Below, one piece after another: positions 1-64,000 of a DNA stretch of 64,000 bases (the first letter of the stretch is position 1; the number at the start of each line of letters is the position of its first letter). The notes under the pieces were generated by a model, which worked only from the letters and a program-made list of their open reading frames with translations, searched no databases and was not told the origin of the DNA. The DNA is from Fibrisoma limi BUZ 3. Its GTDB lineage: Bacteria; Bacteroidota; Bacteroidia; Cytophagales; Spirosomataceae. Position numbers and translations under genes: made by a program. The stretch spans positions 564,777-628,776 of the forward strand of contig NZ_CAIT01000006.1 in NCBI RefSeq assembly GCF_000296815.2, given 5' to 3'.

Positions 1-1148
1 TGCATCGCAGAACATTTCTTAAAAACTCAGCAACGCTGGCGTCGTCGGTATACGTAGGATCGTCCACGGATTTTCCCTTATCGCCGTCGACCGCTAAACG
101 GAAGAACAAACTACCCCAGTGGAAGGGCTTTAACCTGCTCGATTTCTTTTCGCCCAATCCAACAACCAATCGCGGTGCAACGACCGAGGAGCAACTGAAG
201 TGGATGCGCGACTGGGGGTTCAACTTTGTCCGGCTACCCATTGCCTACCCGCATTACCTCCGTTTCGACCGGAGCCGCAACATTACGCCCGAGGAGGTGT
301 ATCAGATTGACGAGCAGGCCGTTGATCGCATCGATCACCTGGTTCATCTGGCTCACAAACACAAACTGCACGTAAGTCTGAACCTGCACCGGGCACCCGG
401 CTATTGCATCAACGCCGGTTTCCACGAGCCCTATAACCTCTGGACCGATCAGCCGGCCCTCGACGCGTTCTGCTTTCACTGGAACATGTGGGCGAAACGG
501 TACAAAAACGTATCGGCCCAAAAAATCAGCTTTGATCTGCTCAATGAGCCAAGCTGGCGGGACGATATGAACGACCAGCTCGGCAAGAAGGGAACCGTAC
601 CCGGTGATATGTACCGCAAGCTGGCCGTTGCGGCTTCGCAGGCCATCCGGAAGGAAAACCCCGACCACCTGATCATTGCCGATGGCAACAACGTGGGGCA
701 GTCGGTCGTTCCGGAACTTACCGACCTGAACATCGCGCAGAGTTGTCGTGGCTACGTGCCCGGAGCCATTTCGCATTACAAAGCTCCCTGGACGACCAAG
801 TATCCCGATCAGGCGCCGGAGCCTAAATGGCCGGGGCAGGTAGGGGATAAGTACCTGAGCCGGGCGATGCTGGAGACGTTTTATAAACCCTGGATCGAGC
901 TGGTCAATCAGGGCGTGGGCGTTCACTGCGGGGAGTGCGGCTGTTGGAACAAGACCCCGCACGACGTGTTTCTGGCCTGGTTCGGCGACGTCCTCGACAT
1001 CCTGTCAAGCAATCAGATTGGGTTTGCACTCTGGGAATACGTTGGTGATTTTGGCATCCTGAACTCGAAACGCGCCGACGTGGCCTACGAAGACTGGCAC
1101 GGCTACAAACTCGACCGCAAACTGCTGAACCTGCTGATGAAGTATTGA
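1..1148 (+). CDS. Tat-exported glycoside hydrolase family 5 (cellulase-like), start one base outside window
   Basis: The reading frame is open from base 3, and bases 1-2 are TG, so the initiating ATG almost certainly begins one base before the window. The protein would be about 382 residues. Its N-terminus reads HRRTFLKNSATL, a twin-arginine signal, so export in folded form is likely. The body is a GH5 (beta/alpha)8 barrel. The general acid/base is the Glu of LLNEPSW (about residue 183) and the nucleophile is probably the Glu of HCGECG (about residue 312). A tryptophan-rich strand LWEYVGDFG follows. GH5 enzymes cleave beta-1,4-glucans, mannans and related polysaccharides; the substrate cannot be read from the sequence. 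An in-frame ATG at 204 would remove the signal and first barrel strand and is not the real start. It converges on the S9 peptidase gene. Confidence 0.88.
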   Translation, partial: HRRTFLKNSATLASSVYVGSSTDFPLSPSTAKRKNKLPQWKGFNLLDFFSPNPTTNRGATTEEQLKWMRDWGFNFVRLPIAYPHYLRFDRSRNITPEEVYQIDEQAVDRIDHLVHLAHKHKLHVSLNLHRAPGYCINAGFHEPYNLWTDQPALDAFCFHWNMWAKRYKNVSAQKISFDLLNEPSWRDDMNDQLGKKGTVPGDMYRKLAVAASQAIRKENPDHLIIADGNNVGQSVVPELTDLNIAQSCRGYVPGAISHYKAPWTTKYPDQAPEPKWPGQVGDKYLSRAMLETFYKPWIELVNQGVGVHCGECGCWNKTPHDVFLAWFGDVLDILSSNQIGFALWEYVGDFGILNSKRADVAYEDWHGYKLDRKLLNLLMKY

Positions 1149-1162
1149 AGCCGAGCTTTTGT

Positions 1163-1207
1163 AAATTTCACCCCCAACCGCCCTCCAGGGGGCTGGGGGT
1201 GAAATTT
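1163..1207. terminator. Bidirectional hairpin between convergent genes
   Basis: AAATTTCACCCCCA at 1163-1176 pairs perfectly with TGGGGGTGAAATTT at 1194-1207, with a smaller CCCT/AGGG pairing inside the loop. The right arm touches the stop codon of the S9 peptidase. It serves the GH5 gene on one side and the peptidase gene on the other. The A/T-rich outer ends give U-runs in both directions. Confidence 0.7.
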
Positions 1208-3129
1208 TACCTTACCACCATCTGCGGATTCATCAGGTATTTGTCCAGGAATTCTTTTACGGCTTTGTAGGCCGTAATCTCGTTTTCCTTTTTCATGAAA
1301 CCGTGGCCTTCGTCGGGGAACGTAACGTATTCGACCGGCACGCCGTTTTTCTTTACGTTAGCCACAATTTCGTCGGATTCAATCTTTAAAACGCGCGGGT
1401 CGTTAGCGCCCTGAATTACCAGCAGCGGTTTGCGAATACGCTCGGTATGAAACAACGGAGATTTGTTGTACAGGGCAACGGAATCGGCCTTGGGGTGGCC
1501 AATTTCCTTAAACAGGGCCTCGCGTTGCGGTCCCCACCACTCGGGCATGCTGTTCAGCGTACGAATCCAGTTGGCCACCCCGAAAATATCAACCCCAACG
1601 GCAAATTCGTCGGGCGTGAAGGTCAGGCCGGCCAGCGTCATATACCCGCCGTAGGAACCACCCATGATGCCGATTTTAGCCGGGTCAACGTAGCCCGTCG
1701 AGGTCAGGAACTTCTTCGATTCTACGCAGTCGCGCAGGTCGGCGTCACCGTGTTTGCGATCGTCGGCCGCGTAGAATGTTTTGCCGTAGCCTGAGCTGCC
1801 CCGGTTGTTAACTGCCAGCACAACGTAGCCGTTATTCACCAGGTACTGCACCAGGGGCGAATACGTCAGGCGGGTCTGCCCGCCGGGACCGCCATGAATC
1901 GATAAAATGGCCGGGTGTTTGTCGCCCGCTTTCATGTCTTTAGGTTTATAGAGCAGGGCCGGAATCTCCATCCCATCGAAGGACTTATACCGGATGACCT
2001 CGCCCGACACCAGATCGTCCGGATTGATTACGGGATTCAGACCACGAACCAGCGGAGTAGCTTTGTTCGTCTTGAAATCAAAGGAATATAACGTAGCGGG
2101 CGAATTGGAACTGTTAACGAAAAAGATCATTCGCCCTTCGCTGTCGGCGATGTTGACACCCGTTACGTCCCCACCCGGCAGCGCCGGAAGCTTAACGGGT
2201 TGATTGGTTCGGGTATCGATGATTTTTAGCTCCGTCCGGGCGTCGTTATTGATCGACACAACGCGGTAGCGCCCTTTATAGGATGGGTAATCCGCCGAAA
2301 TATCCCAGTTGGCCTTATCGAGTACGTCGCTTTTGCCCGTAGCGAGGTCATAAGCTTTTACGTAAGCAAATTCGCTGCCTTCATCGGTCGAGAGCAGCAG
2401 CTTCCTGCCGTCGGGCGTGAACCCTTCCGGACCGTTGCTGACCTCACCTTCGTGCTTCGTCAGCAGCTTCGTTTCTTTGGTCTGGGTGTCGTACAAATAC
2501 ACATCGCTATTGGTGGTCGTGTATGGTTTCGACAACGCAATGTACCGTTTATCCGGTGACACGTCGCCCGGAAAAAAGCCGCCCGGATTCTGGAACAGCA
2601 GTTTAGGTTTCATCGTGGCGATGTCCATCTCGTACAGATCGTAGGCCGCCCGGTTGCGTTCGTTCGACTGGTAGAAAAAGCTTTTACGGTCATGGCTAAG
2701 GCCGGCAAACTGAAACTTGGCTTTTTCGGCCGGGGTCAGGTCCTTGACAGAGCCGTCTTTTTCGCGGAGGTAGATGTGGTTCAGCTCGTTACCGCCCTGA
2801 TCGCTGCTGTAGAGAATGCGGCCGTCGGGCAGGTAACCAATGGCAAAAATGGCGTTCGTTGTAGAGTTGGTAAGCTGTTTGGGTTGCCCACCACCGAAGG
2901 GTACTTCATAAAGGTTGAAGACCCCGTCCTGGTTGCTGCTGAACAGCACCGTTTGTTCGTTGGGGGAGATGTCGGCCCCACCGAACCGGATCGTTTTCAT
3001 GAACTGTTCGATGGTGTATTTGCGGGTAGCCGCCGATTTCGGTACGGGGCCGGCCAGTGCGGATACCGCGGCTAAGGATAAGCCGATGACCAGACGTATT
3101 TGTTGAGGGAAACGGGTTCTCATGGACAT
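1207..3129 (-). CDS. S9 family prolyl oligopeptidase / acylaminoacyl-peptidase-like serine peptidase
   Basis: A 640-residue exported peptidase. A signal peptide covers about residues 1-27. Residues 40-370 form the N-terminal beta-propeller with repeated S-x-D and PDG turns. Residues 375-640 form the alpha/beta-hydrolase catalytic domain. The triad is visible: Ser492 in GGSYGGYM, Asp577 in GANDPRV and His609 in DEGHGF. The HGGPGG oxyanion loop lies at about 412-417. S9 enzymes cleave short peptides, which enter through the propeller. ATG at 3129 is used; a second ATG two codons later is equally possible. It is monocistronic and converges with the GH5 gene. Confidence 0.92.
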   Translation of the reverse strand: MSMRTRFPQQIRLVIGLSLAAVSALAGPVPKSAATRKYTIEQFMKTIRFGGADISPNEQTVLFSSNQDGVFNLYEVPFGGGQPKQLTNSTTNAIFAIGYLPDGRILYSSDQGGNELNHIYLREKDGSVKDLTPAEKAKFQFAGLSHDRKSFFYQSNERNRAAYDLYEMDIATMKPKLLFQNPGGFFPGDVSPDKRYIALSKPYTTTNSDVYLYDTQTKETKLLTKHEGEVSNGPEGFTPDGRKLLLSTDEGSEFAYVKAYDLATGKSDVLDKANWDISADYPSYKGRYRVVSINNDARTELKIIDTRTNQPVKLPALPGGDVTGVNIADSEGRMIFFVNSSNSPATLYSFDFKTNKATPLVRGLNPVINPDDLVSGEVIRYKSFDGMEIPALLYKPKDMKAGDKHPAILSIHGGPGGQTRLTYSPLVQYLVNNGYVVLAVNNRGSSGYGKTFYAADDRKHGDADLRDCVESKKFLTSTGYVDPAKIGIMGGSYGGYMTLAGLTFTPDEFAVGVDIFGVANWIRTLNSMPEWWGPQREALFKEIGHPKADSVALYNKSPLFHTERIRKPLLVIQGANDPRVLKIESDEIVANVKKNGVPVEYVTFPDEGHGFMKKENEITAYKAVKEFLDKYLMNPQMVVR

Positions 3130-3367
3130 AAAGGTTTGTAGATGCTCGGTATGTTGATTCGTTACAGCGGATTGGCGACGTTAGTAGGTTGTAACGTAGT
3201 GCTTTTAACCGGTAAATCCAAATAAGTCCTTATCAGTGAAGTTACTACGGCCTTTATCAGGGTGAGGTGAAAGGAACAGTGAACCCGGTCATGTCCATTG
3301 ACTGATTAAAACTGCGGGGTCGTTAAACCTTTCTTCGGGCATTTCATCTAACGGTTATAAGCCCCCA

Positions 3368-4600
3368 ATGACAATGAAAACAGTTGGTAAATTCTGGATA
3401 GGGCTGGTCGGCGTAACCCTCGGCCTGATCAGCGCAACGACTACGATGGCGCAGTCGGGATATGACCCATGGGGGTACAATGAGCCATCGTATAACCAGC
3501 CTGGTTATGGCCAGCCCTACGGCCAACCCGGTGATTTCTACGACGCCTTATCACCCCATGGTCAATGGGTGCAGACACCGGAATACGGAACCGTCTGGAT
3601 TCCAAACGTAGAAGCTGGCTTTCAGCCGTACGGGACGAATGGCCACTGGGTTGTTACAGAGTTTGGCAATACGTGGGTGTCGGATTACGACTGGGGCTGG
3701 GCACCGTTTCACTACGGTCGCTGGTACTTCGACCGGTATCGGGGCTGGGCCTGGGTGCCGGGTACCGAATGGGGACCGGCCTGGGTTAGCTGGCGGTCGG
3801 GGGGCGGCTACTACGGCTGGGCACCACTGGGGCCGGGCGTGAACATCAACGTCAATATCAACATTCCGCCGAACTACTGGGTGTTTGTGCCGCAGGCCTA
3901 CATCACCAGTCCGCGGCTGTACAACTACTGTGTACCGCGGCCGCGTGTGGTGAATATCTACCAGAATACAACCATTATTAATAACGTCTACCGCGTCAAC
4001 AACCGGGCGTATGCCTACGGACCACGTCGCGAGGAGATTGAATACGTAACGCGCCGGAGCGTACCGGTGTATCGAATCGACAACCTGGATCGGCCGGGTC
4101 GGGCGGTGTACCGTCAGAACTCCGTCGGAATTTACCGGCCAGATGTAAACGCGGGCTGGCGGGGTAACACCAACCGCGGCCCCGGCGACCAGCGTGATTA
4201 TTCCCGCCGGGATAACATACCCACTCCGAACACATACGGCAACGACAACCGGGTGAATCGGGATTGGCGTACGGACGAGCGTGCTAACCAGCCACGTAAC
4301 CAGTCGCGCGGTGAGCGGGAGTGGAGCCAGCGGCAAACGCCCCGCTATGAGCCGCAGCCCTCTCAGCCGGTACCCCAACAACCGCAGACGTATCCGCAGC
4401 CGCAACGCCCGGAACGGTCGGAGTCAAATCCTGCCGGCTGGAGCCGCGGTGGACGGCAGCAGTCGGCTCCCCAGGGCGGGTATAATCAGCCGCGGGAACA
4501 GCGTACCGACCGATTTGAGCGGGGAGGGAATCAGCCCCAACCCGAACAGCAGCAGGGGCCAGCGTACCAGGGTCGGGGCGGGTCACGCGGACCGCGGTAG
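3368..4600 (+). CDS. DUF6600-type secreted protein with a disordered Gln/Pro/Arg tail
   Basis: 410 residues with a signal peptide cleaved near MAQ (about residue 29). Residues 55-165 carry the aromatic repeats typical of the DUF6600 group: YDALSPHGQWVQTPEYGTVW, HWVVTEFGNTWVSDYDWGWA and YGRWYFDRYRGWAWVPG. Each repeat is built around a G-x-W strand. Residues 165-270 contain VNINVNINIPPNYW and Asn/Tyr-rich strands. From about 270 onward the chain is low complexity, rich in Gln, Pro, Arg and Gly, and probably disordered. No enzymatic motif is present. In related genomes such proteins are annotated only by the DUF. A cell-surface or periplasmic role is inferred. The ATG six bases downstream would also leave the signal peptide intact. 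Confidence 0.8.
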   Translation: MTMKTVGKFWIGLVGVTLGLISATTTMAQSGYDPWGYNEPSYNQPGYGQPYGQPGDFYDALSPHGQWVQTPEYGTVWIPNVEAGFQPYGTNGHWVVTEFGNTWVSDYDWGWAPFHYGRWYFDRYRGWAWVPGTEWGPAWVSWRSGGGYYGWAPLGPGVNINVNINIPPNYWVFVPQAYITSPRLYNYCVPRPRVVNIYQNTTIINNVYRVNNRAYAYGPRREEIEYVTRRSVPVYRIDNLDRPGRAVYRQNSVGIYRPDVNAGWRGNTNRGPGDQRDYSRRDNIPTPNTYGNDNRVNRDWRTDERANQPRNQSRGEREWSQRQTPRYEPQPSQPVPQQPQTYPQPQRPERSESNPAGWSRGGRQQSAPQGGYNQPREQRTDRFERGGNQPQPEQQQGPAYQGRGGSRGPR

Positions 4601-4623
4601 TCAGAAAAAAGTTTTACACGTAA

Positions 4624-4658
4624 CAACGCCCGCTGCCTTACTAAAGCAGTGGGCGTTG
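4624..4658. terminator. Hairpin between convergent genes
   Basis: CAACGCCCGCTGC (4624-4636) pairs with GCAGTGGGCGTTG (4646-4658) with one G-T wobble and a 9-base loop. It lies between the ends of the DUF6600 gene and the short-chain dehydrogenase gene. Confidence 0.65.
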
Positions 4659-4680
4659 CTTTGATGCTATCCACTATTCC

Positions 4681-5427
4681 TTACCCGGCCGCTACTTTGT
4701 TAAGCAGTTTATGGAAAAAGCCGGGCGCAATCCGGGATGCGCCTTTCAATGACTTCGCCTGACCAACTATCGCTTCGTAGTTGTCATTTTTCAGCGCTTT
4801 GATCGCAGCTTCCGCAACTTCGGAGGCAGGTATGCCACGCTCGGACTGCTTGCGGGCCTTTGCTTCCCGGTGAAGTTCCGTTTTTACAATCGGTGGGGCT
4901 ATTTCAAAAACGCGGACATTTGTGTCGGCTAACTGCGAGCGCAGCGACATCGAAAACGAATGAAGTGCCGCTTTGGTGGAGCAATAAAGCGGTATAAACG
5001 CCAGACCTGATGTGATGTTGACAACGGCGCACTCAGTCTTCTGCTGCAGGAAGTGCGGGATGAAAAGGGCGGCCATGTGAATGCTGGCGGTTAGGTTTGT
5101 TTCGATTTCGCTTTCATCCTCGTATAGTTCGGGAGCTCCCGTCAAAAAATTGACTTCCTTCTGAATGCCCGCGTTGTTGACAAGCATGTTGATGTGAGGG
5201 AACTCGGAAACAGCCCACTGAAATAATTCTTCGCGCTCTGCCTTTTTCGATACATCGCAGACGCGTGTGTGCAACTGCGGAAACTGCTGTCTGACTTCCG
5301 CCAGTTTACTGCCCCGCCTGCCACAGATAATCACCTCGTTGCCGGCCTTGATAAACGTTTCGGCCATCGCCAGGCCAATGCCTGAACTGCCTCCGGTAAT
5401 CAGAATTGTGTTCTTCGTGGTTTGCAT
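4681..5427 (-). CDS. Short-chain dehydrogenase/reductase, DltE-like
   Basis: 248-residue Rossmann-fold oxidoreductase. TGGSSGIG at residues 11-18 binds NAD(P), NNAG at 84-87 is the structural motif, and Ser140, Tyr148 and Lys152 (YCSTK) form the catalytic set. The classical Ser-to-Tyr spacing is about 12-13 residues, but here it is only 8, as if a few residues before the Tyr had been lost. The Arg of CGRRGS after the second strand suggests NADP preference. The C-terminal region (VRVFEIAPPIVKTELH) closely fits the DltE / YvaG-like SDR subgroup. The substrate is unknown. It is separated from the AT-rich genes upstream by a strong hairpin. Confidence 0.85.
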   Translation of the reverse strand: MQTTKNTILITGGSSGIGLAMAETFIKAGNEVIICGRRGSKLAEVRQQFPQLHTRVCDVSKKAEREELFQWAVSEFPHINMLVNNAGIQKEVNFLTGAPELYEDESEIETNLTASIHMAALFIPHFLQQKTECAVVNITSGLAFIPLYCSTKAALHSFSMSLRSQLADTNVRVFEIAPPIVKTELHREAKARKQSERGIPASEVAEAAIKALKNDNYEAIVGQAKSLKGASRIAPGFFHKLLNKVAAG

Positions 5428-5589
5428 GTCTTAGTTGGTGAAATGCTGTGCTCTGTCAGTTTTTGATCTGTAAACGAATTCTTAATACATGTTCTAATCA
5501 AGGATGATGGCTTTATAAGAAGTTATTGTCGCTAATGAGCAGTTATCGACGTTGTTAGAGGAATAGAATTACGCCAAGCTGAAACAAAA

Positions 5590-5630
5590 GCCAAATGGAA
5601 GTACAAATGTCGATTGTACTTCCATTTGGC
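5590..5630. terminator. Perfect 17-bp hairpin after the DUF1398 gene
   Basis: GCCAAATGGAAGTACAA (5590-5606) and its exact complement at 5614-5630 enclose a 7-base loop. It sits just 3' of the DUF1398 gene on the minus strand and marks the boundary between the AT-rich pair and the dehydrogenase. Confidence 0.7.
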
Positions 5631-5666
5631 CTCAATAACGTCAAACCCTAATGTTGTAAGCAGTTT

Positions 5667-6056
5667 TTACTGCGGTATTTGTTCAATCAAAATTTCATTT
5701 TCTGCTTTGTCGTAATAAGTACAGGTCATTTCGTTCATAGAGATTGCCCACTTTTCAATACCAAATGTTGCACACATGTTAATGAAAGTTAAGAAGTCCG
5801 TTTTGCCTTGTTGATGAGCAACCAGTTCTGCTTTAAATTCTTCACTTTTCAAGGTGTCAGCAATTACTAATGGGGCATACTTTGCAGGTGTTTTTGCTGT
5901 ATAGTTGTTAGCACCGTGATAGTCAATGTGTCCATCATTAACGTATGCTTCATAATGAGTAACACCTAACCTTTTGATTTCTTTTATGTAAGACGGGAAA
6001 TCAGCACCTGATTTTACTTTGCTGTGAGCCGCTTTGATTTGTTCTGCTGTAAACAT
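5667..6056 (-). CDS. DUF1398 family protein
   Basis: 129 residues. The start MFTAEQIKAAHSKVKSGADF and the central GVTHYEAYVNDGHIDYHG are characteristic of the DUF1398 family, whose members are sometimes labelled phage envelope protein without experimental support. No signal peptide or membrane segment is present, so a small cytosolic protein is expected. Codon use is clearly AT-richer than in the flanking genes and is shared with the AraC gene immediately upstream, suggesting joint acquisition. The two genes are 171 bases apart on the same strand, and DUF1398 may be the target of the regulator. Function unknown. Confidence 0.8.
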   Translation of the reverse strand: MFTAEQIKAAHSKVKSGADFPSYIKEIKRLGVTHYEAYVNDGHIDYHGANNYTAKTPAKYAPLVIADTLKSEEFKAELVAHQQGKTDFLTFINMCATFGIEKWAISMNEMTCTYYDKAENEILIEQIPQ

Positions 6057-6227
6057 TTTTGTTATCTTGTTATAGTTAAACGATTAGTTGAATTACAAGC
6101 AACCATAATGCGGAAACCTGTTAAATGATTGTTAATTTTAACAATACGTTTTGCAATGCTTTTACATTAAGATTACAATGTAAAGGTGCAACTGTTGAAA
6201 TGCCTGTAATTGTAAAAAATCGTTTTT

Positions 6228-6992
6228 CTAGAAGAAGCGTTTGAAATTTTCGGGTGTGTCGCCTGTGAACTGTTTAAAGTCTTTTATGAAGTGGGCTTGG
6301 TCAAAGAAATTGTTCTCGTAGCAGAGTTCAGTTAACGATTTGGTATTGTTTAGATTGTCGAGAACTGAATTGAAGCGAACAATTGAAGCAAATTTTTTGG
6401 CTGTTGTGCCAACTACTTTTCTAAACCGCTTTTCAAATGGACTTTTACTGATAAATAGTTTTTTGTTCAATTCATTGATACGAATCGTCCCTTTACTCTG
6501 GTAAATAAGTTTAACAGCCTCAACAATCAATTTGTCAGTTTCGATGTCTTTAAGTTGTGAAACTAAAAACTGCTCAACGATTTTAACTCGTTGCTTGTCG
6601 GAAGTAGCGACTGTTAACTTTTCTTCTACTTCCGTTATGCTTTTTCTGTCAAAAACATTGTCAAGTGAAAGGCTTAAATTAAATAGTTCGTTTGCTGGGT
6701 GAGATGCAAAATGAGTAAAGCCAATTTCAGTAAAGTAAACCAATATAGTCCCAATGTCGGCAGAGTTTTTGAAAATCTTGTAACCGTCAGAAATACCTGT
6801 AATCCCTGCTGAAGTCAGTATGCTTTCTGTATTTTCATTTATGGCAGCAAGTTGCCCTTTGTATTGAAAACCTATAACAAGTCCTGATGAAGGGAAGACT
6901 TTGTACTCGTTTCCCAATTCATTCTCCGATACTACAAAATATTTGATGTAGGGTTTTAGCTGGTCGGTCGGAAAATGTTTGTCAAATTTCAT
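6228..6992 (-). CDS. AraC-family transcriptional regulator with DUF6597-like N-terminal domain
   Basis: 254 residues. Residues 1-120 form a ligand-sensing domain beginning KFDKHFPTDQLKPYIKYF, as in DUF6597-type regulators. Residues 155-254 carry the two AraC helix-turn-helix motifs, with signature IRINELNKKLFISKSPFEKR and the second helix pair ending in DQAHFIKDFKQFTGDTPENF. The gene is AT-rich like DUF1398 downstream and unlike everything else nearby. It probably regulates itself and DUF1398. The effector is unknown. Confidence 0.88.
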   Translation of the reverse strand: MKFDKHFPTDQLKPYIKYFVVSENELGNEYKVFPSSGLVIGFQYKGQLAAINENTESILTSAGITGISDGYKIFKNSADIGTILVYFTEIGFTHFASHPANELFNLSLSLDNVFDRKSITEVEEKLTVATSDKQRVKIVEQFLVSQLKDIETDKLIVEAVKLIYQSKGTIRINELNKKLFISKSPFEKRFRKVVGTTAKKFASIVRFNSVLDNLNNTKSLTELCYENNFFDQAHFIKDFKQFTGDTPENFKRFF

Positions 6993-7431
6993 TCATTTCC
7001 TGTTAGAGAGGTGTGTCTGTAAAATTGCCTGCAACTCTCAAATATACTCAGTTCGATTACGGCAATCCAACCGGTGAGGCTGTATTGCCGTAATTGGACG
7101 CAAACACCAAACTACTACTGATCTGCCTGCATTCCTCGTGCGGTTACAGACTATACCCAGACAACGGATCTTCCCTTACTCACATTGTGATTGGTGGTAG
7201 TGTCCTTATCCCGCTAATCTGCCACGATTTAGTGCGTACAAAAGTAAACAGATGGGATTGCCCGCTCCAGCAAAAATCAAACAGCTTAGTATGACATTCA
7301 AATAATGCAGTATTCGCCCAATTGAGGTATTGTTGGGCGCGAGCCTATTATGATACCCTACCAGCCAGCAGAAGCGGCTGAAGGAGTTGCCTATCTACGG
7401 GCAAGGGCTTCCGGGCAATACAGCAAGATGC
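6993..7431. other. 439-base stretch without a convincing gene
   Basis: The region lies upstream of the AraC gene and 3' of the ApbE gene. It probably contains the AraC promoter in its left part. A 66-codon frame at 7094-7294 (+) has no domain, no signal and no family resemblance, and I do not call it. The base composition changes here from AT-rich on the left to GC-rich on the right, so this is a likely junction of the acquired segment. Confidence 0.4.
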
Positions 7432-8418
7432 TTATAAGCTTCCTTTCTTTATGCCCAAATCCGGTGAGGAGTAAATTTGTCCCTCGTCGGTAACCAGGAT
7501 GTACTGGTACTGCGGGTATTTCCTGATCAGTTTCAATCCGGCATCTTTGCCCAGCACCATCAGGGATGTGCTAAACCCGTTGGCCGTTTCGGCACTGGGG
7601 CCAAATACCGTTACGCTGCTTACGCCCGTGGCCGGATAGCCCGTTTTAGGGTTAATAATGTGGGCATACCGCTTGCCGTTGAACACGACGAATTTTTCGT
7701 AACTGCCAGACGTAACGACAGCGCTTTGGCGAAGGGGCACAACCGCCAGGAGTGTGTCTTTGCGGAGGGGATTGGTAATGCCGATAACCCAGTCACTGCC
7801 ATCAGGTTGTTTGCCCCAGGTGCTCATGTCGCCCGAACCGTTAACAATACCGGCCTTGATCCCGAGAGCCAGCATCATGTCGCGGCACCGGTCAGCGGCA
7901 TAACCCTCGCCGAGTGCGCCAAAACCGATTTTCATGCCTTTTTTCTTCAGAAAGATCGTGGAATGCGTCCGGTCCAGCACGATGTTCTGATAGCCGACTC
8001 GTTCCACCGATTTTTTTACCGCTTCCGGGCTGGGCATTTCCGTCATTGAGCCGTCGAATTTCCAGATCCGGTCCATGGCGGCAAAACTGATGTCGAAAGC
8101 GCCGTTCGTAAGCCGTGAGAAATGCAGTGCCCGCTCCGTAAGGGCAAACACTTCGGGATCAACCTGAACCGGAGCGATACCGGCGTTCTGGTTGACGCGC
8201 GAAATCTGGGTATCGCTTTTCCAGTCGGAGATAAGGTTTTCGATCCTGGTTACTTCGGCAATCATCATGTCGATATGGCGCTCGGCCGCCAGTGAATCGG
8301 CTGCGACAATGGTAATGTCGAATCGACTTCCCATCAATTTGACGGTACGTTTGCGCAGGACCTGGGCCGAGGTGTTAAATGCCGATACAATCAGTAAAAA
8401 GAGGAATATTTGTTTCAC
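7432..8418 (-). CDS. apbE: FAD:protein FMN transferase (ApbE)
   Basis: 328 residues with a signal peptide (residues 1-19, ending NTSAQ), so it acts outside the cytoplasm. ApbE cleaves FAD and esterifies the FMN half to Thr or Ser in target proteins. Family motifs seen: LMGSRFDITI near the N-terminus, FGALGEGYAADR, GIVNGSGDMSTWG, and HIINPKTGYPA. The normally conserved metal-binding Asp of the TADALST motif is Asn here (TANGFSTS). The start codon is GTG; no in-frame ATG gives a signal peptide. It is the last gene of a five-gene operon that also encodes a likely substrate (DUF2271) and the electron donor (PepSY reductase), 18 bases after the DUF3861 gene. Confidence 0.92.
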   Translation of the reverse strand: MKQIFLFLLIVSAFNTSAQVLRKRTVKLMGSRFDITIVAADSLAAERHIDMMIAEVTRIENLISDWKSDTQISRVNQNAGIAPVQVDPEVFALTERALHFSRLTNGAFDISFAAMDRIWKFDGSMTEMPSPEAVKKSVERVGYQNIVLDRTHSTIFLKKKGMKIGFGALGEGYAADRCRDMMLALGIKAGIVNGSGDMSTWGKQPDGSDWVIGITNPLRKDTLLAVVPLRQSAVVTSGSYEKFVVFNGKRYAHIINPKTGYPATGVSSVTVFGPSAETANGFSTSLMVLGKDAGLKLIRKYPQYQYILVTDEGQIYSSPDLGIKKGSL

Positions 8419-8436
8419 AACCGTAATAGCCAGGTC

Positions 8437-8730
8437 TTACATACGTTTCAGGCGCTTCATGAAGCTGCCGAAGGCGGGACCAAGTTCCTCAAACAGCGGA
8501 TGGTTACGATGCCTGATCATCACTTCACTGAATAGTTTTAAACCAAGCGCAAACTCGGTGGCTTGCGAAGGGTCACCAAACGGATCTTTAGCCCGAATCC
8601 TGTCAATAATGTCAAAGAGTTCATCGTGGTTCGTAAAATCGAACGCTAACGCCCTGGGTGGTTCGCTCTGACCGTTTGCATACTGTTGGAGCGTTAAGGT
8701 CAGATGATATGTATTGGTTTTCTTTTCCAT
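8437..8730 (-). CDS. DUF3861 family protein
   Basis: 97 residues from ATG at 8730. A longer frame starts at 8778, but the family begins close to MEKKTNTYHLTL. The conserved parts LAFDFTNHDELFDIIDRIRA and FALGLKLFSEVMIRHRNHPL match DUF3861. The protein is small, soluble and cytosolic, with no cysteines or metal-binding cluster. It is located between the PepSY reductase and apbE. A role in the flavin module is suggested only by operon position. Confidence 0.8.
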   Translation of the reverse strand: MEKKTNTYHLTLTLQQYANGQSEPPRALAFDFTNHDELFDIIDRIRAKDPFGDPSQATEFALGLKLFSEVMIRHRNHPLFEELGPAFGSFMKRLKRM

Positions 8731-8850
8731 GCTCTTGCTGGCTGCTATGCTCAAAAGACAAACGGCTTGCTCAGGCAAGGGTTTTGGTTTGAAGCCGAAT
8801 AGTGAGGTAGCATTTACTACGTGATGCCGCCGGAGACTGTAAACAAACCG

Positions 8851-11046
8851 CTAGTAACAGTCCATCAGAATCTGGCTGTGCGACTGATAATCGCTGACGG
8901 ACTTGCCCAATTTGGTCTGGCAGATGGTTTCCAGCAGTTCGAGGACATCCTTTTGCATGCCCAGCGATCCACAGATCATCAGTACGCCGTTCATTGCCAG
9001 TACATTGGCAATAAAGTCGGCGTCGCGGGTGAGCAGGTTACTAACGTACTGTTTGTCGCCTTCCCGTGAATAAGCCACGTGGAGGGTAGTAAGTTGCTGC
9101 GCGGACTGGCTTGCTTCCAGAAATTCCCGATACATAGTAAACGAGGCACGTTGCCGGAAACCGCAGTATAAATGACAGGGTATTTGCTGCTTGTTCTCGC
9201 TGATCATGCCTAAAAACGGAGCGATACCGGTGCCATTGGCAATCATGACCACCTCCGGCGCTTTTTGCGGGAAGTGGAAATGGTTGTTGCTGACAACCCG
9301 GGCCTGAATCGTTTGGCCGGGCGTTAGTTCGTGTAAAAAGCCAGAGCCAAACCCGCCAGGATGCAGCCGGACGCTGAGTTGAAGCTCATGGTCCAATACG
9401 CCAATGGAGTACAACCGTTCGCGGTGGTCGTTGGCTGGGTAGATGGCCAGCAAGTCGCCCGACGTAACGCCGTTTCTACGGTTGGCTCGCAACCGAACCA
9501 GAAACGTACCGTCTGGCTGTGCGGTGCGGGTGTTGTCCGTAACGGTTAGCGTATCAAGCTTGGGGGGCGGGGTTTTCAGCAAATCCGACGAAACCGACAT
9601 TGGTAGCTTGGTTTGCTGGGACCAGGCTTCGGCCCACAAACCAAACTCCTCCGGCGACTTGTCATTAACCGTATGAATATCCACCAGCGGAACCGCCCAG
9701 GATTGCCGGGACAGCAACTGATTTACCTCGAAGGCAAATTTACAGAAGTCGGGGTAGGCGTGTGACCCAAAACCAAGCACTGAATAGCGCACCGGTTGTG
9801 GCTGCGGGTATTGCTCAACCAGCGTGGCAAACCGTCTGGCATTGGTCGGCGCATCACCGAGGCCATACGTAGCAGTCAGCGCAATCAGGTGCTCTGCTTT
9901 CGGAAAAACAGTGTACTTGTTGAACTCGGTCAGGAAGGATTTTTCTCCCTGGTTGAGCAACTGCTGGTGAATGAGCTGGGCAAACCGGAAGGTACTGCCG
10001 TTCTCCGACCCGACCAGAATAATAAACCGGCTTTCGTCGGCTGAGTAGTTGTTTCTGACGCGATTGGCCCGTCGCTTCCACGTAATGGCAAAACCGGAAT
10101 AGATGAAAAAGAGGATGTTGCCCGCAGCCACAGCCAGAATGATGGCCCATAGAGCATTCGCCCGGCCCGTATGAAGGTCGAGACTTAAATTCGTCAGCAG
10201 GACGGCGGTTGGATACCGGTCGTCGCTGAGAATATCACCCGTAATCTGGTTGACCGTCAGTTCACGATCCTTGAGCTTCAGCGTGTAATAATCTTCGACA
10301 TCGTCCGAAAACGGAAACTCAATGCGCTGAACCTCCGACAGTCGGATGTCGTTAAACACCGCAAAGTCGGCCAGTTGCCGTTGTGGTTTTGACTGAATGG
10401 CGTCAAAATTGACCCTGGGCGAGATTTTCTCCGTATTGACCAAACCGAAGCGTTCCAGCGACAGATACGTCCCCGACAGCGCAATGACGAAGATCGGGAT
10501 CAGCGACAGCCGCCCCAGCACGACGTGATAGTATTGGGCAAAATTGTCCCGCACGATACGGGTAAAAAAACGCTTCAGGCCCCGTTGCCGCTGGATAATC
10601 AGCATGGTGCCGGAAACGGTGATCAATAGCAACAGAAACGCAGTTAGTCCGATGAAAAACCGACCGATTTCTTTCAGAAACAGCGAGCGGTGCAGGGCGG
10701 TGGCCCATTGGAAAAATTCGCTTTGTTCAGTAGGCTCTCCCAGGATTTTCCCCGTCTGCGGATCGACGTAAGCGGTTAGGTTTTTGCCGTTTTCGTCGCT
10801 CCCCTTAACCAGGACAAACTGGTTGGCATCGACGCTCAGCTCACTGATTTCAGCAATGTTTTTTTTCAGAACCGGCAGCGTCTGGGCCAGCGTAAGTTCA
10901 GAAAAGGTATCGACCCGGTACGGCTGCATTTTCTGCGATACGGGTTCGAACGCCAGAATAACGCCCGTAATCGATGCCAGGGCCAATAAAAGAAAAGAAG
11001 ATACAGCTAGGGCTAAGTGGCTGTATCTCCAAACAGAAATGGTCAT
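8851..11046 (-). CDS. PepSY-TM / flavodoxin / ferredoxin-NADP reductase fusion (NADPH-driven transmembrane reductase)
   Basis: 731 residues from ATG at 11046. A frame extending to 11130 would overlap the DUF2271 gene and lacks a sensible start. Residues 1-330 form a PepSY-associated transmembrane domain with four hydrophobic segments. Candidate heme-ligand histidines are in WRYSHL, ATALHRS, QYYHVVLG and LDLHTGRAN. Residues about 340-490 are a flavodoxin (VGSENGSTFRFAQ, ALTATYGLGDAP, LGFGSHAYPDFC). Residues about 515-731 are an FAD/NADPH reductase (ERLYSIG, MIANGTGIAPFLGM, ICGSLGMQKDV). The inferred route is NADPH to FAD to FMN to membrane heme, then to the periplasmic side. Its neighbours DUF2271 and ApbE suggest the acceptor is a covalently flavinylated exported protein. 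Confidence 0.88.
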   Translation of the reverse strand: MTISVWRYSHLALAVSSFLLLALASITGVILAFEPVSQKMQPYRVDTFSELTLAQTLPVLKKNIAEISELSVDANQFVLVKGSDENGKNLTAYVDPQTGKILGEPTEQSEFFQWATALHRSLFLKEIGRFFIGLTAFLLLLITVSGTMLIIQRQRGLKRFFTRIVRDNFAQYYHVVLGRLSLIPIFVIALSGTYLSLERFGLVNTEKISPRVNFDAIQSKPQRQLADFAVFNDIRLSEVQRIEFPFSDDVEDYYTLKLKDRELTVNQITGDILSDDRYPTAVLLTNLSLDLHTGRANALWAIILAVAAGNILFFIYSGFAITWKRRANRVRNNYSADESRFIILVGSENGSTFRFAQLIHQQLLNQGEKSFLTEFNKYTVFPKAEHLIALTATYGLGDAPTNARRFATLVEQYPQPQPVRYSVLGFGSHAYPDFCKFAFEVNQLLSRQSWAVPLVDIHTVNDKSPEEFGLWAEAWSQQTKLPMSVSSDLLKTPPPKLDTLTVTDNTRTAQPDGTFLVRLRANRRNGVTSGDLLAIYPANDHRERLYSIGVLDHELQLSVRLHPGGFGSGFLHELTPGQTIQARVVSNNHFHFPQKAPEVVMIANGTGIAPFLGMISENKQQIPCHLYCGFRQRASFTMYREFLEASQSAQQLTTLHVAYSREGDKQYVSNLLTRDADFIANVLAMNGVLMICGSLGMQKDVLELLETICQTKLGKSVSDYQSHSQILMDCY

Positions 11047-11074
11047 AGAGGTGGCCGCTGTTAAGAAGGGCAAC

Positions 11075-11578
11075 TCAGTTGCTCGTATTAGGGCTAAAAC
11101 GTACGTAGCGGATATACCCCGTACCTTCACTCTTGGCAGAAAGTGCCTCGGTCGTCAGCGGAATCTCCAGGTCTTTGACATGGTAGTTTTTGTCCTCCAC
11201 CGCACTTTCAAACCGCAGTTTGTAGTCCTTGTTAATCTTGGCGTTGTCGATGTCGAGCATTACAACGCTACGGTCGCCACCGGCCACCGAAGCCCCGGTG
11301 ATGGCACTGATGTTTGGCGTTTTTTTGCCCAAAGCCTTATGCCATTCCTTTACGTCCGGGTACCATTTTTTATCGGAACCCAATACGTACAGGGTTTTCT
11401 CGTAAGCGCCTTTCCCGTTGATCAGCGAAACTACAATATAGGCACCCTCGCCCATGTAGTTGGTCATCTGGATCATGCACTTGTACTGAGAGGTACCCGA
11501 TTGTTGGGCTATTGAAGCTGACGGACTGGCAAAAACCAAAGTCAGCATCAGTAAGCCGATTTTATGCAAACAAGACAT
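11075..11578 (-). CDS. Exported DUF2271 protein, probable flavinylation substrate
   Basis: 167 residues with a signal peptide (1-25, cleavage near SIAQQ). The DUF2271 core runs through WYPDVKEWHKALGKKT and RSVVMLDIDNAKINKDYKLR. The segment NISAITGASVAGG contains T94-G95-A96-S97, which resembles the D-x-x-[ST]-G-A-[TS] motif that ApbE modifies in NqrC and RnfG; here the leading Asp is Ser91. The modified residue would be Ser97. The stop of the ankyrin gene is only 2 bases upstream of this start, so the two are probably translated together. The inferred role is a periplasmic one-domain electron carrier reduced by the PepSY protein. Confidence 0.82.
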   Translation of the reverse strand: MSCLHKIGLLMLTLVFASPSASIAQQSGTSQYKCMIQMTNYMGEGAYIVVSLINGKGAYEKTLYVLGSDKKWYPDVKEWHKALGKKTPNISAITGASVAGGDRSVVMLDIDNAKINKDYKLRFESAVEDKNYHVKDLEIPLTTEALSAKSEGTGYIRYVRFSPNTSN

Positions 11579-11580
11579 AC

Positions 11581-13098
11581 TTATTTCAGGAAATTAAGCG
11601 AGATATTGCTTTTCGACAGCGTTTCGTTTTCACTGGCCAGATCGAAAGCGGTTTCTTTGAAGTTGGTCGGAATGTCTTTTTTGGCACCGATCGACAGCAG
11701 GTATTTCAGCATGGCATCGTCTTTCGAAATCATGGCTGCTTTGTGCAGGGCCGTAATGCCTTCTTTATTACGCGCATTTACGTCGATCTGGAGAGGTTCC
11801 AGCTTTTTCAGCAGCGTCAGATCGTTTTTGGCAACGGCTAAATGATACAACGTATTACCGTTTTTCTGCGGAGCCTTCACGTCAAGTCCTTTGTCCTGAA
11901 GCAGTTTCAGTTTCGCCGTAAAGTCGTCAGTTTGCGGGCCACCCTCCGGGCGCGGACCGCCTTCGCCCCGTGCTCCGCCCATGGCCGGATTGGACTGAAT
12001 CAGATACGCAGCCAGATTATCGCCAGTTTTGTCTGTTACACCAACGTCGGCTCCTTTGCTTAGCAGATAACTCACTACGTCGGGCGTATTGCCTTTTACG
12101 GCCATAGCCAGTGCCGTTACGCCTTTCTGGTTCGCCTGGTTAATGTTTTTCACCTTTGGGAGCAACAGGTCCAGTACGGTGATGTCCCGGTTCGATGCAG
12201 CCGCATTCATGAACACCGTATTGCCATCTTCATCGGCCTGATTGACGTCGACGCCTTTGCTCAGAAAATACTGTATAAGCTCATTCTGGCGGGGTCGGCG
12301 AACAATCGCATGAAGGGCGTTTTCGCCGTTCTTGTTGGTTACGGTCGGTTTCAGATTCAGGCTTTCCAGGTACTGGAACACTTCCGGCGAATTAGGGCCC
12401 CGGCGCGACCCCTGACTGGCCATGATGAACGCGTTGTCCTGTGCCGGTACGCCCTTCGCTACCAGGGCTTTCATCGTGTTGATGTTGCCGCCCCGAGCTG
12501 CGTAACTGAAGGCGTTGTTACCAGCGGCATCCGTGCTTTTCAAGTCCAGCCCCTTTGCGACAAAGTAATCGGTCAGCTTGAGGTCCTTGTCATTCGCGAT
12601 GGCCAGCAGCAGGGCGTTGGCACCATCATGGTTCAACTCTTTTTTGAGATCGGCCCCGTTCTTCAGGCACAGGTCATACACCTGCGTATTGGGCTGGCCA
12701 GTGGCTGCGGCAAAATTCAGGACAGTCATTCCGTGATTATCCTCCAGATTGGCTTTCGACCCTTTGCTGAGCAGATATTCCATCAGTTCCACGTTGCCCC
12801 GGTTAGCCGCCCAGTGTATGTAGATACGTCCGTCGTGGGTGAGCTTCGACACGTCGTTGCCCGGTTGCGCCAACAGGTATTTGACGGTTTCGGTGGGCGC
12901 ACCAGCGTTGATCGCCATAACGACCGGGTCAAATCCCATGGGGTTGAGCTGCGATGGGTTGCTGCCTTTCTCGACCTCCGCTTTAACCTGATTCACATCC
13001 GGCTTACTTTGCCAGAACGACTGATCCAGCAGTACGTTTTTCTGAGCCTGAGCCGAGAGCGCAAAGCCTACCAGAAGGACACTCAGTAATCTTTTCAT
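11581..13098 (-). CDS. Exported ankyrin-repeat protein
   Basis: 505 residues from ATG at 13098 (MKRLLSVLLVGFALSAQAQ). A frame extending to 13149 would bury the signal peptide. About a dozen ankyrin units follow, with repeated patterns such as DGRIYIHWAANRGNVELMEYL, GMTVLNFAAATGQ and EGITALHKAAMISKDDAMLK. A Gly/Pro-rich linker (about residue 385, GGARGEGGPRPEGGPQ) splits the solenoid. Ankyrin solenoids bind other proteins. Being the first gene of the flavin operon and exported, it may scaffold the periplasmic redox proteins, but nothing in the sequence shows this directly. Confidence 0.85.
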   Translation of the reverse strand: MKRLLSVLLVGFALSAQAQKNVLLDQSFWQSKPDVNQVKAEVEKGSNPSQLNPMGFDPVVMAINAGAPTETVKYLLAQPGNDVSKLTHDGRIYIHWAANRGNVELMEYLLSKGSKANLEDNHGMTVLNFAAATGQPNTQVYDLCLKNGADLKKELNHDGANALLLAIANDKDLKLTDYFVAKGLDLKSTDAAGNNAFSYAARGGNINTMKALVAKGVPAQDNAFIMASQGSRRGPNSPEVFQYLESLNLKPTVTNKNGENALHAIVRRPRQNELIQYFLSKGVDVNQADEDGNTVFMNAAASNRDITVLDLLLPKVKNINQANQKGVTALAMAVKGNTPDVVSYLLSKGADVGVTDKTGDNLAAYLIQSNPAMGGARGEGGPRPEGGPQTDDFTAKLKLLQDKGLDVKAPQKNGNTLYHLAVAKNDLTLLKKLEPLQIDVNARNKEGITALHKAAMISKDDAMLKYLLSIGAKKDIPTNFKETAFDLASENETLSKSNISLNFLK

Positions 13099-13473
13099 AA
13101 AACTATAGACAGACAAGATGGGTATGGGCAAACGTATGGACGTCGGCATGTGGATGCCGGGTTTACGTGAACTGACTGCAAAGCTAATAAGAATCAGTCT
13201 AAATAAGAATGAGTGGGCTTAAATTCCTCGCAGTTTCAAAGGATTTTAACGTGTAAACAGCACAAATCGGGGTGGTGGTGGATTCTCTGTTGCCGATGCA
13301 GGCGCCCTAGGAACCAATGCTTCAGGGTAATACGTATGGCTGTGTACCCATCGACTAATCGCATTCGGTATGCGAGTTTTGAACGCCCGGCGTAACGTAG
13401 AAATAGCTGATAGTTTACTTGTGTTGTGTAGGGCTGGCCTGTAAATTTCAGCCGTTTCCAACAATCAAGCGCC
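13099..13473. other. 375-base divergent intergenic region
   Basis: This region separates the divergent flavin operon (left, minus) and the cytochrome c gene (right, plus) and must carry both promoters. Three short frames (13213-13395 plus, 13236-13484 minus, 13246-13464 minus) overlap one another and show no protein-like composition, so none is called. Confidence 0.5.
13418..13449 (+). promoter_or_regulatory. Possible Bacteroidota-type promoter for the cytochrome c gene
   Basis: CTTG at 13418-13421, then 20 bases, then TAAATTTC at 13442-13449. The consensus for the primary sigma factor of this phylum is TTTG-N19-21-TAnnTTTG; this match has one mismatch in each box. Transcription would begin some 20 bases before the ATG at 13474. 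Confidence 0.45.
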
Positions 13474-13953
13474 ATGCTCCCCACTTCCTACATTCGCCCG
13501 TTGACAATGGCTTTAGCAAGCCTGATCGGGTTGGTTACTCTCTGTATCATATTGCTGCTTTCATCGGCGTTTTTGTACCCGGCCGAGAGCAGCCCCGCAG
13601 CAGTTACTCAACAGGCGGGCGGGCCGGCCAGCGCTGTAAAGCCGGTTGCGTTAACCGAGCAGCAGACAAAAGGAAAAGAATTGTTTACCAATAACTGTGC
13701 GCAATGCCATGCCGTAACGGAGGAGGTGGTTGTGGGGCCTGGTCTGAAAGGCGTAAAAGCGCGGACTCCCGGCGAAGCCTGGCTGATTAACTGGATACGT
13801 AATTCGCAGGCCGTTGTAGCCAGTGGTGATCCGTATGCGGTACAGGTCTATAATAAGTACAATAAGATTCCAATGTCGAACTTCCCGAACCTGACCGATG
13901 AGAACATCAAGGCTATACTGGCGTATGTCGATCCGGCCGGAGCCGCCAATTGA
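13474..13953 (+). CDS. Membrane-anchored or secreted class I cytochrome c
   Basis: 159 residues. Residues 12-36 form a hydrophobic segment acting as signal or anchor, followed by an Ala/Pro/Gly linker to about residue 60. The heme-binding motif is CAQCH at 75-79, and the axial Met is in KIPMSNFPN near residue 137. The C-terminal helix ENIKAILAYVD completes the fold. It probably carries electrons from periplasmic dehydrogenases to the oxidase. The next gene downstream, 219 bases away, is a dehydrogenase with its own cytochrome domain and may be a donor. Confidence 0.88.
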   Translation: MLPTSYIRPLTMALASLIGLVTLCIILLLSSAFLYPAESSPAAVTQQAGGPASAVKPVALTEQQTKGKELFTNNCAQCHAVTEEVVVGPGLKGVKARTPGEAWLINWIRNSQAVVASGDPYAVQVYNKYNKIPMSNFPNLTDENIKAILAYVDPAGAAN

Positions 13954-14172
13954 AACGGTACCAGTGTTATTCGGAGCTTAAGCTCTATAAAATCAGAATC
14001 CTGACAGCTTTCATTGCCTCTGCAACGTCGACAAACGTAGCTGCTGTTTATAAAAATGAGTAGTTTTTATTGACCAATTGCCTTAAGCTGCTGTACCTGT
14101 ATCGGTGGAAAAAGGAGTATTAACACCCTTCTTTCCCGGTTACGGCAATAAACCCTCAACTTTTATTACACC

Positions 14173-17100
14173 ATGATTCGGTTACCGTCGTCGACGAAAC
14201 CCTGGCTCCGATTGTTCCTGACCGTCGGCGCTACCGTTAGCCTATACGCCTGCCTGAGAACCCAGAACGCTAGCACACAAACCGCAGCCACCACTACATC
14301 GTCGGCGTCGGCAGCCCCGCGTCGGGTGCTGGTTTTCTCTAAAACAAAGGGCTACTTCCACGGGTCAATCCCGTATGGTATTGCGGCCATCCAGAAACTG
14401 GGACAGGAGAATAACTTTCGGGTCGATACGACTAAGAATGCCGCGTACTTCACCGACGACAGCCTGCGTAATTACGAGGCCGTTGTATTCCTGAGCACGA
14501 CCGGAAACGTACTGAATCCTGAGCAGCAGGCTGCTTTTGAGCGGTATATTCAGGCAGGAGGGGGCTACATGGGTATCCACGCGGCCGCCGATACCGAATA
14601 CGACTGGCCGTGGTATAATAAACTGGTAGGCGGCTATTTTGCCAGCCACCCCAGTAACCCGAACGTGCGGAAAGCCACCATCGACGTAACCGACAAAAAC
14701 CACCCGTCGACGGCTCACCTGCCCGACCGCTGGGAGCGTACCGACGAATGGTACAATTACCGCTCGTTTTATACCGACCTGAACGTACTGGCAAGCCTTG
14801 ACGAAAATACGTACGAAGGCGGCACCAACGGCAGCAATCACCCTATCGCGTGGTACCATGAATTCGACGGTGGCCGGGCGTTTTACACCGGTGGTGGCCA
14901 CGAAAATGCCAGTTACAGCGAACCGTTGTTTGTCAAGCACTTACTGGGTGGTCTCAACTACGTTATGGGCAAGGGCGAGCCGCTGAACTACCGGAAGGCG
15001 TATGCGGTGGTAATGCCCGAAGAAAACCGCTTCGTGAAGACCGTACTGGTCAACGACCTCAACGAGCCGATGGAACTGGCCATCGCCGACGAAGGGGGTG
15101 GCAATTCAGGACGCGTTTTCTTCACCGAACGGAGTGGTAATCTGTCGGTCTACGACCCGCGGACAAACCAAAGCAAAGTCATGCACAAATTCAGCGTAAC
15201 GACCAAGCAGGGCTTTGGTGTACAGGGTGTTACGGTCGATCCGAACTTTGCGACCAACCACTTTCTCTACCTGTATTATTCGCCAATGACCGACAAAAAT
15301 CCGGTCAATTATCACCTGTCCCGGTTTGTCGTCAACAACGATAACACGATCGATCTGGCTTCGGAAAAAGTACTTCTGAAGATTCCGCATGAGTTTGAAG
15401 CCAGCGCTCACCACGGCGGGTCGTTTGCCTGGGATAAAGAAGGCAATCTGTACCTCTCGACCGGCGATAATACGAACCCGTTCCCGTCTAACGGCTACGC
15501 ACCCATCGACGAACGCCCCGACCATCTGACGCTGGATGCGCAGCGTTCGGCGGCTAATACCAATGATTTACGCGGGAAAGTGCTCCGTATCAAACCTCAA
15601 CCGGACGGTACGTATACCATTCCGGACGGCAACCTTTTTCCGAAAGGTTTGGCGCAGACCCGGCCCGAAATCTACACCATGGGGCTGCGAAACCCGTACC
15701 GTATTGCCGTCAATCCAAGATCGTCGGTGTTGTACTGGGGCGAAATCGGGCCGGATGCCGGTAAAGACAGTACCATCGGGCCGCGGGGGTATGACGAGTT
15801 CAACCAGGCCAAAAAGCCGGGGAACCACGGTTGGCCGCTGTTCATCGGCAACAGCCAGCCCTATCCGGATCTGGATTTTGCCACCAACGTAGCCGGACCG
15901 ACGTTTGACCCTAAGGCACCCGTCAACAGTTCGGTGAATAATACCGGTCTGAAAAACCTGCCACAGGCTACGTCGGCCATGATCTGGTACCCCTACGCGG
16001 CTTCCAAAGAGTTTCCGGAGCTGGGTCAGGGTGGCCGAAGCGCCATGGCGGGTGCGTTCTATACGTACGACCGCAACTCAACGTCGAGGAGTAAGTTCCC
16101 GGAATACTACGACGGGGGGCTGTTTATCTTCGACTGGATGCGGAACTGGGTGGTAGTGGCCCGTTTCGATCAGAACGAGAACTACCTGCGCACGGAGCCG
16201 TTTATGGCCACAAACGGAGATTTTCGCCGGCCGATCGATCTGGCTTTCAGTAAAGACGGTGTGATGTACATGCTGGAATACGGCTCGGTCTACGGCGCTG
16301 ATAACGACGATGCCCGGCTGGTCAAAATTGAATACAATACGGGCAATCGGGCACCGGTAGCGCTCGCGGGTGTCGTTGATTCGGTGGCCGTTGCGCAATC
16401 GAGAGCCCGGGCTTATTTAACCTCAGACGGCCGGAATGTACCACCCATCAAGGAAGCCGTTGGGCAGGCTCCACTACGGGTAAGTTTCAGCGGTCGTGGT
16501 ACTGATCTGGACCAGGACGACAAACTGACGTACCAATGGCTGTTTGACGGCAAAACCGTAGGGGCGACAAAGCCCGGTGCAACGTACACCTACACTCAGC
16601 CGGGTGTTTACAACGCCATCCTGAAAGTGAGCGACCAGACCGGTCTGGTAGGCATGGATACGGTCGTCGTGAAGGTAGGTAACGCCAAACCGGAAGTCGC
16701 CATTACGTCGACCGGCAACAAATCGTTTTTCTGGGAAGGCAAGCCGTTTACGTACTCAGTGAAAGTAGCCGATAAAGAAGATGCGACGGTTGACCCGAAG
16801 CGCGTCAGGGTGTTTTATGCGTACAGCGCCCAGCCGGGCAATACGCCGGCCGCTCCGCAGCAGGGGCACCAGAATCTGGATGCTATCGGCAACGGTTCGC
16901 TTGGGAAAACACTCATCGCCAACAGCGACTGCAAAGCCTGTCACACCATCGACAAACCATCGGTCGGCCCGACGTTCCTGGCCGTAGCCAGTCGATACAA
17001 AGGCCAGCCGGGGATTACCGAGCGCCTGGCGAAAAAAATCATTGAGGGCGGGGGCGGAAGCTGGAGCAAAGACCATCTCATGAGTGCGCACCCGCAGATA

Positions 17101-17685
17101 CCGATGCAGGATGCGCAGGAGATGGTGAAGTATATCTTTTCGCTGACTGACGAGCAGAAGCAGGTGACCGTTCCACTCGAAGGTGCACTGGCCCTAAACG
17201 AGCACAAAGCTGAAGAACCCCGCGGTCAGTACACACTGGTGGCGACCTACACCGACAACGGCGGAAAGGTAGTCGGGCCGCTGACGGCCACGGATGTCGT
17301 AACACTCCGGAATGCAAAAGTTCGGGCGCTCGATGCTGATGCGTACGTTGGTTTCCCGCGCTGGGGCAACCGCCTGAGCGCCGGTGGGCATAAAGCGTAT
17401 CTGCTTTACAAAAACATCGACCTGACGTGCATCAAGTCCCTTACGTACGAGTATTCGTCGCTGAACAAAGACGGCGAGATTGAGCTGCGGCTCGATTCGT
17501 TTGCCGGGCCGGTAATTAGCCGGACACCCTACAGCGCCACGGGTGACTGGAAAAATACCCGGCAGGTGACGGGTGAACTGGAGAAACCCATCTTGGGAAA
17601 GCATGACATTTATATTGTGGTGGTTAAACGGACCCCGCCGACGAATGAAATCATCCAGCTCAATACCGTTCTCTTCAATCAGTAA
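14173..17685 (+). CDS. ThuA / PQQ-type sugar dehydrogenase / PKD / cytochrome c multidomain lipoprotein
   Basis: 1170 residues. A lipobox (VSLYAC, Cys27) predicts a lipoprotein. Residues about 50-265 form a ThuA-like glutamine-amidotransferase-fold domain (VLVFSKTKGYFHGSIPYGI, GGGYMGIHAAADTEYDWPWY). About 275-725 is a six-bladed sugar dehydrogenase propeller of the soluble glucose dehydrogenase type (GVQGVTVDPNF, HHGGSFAWDKEGNLYLSTGD, MGLRNPYRIA). About 755-850 is a PKD domain. About 905-1010 is a cytochrome c domain with CKACH and the axial Met of HPQIPMQDAQ. The last 130 residues look like a carbohydrate-binding module. It probably oxidises a sugar or polyol at the cell surface and passes electrons through its own heme. 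L-rhamnose mutarotase follows 9 bases later. Confidence 0.9.
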   Translation: MIRLPSSTKPWLRLFLTVGATVSLYACLRTQNASTQTAATTTSSASAAPRRVLVFSKTKGYFHGSIPYGIAAIQKLGQENNFRVDTTKNAAYFTDDSLRNYEAVVFLSTTGNVLNPEQQAAFERYIQAGGGYMGIHAAADTEYDWPWYNKLVGGYFASHPSNPNVRKATIDVTDKNHPSTAHLPDRWERTDEWYNYRSFYTDLNVLASLDENTYEGGTNGSNHPIAWYHEFDGGRAFYTGGGHENASYSEPLFVKHLLGGLNYVMGKGEPLNYRKAYAVVMPEENRFVKTVLVNDLNEPMELAIADEGGGNSGRVFFTERSGNLSVYDPRTNQSKVMHKFSVTTKQGFGVQGVTVDPNFATNHFLYLYYSPMTDKNPVNYHLSRFVVNNDNTIDLASEKVLLKIPHEFEASAHHGGSFAWDKEGNLYLSTGDNTNPFPSNGYAPIDERPDHLTLDAQRSAANTNDLRGKVLRIKPQPDGTYTIPDGNLFPKGLAQTRPEIYTMGLRNPYRIAVNPRSSVLYWGEIGPDAGKDSTIGPRGYDEFNQAKKPGNHGWPLFIGNSQPYPDLDFATNVAGPTFDPKAPVNSSVNNTGLKNLPQATSAMIWYPYAASKEFPELGQGGRSAMAGAFYTYDRNSTSRSKFPEYYDGGLFIFDWMRNWVVVARFDQNENYLRTEPFMATNGDFRRPIDLAFSKDGVMYMLEYGSVYGADNDDARLVKIEYNTGNRAPVALAGVVDSVAVAQSRARAYLTSDGRNVPPIKEAVGQAPLRVSFSGRGTDLDQDDKLTYQWLFDGKTVGATKPGATYTYTQPGVYNAILKVSDQTGLVGMDTVVVKVGNAKPEVAITSTGNKSFFWEGKPFTYSVKVADKEDATVDPKRVRVFYAYSAQPGNTPAAPQQGHQNLDAIGNGSLGKTLIANSDCKACHTIDKPSVGPTFLAVASRYKGQPGITERLAKKIIEGGGGSWSKDHLMSAHPQIPMQDAQEMVKYIFSLTDEQKQVTVPLEGALALNEHKAEEPRGQYTLVATYTDNGGKVVGPLTATDVVTLRNAKVRALDADAYVGFPRWGNRLSAGGHKAYLLYKNIDLTCIKSLTYEYSSLNKDGEIELRLDSFAGPVISRTPYSATGDWKNTRQVTGELEKPILGKHDIYIVVVKRTPPTNEIIQLNTVLFNQ

Positions 17686-17694
17686 CTACGTGTA

Positions 17695-18009
17695 ATGGAA
17701 GAAATTGCCTTTACAATGAAGCTCCGACCGGGAGTAGAAGCCGAATACAAACGGCGACACGATGAAATCTGGCCCGAGCTCTCGGCCGCCCTGGCTGACG
17801 CCGGCATCCGGGACTATTCAATCTATCTCGACCGGAGCAGCGGTACGTTGTTTGCCGTTCAGAAACGGCTTGAAGGCCACCGCGCTGATGACTTGCCGAT
17901 GCTGTCGATTATGCAGCGCTGGTGGGCCTACATGGCCGATCTGATGGATACCAATCCCGACAATTCGCCGGTGGTGCAACCCCTGGAACGCGTGTTCCAC
18001 AGCGACTAA
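17695..18009 (+). CDS. rhaM: L-rhamnose mutarotase
   Basis: 104 residues, the usual family length. The enzyme interconverts alpha- and beta-L-rhamnopyranose. The catalytic His22 is in [10 protein letters not shown], and the family patterns YSIYLD, LFAVQ and [10 protein letters not shown] are all present. It starts 9 bases after the dehydrogenase fusion gene and is very likely co-transcribed with it, hinting that the dehydrogenase acts on a deoxysugar or related sugar. No other rhamnose genes are in the window. Confidence 0.92.
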
Positions 18010-18060
18010 TCTGAAATCCTTGTCTATCAAGTATTGACTAAAACCCATAAACCAAACCCC

Positions 18061-18501
18061 ATGAAATCCATTAAACTCCTTGCCCTTGCGCTGATTACTG
18101 CCGGAACGCTGGTCGTTTTACCCGGTTCCGGAAAGGTTGACGATAAACAGGCTGTTACGCAGGCGGTCGAAAAACTACGAAAAGCCATGATCGATCCCGA
18201 TAAGGCGACCCTCGAAGCCCTGGCCGCCAACGACCTGAGCTACGGCCATTCGAACGGAAATATTGAAGACAAGGCCGCTTTTGTGGAAGCGCTGGTCAGT
18301 GGAGCTTCTGACTTCAAAAGTATCGACCTGACTGACCAGAGCGTTACGGTGGTGGACAATACCGCGATGGTTCGGCATAAGCTATCGGGCGAAACCAACA
18401 ACAAAGGCGTGGCTGGTCAGGTTAAGCTTGGTGTGCTGCTGGTCTGGGTGAAGCAGAAAGGCGACTGGAAGCTGCTGGCCCGGCAAGCGGTTAAAATCTA
18501 A
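18061..18501 (+). CDS. Exported NTF2-like (DUF4440-type) protein
   Basis: 146 residues from ATG at 18061 (MKSIKLLALALITAG). An upstream start at 18034 would bury the signal peptide. The body is an NTF2-like fold beginning AVTQAVEKLRKAMIDPDKAT and containing DLSYGHSNGNIEDKAAF and ending VWVKQKGDWKLLARQAVKI. Such proteins are small binding domains or isomerases with no shared catalytic residues. It may belong to the same transcript as rhaM (51-base gap). Confidence 0.78.
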   Translation: MKSIKLLALALITAGTLVVLPGSGKVDDKQAVTQAVEKLRKAMIDPDKATLEALAANDLSYGHSNGNIEDKAAFVEALVSGASDFKSIDLTDQSVTVVDNTAMVRHKLSGETNNKGVAGQVKLGVLLVWVKQKGDWKLLARQAVKI

Positions 18502-18533
18502 CCAACCATCACCGAAACGTCGGTAATACGCTT

Positions 18534-19205
18534 ATGGAATCGAAACCAATCAGGGCTATAATTACCGGCGCAACCGGCATGGTAGGCGAGGGGGTACTGC
18601 ACGAATGCCTGAAGCACCCGGATGTCGAACGGGTGTTAGTTATCAATCGGAAACCCGGTGGTGTATCGCATCCAAAACTGACCGAACTCATCCATACTGA
18701 TTTCTTCGATTTCTCGGCCATTGAAGATCAACTGGCAGGCTATAACGCCTGCTTTTTTTGTCTGGGTGTATCGTCCGTCGGCATGAACGAAGCTGACTAC
18801 CATCGCCTGACGTACGACCTGACCCAGCACGTAGCCCGGACGCTCGTCCGCCTAAATCCCGGCATGACGTTCTGCTACGTATCGGGAGCAGGCACTGACA
18901 GCACCGAACAGGGGCGGCTGATGTGGGCACGGGTGAAAGGCAAAACCGAAAACGCGCTGTTGCAACTGCCGTTCAAGGCTGCCTACATGTTCCGCCCCGG
19001 CTTCCTGCGAGCGTCTGAAGGGGCTAAAAACGTGAAAAGTTACTACACGTATCTGGCCTGGCTTTACCCGATCGGACGGGTGCTTTATCCGGCGGGGTTC
19101 TGTACCCTGGAGGAGCTTGGCCGTGCGATGATTAACACCGTAACCAAAGGGTACGACAAATCCGTGCTGGAAGTGAAAGACATTGTGCAACTGGCGGTTC
19201 GGTAA
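18534..19205 (+). CDS. NAD(P)-dependent epimerase-like Rossmann protein
   Basis: 223 residues. ITGATGMVGEGVLHECL at residues 10-26 is the dinucleotide-binding loop. The later segments FFCLGVSSVGMNEADYHRLT and FCYVSGAGTDSTEQGRLMWA resemble the HTATIP2 / NAD-dependent epimerase group. The active-site Tyr-x-x-x-Lys is not obvious; MWARVKGKTE occupies that place, as in other atypical members. The substrate is unknown. It follows the NTF2-like gene by 32 bases and ends at a long inverted repeat. Confidence 0.8.
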   Translation: MESKPIRAIITGATGMVGEGVLHECLKHPDVERVLVINRKPGGVSHPKLTELIHTDFFDFSAIEDQLAGYNACFFCLGVSSVGMNEADYHRLTYDLTQHVARTLVRLNPGMTFCYVSGAGTDSTEQGRLMWARVKGKTENALLQLPFKAAYMFRPGFLRASEGAKNVKSYYTYLAWLYPIGRVLYPAGFCTLEELGRAMINTVTKGYDKSVLEVKDIVQLAVR

Positions 19206-19242
19206 GTCGGTTGCGCGTAATACCCCAAACACACCTGAAATT

Positions 19243-19331
19243 ATTACCCTAAACCCCTGAAGGGGCTTAGCTCGGCTAGGTTAAAAAACCTGATAAAGCA
19301 GCGCTAAGCCCCTTCAGGGGTTTGGGGTAAT
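19243..19331. repeat. 29-bp inverted repeat between convergent genes
   Basis: The arm at 19243-19271 and that at 19303-19331 are complementary at 28 of 29 positions, with a 31-base loop. The core is ACCCCTGAAGGGGCTTAGC, itself containing CCCCTGAAGGGG. It sits between two converging genes. Its length and GC core differ from an ordinary intrinsic terminator and suggest a dispersed intergenic repeat family that doubles as a terminator. Confidence 0.75.
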
Positions 19332-19348
19332 AACTAAAACCTGAAATT

Positions 19349-20437
19349 TTACAACATCACCGGCTGGCCCGTACGAACGGACTCATCGCAGGCGAAGGCT
19401 ATTTGTAGGCTATTGACTGCATCCTGCATGTGATCAGTCAGGTCGAGGTTTTCCCGGATGGCGCGCAGGAAATACCGTTGCTCGCGGTTGCAGAGTTCCT
19501 GGTGGTCGGGCTCGTCCTGCATGTCGATCCACGCATCGGGCTGAACAAAGTGGTCGTCGGTGGTGAGATCGGCGTAATGCACGCGCAGGGATTCCGTTTT
19601 GGTGTGGGCATCAACATTATCCGACTGGCCGGTGGAACCAGCATTTTTCGCGACGATGGATACGCATCCTTTCGGGCCGATTACGTCCTTAACGAAGAAG
19701 GCGGTCTCGCTCATCATGGGGCCCCAGCCGGCTTCGTACCAGCCTACGGAACCATCCTCAAACCGAATCTGTAACTGGCCGTAATTGTAGTTATCGGCCG
19801 GAATATCGTTGGTGAGCCGGGCACCGATGGCGTTCACCTGCACGGGTTTCGAGCGGGTCATCTGGCACATTACGTCGATATAATGAACCCCACAGTCAAC
19901 GATCGGGCTCAGGCTTTTCATCAGGTTCCGGTGAACGGTCCACATCTGGCCGTGGCTCTGCTGGTTAAGGTTCATCCGCATCACCAGCGGCTTGCCCATG
20001 GTCTGGGCAACTTCTACAAACTTCTCCCACGACGGATGGTGGCGCAAAATGTAGCCTACCACCAGCTTTTTGCCGGCTTTCTCGGCGGCTGCTACGACGC
20101 GTCTGGCCCCTTCGACCGTATCGGCAACAGGTTTCTCGATAAATACGTGGCAGCCCTGCTCAAAGGCCATGATGGCGAAGGCTTCGTGTGTATCAGGATA
20201 GGTGGAAATGCAGACGGCATCGGGTCGGGTCTCGGCCAGAGCGGTTGCATAATCGCTGAACAAGTGATAGCCGCCACCGAGCCGTTCATTCAGAACTTCC
20301 TTACTTTTGCCGGTCGAAACAATACCGCAGATCTCGAAGCCATCCAGGGTATGATAGGCTGTAGCGTGTGAAGCGCCCATATTTCCGCAGCCAACGACAA
20401 GAACGCGCAGCGATTGGGAGGGATTCGGAATAGACAT
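19349..20437 (-). CDS. Gfo/Idh/MocA family oxidoreductase
   Basis: 362 residues. VVGCGNMGASHATAYH at residues 14-29 binds NAD(P). The conserved lysine motif is VFIEKPVADT near residue 96, and the substrate domain contains the family His in VDCGVHYIDVMCQM. Family members oxidise sugars, inositols or amino sugars at one carbon. No signal peptide is present, so it is cytosolic. It is divergent from the pseudouridine synthase gene (89-base gap) and converges on the epimerase gene. Confidence 0.9.
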   Translation of the reverse strand: MSIPNPSQSLRVLVVGCGNMGASHATAYHTLDGFEICGIVSTGKSKEVLNERLGGGYHLFSDYATALAETRPDAVCISTYPDTHEAFAIMAFEQGCHVFIEKPVADTVEGARRVVAAAEKAGKKLVVGYILRHHPSWEKFVEVAQTMGKPLVMRMNLNQQSHGQMWTVHRNLMKSLSPIVDCGVHYIDVMCQMTRSKPVQVNAIGARLTNDIPADNYNYGQLQIRFEDGSVGWYEAGWGPMMSETAFFVKDVIGPKGCVSIVAKNAGSTGQSDNVDAHTKTESLRVHYADLTTDDHFVQPDAWIDMQDEPDHQELCNREQRYFLRAIRENLDLTDHMQDAVNSLQIAFACDESVRTGQPVML

Positions 20438-20526
20438 ACTTGTAAGTTGAAATGAACTGCAAAAGTAGTCTTCCGAAAAGAAATAGCTCCGTATCTATCC
20501 TGAAACTTGGAACCTGAAATTTTAAT

Positions 20527-21222
20527 ATGATCGTAACCCAACAACTGCCCATTCTGTATCAGTCCGCCGAACTGGTCGCGATCAATAAGCCGCACGGGCT
20601 GCTGGTTCATCGGTCGCCGATTGCGAGTGATGCCAGTGAATTTGCCGTGCAGTTGCTGCGTGACCAGCTTGGACAGCGGGTGTATCCGGTTCACCGGCTC
20701 GACCGCAAAACGGGGGGCGTTCTCCTTTTTGCGTTGACCGAATCCATGAATGCGGCCATGCAGCAACAGTTTGCCGACGGTCAGGTAGCGAAGACGTACC
20801 TGGCCATTGTTCGTGGCTATACGCCCGATGAGCAGGTGATCGATTACCCGCTCCGACGGGAAGATGGCGTGTTGCAGGAAGCGGTGACAAGAGTGAATAC
20901 TCTGCAACGAACCGAAATTCCGCTGGCGTTCGGAAAACACTCTACGTCGCGATATTCCCTGGTCGAGCTGACACCCACCACCGGCCGTATGCACCAGCTA
21001 CGGAAGCATATGGCCCATGTCCTGCACCCCATCATTGGCGATCGGCCACACGGGTGCAACAAACAGAACAAGCTGTTTAAGGACCAGTTCAGTATGACCA
21101 CCATGCTGCTGCACGCCAGCCGGTTGCAATTCCGGCCTCCTGATACGTCAGAGATAATTATGGTTGAGGCACCGCTGCAGGCCGAGTTTACCCGGATGGT
21201 AGCGTTACTGTTTGGAGCATGA
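20527..21222 (+). CDS. truC: RluA-family pseudouridine synthase, TruC-like
   Basis: 231 residues. The catalytic Asp59 is in VHRLDRKTGGVLLF. The opening AELVAINKPHGLLVHRS, YLAIVRGY, and GKHSTSRYSLVELTPTTGRMHQLRKHMAHVLHPIIGD agree best with TruC, which makes pseudouridine at tRNA position 65. No S4 domain precedes the catalytic domain, as expected for TruC. Confidence 0.85.
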   Translation: MIVTQQLPILYQSAELVAINKPHGLLVHRSPIASDASEFAVQLLRDQLGQRVYPVHRLDRKTGGVLLFALTESMNAAMQQQFADGQVAKTYLAIVRGYTPDEQVIDYPLRREDGVLQEAVTRVNTLQRTEIPLAFGKHSTSRYSLVELTPTTGRMHQLRKHMAHVLHPIIGDRPHGCNKQNKLFKDQFSMTTMLLHASRLQFRPPDTSEIIMVEAPLQAEFTRMVALLFGA

Positions 21223-21245
21223 AGCCTTTTGTAGGCTATCTAACC

Positions 21246-21280
21246 AAAAAGCCTGGTCTCTCGTTGAAACCAGGCTTTTT
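21246..21280. terminator. Intrinsic terminator after truC
   Basis: AAAAAGCCTGGT (21246-21257) pairs with ACCAGGCTTTTT (21269-21280). U-runs are present on both strands, so it can also serve the convergent SnoaL-like gene. Confidence 0.8.
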
Positions 21281-21300
21281 TAGTACATGTCATCCTCTGT

Positions 21301-21756
21301 TTAGTTCTTAGCCCGCACCGGCAGGTCTTCTAGTTGGGCGTAGCTCAGCTTCCAGTTGTTATCCTGCCCTTTCTTCCACAGCAGGATAAAGTTGCCTTCA
21401 CCGTAGCCGCGGGGCAGGTTGGCGCTGGTTGGGAGCACGTCTACCGAAAAGGTACCGGCTTCATAAGCCGTGGTGTTATCCGTGCCGGAGCTAACTACGC
21501 TCGTTTTCAGTCCGGCCAGCGTTGGTAGTGTTTCCTGTACCCAGCGCTTTGACACCTCCGACTTGCCGGTAAAATGGGTTTCGCCCTGGAGAAACTGTAC
21601 GTCATCCGCCAGGAAGCTGACGATTTTTTCGGCGTCTTTGGCATTCCAGGCGTTGATGAATTGCTGATTGAGGGATTGTATGTTGACGGCCTGTTCCGGT
21701 TTTGAGCAAGCGGTTAACGTGGCCATGATGATCAGAATATTCAGGAAAGCTTTCAT
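21301..21756 (-). CDS. SnoaL/DUF4440-like lipoprotein
   Basis: 151 residues. A lipobox MATLTACSKPE gives lipid-modified Cys17. The remainder is an NTF2-like domain: LNQQFINAWNAKDAEKIVSF, VQFLQGETHFTGKSEVSKRW, and a closing NWKLSYAQLEDLP. No catalytic signature can be assigned. It lies 3' of the glycine-zipper gene on the same strand with an 81-base gap. Confidence 0.78.
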   Translation of the reverse strand: MKAFLNILIIMATLTACSKPEQAVNIQSLNQQFINAWNAKDAEKIVSFLADDVQFLQGETHFTGKSEVSKRWVQETLPTLAGLKTSVVSSGTDNTTAYEAGTFSVDVLPTSANLPRGYGEGNFILLWKKGQDNNWKLSYAQLEDLPVRAKN

Positions 21757-21837
21757 CGCTTTGTTGTTTTGAGTGGATTGCCGGCGGCAAGAAAGAACCG
21801 GCCGCCGGCCTTTGGTTGCTAAGTGGGGATTGATGGT

Positions 21838-22512
21838 TTACCAGCTCTTGCGACGTACCTCCGACGTACTGTAAGCGAAGTTCTGATCGCCATAGTATTC
21901 ATTTGGCAGGTAAATTCCATCTATCAGGTACGACGTCAGATCGTTGGTTGGCAGGGCTGTGGCTGCACTTTTGGCAACGACCGCGGCATTGTAGGCCGGT
22001 TTCGGATTGGTCGCCGTGTATACCCGATTGTTGTTGGCGCTGGCCAGTTCTCTCGATTCCTGGGCGGCCTCACGTTCGGCGGCAGCCCGTTCGGCCGCGG
22101 CAATCCGTGCTTTCTGCTTATTGTCGATGTGCTTACCGATGGCATATCCAGCCGCGCCACCGGCCACCCCGCCAATCACGGCACCCACTGCCCGGTTACG
22201 CTTGTTGATTACGGCACCGGCTGCGGCACCGGCACCTGCGCCAATCGCTGTTCCTTTAGCCTGAGGGCTCCAGCGTTTTTTAGCGTTACTCTTTGCGTAG
22301 CCGTAACCGGCTGCCCCACCAACGACACCGCCTACAACAGCGCCCACGGCGCGGTTTTTCTTGTTGATGATAGCTCCCGTAGCTGCGCCAACGCCCGCAC
22401 CGATTACGGTGCCTTTGGTCGTCGGATTCCAGGCACGCTGAGCCTGAGCGGAGGTGCCGAACAGGATACTGATCAGCAGTATCCAGACGAAACTATATCG
22501 AACCGTTTTCAT
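21838..22512 (-). CDS. Glycine-zipper outer-membrane-type protein with duplicated unit
   Basis: 224 residues from ATG at 22512. A GTG codon three bases earlier is less likely. The signal peptide ends in GTSAQAQ (about residue 25). Two copies of a roughly 60-residue unit follow, each with KGT-x-IGAG-x-GAA-x-GA and KNRAVGAV-x-GG-x-GGAAGY, the classic glycine-zipper pattern of YMGG-like and SlyB-like proteins that insert in membranes. Then comes an Ala/Glu/Arg-rich helix, AAERAAAEREAAQESREL. The C-terminal 60 residues are unlike known domains. Probably an envelope protein. Confidence 0.78.
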   Translation of the reverse strand: MKTVRYSFVWILLISILFGTSAQAQRAWNPTTKGTVIGAGVGAATGAIINKKNRAVGAVVGGVVGGAAGYGYAKSNAKKRWSPQAKGTAIGAGAGAAAGAVINKRNRAVGAVIGGVAGGAAGYAIGKHIDNKQKARIAAAERAAAEREAAQESRELASANNNRVYTATNPKPAYNAAVVAKSAATALPTNDLTSYLIDGIYLPNEYYGDQNFAYSTSEVRRKSW

Positions 22513-22796
22513 CACTGTGTTTAGTTTAGTGAAACCCGTTTTGGTCTTGTCCTGCTAACGCAACGAGCATGACCCTTTGTTCATTGTTGACCGTTAGATA
22601 AAGAAGCCACAAGGAGGTTTAACAGATTTTCAAAAAAAACTCTGAATCCTTGTGGAGTGTATAATAAAACCTTTAATACGTTGTATATGTTGCATTGGGC
22701 GGTTATGTCGCTCTTTTACCGTTAGTTAAGCCAGCGCAAACAACGTATTGCCTAAATACGTACTTTCGATTATCCTGAACCACTACCGTATCAATT

Positions 22797-23771
22797 ATGG
22801 AATTTATGTTCGTGCTACTTGTACTGGCGGCCATTCTGGCCTTTTTCTCGATCGTGATTGTACAGCAGGGAACCGTGGCCGTCGTCACGATTTTCGGGAA
22901 GTACGCCCGGGTGATGGGCCCCGGTCTGAATTTTAAAATCCCATTTATCGAGTTCATTTTCCGACGGGTATCCATTCAGAACCGGTCGGTCGAACTGGCA
23001 TTTCAGGCCATTACGGCCGATCAGGCCAATGTTAACTTCAAGGCCATGCTGGTGTATGCCGTACTGAACCAGGGCGAGGAAACCATTAAAAACGTAGCAT
23101 TCAAATTTGTGGATGAACAATCGTTTATGCAGGCCCTCACCCGCACCATCGAAGGGTCGATCCGGAGTTTTGTGGCCACCAAGCGTCAGGCCGAAATTCT
23201 GTCGCTTCGGTCGGAAATTGTCACGCACGTGAAAGAACAGCTCGACGGACTGCTCGAAAGCTGGGGCTATCACCTGATTGATTTGCAGATCAATGATATT
23301 ACGTTTGATGAGGTAATTATGCGGTCGATGGCGCAGGTTGTGGCTTCTTCCAACCTGAAAGCAGCCGCCGAAAACGAAGGACAGGCATTGCTGATCACCA
23401 AAACCAAGTCGGCGGAAGCCGAAGGTAACGCCATTAAGATTGCGGCCGAGGCTGAAAAAACGGCTTCTCAACTGCGCGGACAGGGCGTGGCGTTGTTCCG
23501 GGAGGAAGTAGCCAAAGGGATGGCCGAGTCGGCGAAGGTGATGACCGAAGCCAATCTTGATGCGTCACTGATTCTGTTTTCAATCTGGACCGAGGCCGTC
23601 AAACACTTCGCTGAAAATGGGCAGGGCAACGTTATTTTCCTGGATGGCTCTACCGATGGCATGGAAAAAACCATGAAGCAGCTCATGGCAATCGACAAGC
23701 TTAACAACGGTCCGAACGGCAACGGAACGGATTTAAACAACGGCCGGATTCCTACGCCCATTATTCGATAA
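22797..23771 (+). CDS. SPFH / Band 7 (flotillin/prohibitin-like) membrane protein
   Basis: 324 residues. An N-terminal membrane anchor is at residues 1-24 (MEFMFVLLVLAAILAFFSIV). The SPFH domain covers 25-200, with GTVAVVTIFGKYARVMGPGL and ITADQANVNFKAMLVYAV. A coiled-coil rich in Glu, Ala and Lys (AEAEGNAIKIAAEAEKTAS) follows at about 205-245. The C-terminal tail is Asn/Gly-rich. These proteins form membrane scaffolds controlling protease or microdomain activity. The partner here is unknown; a small coiled-coil protein is encoded 140 bases downstream. Confidence 0.9.
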   Translation: MEFMFVLLVLAAILAFFSIVIVQQGTVAVVTIFGKYARVMGPGLNFKIPFIEFIFRRVSIQNRSVELAFQAITADQANVNFKAMLVYAVLNQGEETIKNVAFKFVDEQSFMQALTRTIEGSIRSFVATKRQAEILSLRSEIVTHVKEQLDGLLESWGYHLIDLQINDITFDEVIMRSMAQVVASSNLKAAAENEGQALLITKTKSAEAEGNAIKIAAEAEKTASQLRGQGVALFREEVAKGMAESAKVMTEANLDASLILFSIWTEAVKHFAENGQGNVIFLDGSTDGMEKTMKQLMAIDKLNNGPNGNGTDLNNGRIPTPIIR

Positions 23772-23911
23772 AAAGATCCATTTAAGAGCAAATCAGGAGG
23801 TTGTTGATCCAGTATGCCTGTGGTCCTGACTCCGCAACCTCCCGAAAACCGCATTCAAACTATTTCTGCATTAAGTGGTTAATAATGATTCACTAACCAT
23901 TCAAGAACGTT

Positions 23912-24214
23912 ATGGATAAATTGCAGAAGTTTGAATTGATGAACAAAATTGCTCGTGAGCTGGAAGACCTGCAAAACAGTCAGACGGTACTGATGAGTAA
24001 GATTGGTCAGATCGAGGTGGACAACATGAACGGCCTCAACGACAAATACCTGGAGGAGCATCTTGGCGATATGCATGCCTCGATAGCCAGCAATGTCGAT
24101 AAAATCAGCGAAATTTTTGCCCACTTTGAAGAGCAACGTGACGAGTTTGCCAAAGCTAATCAATCGGATATCGAAGCTGCACAGGCAGCCGCTACAATTG
24201 ATTCCGTCAAATAA
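23912..24214 (+). CDS. Small coiled-coil protein of unknown function
   Basis: 100 residues, hydrophilic, almost entirely helical by composition. Heptad-like leucine/isoleucine spacing is seen in LQKFELMNKIARELEDLQ and EEHLGDMHASIASNVDKI. It has no signal peptide and ends with an Ala-rich stretch. It follows the SPFH gene on the same strand and could be its partner, but the 140-base gap leaves room for its own promoter. Confidence 0.72.
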   Translation: MDKLQKFELMNKIARELEDLQNSQTVLMSKIGQIEVDNMNGLNDKYLEEHLGDMHASIASNVDKISEIFAHFEEQRDEFAKANQSDIEAAQAAATIDSVK

Positions 24215-24360
24215 TAATACCCGTGAGCTTTTTTGTCATCCAGATAGCCCGATCCTGGCAGCAGGCTGACAAAAGATCCGGCTATAACGGTAAGCAGTGG
24301 ATTTGATTGCCTATCATCCATACTCACGTTTGACTACTATCAGGTTTATATTGGTAGTCT

Positions 24361-24401
24361 AAAGCAACAGCGCCGGACATTCCATCCGGCGCTGTTGCTT
24401 T
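24361..24401. terminator. Perfect 17-bp bidirectional terminator
   Basis: AAAGCAACAGCGCCGGA (24361-24377) and its exact complement at 24385-24401 enclose 7 bases. It separates the coiled-coil gene (+) from the unknown minus-strand gene at 24462. Confidence 0.8.
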
Positions 24402-24461
24402 AGGTACATGGAAAACGATGATCGTTGCCCGAGGGCATATTGATGGATAATACCTTCCAGA

Positions 24462-24782
24462 TCAATACAGCGAATGAAACACCAGATTGTCAATGCTACG
24501 TTGCAAAGCGGGCAAATCGCCCAGCCGATCCGTAAGACGATCGTCGATGTGCTCAGGTGGAATGGTAAGTTTAAAACCATCCGTATCAACTACCCAAGCC
24601 TGATGAATGGACCACCCCAGCGATTTAAAGGCGCTCAGAAACTCAAGGGCATGCTTGAGATTTGAGACCCGAAATGAACCATACTGCCAATTTACAGCTA
24701 CCGGATTTGTGCTTTCCTCGACTTGTAGCTGTGGATTACTGACCGCGAAATAGAGCATGGGTAAACTAACGGGCGTTTCCAT
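24462..24782 (-). CDS. Unknown small protein
   Basis: 106 residues without a recognised family. Composition is natural (aromatic residues, hydrophobic strands, few repeats), and the sequence contains LKHALEFLSAFKSLGW and AWVVDTDGFKLTIPPEHIDD. No signal peptide, transmembrane helix or metal motif was found. It is preceded by 236 non-coding bases and followed by a strong terminator, supporting expression. Another frame at 24359-24589 overlaps it and looks random. Confidence 0.55.
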   Translation of the reverse strand: METPVSLPMLYFAVSNPQLQVEESTNPVAVNWQYGSFRVSNLKHALEFLSAFKSLGWSIHQAWVVDTDGFKLTIPPEHIDDRLTDRLGDLPALQRSIDNLVFHSLY

Positions 24783-25018
24783 GACGAACCATTCAAAAAC
24801 TGGAAAACAAAAGATACTGAAGCGTAGACCGGTGCGGAAGATGAAGTTACATTGATTTGCTGAGTAATTGGATAGAGTAAGTGTAAAAACTGATCAACCG
24901 GTCTGAATACGTGGCCATCTGAGTTAGTATCCATTTTTAAATCCATCAGGACAACACCTTCGACCTATAAAAGACGGCTCTTTTGTTCGTTGATACGCTG
25001 GGCAAAACGGAGGGTATT

Positions 25019-26593
25019 TTACCGTTTCAACTCCCTGAAATCCAGTTGCTGAATTAAGGCTGGGTTCTCCGGGGTCAGCGTGAAATACACGTCGATGTTG
25101 GCGTTTTCGCCTTCCAGCACGAAATGACCCCGTAGCTGATTCTCAGGTTCCAGTTCGCCCACTCGTTTGATCTTGCCGGCTTTGGCAAAAAGCGCCTGAA
25201 CCTCTTTTCTCCGGGCATCGATAGGGCGATCAGGGAAAAAATTCTCGGCAAAGAGCTGGCTTGTCTCAGCATTCGTCCAGTCGGGGAGGAGTTTCACCAG
25301 TTCGGTCTGGCGTTGTTTCAGGATCGGCGAAACGGGTAACTGACGGGGCTTCAGGCCACCGATCGATACCAACGTATCGAGCACAACGGTGTTGATGCCC
25401 CCCAGACCAGCATACGTCAGATTGGCGTACGAGATTACGCCTATGCCGTAGTCGGGCAGGATACGCCACTGGCTGCCGAAGCCCGGTAATCCACCGCTGT
25501 GGCCGACGTTTACGGTACCAACGCAGTTTTTTCCCCAGCCCAGTCCGTAGCCATAAGCGGTCGTGGTCGGGCATAGTTTGCCGGATGCGCTTCTGGCTTC
25601 CGGATACAACCCTGAAAACATCCACGGCTGCTGCATTTCCCGTATCGAACTGCGTTTCACCGGCTGGTTATCGTTATTGGCGGCATCACTACGGGGTGGC
25701 CAGGCCGCCTGGTGCAGCGCTACGTACTTGCTGAAATCCTCAATGGAGGTGATCAACCCACCCATTGCCCCATACGACCCGTCGTGTAACAGCGGTTCTT
25801 CGACCCAATTGCCATCAACGTACCGATAGCCGTGCGCGAGCAGGTTGGCGGGTACGTTGCTGTATTCCCAAACCGTCTGGTTCATACCCAGCGGCTTCAG
25901 GATGGTTTCGGTAATGTATTGCTGGTAAGGCTTCCCCGCTACTTTGGTGATGATGTTGCCCAGCATGGCAAAACCAAGGTTGCTGTACTCGTAGGCAACC
26001 CCCGGCGTATTGGAGACTGTCAATCCCCCTTTGATCAGATTGATCAGGTCGGCGTCTGAATCGGCCAACTGGCGATCACCCCAGGGGTTGTCTTCCGGGA
26101 AACCCGCCGAGTGGGTCATCAGGTGACGGATGGTGATCAGGGGCGCGTCGGCCGTGAGGTACGTAATTTGTTTAAGCTCCGGGATGTACTGCTGAACGGG
26201 ATCATCCAGCCGAAGTTTGCCCTCGTCGCGCAGGCGCAGAATGGCCATGGACGTCAGGCTCTTAGTCATCGATGCAATGCGGAACAGGGATTTTGTCGTA
26301 GCGGGTGTTTTCTTCGCTACGTCGGTATAGCCCGTACTGCCGCTGTAAACCAGCTTACCGTCGACAACAATACCGTAAGCCAATCCGGGAAAATTGCGTT
26401 TGACAGCATGGTCTTTAAAGAGTTTGTCAATAATCGAAAAAGCCGCTTCGAGTTTCTTTAGCCGGTCAGGGTCGGTGAAAACAGAGGGCTGGTACGTACT
26501 TACCGGTGCTACGCCGTTGGAGGCTTTAGGCTGAGCAAAGGCGCTTAGTGCAGTGAAAAATAGGAATAAAACAGGTAAAATTCGGTTGATCAT
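25019..26593 (-). CDS. Class C beta-lactamase-fold serine hydrolase, exported
   Basis: 524 residues with signal peptide 1-20 (LFFTALSAFAQ). The nucleophile is the Ser of SMTKS (SxxK, about residue 109). The Tyr motif is YEYSN (about residue 200), and the KTG-like box is replaced by GHSGG (about 366). These enzymes hydrolyse esters, amides or D-amino peptides; true beta-lactamase activity is not implied. The C-terminal 100 residues form an extra lipocalin-like beta-rich domain. It has its own transcript and is divergent from the AT-rich glycosyltransferases. Confidence 0.88.
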   Translation of the reverse strand: MINRILPVLFLFFTALSAFAQPKASNGVAPVSTYQPSVFTDPDRLKKLEAAFSIIDKLFKDHAVKRNFPGLAYGIVVDGKLVYSGSTGYTDVAKKTPATTKSLFRIASMTKSLTSMAILRLRDEGKLRLDDPVQQYIPELKQITYLTADAPLITIRHLMTHSAGFPEDNPWGDRQLADSDADLINLIKGGLTVSNTPGVAYEYSNLGFAMLGNIITKVAGKPYQQYITETILKPLGMNQTVWEYSNVPANLLAHGYRYVDGNWVEEPLLHDGSYGAMGGLITSIEDFSKYVALHQAAWPPRSDAANNDNQPVKRSSIREMQQPWMFSGLYPEARSASGKLCPTTTAYGYGLGWGKNCVGTVNVGHSGGLPGFGSQWRILPDYGIGVISYANLTYAGLGGINTVVLDTLVSIGGLKPRQLPVSPILKQRQTELVKLLPDWTNAETSQLFAENFFPDRPIDARRKEVQALFAKAGKIKRVGELEPENQLRGHFVLEGENANIDVYFTLTPENPALIQQLDFRELKR

Positions 26594-26740
26594 GGCAGGG
26601 TGAAATGATGGCCAAGATAGTGGTATAGAAGGAAAATGTCACCCGCTACCACCTAATGGAATCCGTATAATATATTAATATTAGGATAAATACACAGAAT
26701 CGATAATTTTGTTGACTATACTTTTTCACGCCATTCGCTA

Positions 26741-27715
26741 ATGAAGATAGCATATACTGTTAGTACAGTTAGCCATATACCTTATGCGTTAATTTTGGGT
26801 GAGTCGTTTAAGAAACATAACCCTGAAGATTTATTTATTATATGTATTGTTGATAAACTTGGACATGATTTAAACACGGCTGATTTTGGGCAATTTGATT
26901 ATATAGAAGTGTCCAGATTAGATATATCTTTCTTTGGTGAAATGTGTCAGCGATACAACTTAATTGAATTATGCTCTGCTACTAAACCATTTTTTGCAAG
27001 CTATATATTTGAGTGTTATCCAACTAATGATATTGTACTCTATTTTGATTCAGACATAATGATTTTTAATTCATTGACATACTTAGAGGAAAAACTTAAT
27101 AAATATGATATTTTACTTACTCCACATATAGTATCGGAGCATAACAAGGGAGATCGTAACTTGGAAACTCAAATATTAAATACAGGAATATACAATGCAG
27201 GCTTTTTTGGTTTACGCCGTTCGATTAATACCGATAAAATGCTTTCATGGTGGAAAGATCGCTTGATTACACATGGTTATACAAATTTCATACGCGGTAT
27301 GTACGCTGACCAGCTTTGGCTAAACTTTGTACCTTTATTTTTCGAAGGTGTTCGAGTGGAGATGCATGTAGGATGCAATGTAGCTTATTGGAATTTGCAC
27401 GAACGATCCCTGAAAGCGTCGGGCAACAAGTTCATTGTGAACGACTGTGATCAACTACTTTTCTTTCATTTTAGCGGTTACCACATTGATGAACCATATA
27501 AAATATCGATCTACCACAAACACCTAACTATTACTGAACGTACTGATGTTGAACCTATTTTTTTTATGTATAAACACGCATTGAGTAAGTACGAAAGTTG
27601 GCAATTGCGTCATAAAGCAAACTCATACGTAAGACGCCGAGCGAAGTGGATAGAGTTCATACGGGGTTGGTTGATTGTATTTTTTAACAAAGGAATGGAA
27701 GCTTTGGGGGCATGA
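26741..27715 (+). CDS. GT8-like glycosyltransferase, AT-rich
   Basis: 324 residues. Begins MKIAYTVSTVSHIPYALILG and carries a metal-binding DxD at Asp103-Asp105 in YFDSDIMIFN, followed by a conserved NTGIYNAGFFGLRR segment and the His pair in FFHFSGYHID. These fit a GT-A transferase that uses a nucleotide sugar; the sugar is not readable. Codon use is strongly AT-biased compared with the flanking genes. Its stop overlaps the start of the GT2 gene by four bases (ATGA), so the two are translationally coupled. Confidence 0.82.
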   Translation: MKIAYTVSTVSHIPYALILGESFKKHNPEDLFIICIVDKLGHDLNTADFGQFDYIEVSRLDISFFGEMCQRYNLIELCSATKPFFASYIFECYPTNDIVLYFDSDIMIFNSLTYLEEKLNKYDILLTPHIVSEHNKGDRNLETQILNTGIYNAGFFGLRRSINTDKMLSWWKDRLITHGYTNFIRGMYADQLWLNFVPLFFEGVRVEMHVGCNVAYWNLHERSLKASGNKFIVNDCDQLLFFHFSGYHIDEPYKISIYHKHLTITERTDVEPIFFMYKHALSKYESWQLRHKANSYVRRRAKWIEFIRGWLIVFFNKGMEALGA

Positions 27716-28734
27716 GTTGTAAAGCTTTAAAAACGTCTGTAGCACTTTGTACGTATAATGGGGAAAAGTTTTTGGTAGAACAGTTACATAGTTTAATTAA
27801 CCAAACACAGCTTCCTGACGAACTAGTTATATGTGATGATGGCTCGAATGATAAAACTATTGAAATAGTTCACAAATTTGCTGAGTCAGCACCTTTTTGT
27901 GTGAGGCTATTTCAAAATCTTGTGCCATTGGGAGTAACATATAATTTTGAAAGAGCTGTCTTTTTATGTCGAAACGATATTATCTTTTTATGCGACCAAG
28001 ACGATATATGGGTTCCTACAAAGATTGAGCGTTTAACTGAATTTCTACAATTTAATTTACGGTTTCAAGCCGTTTTTAGTAATGCTGTATTAGTTGACGA
28101 GTATGGGAGTGATCTGAAAAAAACAATCTGGGATTGCGTTGTTTTTAATGAACAAATACGTTCTGCTTGGACTAATAGTTATGCTTTTGATATAAGTTTA
28201 CTGAGCAACCGTATACCGGGTTGTACAATGGCAATAAGGCGAGAATTTGTCAGGTACGTATTGCCATTTCCTGGAGCGTTTGTCACTTGTATGCATGATT
28301 GGTGGTTGGTACTAGCCGCAACGGCATCAAATGCCTTAATGTACATTGACGAACCATTAATTGCTTATCGCCAACATGCAGGGCAGAAGGTTGGTGTTAC
28401 TACACGTAGTGCAGACCGATCATTGCTATCGGACATCATACACCGAAGTGAAAAACAAATAGCAAAGCTTTCTGAGTTACAAGACAAGACTAATTTTGTG
28501 GAAGCATTGATCGAGTACCTTACGTTATTACCATATATAGACGCTTTAAGCATACAGAAAGCTCAAGCTTATAAAGAACATCTTCAACTTCGTCGGAATA
28601 TTCTCTTACGTAGTGTGAGTCGTTTTGGAGCAGTGCTGACCGGGTTATTAAGCGGAAATTATCACCGTTATGCCCGCCCAAATGCTGATTGGACCGATCC
28701 TTGGCGAACAGCGGTAAGTGATTTGGTGGCTTGA
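27712..28734 (+). CDS. GT2-family glycosyltransferase (rhamnosyltransferase-like), AT-rich
   Basis: 340 residues. The GT-A core shows SVALCTYNGEKFLVEQL, ICDDGSNDKT, and LCDQDDIWVPTKIE, all typical of the RfbF/RhlC-like GT2 subgroup used for O-antigen or surface-polysaccharide sugars. It lacks membrane helices. Starts inside the previous gene's stop. The pair is isolated from any larger polysaccharide cluster in this window. Confidence 0.87.
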   Translation: MSCKALKTSVALCTYNGEKFLVEQLHSLINQTQLPDELVICDDGSNDKTIEIVHKFAESAPFCVRLFQNLVPLGVTYNFERAVFLCRNDIIFLCDQDDIWVPTKIERLTEFLQFNLRFQAVFSNAVLVDEYGSDLKKTIWDCVVFNEQIRSAWTNSYAFDISLLSNRIPGCTMAIRREFVRYVLPFPGAFVTCMHDWWLVLAATASNALMYIDEPLIAYRQHAGQKVGVTTRSADRSLLSDIIHRSEKQIAKLSELQDKTNFVEALIEYLTLLPYIDALSIQKAQAYKEHLQLRRNILLRSVSRFGAVLTGLLSGNYHRYARPNADWTDPWRTAVSDLVA

Positions 28735-28818
28735 AAGATATTCATACACTAAGTGTAATTGTAACGTTTGCATTAAGAAAGCGTAGGAAGCATTCTTCAA
28801 ATATATTATTCTCTGCCG

Positions 28819-29037
28819 ATGGGTAATCCTGAATTGCTGATTGAGTTGCTGCGCTATCCAATGCCCTTTGGCAAATACAAAGGTTGCCTGCTTCGGGAGC
28901 TGCCAATGCCGTATCTGGAGTGGTTCGCACAGAAAGGTTTTCCGCCCGGCAAACTGGGTATGCTGCTGCAAACGCTCTATGAAATCAGGCTGAATGGGTT
29001 GGAGTACCTGCTTACTGAGCTGGAAAGAAGGAAGTGA
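28819..29037 (+). CDS. DUF3820 family small protein
   Basis: 72 residues. MPFGKYKGCLLRELPMPYLE and a C-terminal LEYLLTELERRK are diagnostic of DUF3820, a family sometimes called a putative quorum-sensing-regulated virulence factor. It is found next to or within nucleases in other bacteria. It is cytosolic. Codon use returns to the host pattern here, so the AT-rich segment ends before it. Confidence 0.82.
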   Translation: MGNPELLIELLRYPMPFGKYKGCLLRELPMPYLEWFAQKGFPPGKLGMLLQTLYEIRLNGLEYLLTELERRK

Positions 29038-29060
29038 TCCGGACAGGGGCAACGTATATG

Positions 29061-30041
29061 CTATCCGATCATCACCTCCCGGTTATACTTCTGCCGGTAC
29101 TCAATGGGGGAGAGGCCCGTGATTTTCTTGAACGTCAGCCGGAAGGCTTTGGGGTCAGTGTAACCCACGCTGTACATTACCTCGTTGACGTTGTCGCGGG
29201 AGGATTCCAGGCTCATCTTGGCCGCTTCAATCTTCACCCGCTGGATGTATTCGACCACCGAGTTGGAGGTCGCTTTCTTAAACCGCCGTTCGAGGTTCCG
29301 CCGACCAATGGCAAATTGGGATGCTAATTGATCGACCGTAATTTTCTCCTCTACGTTCTGTTCAATGTATTCCTGTGCTTTTCGAATTGCTTCGTCGCCG
29401 TGATCTTTCTGCCCATGGAAGATAATAAACGGCGACTGACTCTGACGCTCAATCTCGATCTGAAACGCTTTCGACATAAACACGGCAATCTGTCGACCGG
29501 CAAATTTTTCGATCAGGTACAGAATTAAATTCAGGTACGAAAAGGCGCCACCGCTGGAGTAAATACCCTGCTCATCGGTAATAATCTTGTCTTCCACCAG
29601 GTTCACGTTGGGGAAAAGCTGGCGAAACTGCTGCGCGGCCATCCAGTGAGTAGCGCACTGCCGACCATCGAGCAATCCGGTCGATGCCAGCAGGAAAGCC
29701 CCCACGCACAAACTACCAACTTCTGCGCCTTTCTGATAATGCTGAATGATCCAGGGGATGAAGTTCTGGTTCATTTCGAGGGTTTTAGGGAGGTCGCCAT
29801 CCAGGGCTGGAACGATGATGAGGTCAGTCTTGCGGATGTTCTCGGTAAGGGCATCAGTATACACGGTGTATTTGCCGCCGGCTACAGGAACCTGTTCTTC
29901 AAGCCCAATCAGTTGTACGTTGAAAAGGGCTGGTTTTCCGATACTTTTTAGGTATTTGTTTACTTCAGTCAGAACCTGGCGGGGGCCTTCCACACTGCCT
30001 AACACAGCCCCTTTAGGAACCAGAATCGATATGTGTTTCAT
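29061..30041 (-). CDS. GlxA-type regulator: DJ-1/PfpI domain plus AraC helix-turn-helix
   Basis: 326 residues. Residues 3-185 form a DJ-1/PfpI-like domain, with SLCVGAFLLASTGLLDGRQC near residue 115 containing the elbow Cys. Residues 220-320 hold two AraC HTH motifs, ITVDQLASQFAIGRRNLERR and VMYSVGYTDPKAFRLTFKKI. GlxA regulators control a wide range of catabolic or stress genes; the effector is not known. It is divergent from the DoxX-like gene 156 bases away and may control it. Confidence 0.9.
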   Translation of the reverse strand: MKHISILVPKGAVLGSVEGPRQVLTEVNKYLKSIGKPALFNVQLIGLEEQVPVAGGKYTVYTDALTENIRKTDLIIVPALDGDLPKTLEMNQNFIPWIIQHYQKGAEVGSLCVGAFLLASTGLLDGRQCATHWMAAQQFRQLFPNVNLVEDKIITDEQGIYSSGGAFSYLNLILYLIEKFAGRQIAVFMSKAFQIEIERQSQSPFIIFHGQKDHGDEAIRKAQEYIEQNVEEKITVDQLASQFAIGRRNLERRFKKATSNSVVEYIQRVKIEAAKMSLESSRDNVNEVMYSVGYTDPKAFRLTFKKITGLSPIEYRQKYNREVMIG

Positions 30042-30197
30042 AGGGTAAATATAACCAAAAATGGTGTCGTAATCTACCCTTTTATTGCCGGAATCACACC
30101 CTAACGTTCAGCGTCCATGCCCATATCTTTGTCATAGAACAACAGCATTAATGAACAATTAAAGCGAACATTTCTAATCAACCCAACAACAAAAACT

Positions 30198-30620
30198 ATG
30201 GAAACGATTAGCCGCCCTATGGTCTCAAATGCTCCCTCCGGCAAAGCTAGAATAAGTAAGATCGGCTACTGGACACTCACGGGACTATTTGCGCTGGCGA
30301 TGCTTATGGATGGAATCGCTGGGGTCGTACAGGAGGAAACCGGCAAAGAAGTAATGCGCCACCTGGGTTATCCTATGAATCTGTTGATCATCTGCGGTAT
30401 TGCTAAAATTCTTGGTGTTGTAGCCATTCTGCAAACCCGATTTCGGACCATCAAAGAGTGGGCTTACGCCGGGTTTGCCATCAACTTTATCGGTGCTTTT
30501 GCGTCCAGAGCATTTGTCGGTGACGGAGCTGACCTGTTGATTCCGCCTGTTGTGATGCTTGCGGTGCTATTTCTGACGTATTATGTTGGGAAGCGGTATG
30601 AGCAGATTAAAGCAGTATGA
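30198..30620 (+). CDS. DoxX-like inner-membrane protein
   Basis: 140 residues with four predicted transmembrane segments (about 25-45, 62-82, 93-110, 115-133). The segment IGYWTLTGLFALAMLMDGIAG and the motif GIAKILGVVAIL match the DoxX-like family. Function of this subgroup is unknown; some members are linked to quinone chemistry or redox stress. Divergent from the GlxA-type regulator. Confidence 0.82.
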   Translation: METISRPMVSNAPSGKARISKIGYWTLTGLFALAMLMDGIAGVVQEETGKEVMRHLGYPMNLLIICGIAKILGVVAILQTRFRTIKEWAYAGFAINFIGAFASRAFVGDGADLLIPPVVMLAVLFLTYYVGKRYEQIKAV

Positions 30621-30631
30621 CAGAAGCCTGT

Positions 30632-30680
30632 TTGTGAAAGCTGGTTGAGGTATACTACGGACTTTAACCAGCTTTCACAA
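30632..30680. terminator. 15-bp hairpin after the DoxX-like gene
   Basis: TTGTGAAAGCTGGTT (30632-30646) is exactly complementary to 30666-30680, with a 19-base loop. It follows the DoxX-like gene. Confidence 0.6.
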
Positions 30681-30731
30681 CAATCCCTTTCTCCTTGCGG
30701 TACTGACACCAATCCCTAAGAAACACGTACT

Positions 30732-31019
30732 ATGGTAGAAGTTTTCAAAACCAATGTCTGCGATGCAAAGCAGGCTCGAATGGTGCTCAACCAAATCCAC
30801 AACACGTTTATAGATTATACTGCCAGCTTTGATCTGGAGGATTGTGACAAGATCCTGCGGGTAGAGTGCCTGACCCGCCCTATCCTGGCCAATGGGCTAA
30901 TCCGATTCCTCGGCGAACTTGGTTATGTGGCCGAGGTCTTGCCGGACGATGATCCACCGGCAGCTTCCCGGCTCTCGACATTCTTATTCGCCGAAGCAGG
31001 AATTAGCCCTTCTGCGTGA
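30732..31019 (+). CDS. Small HMA-like protein lacking the CxxC motif
   Basis: 95 residues. The pattern MVEVFKTNVCDAKQARMVLN, then LRVECL and FLGELGYVAEVLPDD suggests the beta-alpha-beta-beta-alpha-beta fold of heavy-metal-associated domains. The metal-binding CxxC is absent; a single Cys10 is present in the first loop. Metal binding is therefore doubtful. The last 17 bases overlap the end of the serine hydrolase gene on the opposite strand. Confidence 0.7.
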   Translation: MVEVFKTNVCDAKQARMVLNQIHNTFIDYTASFDLEDCDKILRVECLTRPILANGLIRFLGELGYVAEVLPDDDPPAASRLSTFLFAEAGISPSA

Positions 31020-32598
31020 CGGCCTGGAGCTTACCCTGCAAGGTTGGGCGGGGGTCTTTGGTTTTATTCAGTTGGGACAAACTGCTGGCAAAGTCAACGG
31101 CCATGCTGTCGTCACCGAAACGGCAGGTCACCGTATCGTAGTGGGCTGTTTCGATAAAACGCCAGGTCATCTCGAACGTATTGGCGTCCTTCCACGTACC
31201 GCTGCCAGCCACCCGCGATTTCGTTTCACCGGGTACGGGTGTTTTTACCAGTTTCAATGGCATCGGGGAGAAGGTCGTATCGCCTTCGGTCCAGCGGTTA
31301 ATGCCGCAGGTCACCTGATGGTCGCCCTGATCGTCGTGGAGTTTAAAGATGCAGCCGTCTTTGCCAAAGGTCAGGGAGGCTGAGCTGGCGTTCAGTGCAT
31401 TGTTGTCAAAGGTGTAGGTCTGCCCACTGATTCGGGCGGCAATGGGTGAGGTGGATTCAACCACCGGCGGGGCCAGGGCAAGCGTTTTGAGCCGCTGCTT
31501 CAGCGCATCGGTGGCCATTCGGTCGGTCGATAGGCCGGTACCCCGGAGCGCAGGGAGGATGTGATTCCAGACTTCGTTGAGAATGGCCTGCATGTTTGAG
31601 GTTTCCGACGTAATAGCAATCACGGCGTCTTCCTTCGGCAATACGATGCAGTACTGCCCAAACGCACCATCGCCCCGGTACGCGTCGTGCCGACACCGCC
31701 AGAACTGGTAGCCATATCCCTGTAGCCAGTCGCTTTGGTCGCGATTAGTACCGGGTTGCAGAATGTGCTGTCTCGTAGCTTCGTCTACCCAGGCTTCGGG
31801 GAGCAGACGCTTTCCGTTCCAGACGCCTTTTTGCAGGTATAACTGACCGAATTTGGCAATGTCTTCCGTTCGTACCCGCAGCCCCCAGCCACCTACGTTG
31901 ATGCCGTTCGGATCTACTTCCCAGTCAGCTCCTTCGATACCCAGCGGATCAAACAGTCTGGGTTTCAGATACGCCAGTATCGGCTGGCCTGTTACTTTCT
32001 GAACAATTGCCGACAGCATGTAGGTGGCACCGCTGTTGTACACAAAATGGGTTCCTGGTTTGTGCTCTACCGGAAGTGCCAGAAATTCCTTTGCCCAGTT
32101 TTTATTAGCCTCGCCCCGCATCGTTGCGGTCGTGTCCTTATCATGGCCGGTAGACATCGTCAGCAGATCCTGAACCCGCATGACCGCCAGGTTATCGCTT
32201 ACAGTCGCGGGCAGGTCAGACGGAAAAAAGGAAACAACTTTATCGTCTACCGACAGCTTTTTCTCCGCAACCGCCAGGCCAACGGCCGTAGACGTAAAGC
32301 TTTTGCTGAGCGAATAGAGGGTGTGCTTACGCTGAGAAGTGTAGGGGGCCCACCAGCCCTCGGCCACTACCTGACCGTGTCGCAGGACCATCAGGCTGTG
32401 CAGATTCAGTTTGGCTGTTTCTACGGCGTTGACAAAATCAAGCAGGCCGCCCGAAGCAACTCCCTGGCTTTCCGGCGTACTACGGGGAAGTTTGACCGTT
32501 CGGCCAGGTATAGCCCAAAGATCGGTGGAACTGGCTATGCCGAGGCTAACAGCCCCAAAGCCAAGCTGCTTCAGAAAGAGTCTGCGATTGAGTTGCAT
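31003..32598 (-). CDS. Tat-exported serine hydrolase, 6-aminohexanoate-dimer hydrolase-like
   Basis: 531 residues from ATG at 32598. A longer frame to 32907 would add about 100 unrelated residues that antisense the neighbouring gene. The N-terminus NRRLFLKQLGFGAVSLG is a Tat signal. The catalytic Ser-x-x-Lys is SLSK in TLYSLSKSFTSTAVG, the Tyr motif is FVYNSGATYML, and GQYCIVLP stands in for the third box. The C-terminal 140 residues form a beta-rich extra domain. It is related to beta-lactamase-fold amidases and esterases; substrate unknown. Confidence 0.87.
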   Translation of the reverse strand: MQLNRRLFLKQLGFGAVSLGIASSTDLWAIPGRTVKLPRSTPESQGVASGGLLDFVNAVETAKLNLHSLMVLRHGQVVAEGWWAPYTSQRKHTLYSLSKSFTSTAVGLAVAEKKLSVDDKVVSFFPSDLPATVSDNLAVMRVQDLLTMSTGHDKDTTATMRGEANKNWAKEFLALPVEHKPGTHFVYNSGATYMLSAIVQKVTGQPILAYLKPRLFDPLGIEGADWEVDPNGINVGGWGLRVRTEDIAKFGQLYLQKGVWNGKRLLPEAWVDEATRQHILQPGTNRDQSDWLQGYGYQFWRCRHDAYRGDGAFGQYCIVLPKEDAVIAITSETSNMQAILNEVWNHILPALRGTGLSTDRMATDALKQRLKTLALAPPVVESTSPIAARISGQTYTFDNNALNASSASLTFGKDGCIFKLHDDQGDHQVTCGINRWTEGDTTFSPMPLKLVKTPVPGETKSRVAGSGTWKDANTFEMTWRFIETAHYDTVTCRFGDDSMAVDFASSLSQLNKTKDPRPTLQGKLQAVTQKG

Positions 32599-32797
32599 CA
32601 CGGGGTAAACGGACAATAGGCCTTGGTGACTAAAGAACGGACCCGATTGGTTATACTGCTTTGTTTTGCGAAACGGTGGCGCTGCTTCACAGGCCGGATT
32701 GCCCAACGTAGCACCTGCATTGCTTCCAGCAGCCGGGCGTTGCGAACCCGCTACTTTTTTTCGTATTTTCCGCTGATTCAGACCTAACCAAGCAAGT

Positions 32798-33727
32798 ATG
32801 TCATTGTCTCGTCGAACCTTTCTGGCCAGTAGTGGGCTTACCGCTGCGGCTACTGTATTTCCGCACACTTCGCTGCCCGCGGCCCCTGCTCTTAAATCCC
32901 GCATCAAACTTGGCCTTTCGTCCTATTCGTACTGGCACTTCAAAACCGCTAAAGTGCCAATTGAAACGGTGATCGACGAAGCGGCCCGGTTGGGTATTGA
33001 AGGGGTTGATATTCTGCACCGCCAGATGGAAGGTGAAGACAACGCTTATCTGCAAAAGCTCAAGCGACATGCGTTTCTGAATGGAGTGGACCTGATCTGT
33101 CTGTCAATTCATCAGGGATTTGTGTACCCTGACCCCGCCGAACGTCAGAAAAACATTGAACATACCATCAGGGGAATTGAAATGGCGTATAAAATGGGTA
33201 TCCCGTGCCTGCGGTTAAACACTGGTCGCTGGAATACGATCAAGTCGTTTGATGAGTTGATGGCGAAGCGGGGCGTAGAACCCATTCTGGATGGGCATAC
33301 CGAAGATGAAGGCTTTAAATGGGTGATTGATAGTATTGAAAAGTGCCTGCCGAAAGCGGCCGAATGCGGGGTTGTGCTGGCGCTCGAAAATCACTGGGGT
33401 TTATCGTCAACGCCGGAGGGTTTGTTACGTATCCGAAAGGCCATTGATTCGCCCTGGATGGGGGTCTTGCTGGATACGGGGAACTTCCTGGAAAATCCGT
33501 ACGACAAGCTGGCGATGGTTGCGCCGTATGCCAGTTTTGTGCAGGCAAAAACGTATTACGGCGGAGGGGAGTGGTACTCCCTGGAGCTGGATTACAAACG
33601 TATCTTTGATATACTGCGTAAGGCGAATTATCAGGGATACGTATCGCTGGAATTTGAGGGGAAAGAAGCGGCCGAGTCCGGCGTACGCAAGAGCATCGAC
33701 ATGATGCGAAACGCAATGGCCAGTTGA
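32798..33727 (+). CDS. Tat-exported sugar phosphate isomerase/epimerase-type TIM barrel
   Basis: 309 residues. LSRRTFLASSGLTAAATVF is a Tat signal. The barrel (AP endonuclease 2 / xylose isomerase-like) begins KLGLSSYSYWHF. Metal ligands are probably Glu of ALENHWG, Asp of LLDTGNF, His or Gln of VQAKTYY, and Glu of VSLEFEGKE. Family members isomerise or epimerise sugars or cleave lipid-like or nucleoside substrates. Export is unusual for a true sugar phosphate isomerase, so the substrate is probably a free sugar. Confidence 0.86.
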   Translation: MSLSRRTFLASSGLTAAATVFPHTSLPAAPALKSRIKLGLSSYSYWHFKTAKVPIETVIDEAARLGIEGVDILHRQMEGEDNAYLQKLKRHAFLNGVDLICLSIHQGFVYPDPAERQKNIEHTIRGIEMAYKMGIPCLRLNTGRWNTIKSFDELMAKRGVEPILDGHTEDEGFKWVIDSIEKCLPKAAECGVVLALENHWGLSSTPEGLLRIRKAIDSPWMGVLLDTGNFLENPYDKLAMVAPYASFVQAKTYYGGGEWYSLELDYKRIFDILRKANYQGYVSLEFEGKEAAESGVRKSIDMMRNAMAS

Positions 33728-33753
33728 TCGGCCCGTGTGCCTATAAAATGAAG

Positions 33754-33781
33754 CGGGCCAGCGTTTTTAAACGCTGGCCCG
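33754..33781. terminator. 13-bp hairpin between convergent genes
   Basis: CGGGCCAGCGTTT (33754-33766) is complementary to AAACGCTGGCCCG (33769-33781). It lies between the TIM-barrel gene and the molybdopterin enzyme gene. Confidence 0.65.
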
Positions 33782-33804
33782 ACGGCAGGTACGTAGAGCA
33801 ACGC

Positions 33805-35937
33805 CTACGAAACGCCTTTGAATACGTCCTCTTCTACGAACGGCTGATTTCTCAATCGTTTGCCCGTGGCTTTGAAGATAGCGTTGGCTACGGCCGCGCC
33901 CGCCGGTGGCAGTGCCGGTTCGCCAAGGCCGGTCGGATCAATGGTATTTTGAACGAAGTGTACCTCCACCTGCGGAATTTCGCTCAGGCGAATCAGACGG
34001 TAGGTATCGTAGTTCTTTTGCTCCGGAACACCGTCCTTAAAGGTCAGATTGCCGTACATGGCGTGACCAATGCCATCTACGATACAGCCGGTGATCTGTT
34101 GCCGGGCTCCGCTCTGGTTGATCACAACCCCGCAGTCGGCGGCTGCGTACACTTTCTGGAGAACGGGTTTGCCCTGTTTCATCACCACTTCGCCGATCTG
34201 CGCTACGTAGGACCGGTGCGAGAAATAAACGCTGAAGCCCTGCGATACGCCCTTCTTTTTACCCCACTGAGCTTTTTCGGCGGCCAGTTCAATCACACCC
34301 CGCATCCGGTCGATGTCGTATTTGATAGCCCCCGTCGGTTTCTGTTTGGCTTTGGCCAACAGATCCAGGCGAAACTGGACGGGGTCCTTACCGGCGGCCT
34401 GTGCCACTTCGTCAAGGAACGACTGTTCAGCGAAAGCCAGGAAGTTGGTGATCGGTGCGCGCCAGGCTCCGGTCGTGATGGGCGATTTGTGCTCAACGCT
34501 GTCGATCAGCAGGTTTTCAACGGCTCCGGCCGGGAAGTTATCTTCGCGGGTTGAGTTGCCGGAGTTGATACCAACGCCCCGCAGCTTGTAGCCGACCATG
34601 TTGCCCTGGGCATCGAGTGCCGCTTCGAAGCGGTAGCGCACCGCCGGACGGTAGCTGCCTCCGGTCATGTCGTCTTCCCGCGTCCAGATCAGCTTCACCG
34701 GCGCATTGACCAGTTTCGATACCTGAACCGCTTCAATCACGTAGTCAGCCTTGAGCCGCCGACCGAAGCCGCCACCCATGCGTGTCAGTTGCACGGTGAC
34801 CTTATCGGGCGAAATGCCCAGCAGTTTGGCTGTTTCATTGCGGGCCAGTTCGGGCGTTTGCGTAGGGCCAACCAGCTCGACACCATCCGGTCGGACGTGC
34901 GCGAAGAAATTCATCGGCTCCAGCGGGCTGTGCGGCAGAAACGGGCATTGGAACTCGGCCGATACAACTTTGGCCGCCGATTTGAACGCTGCATCCACAT
35001 CGCCGTCTTTCCGCCGGACGGTCGCTTCTTTTTTATCGAGCAGTTCTTTGAATAAGCGGTCGTGGTCGGTAGAACTTTCGAGATTGTCGGCTTTTTCCCA
35101 CTCGATCTTTAAGGCGTCTTTTGCTTTTTTTACCTGCCAGGTCGATTTGCCAACAACGGCTACGTTGTTGTCGTACGTCACTACGTCGACAATGCCTGAC
35201 ATGGCTTTAACTGCGGCTGAATCGACGGACTTGAGCTTGTAACCGAAGGCCGGGCGCTGGATCATGGCGAACAGCATGCCCTCGCGGTAGAAGTCCAGCC
35301 CGAACAGCGGTTTGCCGGTCAGAATTTTGGGGTTATCGACGTTTTTGATCGTCGTACCGATCAGCTTGAAATCGTTGGGGTCTTTCAGCTTAACACTGGC
35401 AGGAACAGCCAGTTGAGACGCTTCGGTGGCTAGCTCGCCGTAGCTGAGCTTCCGCTTACTGGCCGTGTGCAGCACATACCCTTTATCTGTAGTGCATTCG
35501 GCAGCCGGTACGTTCCAGCGTTTGGCGGCTGCTTCGGTTAGCATCTGCCGGGCCGTAGCGCCGGCTTTCCGAAGGCGCTCCCACGAGTGTGGAATGGAAC
35601 CGCTGCCCCCGGCAACCTGCCTTTCAAATTTCTTGGTATCCAGTGGAGCCTGTTCAACAACGACCTTGGTCCAGTCGGCATCCAGTTCCTCTGCCACAAT
35701 GATAGGGAAGGCTGTTTTGATCCCTTGTCCTACCTCCGGATTGGGCGACAAAATGGTAATAATCCCCTGGGGGCTAATGGACAGATAACTGTTAAACCCC
35801 ACACCTGGAGCGGCTGCTGCACCGGCCGCGTTTACGACCGTCGTAGCGGCTTCCGATTCGGCCCAGTTGAAACCCAACAGCAGACCACCTCCGGCCGCTG
35901 CGGCTATTTTTAGAAAATCGCGTCTTGTTGCGGTCAT
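33805..35937 (-). CDS. Molybdopterin-binding subunit of an isoquinoline 1-oxidoreductase-like hydroxylase
   Basis: 710 residues. A Tat signal (ATRRDFLKIAAAAGGGLLLG) is needed for export of the folded cofactor-containing enzyme. The molybdopterin domain shows NPEVGQGIKTAFPIIVAEEL, MGGGFGRRLKADYV, and GLGEPALPPAGAAVANA, whose Glu is the catalytic base near the C-terminus. It is closely similar to IorB-type subunits that oxidise N-heterocycles or aldehydes. The 2Fe-2S partner is encoded 126 bases upstream. Confidence 0.9.
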   Translation of the reverse strand: MTATRRDFLKIAAAAGGGLLLGFNWAESEAATTVVNAAGAAAAPGVGFNSYLSISPQGIITILSPNPEVGQGIKTAFPIIVAEELDADWTKVVVEQAPLDTKKFERQVAGGSGSIPHSWERLRKAGATARQMLTEAAAKRWNVPAAECTTDKGYVLHTASKRKLSYGELATEASQLAVPASVKLKDPNDFKLIGTTIKNVDNPKILTGKPLFGLDFYREGMLFAMIQRPAFGYKLKSVDSAAVKAMSGIVDVVTYDNNVAVVGKSTWQVKKAKDALKIEWEKADNLESSTDHDRLFKELLDKKEATVRRKDGDVDAAFKSAAKVVSAEFQCPFLPHSPLEPMNFFAHVRPDGVELVGPTQTPELARNETAKLLGISPDKVTVQLTRMGGGFGRRLKADYVIEAVQVSKLVNAPVKLIWTREDDMTGGSYRPAVRYRFEAALDAQGNMVGYKLRGVGINSGNSTREDNFPAGAVENLLIDSVEHKSPITTGAWRAPITNFLAFAEQSFLDEVAQAAGKDPVQFRLDLLAKAKQKPTGAIKYDIDRMRGVIELAAEKAQWGKKKGVSQGFSVYFSHRSYVAQIGEVVMKQGKPVLQKVYAAADCGVVINQSGARQQITGCIVDGIGHAMYGNLTFKDGVPEQKNYDTYRLIRLSEIPQVEVHFVQNTIDPTGLGEPALPPAGAAVANAIFKATGKRLRNQPFVEEDVFKGVS

Positions 35938-35973
35938 AAGGTTGATTGGTTACGGCTCATGGCTTACAATGTT

Positions 35974-36045
35974 CAGTTTATGGTTTTCGGTAATACATTG
36001 TCGCGTTAGCCTACCGGAGCGCCGACCGCCGAAAACTGTAAACTG
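35974..36045. repeat. 17-bp inverted repeat inside the molybdenum enzyme operon
   Basis: CAGTTTATGGTTTTCGG (35974-35990) and CCGAAAACTGTAAACTG (36029-36045) are complementary except at two central positions. It fills most of the gap between the iron-sulfur and molybdopterin subunit genes and could tune their relative expression by mRNA folding. Confidence 0.6.
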
Positions 36046-36063
36046 AATACCGTAAATCGTAAG

Positions 36064-36528
36064 CTATTTAACGCCTTTTGTGGATGCTACTTTTACGGCC
36101 TCACGAATGCGGTGGTAGGTACCACAGCGGCAAAGGTTGCCGGTCATAGTTGCGTCAATTTGTTCCATGGTTGGTTTGGGCGTGCGTTTGAGCAGGGCGG
36201 CAGCCGTCATGATCTGCCCCGCCTGGCAGTAGCCGCATTGCGGAACGTCAACTTCGTTCCAGGCCTGCTGCACCGGGTGAGTACCATCTTTCGACAGACC
36301 CTCGATCGTTGTGACTTTACCAGTGCCAATGGCCGAAACCGGCATTACGCAGGAGCGCACCGCTTCGCCGTTCAGGTGAACCGTGCAGGCGCCACATTGG
36401 GCAATGCCGCAGCCATATTTGGTGCCAACCAGCCCGAAGTTATCGCGAAGGACCCACAGCAGCGGGGTGTCTGGGTCTACATCGGCCTGATAATCACGGC
36501 CGTTGATTTTTAACTTGAACAGGGACAT
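36064..36528 (-). CDS. 2Fe-2S subunit of the molybdenum hydroxylase (IorA-like)
   Basis: 154 residues. The plant-type 2Fe-2S cluster is bound by the Cys of [15 protein letters not shown] and SC (about residues 40-62). The second cluster is bound by CGYCQAGQ and [14 protein letters not shown] (about 98-143). It passes electrons from the molybdenum site. No signal of its own, so it probably travels with the Tat-exported large subunit. First gene of the operon. Confidence 0.92.
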
Positions 36529-36789
36529 GGGTATGGGGTTATCAAACAGAATATGACATTACAAAGCCCAAGTTTACTAAAATTTACCCAGATCAACGAA
36601 CCGTAGGCTGGGAAAGTCGATGCGTATGCAATGCTACAGGGTGATAATAAACGGCAACTAATCGATAACAGATGAGGGCATCGATTGGGAGACCGGTGCC
36701 TAATTAATCTATAGTCATTAAAGACTTTATTCAATTGGACTAGTTAAAGAGATGTCCAATCAATCATTAATGCATTTAAAACTCAAACT

Positions 36790-37347
36790 ATGAAAAAGGT
36801 AATAGTAGCTGGCGCCATGCTTATGGCCATAGCTTCATTCAGCGCTAACGCACAGACAACGAATTCAGGTAACACCGGTACGACTGGTTCAGGAACCACG
36901 GGTTCAGGTACAACCTACGGTACGCAGGGCACTCAAGGTACAACTCAGCAGAACACGCAAAGTGGTACGACGGGCACAACGACCAATTCTACCTACGGCA
37001 CGCAGGGAACACAAGGAACGACCGGTACAACTGGTACAACTGGCTCAGGAACAACGTATGGAACCCAGGGTACACAGGGTACGACAGGCACTGTGAATGG
37101 CACAACCGGCACGACGAGTGGTACAACTGGTACAATGAACAATTCCGGATCGACGTACGGTACACAGGGTACTACCGGTACCGGCTCAACCTACGGCACG
37201 CAGGGCAGCCGCACAACCAGCCCGTCGAATACACAGCGTCAGAACCGGAGAGACCGCCGGAACAACAACACGAACAACAGTTCCACCGGTAACAGTACAA
37301 GTGGAAGCAGCACGAGCGGCAGCACGACGACTCCTCCCCGGAAGTAG
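36790..37347 (+). CDS. Secreted Gly/Thr/Gln-repeat low-complexity protein
   Basis: 185 residues with a signal peptide (cleavage near ANAQ, residue 22). The mature part is nearly all Gly, Thr, Gln, Ser and Asn. YGTQG occurs five times, usually as TYGTQGTQGTTG, separated by GTTGTTG spacers. The last 50 residues switch to an Arg/Asn-rich (RQNRRDRRNNN) then Ser/Gly/Thr tail. No cysteine or charged residue occurs in the repeat part. Such composition is seen in amyloid-forming, adhesive or spacer proteins; the role is unknown. Confidence 0.72.
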   Translation: MKKVIVAGAMLMAIASFSANAQTTNSGNTGTTGSGTTGSGTTYGTQGTQGTTQQNTQSGTTGTTTNSTYGTQGTQGTTGTTGTTGSGTTYGTQGTQGTTGTVNGTTGTTSGTTGTMNNSGSTYGTQGTTGTGSTYGTQGSRTTSPSNTQRQNRRDRRNNNTNNSSTGNSTSGSSTSGSTTTPPRK

Positions 37348-37373
37348 TCGGTTGCTTCTCGGTGATCGAAAAG

Positions 37374-37401
37374 CCGCCGGACACTCACGGGCGTCCGGCG
37401 G
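37374..37401. terminator. Short GC-rich hairpin
   Basis: CCGCCGGAC (37374-37382) pairs with GTCCGGCGG (37393-37401), followed by an AT-rich run. It lies just after the repeat protein gene. Confidence 0.55.
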
Positions 37402-37596
37402 TTAATTTAAAACAGCTTACCTGGCGGATGCAAAGCCGCCTGATTGCGGCCGGCTATGCAGCGAGCCCGTTTGAAAACAATACCCGTTTGTATAATTTGT
37501 CTATCAAACAAGCTCACCGGTTGGCCTTGCTGACCGGTTGACTTTGTGAGATATATGTCCAGCCTTCTGTCTTATCGGCAACATTTTTACACGTAT

Positions 37597-38283
37597 TTAT
37601 TCCTGTAGTTTTCGGACTGGTTTCAAGTATACCGTCTGTCGGCCATCGAGCCAGACCGGATCAATTCCTACAACGCCCAGCGTCCGGTCCCAGGTGCGTT
37701 CAAAACAATGAGCCGCGTCCGGAAACGTAACGGCCAACGCCAGCGCCCGTTCGTAAAAAAACAGAGGGCGCTGATGAACAACAGTGCGGTGCACGGCAAA
37801 CTGAGCGCCGAGCACAAAGGTGTACGTGGCCGGGCCATCACTCCCCAAAAGCGCCCGATGGAACTCCCGAATAGCCAACCCGCGTTGAGTTTCATTCTTA
37901 CTCCAGTGTCGAAAAAGTCGCTCGCCCTCATTGTCGTCAGTGTCAATGATGTGGCCGAGCCAGCGAAATGAACCTATGGCTGCCGGGTTAGCCGCAAAAG
38001 CCCGCAACTGGTGGTGAAAATCGTAGGCGTGGTCGAACGGTTTACCCTGGCAGAATACCGTCCACTCGGCCAGGCTATTGTATTGAGTGACGAGGTGGTG
38101 CAGGTATGTATGTGCCTCCCGCCCAACATTGGGCAAAGGAATCGCTCCCGGGTAAGGGGCCTCTTCATGTTTGTCGTACACCGTTATCTGAATCGATTTT
38201 GGCACGTTACGCAACCAGTTAAGCGGCTCGTGGTAGCGCGCCACCACTAATTCAATCGAAGAAGGGCTGCCTGAAAAATCCAT
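37597..38283 (-). CDS. DUF3431 family protein
   Basis: 228 residues from ATG at 38283. A TTG two codons earlier is less likely. Conserved segments: ELVVARYHEPLNWL, LPNVGREAHTYLHHLVTQYN, FCQGKPFDHAYDF, FVLGAQFAVHRTVVHQRPL and FYERAL. These match DUF3431, a family that resembles glycosyltransferase-like or nucleotide-sugar enzymes. No signal peptide. Function unknown. Confidence 0.85.
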   Translation of the reverse strand: MDFSGSPSSIELVVARYHEPLNWLRNVPKSIQITVYDKHEEAPYPGAIPLPNVGREAHTYLHHLVTQYNSLAEWTVFCQGKPFDHAYDFHHQLRAFAANPAAIGSFRWLGHIIDTDDNEGERLFRHWSKNETQRGLAIREFHRALLGSDGPATYTFVLGAQFAVHRTVVHQRPLFFYERALALAVTFPDAAHCFERTWDRTLGVVGIDPVWLDGRQTVYLKPVRKLQE

Positions 38284-38369
38284 ATGCAATGCTAATCAAA
38301 AAACGTCCGCGAGGTCCGGTTAGGTATCACGATCGTCTGAATTACATAGTCCCTGGAGAACTGGTGTGT

Positions 38370-38954
38370 TCATTGGATTAAATCGAACGTGTGTAATACA
38401 CGCTGTGCCTGTAAGAGGTGACGCTGCTCATGAACCACAACGAACCGCAGTACATCGCCCAGACTGAGCCGAATCCAGCGGCTCAGCGAAATCGCAATCT
38501 TCAGTCGGCCAATATGTACGTGTTGGGCCTGCTGTAACAGATCACCTAACCGTGCCTGCTGTTGGATGAACTCTATCCATACGGCTTCCGGGTTGAGGGT
38601 TGGAGCGGGGAGGTGTCGTTTGGCTGCTTTGTAGCGGCTACCGGTTTTGCCTTCGGCCGGGGGCTGCATCATCCGGACGAAATAATCGCCCAGCCAACTG
38701 CTGCTGAACGTAAACGTAGCCACGAGTTGACGCTGCTCTCCATGCTGAATAGCCAGTTCGATGAGAGGCAAATAGTAGCGGCTGTAGGTGTTGAGGTGTT
38801 CCAGACATTCGGCAATGCTCCATTTCGCCGGGCCCGGACGTTGCAGGAGTTCAGTTGCCGAAAGTGAACCAAATTCATTTTCTGCCGTTTGACGAATTGT
38901 CTCAACGTCGTCGGCGAGTTGACGGAGTAGCGTTTGACTTAAATACTGAGCCAT
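38370..38954 (-). CDS. DinB-family four-helix protein
   Basis: 194 residues from ATG at 38954. A longer frame to 38978 adds eight residues. Metal-binding histidines of the DinB fold are seen in ECLEHLNTYS and the closing VVHEQRHLLQAQRVL. DinB-like enzymes include thiol-dependent transferases (bacillithiol, mycothiol) and others with unknown activity. The GPAKWSIAECLEHL segment is typical. Confidence 0.86.
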   Translation of the reverse strand: MAQYLSQTLLRQLADDVETIRQTAENEFGSLSATELLQRPGPAKWSIAECLEHLNTYSRYYLPLIELAIQHGEQRQLVATFTFSSSWLGDYFVRMMQPPAEGKTGSRYKAAKRHLPAPTLNPEAVWIEFIQQQARLGDLLQQAQHVHIGRLKIAISLSRWIRLSLGDVLRFVVVHEQRHLLQAQRVLHTFDLIQ

Positions 38955-39078
38955 ACGGGTTGCTGATTGATGTGGCAAACCTACACCGTAGTTCAGTCGA
39001 AAATCTTGGCCCAGGCAAAGATTTGATTGAGTAGCAGAACTGGCTGAAATTTTTGCGTAAAAAGTTAGGGCTGCGTTG

Positions 39079-39672
39079 CTACAACTTGACCGATGCCAAC
39101 AGTTTACTGAACGTAGTGGGATCGAGGCCGAGGTATGACGCCAGGTATTTATGGGGAATTAGTTGCAGCACATGCGGACTACGGGTTAGCAGAACCCGAA
39201 ACTTTTCTTCGGCGCTGTAAGTCAGGATGTCAACGTAGCGTTCGAGCAGGCCCGATAAGGCACCGGCCGTTGCGAGCCGCCCCCATCGCTCCAGCGAGGG
39301 GTGCCGTTCCAGAAGGGATGAGAAATCATCGTAGGCCAATCGTAGCAGGCGACTGGGGGTTAGTGTTTCAAGGTAGAAACGCGATGGCTGCTGGAGCTGA
39401 AACGAATCGGCAATGCCGGAAAACGTCTGGGTGTAGGAAAAGAGCAACGTAGCCTCCCGGGTATTTTCACCAATGTGGTAAATGCGCTGAAGACCCTCCA
39501 GGACAAAATATACGTAGCGTTCGACCTCACCGGCGGCCGTTACAACTACTTTACGTTTATAGGAAACCGGTTGCCAGCAGGACGCAAACTCGTTCCAGGT
39601 AGGCTCAGGCAAGGGCATCAGGCGGTATACCGCTTCCCGTAGCAAATTCAGTTCAGCCGCATCTCTGTGCAT
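39079..39672 (-). CDS. Crp/Fnr-family regulator
   Basis: 197 residues. Residues 20-125 form a cyclic-nucleotide-binding-type beta barrel (KRKVVVTAAGEVERYVYFVLEGL). Residues 150-197 hold the C-terminal HTH, ending LIPHKYLASYLGLDPTTFSKLLASV. The domain is of the short Bacteroidota type and lacks Fnr cysteines; the nucleotide-binding Arg-Ser pair is not obvious, so the ligand is unknown. Confidence 0.86.
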   Translation of the reverse strand: MHRDAAELNLLREAVYRLMPLPEPTWNEFASCWQPVSYKRKVVVTAAGEVERYVYFVLEGLQRIYHIGENTREATLLFSYTQTFSGIADSFQLQQPSRFYLETLTPSRLLRLAYDDFSSLLERHPSLERWGRLATAGALSGLLERYVDILTYSAEEKFRVLLTRSPHVLQLIPHKYLASYLGLDPTTFSKLLASVKL

Positions 39673-39973
39673 AATTGGTTAAAACTAAAGAACTTATTGG
39701 CGAATGTGGGCGGCTTTTCTTAAAGAAGGCGTTTCACTTTTATAAAAAATTATTGAATCAAACTTTTTTGTATTGTCTGCGATCGTGAAATGGGCGTGGT
39801 TAAAATTCTTTTAATGTTAAAAATCGCAGAATTAAATCTTGTAAAATTAAGTTTATACGTTAGATTGCAATGAAGATGAGTAAAGGTAGGGGTTGTTAAG
39901 AAAACAATGAATCTGCATTACTAAATACCTGCCTGCTCAATACCGTACCGTACGCATAAAACTTGTACAGTTA
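39673..39973. other. 301-base AT-rich divergent intergenic region
   Basis: The region separates the Crp-type regulator (minus) and the unknown gene at 39974 (plus). It is much more AT-rich than the coding DNA, with several A/T runs. TCTGCGAT at 39777-39784 and ATCGCAGA at 39824-39831 form an inverted pair, a possible regulator site. No gene is seen. Confidence 0.45.
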
Positions 39974-40513
39974 ATGAAAACTATAGAAATGAATATCGAC
40001 GCGCTATGTCGGTATAAATTGACACCCAATCAGTACCTGCTGTTGTTATTGATTCATTCCCGTCAATACGCCACCATGTATAAATTTGGTCAGGAAGGAC
40101 CGGGTTTTACGGCGGAAGAAATCGGTGAACTTGTAGACCGGGGCTTTTTGCTGAATCTGAACAAATCAGGCTATTACTACGTCGATCTGTTTGTGCTGAC
40201 GGACGAGGTACGCGCTGATCTGTTTGAACCGGAGCGCGAGAAAGCGGCCCTGGAATTCTGGAATACGTATCCCATTCTGATTCGTGATACGGCTACCGGC
40301 CTAGGCTGTTCCCTGCTGGCTACCGATAAACATCGGTTCCTGACGGACTATTACGCAAAAGTGGGCTATTCGGTTGATAAACACGCCCGCGTTATGGAAG
40401 CTTTGCATTACGCCATTGATCACGACCTGGTTGATATGCCCATTCGCGAGTGGTTCGACTCGGAGCAGTGGACGCTGTTGCTGGAACTGAAAGAATTGCA
40501 GACAACTGCTTAA
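39974..40513 (+). CDS. Unknown protein with winged-helix-like N-terminus and FWNTYP motif
   Basis: 179 residues, not assigned to a named family. Residues 10-75 resemble a winged helix (YKLTPNQYLLLLLIHSRQY, FTAEEIGELVDRGFLL). Residues 93-165 contain EFWNTYPILI and a helical segment YYAKVGYSVDKHARVMEALH; FW-x-x-YP motifs occur in phage and plasmid replication or regulatory proteins. No signal peptide. No other phage gene is nearby. A strong terminator follows directly on the stop. Confidence 0.68.
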   Translation: MKTIEMNIDALCRYKLTPNQYLLLLLIHSRQYATMYKFGQEGPGFTAEEIGELVDRGFLLNLNKSGYYYVDLFVLTDEVRADLFEPEREKAALEFWNTYPILIRDTATGLGCSLLATDKHRFLTDYYAKVGYSVDKHARVMEALHYAIDHDLVDMPIREWFDSEQWTLLLELKELQTTA

Positions 40514-40545
40514 CAAACGAGCCGGACTGAATCCGGCTCGTTTGT
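40513..40545. terminator. Terminator starting at the stop codon of the unknown gene
   Basis: ACAAACGAGCCGGA (40513-40526) pairs with TCCGGCTCGTTTGT (40532-40545); the last base of the stop codon is the first of the stem. A T-rich tail follows. Confidence 0.75.
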
Positions 40546-40628
40546 TTTAATGCTCAGGGTCAGGCAGGTTTTCCATATCTTATTATGGCGCGCAAATACG
40601 TCGGATCCACAGCCTTTACTCAATAAAA

Positions 40629-40660
40629 AAGCGGCTCAAAAGTTTACTTTTGAGCCGCTT
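40629..40660 (-). terminator. Intrinsic terminator of glnS
   Basis: Arms AAGCGGCTCAAAAG (40629-40642) and CTTTTGAGCCGCTT (40647-40660) are exact complements with a 4-base loop. On the minus strand a T run follows. It lies 15 bases after the glnS stop. Confidence 0.85.
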
Positions 40661-40674
40661 GCCCCTGTAAAAGC

Positions 40675-42378
40675 TTACCCTTTCTTTGCTTCCTTCGCCC
40701 ACGTATCTTTCAACGTCACAGTCCGGTTGAACACCAGTTTGCCTTCTGTTGAATCTGGGTCGACGCAGAAATACCCTTTACGCATGAACTGAAAGCGGCC
40801 GCCGTGCAGCGCGTTACCGTGCTGCGCATGAGCCAGACTTGGCTCTACAAACGCCCGGACAACCTGCAGAGAATCCGGATTGATGAAGTCTTTAAAATCT
40901 CCTTCTTCACCTGATGGGTCCTCAACGGTGAACAACCGGTCGTACAGCCGGACCTCCGCTTCGACCGCGTGGGGCACCGACACCCAGTGGATCGTTCCTT
41001 TTACATTGATACCCGACGTATCGGAACCAGAACGACTTTCGGGAATGTAGGTACAGCGCAGTTCGGTGATTTCGCCCGCGTCGTCTTTCACAACCTCGTC
41101 GCACTTGATAATATAGGCGCCCTTGAGCCGAACCATGCCGCCGGGGAACAACCGGAAGTACTTCTTCGGCGGGTTCTCCATGAAATCATCCCGTTCGATG
41201 TACACCTCGCGGCTAAACGGAACGTCGCGCTCGGTCACGTACTCATCTTCTGGGTTGTTTTCAATTTTCATGATCTCCGTCTGGCCTTCCGGGTAATTTG
41301 TGAGTACGACTTTCAGCGGTTTTTCGTCGATCACAGCCATGACGCGGTCGGTAGTTTTGTTCAACTCCTCGCGGATACAAAACTCCAGCAATCCCACATC
41401 GATCATGTTTTCGCGCCGGGCCACACCAATCCGGTCGCAGAAGTCGCGGATGCTGGCGGGGGTGTACCCACGCCGACGCAGACCCGAGATGGTCGGCATG
41501 CGCGGATCATCCCAGCCGTTTACGTGCCCTTCGTTTACCAGTTGGAGCAGTTTCCGCTTACTCATGACCGTATAGGTCAGATTCAGGCGGGCAAACTCGA
41601 TCTGCCGCGAGGGGAAAATAGCAAGCTTGTCGATGAACCAGTCGTACAGCGGCCGGTGGACGACAAATTCGAGCGTACAAAGCGAGTGCGTAATATGCTC
41701 GATGGAGTCCGACTGCCCGTGTGCAAAGTCATACATGGGGTAAATGCACCACTTGTCGCCGGTCCGGTGATGGTGGGCGTGCTTGATCCGGTACATAATC
41801 GGGTCGCGGAAGTGCATGTTCGGCGAGGTCATGTCAATTTTGGCCCGCAACACTTTTGCACCATCCGGAAACTCGCCCGCTTTCATCCGGCGGAATAGAT
41901 CAAGGTTTTCCTCAATGCTCCGATCACGGTAGGGGCTATTCGTACCCGGTTCGGTTGGTGTCCCTTTCTGGGCGGCAATCTCCTCCGACGTCGAGTCGTC
42001 GACATAAGCCAGCCCTTTCTGGATCATGGTCTCGGCAAAATCATAGAGCTGGTCAAAATAGTCAGATGCGTACAGCTCGTTTTCCCAGTCAAAACCCAGC
42101 CAGCGAACGTCGGCCTTGATCGACTCAACGTACTCGGTATCTTCGGTGGTTGGGTTGGTATCGTCGAAGCGGAGGTTGGTTTTGCCGCCGTATTCGTCAG
42201 CCAGCCCAAAATTCAGGCAGATGGATTTGGCGTGGCCAATATGCAGATAGCCGTTCGGTTCGGGCGGAAACCGTGTGTGCACCCGGCCCTCGTTTTTGCC
42301 GTTGGCAATATCTTCTTCAACAATTTGTTCAATGAAGTTCAGCGAACGTTCACTTGATTCTTTGGGTGCTTCAGTCAT
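40675..42378 (-). CDS. glnS: Glutamine--tRNA ligase
   Basis: 567 residues, the usual length. It charges tRNA-Gln in the cytoplasm. The class I signatures are [12 protein letters not shown] (literally HIGH) at about residue 40 and MSKRKL in place of KMSKS at about 269. The catalytic domain carries [18 protein letters not shown], and the C-terminal anticodon-binding beta barrels include [20 protein letters not shown]. It stands alone with its own promoter and terminator. A direct GlnRS means the glutamine codons do not need the transamidation route. Confidence 0.98.
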
Positions 42379-42841
42379 ACGGCCAGGTTGTACTTGGTAA
42401 AGCCCCGAAATTACGGCTATTGCGCGGTTTTGGCAAATAACAGGCGGAAGATCGAGCCTGAGTCGGTGGGCGGTGGGTGTTTAACAGGCGCGTCCTGGCC
42501 GTAGCCTTACACAAGGCTATTGTATCAAAATCAGACAAAATATTTTTGACAAGTACATTTAATCAGTTTTTGACTTTTTTTTGGTGCTCCCGAAAAGCGA
42601 AAAGGTATCAGTTAGCCAGTTATTTGCCCGGAGTATGCTTAAGTAAAATTGCTTAATATGTTGATTATGAGAGTGTTGCTGGATTCGTTTAGAAAAGTTC
42701 CGTGTTTCAACAATTTATTCGGCAAATTGAACAAACTGGCGATGTTATGTGGTTTGTAATTCGTGCATACCGTTTAGCCGTTATAAGCGGCTACGATTTG
42801 CTATCGTATTGACGGGGCTACATGGCAGTCCTTCTTGCACT
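42379..42841. other. 463-base divergent intergenic region
   Basis: Between glnS (minus) and the RND efflux operon (plus). The left 60 bases hold the glnS promoter. The rest is AT-rich, with long T runs near 42540-42585. A start at 42749 in frame with the TolC gene would lack a signal peptide. No separate gene, riboswitch or tRNA is seen. The efflux promoter must be within this region. Confidence 0.5.
42406..42437 (-). promoter_or_regulatory. Bacteroidota-type promoter of glnS
   Basis: On the minus strand TTTG (42434-42437) is followed by exactly 20 bases and TAATTTCG (42406-42413), one mismatch from the TTTG-N19-21-TAnnTTTG consensus of the phylum's primary sigma factor. Predicted start of transcription is about 20 bases before the glnS ATG. 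Confidence 0.6.
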
Positions 42842-44182
42842 ATGAAATATTGTTCGTCTGTTTTGTTGTTTTGCCTTGTCTGGACATTATCAACTGTAAC
42901 CTCTGCTCAACCGGCAACTCCCACCCTGACGGAGCCGGCTTATCTCTCCGACTGCATTCAGTACGCACTTAAGAATCAGCCAATTGTCCGGCAGACACTG
43001 ATCGATCAGGAAATCACTGATCGTAATGTTCGGAGTGCCCTGTCGGCCTGGTATCCGCAAATCGGATTTGCCTACAATATTCAGCATTACCTGCGGCTCC
43101 CCGTAACGCTCATTCCTGATCAGGCAACGGGCGAACGACGACCGGTGCAGTTGGGGGCGAAAAACACCTCGGCGTTTTCGTTTTCGTTGACCCAGAACGT
43201 ATTTAACCGCGATTTACTGCTCGCTAACCGGACAGCCGATGCCTACCGGACACAGGCCAACCAGACAACGGTGAGCAACAAAATCGAGGTAGTTGTTAAT
43301 GTTAGCAAAGCATTCTACGACCTGGTGCTGACCCAACGGCAGGTTGAGGTTCTTGACCAGGATATTGTTCGGCTACAGCGTAGCTTACAGGATGCTACCA
43401 ACCAGTACCAGAGCGGTATTGTCGATAAAACGGACGTACAACGGGCGACGATCGCGCTCAACAACACGCGTGCGCAGTTGAAACAGTATCGAGATCTGAT
43501 CGGGGCTAAATACCAAATCCTGAAGCAGTTGATGGGGTACCCGCCCACCGGCCAGTTGGCAGTGACGTACGATACCCTTCAGGTAGCCAATGAAGTGGCG
43601 CTGGATACGAGTCAGCTCGTAAACCCGCAAAATCGCATTGAGTATCAGTTGTTGCGTACGCAGGGGCAGTTACTGGATGCCAACGTTCGTTATAACAAAC
43701 AAGCCTACCTGCCGACGGTTTCGGCCAACGCAAACTATAACTTTCTGTACCAGAACAACGTATTTCCTCAACTCTACTCGCAGAGTTTTCCTAACTCATT
43801 GATTGCATTGACGTTGGGGGTGCCTATCTTTCAGGGAGGGCGACGGGTACAGCAGATAAAAATTGCTGAATTGCAGGTCAGGCGGTTGCAGTGGGACCTG
43901 GCTGCACTCACCAGTGCTGTCGATGCTGAGTACGCTCAGGCGCTGGCTAATTACAAGGGTAATCTGGCCAACTACAATGCCCTGCGTGAAAACCTGGCCC
44001 TGGCGCAGGATGTCTATCGCATCATCAGTCTTCAGTATCGATCGGGTATCAAAGCCTACCTGGATGTGATTGTTGCCGAAGCCGACCTGCGAACGGCCCG
44101 GCTGGCGGTTTACAACGCGCTGTTTCAGGTGCTGTCGAGCAAACTGGATGTGCAGCGGGCACTTGGTGCCATACAGTTCTGA
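42842..44182 (+). CDS. TolC-family outer-membrane efflux channel
   Basis: 446 residues from ATG at 42842, giving the signal peptide ending TVTSAQPA. A start at 42749 would bury it. Two TolC repeats of long helices follow: YLSDCIQYALKNQPIVRQ at the start and AELQVRRLQWDLAAL and SLQYRSGIKAYLDVIVAEADL at the second. It forms the outer-membrane tunnel of a tripartite pump, whose other two parts are encoded directly downstream. Confidence 0.93.
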   Translation: MKYCSSVLLFCLVWTLSTVTSAQPATPTLTEPAYLSDCIQYALKNQPIVRQTLIDQEITDRNVRSALSAWYPQIGFAYNIQHYLRLPVTLIPDQATGERRPVQLGAKNTSAFSFSLTQNVFNRDLLLANRTADAYRTQANQTTVSNKIEVVVNVSKAFYDLVLTQRQVEVLDQDIVRLQRSLQDATNQYQSGIVDKTDVQRATIALNNTRAQLKQYRDLIGAKYQILKQLMGYPPTGQLAVTYDTLQVANEVALDTSQLVNPQNRIEYQLLRTQGQLLDANVRYNKQAYLPTVSANANYNFLYQNNVFPQLYSQSFPNSLIALTLGVPIFQGGRRVQQIKIAELQVRRLQWDLAALTSAVDAEYAQALANYKGNLANYNALRENLALAQDVYRIISLQYRSGIKAYLDVIVAEADLRTARLAVYNALFQVLSSKLDVQRALGAIQF

Positions 44183-44233
44183 ACGTAACGGTATCAGATC
44201 AGCATACGACAACGATATTGATTGGTAATTTAT

Positions 44234-45403
44234 ATGAGTGCATACTATAAGCAAGCGTTTATCCTCCTCGGATCACTGTTCGTGCTGGCCTGTGGTGGAA
44301 ACAAATCGGAACAGCAGCAGCAGGGACCACCCCCGCCGACTCCCGTTACGGCTGTGAAAGCCACGAAAAGCAGCGCGACGTATTACGATACCTATCCGGC
44401 GTCGGTTACGGCCGTTACCGAAGTTGAACTGAGACCGCAGGTATCGGGGTACATTACGGGCGTTTTCTTTCAGGAAGGCAAACGGGTCCGGAAAGGGCAA
44501 AAGCTCTATACCATCGACCAGCAGCAGTACCGCGCCAGCTACGATCAGGCGGTTGCCAACCTGAATGCGGCCAAAGCGAACCTTGTTAGGGCCCAGAAAG
44601 ATGCTGAGCGGTACAATACCCTGGCTCAGCAGGACGCCGTAGCCCGGCAACTCGTAGATAACGCGCAGGCTACGCTGGCATCGGCGGAGCAGCAGGTAGC
44701 TGCGGCTCAGGCTAACGTAAGGCAGGTGCAGACCAGCCTGGAGTACGCAACCATCTACGCCCCCTTCGACGGAACCATCGGTATCTCGCAGGTACGACTC
44801 GGCGCAGCCGTAACGCCCGGACAAACACTGCTGAATACCATTTCGGCGGATAATCCAATTGCGGTGGACATCGCGATCGACGAAACGGAAATTTCGCGGT
44901 TTACGCAGTTGATGCGTCAATCGCCACCGCCCCGCGATTCACTGTTCGTACTGATGTTGCCGAGCGGCAGCCGCTACGCGTATCCGGGCCGGATTCTGAC
45001 TATCGACCGGGCGGTAGATCCGCAAACGGGTACGCTTCGCGTTCGGCTGGCATTTCCGAATCCTGAAGGGCAACTCAAAGCCGGTTTGAACGGCAACGTA
45101 ATGGTGAAAAACAGCACCAACGCACCCCAACTGCTGATTCCGTACCAGGCCGTTACGGAGCAAATGAGCGAATACTTCGTGTATGTAGTGGGCGATAGCA
45201 GCAAAGTGACCCAGAAAAAAGTAACGCTGGGGGCACGCATCAATGATAAGGTGATCGTGAAGGAAGGCCTGAACGAGGGGGAAGTCGTCGTTACGGAGGG
45301 GACGCAGAAGGTCCGGGAAGGGTCAGTTGTTAACGTGAATCCGCCGGGGCAGGCTGGTACCCAGGGGCAGTCGACCGGCAAACAAACGGCATCGGTAAAA
45401 TAA
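44234..45403 (+). CDS. RND efflux periplasmic adaptor lipoprotein
   Basis: 389 residues from ATG at 44234. A TTG 12 bases earlier is less likely. Lipobox LFVLAC (Cys20). The lipoyl halves are VELRPQVSGYITGVFFQEGK and TIYAPFDGTIGISQVRLG, separated by a coiled-coil hairpin rich in Ala, Gln and Asn. Beta-barrel and membrane-proximal domains follow. It bridges the permease and the TolC channel. Gap to TolC gene 51 bases. Confidence 0.92.
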   Translation: MSAYYKQAFILLGSLFVLACGGNKSEQQQQGPPPPTPVTAVKATKSSATYYDTYPASVTAVTEVELRPQVSGYITGVFFQEGKRVRKGQKLYTIDQQQYRASYDQAVANLNAAKANLVRAQKDAERYNTLAQQDAVARQLVDNAQATLASAEQQVAAAQANVRQVQTSLEYATIYAPFDGTIGISQVRLGAAVTPGQTLLNTISADNPIAVDIAIDETEISRFTQLMRQSPPPRDSLFVLMLPSGSRYAYPGRILTIDRAVDPQTGTLRVRLAFPNPEGQLKAGLNGNVMVKNSTNAPQLLIPYQAVTEQMSEYFVYVVGDSSKVTQKKVTLGARINDKVIVKEGLNEGEVVVTEGTQKVREGSVVNVNPPGQAGTQGQSTGKQTASVK

Positions 45404-45508
45404 ACAAAGGAGAAAAGGGAGAAAGGGGATGAAAGGGAGGAGAGGATTAACCCATGCGGCTCCTTTCGTCTTCTTCTCCTTCCGCCTTTCCTCCCTATTT
45501 TAAAAACT

Positions 45509-48500
45509 ATGTTCGCAGAAATTTTCATAAGACGGCCGGTAACCGCGATTGTGGTTTCGATTGTGATTGTGGCCCTCGGGATTCTGGCTATTCTGGGGCT
45601 TCCGGTCAGTCAGTACCCCGACATTACGCCCCCAGTTGTGCAGGTGACGGGTACGTATACGGGAGCTGATGCACAAACGGTGGAGCAGACCGTAGCGACT
45701 CCAATCGAGACCCAGGTGAACGGTACCCCCGGTATGAGCTATGTCCAGACCAACGCGACAAACGACGGGCGGATGAGCATGAACGTAACGTTCGACGTCG
45801 GTACGGACGTGAACATTGCCGCACTGGACGTACAGAACCGCGTGGGTATTGCCGAACCGCAGTTGCCGGAAGAGGTAAACCGCCTGGGGGTAACGGTGCG
45901 GAAACGAAATCCGTCGCTGTTCATGCTGGTGGCAATTTATTCGCCGAAGGGAACCCACAACGTATCGTTTCTGGACAACTATGCCAACATCTACATCCGT
46001 GATGCCCTGCTGCGGGTCGATGGCGTAGGGGATATTTTCAGCCGGGCCGACGATTTCAGTATGCGGATCTGGCTGAAGCCTGATCGGCTGGCCCAACTGG
46101 GTATGACTGCCGATGAGGTGATCGCGGCCCTTCAGGAGCAGAACCTTCAGGTTGCGGGCGGATCGGTAGGCGGACCTCCACAACCCTCGTCGCAGGCGTT
46201 TGAATACACGGTTTTTACCAACAGCCGACTCAGCAAAGAAAGCGAGTTCAACGACATTATTGTCCGCAGCGACCCGTCGAGAGGGGCGTTGGTGTACCTC
46301 AAAGACGTAGCGCGGGTCCAGTTGGGCAAGTTTTCGTATGCCAGCAACTCGTTCGTAGATGGTAATCGGGCTTCTTATCTGCTGGTGTACCAGTTGCCGG
46401 GCAGTAACGCGCTGGCAACGGCCGAGGGGGTGTACGCGGCAATGGAGGAACTGAAGAAAACGTTTCCGAAAGATGTCGAGTACGTAGTGCCGTTCGAATC
46501 GGTATCGGTTATTCAGGTGTCGATCGGCGAAGTGGTTGAAACCCTGCTGGAGGCCATCGGTCTGGTGATTCTGGTGGTGTTCCTGTTTCTGCAAAGCTGG
46601 CGGGCTACGCTCATTACGTTGCTGGCCATTCCCGTATCCATTATCGGTACGTTCGCCTTGTTTATTCCGCTCGGTTTCACGATCAATACCCTGACACTAT
46701 TTGGCTTCGTACTGGCCATCGGTATTGTTGTGGATGATGCCATTGTGGTGGTAGAGGCTGTGCAGACCAACATCGACAAGGGGATGTCGCCGAGGGACGC
46801 TACGATTGAGGCCATGCGTGAAATATCGGCTCCGGTTATCGCCATTGCGCTGATTCTGGCTGCCGTGTTCGTTCCGGTAGGTTTCATTCCCGGCATCGTC
46901 GGGCGGCTGTATCAGCAGTTCGCCATTACCATCGCTATGTCGGTATTGATCTCGGCGTTCGTGGCTCTGTCGCTGACACCGGCTTTGTGTACACTGCTTT
47001 TGCGGCCTCAGCACATTGACGAAAACGCCAAAGGTCTTAACCGCTTCTTTTTCAGGTTCAATCAATGGTTTGGCCGGGTTACGGATTCGTATTCTAACAG
47101 TGTTAGACGCCTGATTAAAGCCACTCCGCTGGTGCTTGTCGGGCTGGTGGTTGTGTACATCGGCACGGCGCTCCTGTTTCGGGCCAAACCTACGGGCTTC
47201 ATTCCAACGGAGGATGAAGGGCGTCTGATCGTTACCTACGAGATTCCGGAAGCTGCGTCGACTTCACGAAGTCTGACGGTGCTGAACCGGATGATGGGTA
47301 TTCTGAAGCAGCAGCCCTACGTGAACCACTTCTCGGCGCTGGGTGGTCTGAACGCCATTACGTTTGCGTCGAAGTCGAACAGCGGTACTATTTTTATCCA
47401 GTTGAAACCCTGGGAAGAACGGACGGCATCGGGTATGCAGGCCGATTCGCTGGTAGGCAAATTGCAGCGGGCGTTATCGGGTCTGTACGATGCCCGCGTA
47501 CAGGTGATTCAGCCGCCGGCTATTCCGGGACTAGGGCAGAGCTCTGGCTTTACGTTCCAGATCCAGCAGCGGCAGACCAACGACGACGTTAAAGCGTTCG
47601 ACGCGGTTGTACAGAACTTCCTGGGTGAGTTGAACAAGCGGCCTGAAATTGGCCGTGCTTTCTCGTACTTTACGGCTAAAAGCCCGGCCTACCGCGTGGA
47701 GGTGGACCGCGATAAGGCTAAAAAACTGGGTGTATCGGTCAGCAATGTGTACCGAACCTTGCAGACGTATCTGGGTAGCCAATACGTCAACGACTTTATC
47801 ATTTATGGACGTAAGTTCCGCGTTGTGGCGCAGGCCGATACGGCCTACCGAACCGACGTAGAAAACCTGAAGGACTTTTACGTGCGCAACCAGGCCGGCC
47901 AGATGATTCCGCTCAGTACCATCATGACTACGAACGTCATTGAAAACGCGCCGTTGATTTCGCACTTCAACCTGTTCCGGTCGGTCGAAATAAACGGTGG
48001 AGCGCGGGAGGGATACAGTAGTGGTCAGGCCATTCAGGCGCTGCGCGAAGTCGCCGAAAAGACGCTGCCCGCCGGGTATTCGTATGATTTCTCAGGGTTG
48101 AGCCGCGAAGAAATCGGAGCGGGTAACAGCTCGGTCTACATCTTCGCGCTGTCAATTGGCTTCGTATTTCTGTTCCTGGCGGCCCTCTACGAAAGCTGGT
48201 CCGTGCCGTTCTCGGTGCTGCTATCGGTACCGATTGGGGCGCTGGGGGCCATTGTGGCCCTTATACTGTTCCCGTATCTGAGTAATAATATTTATGCACA
48301 GATCGGGCTGATCACCCTCATCGGTCTGGCGGCCAAGAACGCGATCCTGATCGTGGAATTTGCCAAGGAACGGGTCGATCGGGGTGAAGACCTGCTGCAA
48401 TCGACCATCGAGGCCGTGCGGTTACGGTTGCGCCCAATTCTGATGACGTCGCTGGCTTTTATTCTGGGCGTACTGCCGCTGGCCATTGCGAGTGGAGCCG

Positions 48501-48703
48501 GGGCTGTTGCCCGGGTTACGATCGGTCGGACGGTGCTGGGCGGGATGCTGGCGGCTACGTCGCTGGCAATCTTCGTCGTGCCGGTGTTATACGTGGGCAT
48601 CACCCGACTGGCATACGGCAAAAAAGGACTGGAAGAACTGCGGAAAAAAGCGCAGCAATCAGAAGAGAAACCCCAGGAGCAGCCCCAGATGGTGGATAAG
48701 TAG
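45509..48703 (+). CDS. RND efflux permease, HAE1 (AcrB/MexB) type
   Basis: 1064 residues with 12 transmembrane segments and two large periplasmic loops. The proton relay is seen in IVVDDAIVVVEAVQTNI (adjacent Asp residues in TM4) and LAAKNAILIVEFAKE (Lys in TM10). The N-terminus IRRPVTAIVVSIVIVALGIL and the QYPDITPPVVQV loop are typical. It exports hydrophobic drugs and other toxic compounds using the proton gradient. Gap to the adaptor gene 105 bases. No dedicated regulator lies beside the operon. Confidence 0.95.
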   Translation: MFAEIFIRRPVTAIVVSIVIVALGILAILGLPVSQYPDITPPVVQVTGTYTGADAQTVEQTVATPIETQVNGTPGMSYVQTNATNDGRMSMNVTFDVGTDVNIAALDVQNRVGIAEPQLPEEVNRLGVTVRKRNPSLFMLVAIYSPKGTHNVSFLDNYANIYIRDALLRVDGVGDIFSRADDFSMRIWLKPDRLAQLGMTADEVIAALQEQNLQVAGGSVGGPPQPSSQAFEYTVFTNSRLSKESEFNDIIVRSDPSRGALVYLKDVARVQLGKFSYASNSFVDGNRASYLLVYQLPGSNALATAEGVYAAMEELKKTFPKDVEYVVPFESVSVIQVSIGEVVETLLEAIGLVILVVFLFLQSWRATLITLLAIPVSIIGTFALFIPLGFTINTLTLFGFVLAIGIVVDDAIVVVEAVQTNIDKGMSPRDATIEAMREISAPVIAIALILAAVFVPVGFIPGIVGRLYQQFAITIAMSVLISAFVALSLTPALCTLLLRPQHIDENAKGLNRFFFRFNQWFGRVTDSYSNSVRRLIKATPLVLVGLVVVYIGTALLFRAKPTGFIPTEDEGRLIVTYEIPEAASTSRSLTVLNRMMGILKQQPYVNHFSALGGLNAITFASKSNSGTIFIQLKPWEERTASGMQADSLVGKLQRALSGLYDARVQVIQPPAIPGLGQSSGFTFQIQQRQTNDDVKAFDAVVQNFLGELNKRPEIGRAFSYFTAKSPAYRVEVDRDKAKKLGVSVSNVYRTLQTYLGSQYVNDFIIYGRKFRVVAQADTAYRTDVENLKDFYVRNQAGQMIPLSTIMTTNVIENAPLISHFNLFRSVEINGGAREGYSSGQAIQALREVAEKTLPAGYSYDFSGLSREEIGAGNSSVYIFALSIGFVFLFLAALYESWSVPFSVLLSVPIGALGAIVALILFPYLSNNIYAQIGLITLIGLAAKNAILIVEFAKERVDRGEDLLQSTIEAVRLRLRPILMTSLAFILGVLPLAIASGAGAVARVTIGRTVLGGMLAATSLAIFVVPVLYVGITRLAYGKKGLEELRKKAQQSEEKPQEQPQMVDK

Positions 48704-48734
48704 TCCCTGCCTGTACAAGACGTAACATGCTGCG

Positions 48735-48760
48735 GCCGGATCGACGTATGTCGATCCGGC
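48735..48760. terminator. Hairpin after the efflux operon
   Basis: GCCGGATCGAC (48735-48745) and GTCGATCCGGC (48750-48760) with a 4-base loop. It lies between the permease gene and the convergent HxlR gene. Confidence 0.7.
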
Positions 48761-48768
48761 TGTATTGT

Positions 48769-49209
48769 TTAGGAGTGGCTTCTAAAGCCAGATTCAGTGG
48801 AGTGGGCGGCCCTGGCCGCCATGATATCGCCCATGTTGTCCTGCGCCCAGACCGCCAGACCCAGCACCTGATCGAGCAGACTCATTCCCAGCGTTGTCAG
48901 TTCGTATTCAACTCGCGGTGGTACTTCGGCGAAGATCCGCCGGGAGACGAAACCATCGCGCTCCAGCCCACGCAGCGTCACCGTCAGCATGCGTTGCGAA
49001 ATGCCGTCAATCCGGTGTAGCAGTTCATTAAAACGCAGTTTCCCGGAATGACCTAAGTGCAGAACGGATAATATTGACCATTTATCGCCAATACGATCCA
49101 GTACGTCCCGAACCGGACAGCCAGGAACCTGCAGGGGGGCAGGGGTGAAAATTTTTTCGAGCCCTTTCGAAATTTTTTCCGATTGATTCTCAACAATAGT
49201 TCCTTCCAT
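48769..49209 (-). CDS. HxlR-family transcriptional regulator
   Basis: 146 residues from ATG at 49209, preceded by AAGG. A longer frame to 49248 is possible. The winged helix is seen in CPVRDVLDRIGDKWSILSVLHL, GKLRFNELLHRIDGISQRMLTVTLRGLERDG and VEYELTTLG. A single Cys at the start of the domain is the usual redox or electrophile sensor in this family. Divergent from the quinone-reductase-like gene, as in E. coli ytfH-ytfG. Confidence 0.9.
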   Translation of the reverse strand: MEGTIVENQSEKISKGLEKIFTPAPLQVPGCPVRDVLDRIGDKWSILSVLHLGHSGKLRFNELLHRIDGISQRMLTVTLRGLERDGFVSRRIFAEVPPRVEYELTTLGMSLLDQVLGLAVWAQDNMGDIMAARAAHSTESGFRSHS

Positions 49210-49308
49210 GTGCCTTAGTATGGTCAAAATGCCTTCTTGTGAAAGCAATAGTTACGCTTTAGTATTGAGTTCTTAAAAGTAACTATTGACACAAACAAAC
49301 ACAAAATC

Positions 49309-50184
49309 ATGATTGCAATCACAGGCGGTAATGGACATCTGGGCCGGGCAACGGCGCTGCAATTGCTTCAACGCGTTGACGCACATCAGTTAATTGTCAG
49401 TGTTCGCGAACCAGAGAAAGCTTCCGAATTAGCCAGTAGGGGCGCTACCGTTCGACACGGAGATTTCAACGATCTCGACAGTCTGGTTCGGGCGTTTCAG
49501 GGTGCCGAAAAGGTACTGATTATTTCAGGCGACGCACCCAATGAGGTACGTATCAAGCAGCACCGCACGGCCGTTGATGCTGCCAGGCAGGCAGGTGCCA
49601 AGCACGTTGTTTACACAAGTATTCTTGACCCCGATCCCGCATCGCCGTTTACATTTGCGGCTATTCATGCCGATACGGAGCAATACATCATCGAATCAGG
49701 GTTAACGTATACGTTTTTCCGCAACGGCTGGTACCTGGAAACGTTGCCCCTGCTGATCGGCAATCCAGCCGAAAGTAAAGCGATCTACTTTCCGGCCGGG
49801 AACGGTCGCCTGGTGTTCGCTGGCCGCGACGATATTGCCGAAGCGCTGGCCGTTGTCTTAACCACAGACGGTCACGATAATCAGGCTTATGACATCAACA
49901 CCGGTGAATCACACAGTTTTACCGACATCGCAACTGTGGTTGGCCAGCAACTTGAGGAGGCCATCACGTACGTTGATATTCCAGGTGCTGCACTGGAAGA
50001 GGGTTTACAGAAAGGGAATCTGCCTGACTTTCTGGTAAAGGCAATGGTTGGCATGACGGAGGCATTGAAACAGCATCGGTTAGAAAAAGCCAGTGCTACG
50101 CTGGCAACCTTGCTGGGCCGACAGCCCAAAGGATTGACGCAGTACGTGTCTGAGCAAATGCGCGCAAATCAGGTACGTGCATAA
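49309..50184 (+). CDS. NmrA-like NAD(P)H:quinone oxidoreductase (QorB/YtfG type)
   Basis: 291 residues. ITGGNGHLGRATALQL binds NADP. The later segments VYTSILDPDPASPFTF, HADTEQYIIESGLTYTFFRNGWYLE and YDINTGESHSFTDIA are those of QorB. It probably reduces quinones or related electrophiles by one hydride. It is divergent from the HxlR gene and is the likely regulated target. Confidence 0.88.
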   Translation: MIAITGGNGHLGRATALQLLQRVDAHQLIVSVREPEKASELASRGATVRHGDFNDLDSLVRAFQGAEKVLIISGDAPNEVRIKQHRTAVDAARQAGAKHVVYTSILDPDPASPFTFAAIHADTEQYIIESGLTYTFFRNGWYLETLPLLIGNPAESKAIYFPAGNGRLVFAGRDDIAEALAVVLTTDGHDNQAYDINTGESHSFTDIATVVGQQLEEAITYVDIPGAALEEGLQKGNLPDFLVKAMVGMTEALKQHRLEKASATLATLLGRQPKGLTQYVSEQMRANQVRA

Positions 50185-50194
50185 CCGAGTTCAT

Positions 50195-50227
50195 CCCCAC
50201 GGCTATGGTGTCAACCCGGCTGTGGGG
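50195..50227. terminator. Weak hairpin between convergent genes
   Basis: CCCCACGGC (50195-50203) pairs with GCTGTGGGG (50219-50227), one G-T pair. It lies between the quinone-reductase-like gene and the GT61 gene. Confidence 0.5.
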
Positions 50228-50228
50228 G

Positions 50229-51416
50229 TTAGTTTGTTTGAATTGGTGTGTCGAGCAACGTACGTAGCCGGTTAACAAGCTCCGGTACAGCTACGTACAT
50301 ATCGTCGCTGATACCGAAGCGGTCATCAGCTTCCCCGTGACTGTAGGCCGTATACCGAAGGTTCATAACCTGAGCCAGGTATAAAAAGTAGTCTGGAGTA
50401 TACGTTGGCGAAAACAGCTCAAAAAGATATGTTCCCGGCTCACACCAGATGATGTTGGTGAACGATGCGCCATGAGGCCCGATTATAAATGACGCACTTT
50501 TATAAAGCCGTACCTGTTCGGCAATGGACCGTGGTTTATCCTCAATAATTTGAAAACCAAGTGATTTTAAGGCGACGATCAATTCGGCTTCGTTCCGAAT
50601 CCGGCGACGACCGGCACGGCTAATGTATATACGTTGGCGTTCGCTTGGGGTGGTAGAAACCCGGGCTTCTACCTGCCTTTTCAGTGACTGAATATCCGCT
50701 ACGTTCGGATAGATCCAACTGTTGCTGTTTCCCAGTACACAGTCCGAAAACGTTACGTTATAAAGTCGGCTATCCACAACCTGATTATCCCGCAGACCGA
50801 TCAGGTTCATGAAATCCCGTTCATACGAGGTGCCCAGCAAGGGATACGCAACAATGGCTTCTGAAAAAACGGATTCCGGCAGGGATTCCCGAATCCGACA
50901 GATTTTGGCCGCAACAAGCAGCATAAAGTCGTAATACCCACCAAACCACATGTCATCGAACACCTGGCTCCAGGGGGCCAGTAAGGTTTCCGTCCCAACT
51001 TTCCGCCGAATGCGAGGGCGTATATACGTCTTGAGTAAATCCCTGTGCCGGTAGTCCGTTTTTAAAACGTTGTGATTCAACATCATACTGCCGGTAACAA
51101 GCTGACGGGCTTTGCCACCCGGAGCGCTGACGTGCCAAACGAAGGTTGGTGGAAACGTAACCACTTTTTCGGTAAAGATTAGTTTACCGGGTTTTGATTC
51201 ATTGGCGACCGAAGGGAGCCGGAGTGTGCTACCTGGTTCGGTGGCAATCTGGAAAGGTTGCAGATAGGTTTCGGTTTGCCCTTTTGTCAGAAAATTAAAA
51301 CCCAATCGCTTTAGCAAATTTTTACCTTGCTGAATCAGCCATTCCTTCGTTGTAATGGCTAAAAAAGCAGGTCCATTTCGGGTAAATGATGTGTATAATT
51401 TGTACAGATTGGTCAT
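50229..51416 (-). CDS. GT61-family glycosyltransferase (DUF563)
   Basis: 395 residues. The conserved C-terminal part SASFIIGPHGASFTNIIWCEPGTYLFELF and the earlier RIYISRAGRRRIRNEAELI are typical of GT61. The family includes xylosyl- and GlcNAc-transferases in plants and animals and uncharacterised bacterial enzymes. There is no clear signal peptide. It is a single gene; no polysaccharide operon surrounds it. Confidence 0.86.
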   Translation of the reverse strand: MTNLYKLYTSFTRNGPAFLAITTKEWLIQQGKNLLKRLGFNFLTKGQTETYLQPFQIATEPGSTLRLPSVANESKPGKLIFTEKVVTFPPTFVWHVSAPGGKARQLVTGSMMLNHNVLKTDYRHRDLLKTYIRPRIRRKVGTETLLAPWSQVFDDMWFGGYYDFMLLVAAKICRIRESLPESVFSEAIVAYPLLGTSYERDFMNLIGLRDNQVVDSRLYNVTFSDCVLGNSNSWIYPNVADIQSLKRQVEARVSTTPSERQRIYISRAGRRRIRNEAELIVALKSLGFQIIEDKPRSIAEQVRLYKSASFIIGPHGASFTNIIWCEPGTYLFELFSPTYTPDYFLYLAQVMNLRYTAYSHGEADDRFGISDDMYVAVPELVNRLRTLLDTPIQTN

Positions 51417-51807
51417 CTAAAGAGTGTAGAATGAATAGGGACGTATAGAATAGTTTGTAAGAGGTAACTAATTAGTTAATAATGGTTGAATGCTCCGTAC
51501 GCTACAACGCTACTTTCGGCTTAGTATACAATCTTAGCTGTAGAAGAAAAAGAAAATTGATTGAGTTGATACGCTTTTTTACGAGCCATTAAACGATGAG
51601 AAATAATTGCCTGCTTTTGTGAGTATGACAGTGAATTGAACAGATTTTCAAACTCGTTTAGAGTATTATTCAACGTAAGCGAATCAAGTTATTTTTGACA
51701 TAAAACAATTTGATAATGCATTGTTAGACAGCGACTTGTTGAGTAGCCAAGTCGAACTATACCTGCTTGCTGCCTGTTATTAATGTAACTTACTCAACAA
51801 AACATTC
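51417..51807. other. 391-base AT-rich divergent intergenic region
   Basis: Between the GT61 gene (minus) and the radical SAM gene (plus). AT-rich, with several A/T runs and TACTTTCG at about 51511 as a possible promoter box without a well-placed partner. No tRNA, small RNA with a clear terminator or gene could be identified. Confidence 0.4.
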
Positions 51808-52860
51808 ATGCCTGATTTCAAGCCCAAAATGCTTTTATATACCGCCGATGCGCTTAATGAGCGTGGCGAAGCTATCATGAGCCAGTATCCGGATGCAGAA
51901 ATTTTGCAGGTTACGCAACATAACCGATTACCTGAACTGGGCATGAATCATTTTAAGGTAAAGTCCGATGTATTAGTGCTTGGTAAGCTCAAGACGAAGG
52001 ACATTAAATGGAGCGGTCGAAGTTCTGATTACATCGCGCCGAGTCTGGCAAATGGTTGTTTCGGCGGTTGCGCGTATTGCTACGTTGACCGGCATAAGAA
52101 AGTAAACCCAATTACGCTGTTTACCAACGTTGACGAAATTATGGGAGCGGTTGATAAGCACGTTCATACGCTGCCCTGGCCGAAGGAGCCGAACCAGACC
52201 GATCCCGTCTATCATACCTACGACATTGGCTGCAACTCCGACATTTCAATCGATTACGGATTGTCTGATGGCATTCGGCAAGTGTTCGAGTTCTATCGCG
52301 ACCATCCACGGGCCAAGGCAACCTTTGCAACCAAATTTGTGAATAGTGATATGCTGGCGTTTGACCCAAAGGGTAAGGTGCGCATCCGGTTTAGTCTGAT
52401 GCCGACGCACGTCAGCAAGCTTGTCGATGTGCGAACCGATTCCATTGAAAAACGTATCGCTGCCATCAATGACTTCTATGATGCTGGCTATGAGGTACAT
52501 GTCAATTTCTCACCCGTCATTGTGTATGGGAGCAATCCGGGCGATCGACGCCAGTGGCGCGACGATTACCGGGAGCTATTTCGTCAACTGGATGCAACCG
52601 TACGGCCCGAGGTGAAAGCGCAGTTAAAGAGTGAGGTGATTTTCCTGACGCACAACCAATGGCAGCATCAGGCGAATCTGGCCATCAATCCGAAGGCAGA
52701 AGAACTGCTGTGGGTACCCGAGCTACAGGAAAACAAACGTAGCCAGTACGGAGGCTGGAATATTCGCTACGACCACCAGTTGAAGGCCAAGATGATTGAG
52801 GTGTTCGGGCAAATGGTGCGGGAGGAGATACCCTGGTGTGAAATTCGGTATATTTTTTAG
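51808..52860 (+). CDS. Spore photoproduct lyase-family radical SAM protein
   Basis: 350 residues. The radical SAM cluster is bound by Cys84, Cys88 and Cys91 (NGCFGGCAYCYVDRH), the CX3CX2C arrangement. The rest matches the SPL family (HTYDIGCNSDISIDYG, VHVNFSPVIVYG, YGGWNIRYDH). The true enzyme repairs thymine dimers in spores; this organism type does not sporulate, so the substrate may differ or the role may be general DNA repair. Its stop codon is part of a palindrome with the next gene's stop. Confidence 0.85.
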   Translation: MPDFKPKMLLYTADALNERGEAIMSQYPDAEILQVTQHNRLPELGMNHFKVKSDVLVLGKLKTKDIKWSGRSSDYIAPSLANGCFGGCAYCYVDRHKKVNPITLFTNVDEIMGAVDKHVHTLPWPKEPNQTDPVYHTYDIGCNSDISIDYGLSDGIRQVFEFYRDHPRAKATFATKFVNSDMLAFDPKGKVRIRFSLMPTHVSKLVDVRTDSIEKRIAAINDFYDAGYEVHVNFSPVIVYGSNPGDRRQWRDDYRELFRQLDATVRPEVKAQLKSEVIFLTHNQWQHQANLAINPKAEELLWVPELQENKRSQYGGWNIRYDHQLKAKMIEVFGQMVREEIPWCEIRYIF

Positions 52861-52912
52861 CGTAGGGCATGGGGCATGGGGCAAGTAACCCCTTGCCCCA
52901 TGCCCTACGCTA
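52858..52912. terminator. 19-bp palindrome that contains both stop codons of convergent genes
   Basis: TAGCGTAGGGCATGGGGCA (52858-52876) and TGCCCCATGCCCTACGCTA (52894-52912) are exact complements. The TAG of the radical SAM gene and the TAG of the 56-residue minus-strand gene are the outer three bases of each arm. The loop includes a tandem copy of TGGGGCA. Confidence 0.75.
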
Positions 52913-53080
52913 ATCCACACTGTTCGCATTTTGCTTGCCTTTGCCGGGCTTATTGTCGTTGTCCTGATTGCCCTCGCTTCGGTGACGTTTGTTACCGTGC
53001 TTGGTACCTTCCTCCTTCTGATTTTTGGTGCTGTTACCGCCCGCACTCTGCGGGGAATAGTACTTAATGAACTGGTTCAT
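52910..53080 (-). CDS. 56-residue basic disordered protein, paralogue of the next gene
   Basis: ATG at 53080, stop at 52910-52912. The product begins MNQFIKYYSPQSAGGNST and continues with Lys/Asn/Gly/Glu-rich sequence ending KGKQNANSVD. It has no signal peptide, cysteine or membrane helix and appears disordered. The start matches MKLIRYYAPTETGSSDKT of the neighbour 12 bases upstream: both share an M-x-x-I-[KR]-YY-[SA]-P pattern. It is too short for many gene finders. The two starts, opposite tails and tandem order suggest an ancient duplication. Confidence 0.65.
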   Translation of the reverse strand: MNQFIKYYSPQSAGGNSTKNQKEEGTKHGNKRHRSEGNQDNDNKPGKGKQNANSVD

Positions 53081-53092
53081 AGCTTCTGTTGA

Positions 53093-53290
53093 TTAACCTT
53101 GATCCTTGTTTGCACGGCCGGGATTGTTCGGTTCAGAATGTCCGCCGTTATTATTACCACTCCGGTTTCCACCGTGATTTCCCTGACTTGGGCTATTGTG
53201 TCCGCCACCATTCGATTTTTGCTGCCCCCGTCCTGCGGTTTTATCGCTCGAGCCGGTTTCCGTAGGCGCGTAATACCTGATTAGTTTCAT
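53093..53290 (-). CDS. 65-residue Gly/Asn/Lys-rich disordered protein
   Basis: 65 residues beginning MKLIRYYAPTETGSSDK and continuing with GGGHNS, GGNRSGNNNGGH and NPGRANKDQG. Mostly Gly, Asn, Ser, Lys and His; no hydrophobic core. Paralogous start to the 56-residue protein. Possibly a stress-protective hydrophilin-like peptide, by composition only. Confidence 0.6.
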   Translation of the reverse strand: MKLIRYYAPTETGSSDKTAGRGQQKSNGGGHNSPSQGNHGGNRSGNNNGGHSEPNNPGRANKDQG

Positions 53291-53387
53291 ACGGAATGCT
53301 GGTTATAAATACGTTTGTTAATATTATAAATCTACAGAATTAGTAGATTGTTTTACTGCATTTATATTGTGAGCGAACGGGGGCATA

Positions 53388-53421
53388 AAAAAGGCCACTA
53401 CTTTGACGTAGTGGCCTTTTT
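53388..53421 (-). terminator. 14-bp terminator after the 69-residue basic protein gene
   Basis: AAAAAGGCCACTAC (53388-53401) is exactly complementary to GTAGTGGCCTTTTT (53408-53421), with a 6-base loop and a U-run in the minus-strand transcript. Confidence 0.85.
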
Positions 53422-53437
53422 GTGGTTTAATACGATG

Positions 53438-53647
53438 TTAGTTGCTATGGCCGCCTTTGTTGCCTCCGGTAGCCTTGCCCGCGCTGCTGTTGCTGCTTTT
53501 CGAGTGTTTCGAGCTTGAACGAGCCGTTGATTGGCGGCCCGTACCTGTTGAACCATGGTCGGTGCCATTGTTCTGATTGCCCGTGATGCGCTGATCCTTG
53601 TATTCCTCCTCTACCTTTTCCAGGGCGTCTTTATGTTTCGTTGCCAT
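53438..53647 (-). CDS. 69-residue basic Ser/Gly/Lys-rich disordered protein
   Basis: 69 residues from ATG at 53647; an upstream ATG at 53671 is less natural. Begins MATKHKDALEKVEEEYKDQR, a short helical segment, then a Ser/Thr/Gly/Asn/Lys tail with GTGRQSTARSSSKHSKSSN and ending GGNKGGHSN. It resembles the histone-H1-like or hydrophilin proteins by composition. It is the third such gene in 750 bases. Function unknown. Confidence 0.65.
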   Translation of the reverse strand: MATKHKDALEKVEEEYKDQRITGNQNNGTDHGSTGTGRQSTARSSSKHSKSSNSSAGKATGGNKGGHSN

Positions 53648-53680
53648 AACGTTGGGTGTTTGTAATGGCAATCTAACCGG

Positions 53681-54115
53681 TCAGCGGGCATTTTGTTTGA
53701 CGTATTCGTCCATTGAAAAGCGTCCGGAACCAATCACCAGAAAGACCAGCAACAGAATCAGCACGATAAGCGACAGCCAGAGTTCAGAATTTAGCGGAGA
53801 AAACCCTTTTGAAATATTGACGAAGAAAACCGCCCCAACCAGGATGGGCAGTTGCAGCAGGGCCATCAGCCGGGTTAGGCAACCCATAGCAATCAGGAAG
53901 CCCCCCATCAGGTGAGCAAACGCAACGTAGTGGACCAGTACCACCGGCAATAAGCCAAAACGCAGACCGCCCACTAAATGAGACAGGTACGTTGTGTCGC
54001 TGATGAAGCTCACTCCCTTCAGAAACAACAGCATACCCAGCATGATACGTACGGCGTCGGTCCAGGCGGGGTGATGCGTATCGCCCCAGTGTTCAATGCG
54101 GTGCAACAGATTCAT
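53681..54115 (-). CDS. DoxX-family membrane protein
   Basis: 144 residues with four predicted membrane segments. Begins MNLLHRIEHWGDTHHPAWTD, then RIMLGMLLFLKGVSFI and YVAFAHLMGGFLIAMGCLTRL, as in DoxX/YphA. Function in this subgroup is not established. Same strand as the small basic proteins, 33 bases upstream of the last one, so possibly co-transcribed. Confidence 0.82.
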   Translation of the reverse strand: MNLLHRIEHWGDTHHPAWTDAVRIMLGMLLFLKGVSFISDTTYLSHLVGGLRFGLLPVVLVHYVAFAHLMGGFLIAMGCLTRLMALLQLPILVGAVFFVNISKGFSPLNSELWLSLIVLILLLVFLVIGSGRFSMDEYVKQNAR

Positions 54116-54227
54116 AACCGTAAGGGATTTAGTGAAAACTAACCTAATGTACGGATATGAATAGCAATAAGCAAGTTGATTGTCAATTAGTTATTATGCA
54201 TTTGCTAGGTAGTTAGCGAGGGCGTTT

Positions 54228-55226
54228 TTAGCTCCTGTCAGCCCATTTGAGATCCACCACAACCGCTTTGTGGTCAGAGCCGGGCTGTTCGAGGGGCTGG
54301 AACCGAACGGTCCGCAATCCGCCGTTCACAAACGCATGATCGATTGGAATCATGCCCGGCGGGAAGAACCGTGGCCAGGTTGGACTGATACCAAAACCTT
54401 TACGACAGGCTGCCAGGGCTGGTTGGGATACCGGCTCTTCTTCGAAGATGCGGTGATATACCGGCGAAAACACGCTGATGTTAAAATCGCCGATCAGCAG
54501 CGTTGGTCTGGGCTCCCGGCGGGTCAGGTCGGCTACGTATGCCAGTTGCCGATTCCGTTCAGCGAACCACGACGGCAGGACCGGCGTACGGGGATGGACC
54601 GTAACCAGAGCCATCTCCCGGCCATTGATCGTCGTGGTCAGATGAATGACCTGCTGCGTTTTTACCGCTTGTTTATCCACCGAAAAAGGCGTTCGGCTAC
54701 CCACCAGAATATGGCACGGCCCCTTTGACCAGATTTCATACTGAAATGGATAGGTGGAACGAAGGGGAACCAGCGCCCGGATGGTAGCCGGTGTCATTTC
54801 TTGCAGCACAAACAGGTCGGGCTGTTGCTCGCCAATGAGCCTGATGGTGCGCTGCATGTCGGTATCCGTGTACAGAACGTTGGCGTGCAGTACACGGAAG
54901 TCATGCTGAGCTGCCGCCGGAGGGTCGGCCACCAGCCAGGGGGCAGCCAGAAAGCTATTCAGAAGCAGACAGCCGGTTGTGATGCGAACCAGTCGGCTGC
55001 CGGTAAAAAGCCAGTAGGCAGACAGGAACACGGCCACCACGCAATAGAGCACAACAAAGTGGCTGACTAATTCAAAAACAAAATAATACTCGCCCAGGCG
55101 ACCCACCAGAGTAGCAGCCACCAACGCCCAGGTTGCCCAGCGCAGCCACCGATTGAGGTCAAAACGGGGGCCTCTTCCGGCAGATTGGCGTGGGGCAATC
55201 GGTGTAAGCACAGAATTGCCTTTCAC
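54228..55226 (-). CDS. Membrane-anchored endonuclease/exonuclease/phosphatase-family protein
   Basis: 332 residues with a probable GTG start; no ATG fits the N-terminal membrane part. Residues 25-100 carry three hydrophobic helices. Residues 105-332 form the EEP domain: LHANVLYTD, LFVLQEMTP (metal Glu), TLLIGDFNISVF and PGSDHKAVVVDL (catalytic His and Asp). These enzymes cut phosphodiester bonds in nucleic acids, lipids or phosphoinositides. Substrate unknown; the membrane part places the active site outside the cytoplasm. Confidence 0.85.
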   Translation of the reverse strand: MKGNSVLTPIAPRQSAGRGPRFDLNRWLRWATWALVAATLVGRLGEYYFVFELVSHFVVLYCVVAVFLSAYWLFTGSRLVRITTGCLLLNSFLAAPWLVADPPAAAQHDFRVLHANVLYTDTDMQRTIRLIGEQQPDLFVLQEMTPATIRALVPLRSTYPFQYEIWSKGPCHILVGSRTPFSVDKQAVKTQQVIHLTTTINGREMALVTVHPRTPVLPSWFAERNRQLAYVADLTRREPRPTLLIGDFNISVFSPVYHRIFEEEPVSQPALAACRKGFGISPTWPRFFPPGMIPIDHAFVNGGLRTVRFQPLEQPGSDHKAVVVDLKWADRS

Positions 55227-55314
55227 AAGATTGATATTCAGGTTGTCTACAAAAGTAATCGCGGTCCAATCGAAATAGTTGGTTCACGGCGCAGATTTTT
55301 CGTTGTCGGTCAGC

Positions 55315-56964
55315 TTAAAACACGGGACATCGCGTACTGCCCCGGTGTTTGGCTTTTTTCATCCTGGGCATTCGCCGTCGCTCAACCTGAACCGGACCCT
55401 GCCGAACGGGGGGAGCAACCGCCGATGGGGCCGGAGCCAGGGGCTGCGCATTGCCCGTGGTTTCGGAGACTATGGGCGTCGGCGGATCGGGCGGAATCGG
55501 GAGCACCACCGCTTCGGGATAATCGTATGCATCGAAGCCGTAATCGTAGAGGTAGATGTTGATGTAGCCGTCGAGACTATATTTCGTACTGATCGTTTTA
55601 GCCGATACGCCCTGACCAGCTTGCACAAGATCAGGTTTCATGGCCAGTGAATCTTTGTAAAATCGGCTGTACAGGACATATTTGTTATACATAAACGCCC
55701 GATTACCGGAATCCAGCTTCAGCGCTACGTCGAAATAAAGCCGCGATTCTTTGGGGCGCTGCGCGCTGGCGTACATGACAGCCATGTTATTGATGGCGGT
55801 TTTGCTCAGGTAAGCCTGATAAGCCTTCACCGCGTTGTCGTACTGGCGGGTGCTTTTGAACAGATTGCCGAGGTTGTTCTGGTAGTATTTGCTGGTCGTA
55901 TCCGCGGCCTGCGCTTTCTGAAAATCTGTCTGGGCACGCGAATAATACTGTCTGGCCTGATGCTCATCGCCCCGCTGTTCCTGCCGGAGGGCCTGATACA
56001 TGCGGACAATCCCCCGGTTATTATACAAAAACGCCGTACGGTGGCCCCGATTGATCAGGCTGTCGTAGATGGCTGCGGCTGCATCGATGCGGTCCAGTTC
56101 CAGCAGGGCCACCCCAGCGCCGTTCAGCGCATTCATGTCGCGGGGGTTTTGCCTGAGGGCCTGCCGGAAGTTGTCGTAAGCCTGGTCCATCTGGTTCAGT
56201 TTCAGATACAGGCTCCCCCGGTTGGTGAGCAGTTGGGCGTTGCTGCGATCATTGGGCAGGGCCTGCTCAACGTGGTGCAAAGCCGCGTAGAAGCGATCCT
56301 GCCGACGAAACAGGTCACTCAGGGCCAGTTGCGTGGACGGATTGCTCGGGGTTAAGGTATTAGCCGTTTTAAGGGCCGTTTCAGCCCGGCGCATCTGCTT
56401 GGCTTCCAGGTAACTCAATCCGGCATAGAGAAACGCATCCCCATGAGCCGTATTGGATGCTAACAGCGCCGGTTCACCCAGGGCAAAGTGACGGGCGGCT
56501 TCGGTGTACTGTTTTTGCCGATACGTAATAACCCCCAATCCTAACTGAGCGTAGCGGTCGAGGGAGTCGAGACGTAGGGCGGCATCGTAGGCGAGTTTAG
56601 CCGAGCGGTACTGACGTTGCGCGAGCAGGGCGTGCCCCAGGGCGGTTTGCGCCTGTGCCCACTGCGGCTGAAGCCGGGCCGCCTGGCGAAAGGCAACCGT
56701 GGCCTGCGCAAAATCCCGGTTCCGATAAGCCGCATTCCCTGCCTGGAGTTGAGCTACGGCTTTCGGATTCGTTGGTTCGGAACGAGCCGAAAGGGGGGCT
56801 ACGGCTCCACGCGCCACCCCCGATTCCTGAGCGGTCGATTCGGTTGGCGTTTTTTCATTCAGGCGGGTCGTGAGCTTATTTGCCGGGGTCGGTTGGGGTT
56901 GAGTCCTCGCGATAACCGGTATACCAATGCACAAAAACAGCCAAACCAACTGCCAATACCTCAT
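55315..56964 (-). CDS. Exported tetratricopeptide-repeat protein
   Basis: 549 residues from ATG at 56964, giving the signal peptide MRYWQLVWLFLCIGIPVIAR. A GTG at 57033 would add 23 residues. About ten TPR units run from residue about 75 to 430 (AYRNRDFAQATVAFRQAARL, AKLAYDAALRLDSLDRYAQL, AYDNFRQALRQNPRDMNAL). The C-terminal 110 residues are a Pro-rich tail ending in basic residues. TPRs bind proteins; partner unknown. It is divergent from the DUF2461 gene. Confidence 0.88.
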   Translation of the reverse strand: MRYWQLVWLFLCIGIPVIARTQPQPTPANKLTTRLNEKTPTESTAQESGVARGAVAPLSARSEPTNPKAVAQLQAGNAAYRNRDFAQATVAFRQAARLQPQWAQAQTALGHALLAQRQYRSAKLAYDAALRLDSLDRYAQLGLGVITYRQKQYTEAARHFALGEPALLASNTAHGDAFLYAGLSYLEAKQMRRAETALKTANTLTPSNPSTQLALSDLFRRQDRFYAALHHVEQALPNDRSNAQLLTNRGSLYLKLNQMDQAYDNFRQALRQNPRDMNALNGAGVALLELDRIDAAAAIYDSLINRGHRTAFLYNNRGIVRMYQALRQEQRGDEHQARQYYSRAQTDFQKAQAADTTSKYYQNNLGNLFKSTRQYDNAVKAYQAYLSKTAINNMAVMYASAQRPKESRLYFDVALKLDSGNRAFMYNKYVLYSRFYKDSLAMKPDLVQAGQGVSAKTISTKYSLDGYINIYLYDYGFDAYDYPEAVVLPIPPDPPTPIVSETTGNAQPLAPAPSAVAPPVRQGPVQVERRRMPRMKKAKHRGSTRCPVF

Positions 56965-57127
56965 CCAGATTCTGTTAATGTTTACCAAGTCAGGTAGCCT
57001 GAAAAAACGTAAGACGCTTAATTTAGTATTCACCCTACAGGCTACATAAAGTATAACTGCTTTTGGCCAAAATTAGCGTGTAAGCGCGACTGTGACAAAA
57101 CCTGATTTTTGTTACCTTTGGGATATA

Positions 57128-57838
57128 ATGGCAACAAAAACTGTGACAAAAGCCGAATTGACGGCCCAAACCCTTGATTTTCTGCGTGAGTTAGTGCAAA
57201 ACAACCACCGCGACTGGTTTCAGGCAAATCGTAAACGTTATGAAATGGCCAAAGCTGAATTTGAAGGCTGGGTTGGCCGTGTGCTGACGGGCGTCGGTTT
57301 ATTTGAGCCGTTACCCAATACCGACGTTAAAGACTGCATTTTCCGCATCAATCGCGATATCCGGTTTTCTAAAGACAAATCGCCGTATAAGCCAAATTTT
57401 GCCGCGGCTATTGGACCGGGCGGGCGCCATTCGGGCCGGATCGATTATTACATTCACTTGCAACCAGGTAATGAGTCGTTTCTTGGGGCTGGTATGTGGC
57501 AACCAACGGCCCAGCACCTCAGCAAATTCCGGCAGGAAATTGATTACAATGCCAATGAACTGAAGAATATTATTGAAGCTGATGCCTTCCGGGTTTACTT
57601 CCCCGAAGTTTGGGGTGAAACCATGAAAACGGCCCCCAAAGGATATTCTGCTGATCATCCTGAAATCGATCTGTTACGTCGGAAACAACTGTTTTTCATG
57701 CACCGCTACACCGACAAAGAGGTGCTGAAACCAACGTTTGCTGAGGAGGTTGTGCGGGGTTGTCAACTCGTGAAGCCGTACTGCGATTTTTTGAACTACC
57801 TGTTTTTTGATGAAGTTAACGAGACCGTGTCGATCTGA
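57128..57838 (+). CDS. DUF2461 (TIGR02453) family protein
   Basis: 236 residues from ATG at 57128; a GTG at 57092 is in frame but adds an unlikely leader. Conserved parts: LRELVQNNHRDWFQANRKRY, CIFRINRDIRFSKDKSPYKPNF and GRIDYYIHLQPGNESFLGAGMW. The family is widespread but its function is not established. A TACCTTTG promoter-like box ends at 57120, but it lies too near the start to be assigned with confidence. Confidence 0.86.
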   Translation: MATKTVTKAELTAQTLDFLRELVQNNHRDWFQANRKRYEMAKAEFEGWVGRVLTGVGLFEPLPNTDVKDCIFRINRDIRFSKDKSPYKPNFAAAIGPGGRHSGRIDYYIHLQPGNESFLGAGMWQPTAQHLSKFRQEIDYNANELKNIIEADAFRVYFPEVWGETMKTAPKGYSADHPEIDLLRRKQLFFMHRYTDKEVLKPTFAEEVVRGCQLVKPYCDFLNYLFFDEVNETVSI

Positions 57839-57855
57839 TTTAACCATTATCCAGC

Positions 57856-58299
57856 ATGAAACGACTTCTTTTCGGCCTGATCTGTGCCCTGCTGACAACG
57901 CTTGCCAGCGCGCAGTCCAATCCCGTGCAATTTGGGTACACCTACAAAGTTGACACTGGTACCCAGGATAAGCAGGTGTTTATCTGCGGACAGCGACCCT
58001 TTAACGAAAAAGGCGAACTGGTTGGAAGCGGTGATCTGGGGGCTCAGGTCAGACAGGTATATGAAAATGTCAAAACGGCGCTGGGAAAGGTGGGCCTTAC
58101 CTTACGCGACGTCAAACAGGTTACGTATCATCTGAAGGGTGTACCGGGCCAGGTGAGTACACTGGCTAATCAGCAGATCTTACAAACCAATACGATCTAT
58201 TTCCCGGACGGCGCTCCCAAAATTTCGGAGTTAAAGAACATCCCGAAAATTCTCCGCGACGACGTATTGATTGAAGTCGAAGTGATTGCGTCAAAATAA
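57856..58299 (+). CDS. Exported RidA-like protein with altered active site
   Basis: 147 residues with signal peptide MKRLLFGLICALLTTLASAQ, followed by the RidA (YjgF/YER057c) fold: VFICGQRPFNEKGELVGSGD, QVRQVYENVKTALGKVGLTL, and a closing VLIEVEVIAS. RidA deaminates reactive enamines in the cytosol with an Arg in YPAR. Here the corresponding site reads GAPKISELK, so Arg is Lys and the loop is different; deaminase activity is doubtful. Export is also unusual. Gap to DUF2461 gene 17 bases, so co-transcribed. Confidence 0.82.
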   Translation: MKRLLFGLICALLTTLASAQSNPVQFGYTYKVDTGTQDKQVFICGQRPFNEKGELVGSGDLGAQVRQVYENVKTALGKVGLTLRDVKQVTYHLKGVPGQVSTLANQQILQTNTIYFPDGAPKISELKNIPKILRDDVLIEVEVIASK

Positions 58300-58332
58300 A
58301 AAATCCTCCTCAGCACCACTGAGGGGATTTTT
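58298..58332. terminator. Terminator shared by ridA-like and gltD genes
   Basis: AAAAATCCTCCTCAG (58298-58312) pairs with CTGAGGGGATTTTT (58319-58332) with one bulged base. It has U-runs both ways and lies between the two convergent genes. Confidence 0.75.
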
Positions 58333-58349
58333 TATTTTGACTGACGAAG

Positions 58350-59840
58350 TCAGGCGGTTGCCAGCATCGAAACGGCTTTTGCTTCAAGCATTGTTTCGCC
58401 CATCAGGTAGCAGTCGGCGGCCCGGGCGGCTTCGCGGCCTTCCGAAATAGCCCATACCACGAGCGATTGACCCCGACGCATGTCACCGGCGGCAAATACT
58501 TTAGGGTTCGTGGTCGTCTGATAATGCGTGGTCTTCACATTACCGCGTTCATCGTATTCCAGCTCGAGGTCATCGAGCAGACCGTTGTGCTGCGGATGCA
58601 GGAAGCCGGCTGCCAGCAGGGCCAGTTCGCACGGAATGTCCCGTTCAGAACCCGGAAGCTCGACCATCTGCATTTTGCCGCCTTCGTTCTGCCAGGTCAG
58701 ATCAACGATACGTAGCGCTTTAAGATTACCTTGCTCGTCGCCAATGAAGGCTTTGGTGTTGATTGACCAGAAGCGTTCGCAGCCCTCCTCGTGTGATGTT
58801 GATGTACGCAGCATCATCGGCCAGTTGGGCCAGGGTGTATTAGCAGCCCGATCTTTCGGCGGCATGGGCATTAGCTCAATCTGAGTTACGCTGGTGGCAC
58901 CGTGGCGATTTGACGTACCGACACAGTCGGAGCCGGTATCGCCCCCACCAATAACGACTACGTTTTTGCCGGTCGCCCAGAGATCGCCATCACCGTACGG
59001 CACCCCGCGGTGGTCAACTTCAACCGGCCGGTTTGATACGCGTTTGTTCTGCTGGCTGAGGAACTCCATCGCCGGATAAATTCCCTTTAGATCACGGCCA
59101 GGAATAGGCAGATCGCGCGGAACTGTTGAACCGCCCGTCAGCATCACCAGATCAAACTGTTCCAGCAGATCTTTGGCTTTCAGATCAACCCCCACGTTTA
59201 CGCCGGTTTTAAAAATTACGCCCTCGGCTTCCATGACTGCCAGTCGGCGGTCGATCGTCCATTTCTCCAGTTTGAAGTCTGGAATGCCATAGCGAAGCAA
59301 GCCCCCGATCTGATCGGCGCGTTCAAACACAGTTACCGTATGCCCGGCTTTGTTCAATTGCGCAGCCGCTGCCAGCCCTGCAGGGCCGGAGCCAATGACG
59401 GCTACGTGTTTACCCGTCCGGTTTGTCGGAGGGTTTGGTTTAACCAGACCTCGTTCAAACGCGATTTCAGCAATTGATTTTTCGATGAATTCAATGGCAA
59501 CGGGCGGCTTGTTGATCCCCAGCACACACGAAGCTTCGCAGGGGGCCGGGCAGATGCGTCCCGTAAACTCCGGGAAATTATTGGTCGAACTCAGAATTTC
59601 GTAAGCAAACTCCCAGTTTTGTTCATACACGGCGTCGTTGAACTCAGGAATAATGTTGCCCAGTGGACAGCCGCTGTGACAAAACGGTGTACCGCAATCC
59701 ATACAGCGGGCGGCCTGCCGTTGTGAATCCTGCTCCGAAAACGGCATTTCAATCTCTTTGTAATCGTGAATTCGTTCCTGCGGGTCGCGCTTTTTGGGCA
59801 GTTCACGAGCGAATTCTAAAAATCCGGTAGGTTTTCCCAT
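58350..59840 (-). CDS. gltD: Glutamate synthase (NADPH) small subunit
   Basis: 496 residues, the usual length. Cysteines of two 4Fe-4S clusters are in ARCMDCGTPFCHSGCPLGN and GRICPAPCEASC (residues about 40-115). The FAD site GSGPAGLAAAAQLNKAG follows at about 150, and the NADPH site GGGDTGSDCVG at about 285. It feeds electrons from NADPH to GltB for glutamate formation from glutamine and 2-oxoglutarate. 39 bases after gltB, same transcript. Confidence 0.97.
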   Translation of the reverse strand: MGKPTGFLEFARELPKKRDPQERIHDYKEIEMPFSEQDSQRQAARCMDCGTPFCHSGCPLGNIIPEFNDAVYEQNWEFAYEILSSTNNFPEFTGRICPAPCEASCVLGINKPPVAIEFIEKSIAEIAFERGLVKPNPPTNRTGKHVAVIGSGPAGLAAAAQLNKAGHTVTVFERADQIGGLLRYGIPDFKLEKWTIDRRLAVMEAEGVIFKTGVNVGVDLKAKDLLEQFDLVMLTGGSTVPRDLPIPGRDLKGIYPAMEFLSQQNKRVSNRPVEVDHRGVPYGDGDLWATGKNVVVIGGGDTGSDCVGTSNRHGATSVTQIELMPMPPKDRAANTPWPNWPMMLRTSTSHEEGCERFWSINTKAFIGDEQGNLKALRIVDLTWQNEGGKMQMVELPGSERDIPCELALLAAGFLHPQHNGLLDDLELEYDERGNVKTTHYQTTTNPKVFAAGDMRRGQSLVVWAISEGREAARAADCYLMGETMLEAKAVSMLATA

Positions 59841-59879
59841 TATCTGAAAAACAAACTAAATGATTGACTAATTTGTGCC

Positions 59880-62800
59880 TTACCCCTGCGCTACATCGAC
59901 CACGATGTCCTGATACACTACGTTTTTATCCCGAATCTGCTCTGACAACGCAATGCCCCGGCTGATGAGCGCTTTGCTGAAGTCGTCCGGCAGCACCTTC
60001 ACAAACTGACCGATCAGGGCATCCCAGTTCTGAATCAGCGTCAGGGCTGCGTTGCTGGTTGTGTACTGGAAGTGCTTCTCGACGTATTCACGGACAATAC
60101 CCTGGTCTTCGTCGTTCAGCGGCTCCAGGCTCACCATTTCCGGGTTCACTTTAGAGGCAAACGTTCCGTCTTGGTCCCATACGTAGGCAACACCACCCGA
60201 CATCCCGGCCGCGAAGTTGCGTCCGGTCGTGCCCAGAATGATGGCTAGCCCACCCGTCATGTACTCCAGGCCGTGGTCACCGACTCCCTCAACAACGACC
60301 TTGGCCCCCGAATTCCGGACGCAGAATCGCTCGCCCGCCATACCCCGGATGAACGCTTCACCAGAGGTCGCGCCGTAGAACGATACGTTACCAACGATGC
60401 TGTTTTCTTCGGGTTTGAACGGGGCCAGACGGTCGGGGTATACAATAAGCTGTGCACCACAGAGACCTTTACCAAAATAGTCGTTAGCGTCGCCTTCCAG
60501 CTCTAACTTAATGCCGCGGGTGGCGAATGCGCCAAAGCTCTGTCCGGCCGTACCGCGCAGCTTGATGTGAATCGTGCTATCGGGAAGACCCGGTCCACCG
60601 TAAACCTTCGAGATTTCGTTCGAAAGCATCGTACCAATACTCCGGTTGATGTTCTGAACGGTAAACTCGCCATAGACTGATTCAGCGTCGGAGAGGGCAG
60701 GCTGGGCTGCTTCGATCAGCTTACGGTCCAGTACATCATCGAGGCCGTGATCCTGCTCTTCCTGTTTGTACAGCGCTACGTCGAGGCTAACCGGCTCTTT
60801 GTAAAGCAGTGCCGATAAGTTGATGTGCTTGTATTTCCAGTGCTGGATGTCGTCGCGCATCTCCAGCATTTGTGCCTGACCGACCATTTCAGCAACCGTC
60901 CGGAAGCCCAGTTCAGCCATGATTTCTCGTAGTTCCTGCGCCATGAACGTAAACATGTTCACCACATGCTCCGGTTTACCGGTAAACATGGCCCGCAATT
61001 CTTTATTCTGTGTAGCAACGCCAACCGGGCAGGTGTTCAGGTGACACTTCCGCATCATGATACACCCAGCGGCAACCAGCGCGGCCGTTGCAACGCCAAA
61101 TTCTTCGGCACCCAGCAGGGCAGCAATCGCCAGGTCGCGACCCGTACGGATCTGGCCATCGGCCTGTACGGTAACGCGACCACGTAGCTTGTTCCGAACC
61201 AGCGTCTGGTGCGCTTCGGCCAGGCCAAGCTCCCACGGCAGTCCCGCGTGACGGATCGACGAGAGGGGCGAAGCACCCGTACCGCCGTCGTGACCCGAGA
61301 TCAGGATGTGGTCGGCATGGGCTTTGGCAACGCCCGCAGCAATGGTACCAACACCGGCCTCAGATACAAGCTTGACGCTGATCCGGGCGTCGCGGTTGGC
61401 GTTTTTCAAATCGGAGATCAATTGCGCAAGATCTTCAATTGAATAAATATCGTGGTGGGGTGGGGGCGAAATCAACCCAACACCCGGCGTTGAATGACGC
61501 GTCCGGCCAATCCAGTCGTCGACTTTATGCCCCGGGAGCTGACCGCCTTCACCAGGTTTAGCCCCCTGCGCCATCTTGATCTGCAATTCTCTGGCGTTGG
61601 TGAGGTAGTAACTGGTTACGCCAAACCGACCCGATGCCACCTGCTTGATGGCGGAATTCATGCTATCGCCGTTTTCGAGCGGCTTGTAGCGCAATTCATC
61701 TTCACCGCCTTCGCCGGAGTTGCTCTTGCCACCAATTCGGTTCATGGCGATAGCCAGCGTCGTATGAGCTTCCCACGAAATGGAGCCGAACGACATAGCG
61801 CCGGTTGCAAACCGTTTGAAGATGGTTTCGATCGGCTCAACCTCCTCAATTGGAATGGGAGTACTCTTTCTGAATTTCAACAGACCCCGCAGTGTAATCG
61901 CTTTCTGCGCCTGATCGTCGATTAGTTTCGCGTATTTCTTATAGATCGAATAATCGTTGCGTTGGGTCGACTGTTGCAGGAGGTGAATCGTATCCGGATT
62001 GAAAATATGCTTTTCGCCCCGCTGCTTCCACTGATAAACACCACCAACTTCCAGTCGACGCGTCGACGGGGTGGGCGTTTCGGGGAATGCCGTGCAATGT
62101 CGAACCAAAATCTCACGGGCGATTTCGTCCAGACCCATGCCACCGATTCGTGAAACCGTACCCGTGAAGTAGCGATTCACTACGTCTTCGTTCAAGCCCA
62201 GGCACTCAAAGATCATAGCACCCTGGTACGATTGCAGGGTTGAAATGCCCATTTTCGAAAATATCTTAAGCAGTTCGCCGTTGACCGCCTTGATGTAATT
62301 CCGGTACAGCTTGTCGAGATCGTAATCGACCTGCAACAGGCCGCGCTCTTTCATGCTGGCAATGGTTTCAAACGCCATGTATGGGTTTACGCCCGAAGCG
62401 CCGTACCCAATCAGTGTAGCAAAATGGTGCGTTTCCCAGACGTCGCCGGCTTCAACCACAATACCTACCTTGCCACGGAGTCCGCGCCGGATGAGGTGGT
62501 GGTGAATGGTAGCCGTAGAGAGCAGCGATGGAATAGGGGCGTGGCTACTGTCAACATTCCGGTCCGACAGAATAATGATTGAATAGCCATCAGCAATGGC
62601 ATCTTCGGCGTAGCGGCATATCCGGTCGAGGGCGCGTTCGAGCGACTCGCCTTTGCCGTCGGCCAGGAAATAACAGTTAATTGTTTTAGCCTGGAAATGG
62701 TGCCGGTCAATGAACCGAAGCTTGTCAAACTCCGGTACGGTCAGCACCGGCTGGTCCAGTTCTACCTGGCGGCAGTGTTCCGGGGTTTCGTCGAGGAGGT

Positions 62801-64000
62801 TATACGTTGTCCCCACGAACGAAATCAGCGACATAATGGCCCTTTCCCGTATCGAGTCAATGGGTGGGTTGGTCACCTGCGCAAACAACTGCTTGAAATA
62901 ATGGCTCATGTGCTGGCTCTGCTCCGACAGTACGGCCAGCGGTACGTCGGTACCCATGGAGCCAAGCGCTTCTTTGCCGGTTTCGACCATCGGCGCCAGA
63001 ATCATCCGCAGGTCCTCCGACGTAAAGCCGAATACCTGCTGCAACCGGAGCAGCGATTTCTCGTCGTAGTTCCGGTACGTACGAGCCGGCGCTTCCAGTT
63101 CCGAAATACGGATCTTATATTGATCGAGCCATTCCTGATACGGCTGACGCGCGCAAATGTCGGCTTTCAGATCTTCGTCCGAAATGATGCGGCCCTGTTC
63201 CATGTCCACAACGAACATTTTACCCGGTTGCAGGCGTCCCTTCCGAACTACTTTGGCCGGATCAACGTCCAGCACACCTGCTTCGGATGCCATGATTACC
63301 ACATCATCGTCGGTAACCCAGAAACGCGACGGACGCAGGCCGTTCCGGTCGAGGGTAGCGCCCACAATCTTGCCGTCGGTGAATGATATCGACGCCGGAC
63401 CGTCCCAGGGTTCGATCAGGCCGGCGTGGTATTCGTAAAAGGCTTTCCGGACCGGGTCCATCTGCTCGTTACCGTCCCAGGCTTCCGGAATCAGCATCAT
63501 CATCACGTGCGGCAGCGAACGGCCACTCATGACCAGTAGTTCGATGGCATTGTCGAGGTTCGCTGAATCGGACTGGCGCGGGTCGCAGATGGGCAGCAGC
63601 ATGTCCATCTCCTCTTTCGTAAACTTGCTCGATTCCAGCAGCGATTCGGCCGCTTTCATCCAGTTGACGTTGCCCCGTACGGTGTTGATTTCACCGTTGT
63701 GAGCAATGTAGCGGAACGGCTGCGCCAACTTCCACGACGGGAAGGTGTTGGTTGAGAAGCGCGAATGGACTACCCCCAGGGCCGATACCACCTCTTCGCG
63801 TTGCAAATCAGGGAAGTACGGCTCCAGCTGACCGGTTGTAAGCTGACCTTTATACGTCAGGGTCCGGCACGAGAGCGACGAGAAGTAAAAGTTATTGACT
63901 CCCGCTACCGTTTCATTGATGATGCGGGTGCTGTAGTTACGTAGTACGTATAATTTACGCTCAAAATCGTCTGGGTTGCTGACCGAAGCCGGGCGTTTAA
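59880..64000 (-). CDS. gltB: Glutamate synthase (NADPH) large subunit, 5' end beyond window
   Basis: 1372 residues are visible; about 140 N-terminal residues, including the catalytic Cys of the amidotransferase domain, lie beyond base 64000. The frame is open to the edge (bases read KRPASVSNPDDFERKLYVL), so an apparent start at 63806 is an internal TTG. The rest of the amidotransferase, the central domain, the FMN-binding synthase domain (GAKPGEGGQLPGHKV, SGHDGGTGASPLSSI) and the 3Fe-4S cysteines (CIMMRKCHLNTCPVGV) are present. The C-terminal gltB3 beta-helix region (VVEGVGDHGLEYMTGG) is complete. It makes glutamate from glutamine and 2-oxoglutarate with electrons from GltD. Confidence 0.97.
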   Translation of the reverse strand, partial: KRPASVSNPDDFERKLYVLRNYSTRIINETVAGVNNFYFSSLSCRTLTYKGQLTTGQLEPYFPDLQREEVVSALGVVHSRFSTNTFPSWKLAQPFRYIAHNGEINTVRGNVNWMKAAESLLESSKFTKEEMDMLLPICDPRQSDSANLDNAIELLVMSGRSLPHVMMMLIPEAWDGNEQMDPVRKAFYEYHAGLIEPWDGPASISFTDGKIVGATLDRNGLRPSRFWVTDDDVVIMASEAGVLDVDPAKVVRKGRLQPGKMFVVDMEQGRIISDEDLKADICARQPYQEWLDQYKIRISELEAPARTYRNYDEKSLLRLQQVFGFTSEDLRMILAPMVETGKEALGSMGTDVPLAVLSEQSQHMSHYFKQLFAQVTNPPIDSIRERAIMSLISFVGTTYNLLDETPEHCRQVELDQPVLTVPEFDKLRFIDRHHFQAKTINCYFLADGKGESLERALDRICRYAEDAIADGYSIIILSDRNVDSSHAPIPSLLSTATIHHHLIRRGLRGKVGIVVEAGDVWETHHFATLIGYGASGVNPYMAFETIASMKERGLLQVDYDLDKLYRNYIKAVNGELLKIFSKMGISTLQSYQGAMIFECLGLNEDVVNRYFTGTVSRIGGMGLDEIAREILVRHCTAFPETPTPSTRRLEVGGVYQWKQRGEKHIFNPDTIHLLQQSTQRNDYSIYKKYAKLIDDQAQKAITLRGLLKFRKSTPIPIEEVEPIETIFKRFATGAMSFGSISWEAHTTLAIAMNRIGGKSNSGEGGEDELRYKPLENGDSMNSAIKQVASGRFGVTSYYLTNARELQIKMAQGAKPGEGGQLPGHKVDDWIGRTRHSTPGVGLISPPPHHDIYSIEDLAQLISDLKNANRDARISVKLVSEAGVGTIAAGVAKAHADHILISGHDGGTGASPLSSIRHAGLPWELGLAEAHQTLVRNKLRGRVTVQADGQIRTGRDLAIAALLGAEEFGVATAALVAAGCIMMRKCHLNTCPVGVATQNKELRAMFTGKPEHVVNMFTFMAQELREIMAELGFRTVAEMVGQAQMLEMRDDIQHWKYKHINLSALLYKEPVSLDVALYKQEEQDHGLDDVLDRKLIEAAQPALSDAESVYGEFTVQNINRSIGTMLSNEISKVYGGPGLPDSTIHIKLRGTAGQSFGAFATRGIKLELEGDANDYFGKGLCGAQLIVYPDRLAPFKPEENSIVGNVSFYGATSGEAFIRGMAGERFCVRNSGAKVVVEGVGDHGLEYMTGGLAIILGTTGRNFAAGMSGGVAYVWDQDGTFASKVNPEMVSLEPLNDEDQGIVREYVEKHFQYTTSNAALTLIQNWDALIGQFVKVLPDDFSKALISRGIALSEQIRDKNVVYQDIVVDVAQG

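What the first reader, a model, noticed from the sequence alone, without database searches (positions are those of the whole stretch)
7432..13098. Five-gene flavin-export operon: ankyrin, DUF2271, PepSY-flavodoxin-reductase, DUF3861, ApbE
One operon encodes an NADPH-driven membrane reductase, an exported candidate flavoprotein, the transferase that attaches FMN covalently, and two proteins of unknown role. Seen directly: gene order, tight spacing and domains. Known: ApbE flavinylates exported proteins; PepSY-TM proteins carry electrons across membranes. Inferred: electrons leave cytosolic NADPH, cross via hemes and reduce a flavinylated DUF2271 protein for use outside the membrane (for example metal or quinone reduction).
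Basis: partly seen in the sequence, partly recalled or inferred. Interest (0 to 1): 0.72.

Follow-up and report, generated by a model that had tools for sequence, protein, structure and literature searches.

The report
Iron-starvation electron-export operon with ankyrin
These genes most likely build a known kind of machine that carries electrons from inside the cell to a flavin protein outside the inner membrane, probably to free iron when it is scarce; what looks new is an exported ankyrin-repeat protein that keeps company with it in these bacteria.

Summary
The electron-export idea is right in outline but already published: Meheust et al. 2021 (passages) showed ApbE flavinylates a DUF2271 protein and described PepSY-like/DUF2271/ApbE clusters. 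'Flavin export' is a misnomer, and the five-gene set is not conserved.

The conserved unit is three genes: ankyrin, DUF2271, PepSY-diflavin reductase. Ankyrin precedes 73 of 77 stand-alone DUF2271 places; 71 of those 73 also have the reductase. DUF3861 is in 0 of 73; ApbE is downstream in 49 of 73, same direction in 23.

Of 392 genomes of the phylum, full-length ankyrin matches and ordinary stand-alone DUF2271 occur in the same 32.

A Fur-box-like repeat precedes the operon (window 13184-13206). The only two other sites with at most 2 mismatches in this genome precede feoAB and a TonB receptor/PepSY pair. Published Riemerella data show an operon of matching annotation induced by iron starvation.

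Best reading: an iron-regulated NADPH-to-periplasm electron conduit reducing ferric iron. New: the ankyrin partner, not mentioned in the two flavinylation papers searched. Its role is inferred.

The parts
13184..13206 (.). Fur-box-like inverted repeat (operator candidate)
   Evidence: 18 of 21 consensus positions; 1 mismatch in the genome scan (G000:C9:577960-577982); conserved upstream of relatives
13179..13186 (-). TAGCTTTG, fits the TAnnTTTG promoter element recalled for Bacteroidota; overlaps the box
11581..13098 (-). ankyrin-repeat protein, 505 aa, N-terminus signal-like by eye
   Evidence: Pfam; alignment of 26; solenoid model pLDDT 90.7
11075..11578 (-). DUF2271 protein, 167 aa, candidate flavinylated electron carrier
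   Evidence: Pfam; alignment of 29
11288..11299 (-). TGAS, residues 94-97 of DUF2271, ApbE target motif [S/T]GA[S/T]
   Evidence: sequence; motif in 71 of 73 relatives
8851..11046 (-). PepSY_TM-flavodoxin-FAD/NADPH reductase, 731 aa; invariant H10, H119, H174, H292
   Evidence: Pfam; alignment of 24; FoxB profile match; Foldseek
8437..8730 (-). DUF3861 protein, 97 aa; local insertion, not part of the conserved unit
   Evidence: Pfam; absent from 73 of 73 related loci
7432..8418 (-). ApbE FAD:protein FMN transferase, 328 aa, GTG start, signal-like N-terminus
   Evidence: Pfam; hydrophobic segment 3-22

Best explanation
An iron-starvation-induced electron conduit. Cytosolic NADPH gives electrons to FAD, then FMN, in the reductase part of the PepSY protein; they pass two b-type hemes held by four histidines in the membrane part and reduce FMN that ApbE has attached to the periplasmic DUF2271 protein. 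Reduced DUF2271 then reduces ferric iron, probably siderophore-bound iron brought in by TonB receptors, so that FeoB can import Fe(II). The exported ankyrin solenoid is proposed to hold DUF2271 near the PepSY protein or near incoming ferric complexes. Shown here: gene order, domains, conserved cofactor residues, strict co-occurrence, a box shared with feoAB. Inferred: heme, covalent FMN on this protein, electron direction, substrate, the ankyrin's place and role, and which regulator binds the box.
For: Domains; four invariant His in 24 relatives; profile match to FoxB 7abw; P450-reductase/NOS-like diflavin part by sequence and fold; [ST]GA[ST] in 71 of 73. Iron: box upstream of ankyrin genes, 51 of 74 regions with at least 17/21 (counted from the table); the other two sites with at most 2 mismatches in the genome precede feoA-feoB and a TonB receptor + PepSY gene; box at least 17/21 upstream of 23 of 30 FeoB_N loci against 2 of 900 shuffles; a TonB-receptor-like family in 25 of 73 loci, 19 of its 29 ORFs upstream on the same strand (one member tested by Pfam). 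Papers, passages only: Riemerella Fur box ATTTAGAATTATTCTAAAT (PMC5609570); CH-1 genes B739_0173-0177 (TonB receptor, hypothetical, 'Ankyrin', 'Predicted periplasmic protein', 'Nitric oxide synthase') up at log2 3.31, 3.64, 2.41, 3.06, 1.05 with dipyridyl (PMC5429918); Fur binds and represses the B739_0173 promoter (PMC7976709); Caulobacter PepSY/DUF2271/DUF4198 genes rise with iron shortage and support fitness under EDTA (PMC12004947).
Against: No biochemical test. In Riemerella RA-YM the genes named 'nitric oxide synthase' and ApbE stay iron-induced without Fur (ratios 3.73 and 3.37 in delta-fur), so Fur may not be the only regulator; and PMC7976709 quotes the classical GATAAT-type box, not ATTTAGA. 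14 of 74 upstream regions score below 15/21, and for a few loci single shuffles reach 17-19. The window operon has a cytochrome c gene, not a TonB receptor, beside it. Identity of the Riemerella genes with this triad rests on annotation and order; I did not read that genome. The FoxB match is weak (E 0.0041; best domain 0.067). 24 of 73 loci show no ApbE nearby.
Confidence: 0.66

Rival explanations
1. Same electron conduit, other final acceptor: it feeds a periplasmic or outer-membrane process other than iron assimilation, such as quinone, copper or thiol/methionine-sulfoxide reduction; iron control only reflects heme or flavin economy.
For: No substrate has been shown. The published systems use covalent flavins for several ends (PMC8238504 abstract and passages). 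The window operon has no TonB receptor beside it.
Against: The box is shared with feoAB and with a TonB receptor/PepSY pair; iron-starvation induction in Riemerella; TonB-receptor-like genes in 25 of 73 loci.
Confidence: 0.2
2. The ankyrin protein is not part of the electron path or its scaffold but a maturation factor or chaperone for DUF2271 or ApbE, or a peroxide-protection partner as suggested for periplasmic ankyrin proteins beside catalases (recalled).
For: It is always directly upstream of DUF2271 (median gap 5 bp), which fits co-production; ankyrin folds bind proteins (one search matches are binding scaffolds); it has no cofactor motif that I recognised in the alignment.
Against: Proteobacterial DUF2271 proteins are flavinylated without it (A. 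ursilacus, passages), so maturation needs no ankyrin there; no catalase gene was among the neighbour groups listed (names by eye, few tested by Pfam).
Confidence: 0.3
3. Ordinary five-gene operon, DUF3861 and ApbE included as working parts.
For: Order, strand and spacing in this window.
Against: DUF3861 in 0 of 73 relatives; ApbE reversed in 26 and not seen in 24 of 73.
Confidence: 0.05

Closest known systems
PepSY-like flavinylation system (Meheust et al. 2021, PMC8238504, passages)
   Same: PF03929 membrane protein with NAD-binding domain, DUF2271 with [S/T]GA[S/T], ApbE; proposed role in iron reduction
   Different: Here an exported ankyrin protein sits upstream; 'ankyrin' and 'DUF3861' occur 0 times in that main text (its supplementary tables were not read). 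No DUF4198 among the nine window proteins scanned
FoxB (PDB 7abw) and HiuB, PepSY ferrisiderophore reductases
   Same: PepSY membrane heme protein with an iron function (PMC12424826 and PMC11334425 passages); weak profile match that aligns H10 and H119
   Different: 7abw is 382 aa, against 731 aa here with a fused flavodoxin/FAD/NADPH part
Caulobacter CCNA_03155-03159
   Same: flavin-dependent reductase, PepSY protein and DUF2271 protein; iron-linked (PMC12004947 passages)
   Different: carries a DUF4198 protein; no ankyrin named in the passages seen
Riemerella anatipestifer B739_0173-0177
   Same: same order by annotation, induced by iron starvation (PMC5429918 passages)
   Different: headed by a TonB receptor; reductase annotated 'nitric oxide synthase'; not treated as one system in the passages I saw
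ApbE-DUF2271 fusion loci in the same bacterial phylum
   Same: flavinylation enzyme and substrate with a PepSY-type membrane neighbour
   Different: neighbour is a 222-aa PepSY_TM_like_2-type protein (23 of 23 by clustering, one tested by Pfam); no hit to this ankyrin or this reductase

Membership tests
PepSY-like flavinylation system | PepSY-like (PF03929 or PF16357) protein encoded in a flavinylation-associated cluster | tested here: met
   PepSY_TM 129.5 bits against 28.8, beside DUF2271 and ApbE
PepSY-like flavinylation system | DUF2271 substrate with [S/T]GA[S/T] | tested here: met
   TGAS at residues 94-97; motif in 71 of 73 relatives, VGET in L135 and L156
PepSY-like flavinylation system | NAD-binding domain PF00175 (the NAD(P)H-linked subset) | tested here: met
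   NAD_binding_1 41.8 bits against 22
PepSY-like flavinylation system | covalent FMN on DUF2271 | not testable with these tools
   needs UV gel or mass spectrometry
PepSY-like flavinylation system | DUF4198 neighbour (frequent, 1500 of 3220 clusters, not required) | tested here: not met
   none of nine window proteins scanned; relatives not scanned systematically
FoxB-type heme reductase | two hemes, each held by two conserved histidines | tested here: inconclusive
   exactly four invariant His in 24 rows, in or just before four hydrophobic segments; heme not shown; 7abw match weak
NADPH diflavin reductase (P450 reductase/NOS/CysJ type) | flavodoxin part followed by FAD/NAD(P)H part | tested here: met
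   Pfam; best sequence and fold matches are NOS and P450 reductases; invariant R544, Y546, S547 and S660 (cofactor meaning recalled)
Fur regulon | operator shared with known iron genes | tested here: met
   agrees with the published Riemerella RA-YM box
Fur regulon | Fur binds and represses this operon | not testable with these tools
   shown in print only for the TonB receptor gene B739_0173 of Riemerella CH-1; RA-YM data disagree in part

The most novel reading that the evidence does not exclude
An exported ankyrin-repeat protein is an obligate structural subunit of a Bacteroidota ferric (siderophore) reductase: a scaffold that positions a covalent-flavin carrier between an NADPH-driven heme conduit and incoming ferric complexes, i.e. 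a scaffolded periplasmic electron-transfer chain.
Probability: 0.35. Interest if true: 0.66.

Novelty: new variant of a known kind. Interest (0 to 1): 0.5.

Why it matters
Covalent-flavin electron export is widespread, but its partners outside the inner membrane are poorly known. A one-to-one link between an ankyrin protein and the DUF2271/PepSY-diflavin pair gives a concrete subunit to test, and the iron box gives the physiological setting. It would explain genes labelled 'Ankyrin', 'Predicted periplasmic protein' and 'Nitric oxide synthase' in an iron-starvation data set as one ferric-reduction system, and suggests how these bacteria supply Fe(II) to FeoB.

Tried and rejected
Rejected: the five-gene unit (DUF3861 0 of 73). 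Uninformative: DUF2271 against solved structures (monellin matches at E 0.25 or worse); DUF3861 matches 3cjl, a 'Domain of unknown function'; ankyrin fold search (DARPins and ankyrins).

Superseded: one search looked on the wrong side of minus-strand feoB loci (9 of 30); one search replaces it (23 of 30). One search failed on a missing file and was rerun without it. The ApbE pattern matched none of 49 and was replaced. A protein group near 10 of 73 loci that I took for DUF4374 had no Pfam match in its one tested member; I do not use that name. In one search the stand-alone DUF2271 profile found only 7 of the 23 fusion ORFs; one search then checked that the Pfam DUF2271 place lies inside the ApbE-matching ORF in 23 of 23.

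Limits: the box consensus was read from the upstream regions it was first scored on, so and the published box are the independent tests. One search saw 30 of the 39 FeoB_N places; four of the 30 (L171-L174) are short FeoB-like ORFs scoring 12-13, and of the other 26, three miss (L182 16, L187 16, L199 13). Related genomes are not independent events. In one search at most 3 candidates per genome were scored. The 32 = 32 match was made by comparing the lists by eye; set aside were 4 fusion-only genomes, the divergent G458, and partial matches in G395 and G488; G418 matches in two pieces; G372 has ankyrin and DUF2271 on different contigs. The P values printed rest on those hand-made tables. ApbE was counted above 150 bits in the fetched stretch only. 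Signal peptides were judged by eye; the hydrophobicity scan passed its threshold for ApbE but not for ankyrin or DUF2271.
Full report
WHAT IS THERE. The five genes lie on the minus strand as described and the named Pfam domains are well above cut-off. Aligned relatives place the ankyrin start at 13098 and the PepSY start at 11046. Ankyrin, DUF2271 and ApbE begin with signal-like stretches by eye; no predictor was run, and a hydrophobicity scan passed its threshold only for ApbE among these three.

Flavinylation of a DUF2271 protein by its ApbE was shown by experiment in 2021, and the same paper describes 3220 PepSY-like clusters, 2833 with DUF2271, and 1077 PepSY-like genes with a NAD-binding domain, with a proposed role in iron reduction (PMC8238504, passages). 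The central interpretation is therefore known. A later paper models DUF2271 and discusses PepSY heme proteins (PMC11334425, passages). Neither main text holds 'ankyrin' or 'DUF3861' (supplements not read). Two searches pairing ankyrin with DUF2271, PepSY, flavinylation or TonB listed no title on such a link (20 of 31 and 6 of 7 records shown; open-licence papers only). The iron induction of a gene named 'Ankyrin' is in print (PMC5429918), in a table.

WHAT IS CONSERVED. DUF2271 was found in 60 of 121 genomes of the family and above the cut-off in 37 of 392 of the phylum. I fetched 100 stretches around the matches outside this genome. In 23 the DUF2271 place lies inside an ApbE-matching ORF: a fusion class. 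The other 77 are stand-alone. In 73 of the 77 the ankyrin gene is directly upstream on the same strand, and 71 of these 73 have the PepSY-diflavin gene on the same strand too. The four exceptions are L070 (one open frame joining an ankyrin N-part to DUF2271), L152 (second copy in a genome with a full triad), L153 (contig begins 117 bases before DUF2271; that genome's ankyrin genes end at the start of another contig) and L161 (divergent). The ankyrin-DUF2271 gap has a median of 5 bp (63 of 73 at most 100 bp). DUF3861 is in 0 of 73. ApbE (above 150 bits) is downstream in the same direction in 23, reversed in 26, not seen in 24. All 12 named loci found with the ankyrin protein also have DUF2271, PepSY and ApbE in that order, ApbE reversed in 11, DUF3861 in none: four Spirosoma, two Dyadobacter, three Pedobacter, Arsenicibacter, Mucilaginibacter and Hufsiella.

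RECIPROCAL TEST. In 28 chosen genomes, ankyrin and PepSY-diflavin profiles (E at most 1e-30) each hit 9 of 9 with stand-alone DUF2271 and 0 of 19 others (17 without DUF2271, 2 with fusions only). Over 392 genomes of the phylum, full-length ankyrin matches occur in 32, the same 32 that have ordinary stand-alone DUF2271; G458 has a divergent DUF2271 without it, and 359 have neither kind (compared by eye; G395 and G488 show partial repeat matches only). One genome of the window's own genus, G018, lacks all three, so the unit comes and goes together. A Spirosoma oryzicola plasmid carries the triad with a divergent TonB receptor annotated for siderophore transport. I opened 4 of the 96 other plasmid records with a DUF2271 match; none of the 4 has an annotated ankyrin near DUF2271-PepSY. 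A plasmid-wide search with the ankyrin protein matched only the Spirosoma plasmid closely (82.6% identity; the other 10 records below 60%).

COFACTORS. Exactly four histidines are invariant in 24 PepSY proteins: H10, H119, H174, H292, in or just before the hydrophobic segments 8-37, 122-142, 172-195 and 296-322 (a fifth, 678-697, lies in the NAD part). With the N-terminus inside, H10/H174 would lie on the cytosolic side and H119/H292 on the periplasmic side, as two hemes require (inference). The membrane part matches FoxB 7abw weakly (E 0.0041). The C-terminal part matches NOS and P450 reductases by sequence and fold (model pLDDT 86.3, pTM 0.59). [ST]GA[ST] is kept in 71 of 73 DUF2271; L135 and L156 read VGET, as does L152. 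The ankyrin model is a confident solenoid (pLDDT 90.7, pTM 0.82).

IRON BOX. Upstream of the ankyrin genes lies an inverted repeat, consensus TTATTTAGAnTnATTCTAAATAA. Of 74 upstream regions (73 loci plus the window) 51 have at least 17 of 21 positions and 60 at least 15; shuffles average 12-14.5 and reach 17-19 in a few loci. The window site, 13184-13206, has 18 of 21. A whole-genome scan with a related pattern gave five places with up to 3 mismatches (reversed-pattern control: one). The three with at most 2 mismatches precede this operon, feoA-feoB, and a TonB receptor followed by a PepSY protein (FeoA named by eye). The two weaker ones lie near a cytochrome c gene and a FecR gene. Of 30 FeoB_N loci of the family, 23 have the box within 600 bp upstream, against 2 of 900 shuffles and 0 of 30 stretches inside the gene; of the 26 that are full-length FeoB it is 23. 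The published Riemerella RA-YM Fur box is ATTTAGAATTATTCTAAAT, with gel shifts on four promoters (PMC5609570, passages). A TAnnTTTG element lies near 34 of 57 boxes against 173 of 1140 random windows. The genome holds two Fur-family genes.

PUBLISHED EXPRESSION. In Riemerella anatipestifer CH-1 five consecutive genes annotated TonB receptor, hypothetical, Ankyrin, Predicted periplasmic protein and Nitric oxide synthase rise under dipyridyl (PMC5429918, passages). Order and names fit this triad: Pfam calls DUF2271 'Predicted periplasmic protein', and NOS is the best solved-structure match of the window's PepSY protein. Fur represses the first gene and binds its promoter (PMC7976709, passages), though that paper quotes a GATAAT-type box. 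Against a simple Fur model, in strain RA-YM genes of matching annotation, ApbE included, are iron-induced also without Fur (PMC5609570).

VERDICT. Best reading: an iron-regulated NADPH-to-periplasm electron conduit for ferric reduction, a Bacteroidota variant of the PepSY-like flavinylation system marked by an ankyrin partner. The class is known; the ankyrin link and the box evidence are what this work adds. What the ankyrin protein does is the open question.

Noticed in passing
L070:6129-7025: One open frame joins an ankyrin N-part to DUF2271 (draft genome G023, 78% complete); a FUR-like ORF lies upstream at 5432-5752 (22.0 bits, just under the cut-off of 23.1). May be a remnant, a recombination product or an assembly error.
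   Followed up: partly
23 fusion loci (L044, L051, L052 and others): ApbE-DUF2271 fusions form a second class: 23 of 23 lie near a 222-aa PepSY_TM_like_2-type protein (clustering, one member tested by Pfam) and 9 of 23 near a TonB-receptor-type protein (one tested).
   Followed up: partly
DUF2271 of L135, L152, L156: The flavinylation motif reads VGET instead of [ST]GA[ST], and no ApbE was seen nearby: possible loss or change of covalent FMN.
   Followed up: no
window 7432-8418 and ApbE of triad loci: The window ApbE and 48 of 49 ApbE rows of triad loci read GFGALGEG, GFGSIGKG or GFGATGKG (one row has a gap) where the 28 other ApbE rows read forms such as LDLGGIAKG or LRLHSFAKS: a distinct ApbE subfamily.
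   Followed up: partly
G372 contigs C87 and C129: Two tandem ankyrin copies (one with a TGA inside) end at the start of one contig, and DUF2271-PepSY begins at the start of another: probably one locus cut by the assembly.
   Followed up: partly
L213 (NZ_CP089541.1): Spirosoma oryzicola carries the triad on a 219-kb plasmid, with a divergent siderophore-type TonB receptor and a reversed ApbE about 1.6 kb beyond PepSY.
   Followed up: yes
window 13474-13953 and 14173-17685: Neighbours on the plus strand: a cytochrome c and a 1170-aa protein that by eye joins ThuA-like, sugar-dehydrogenase-like and CxxCH parts (not scanned).
   Followed up: no
L169:2996 and L170:2974: Weaker boxes (3 mismatches) near a cytochrome c gene and a FecR gene.
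   Followed up: no
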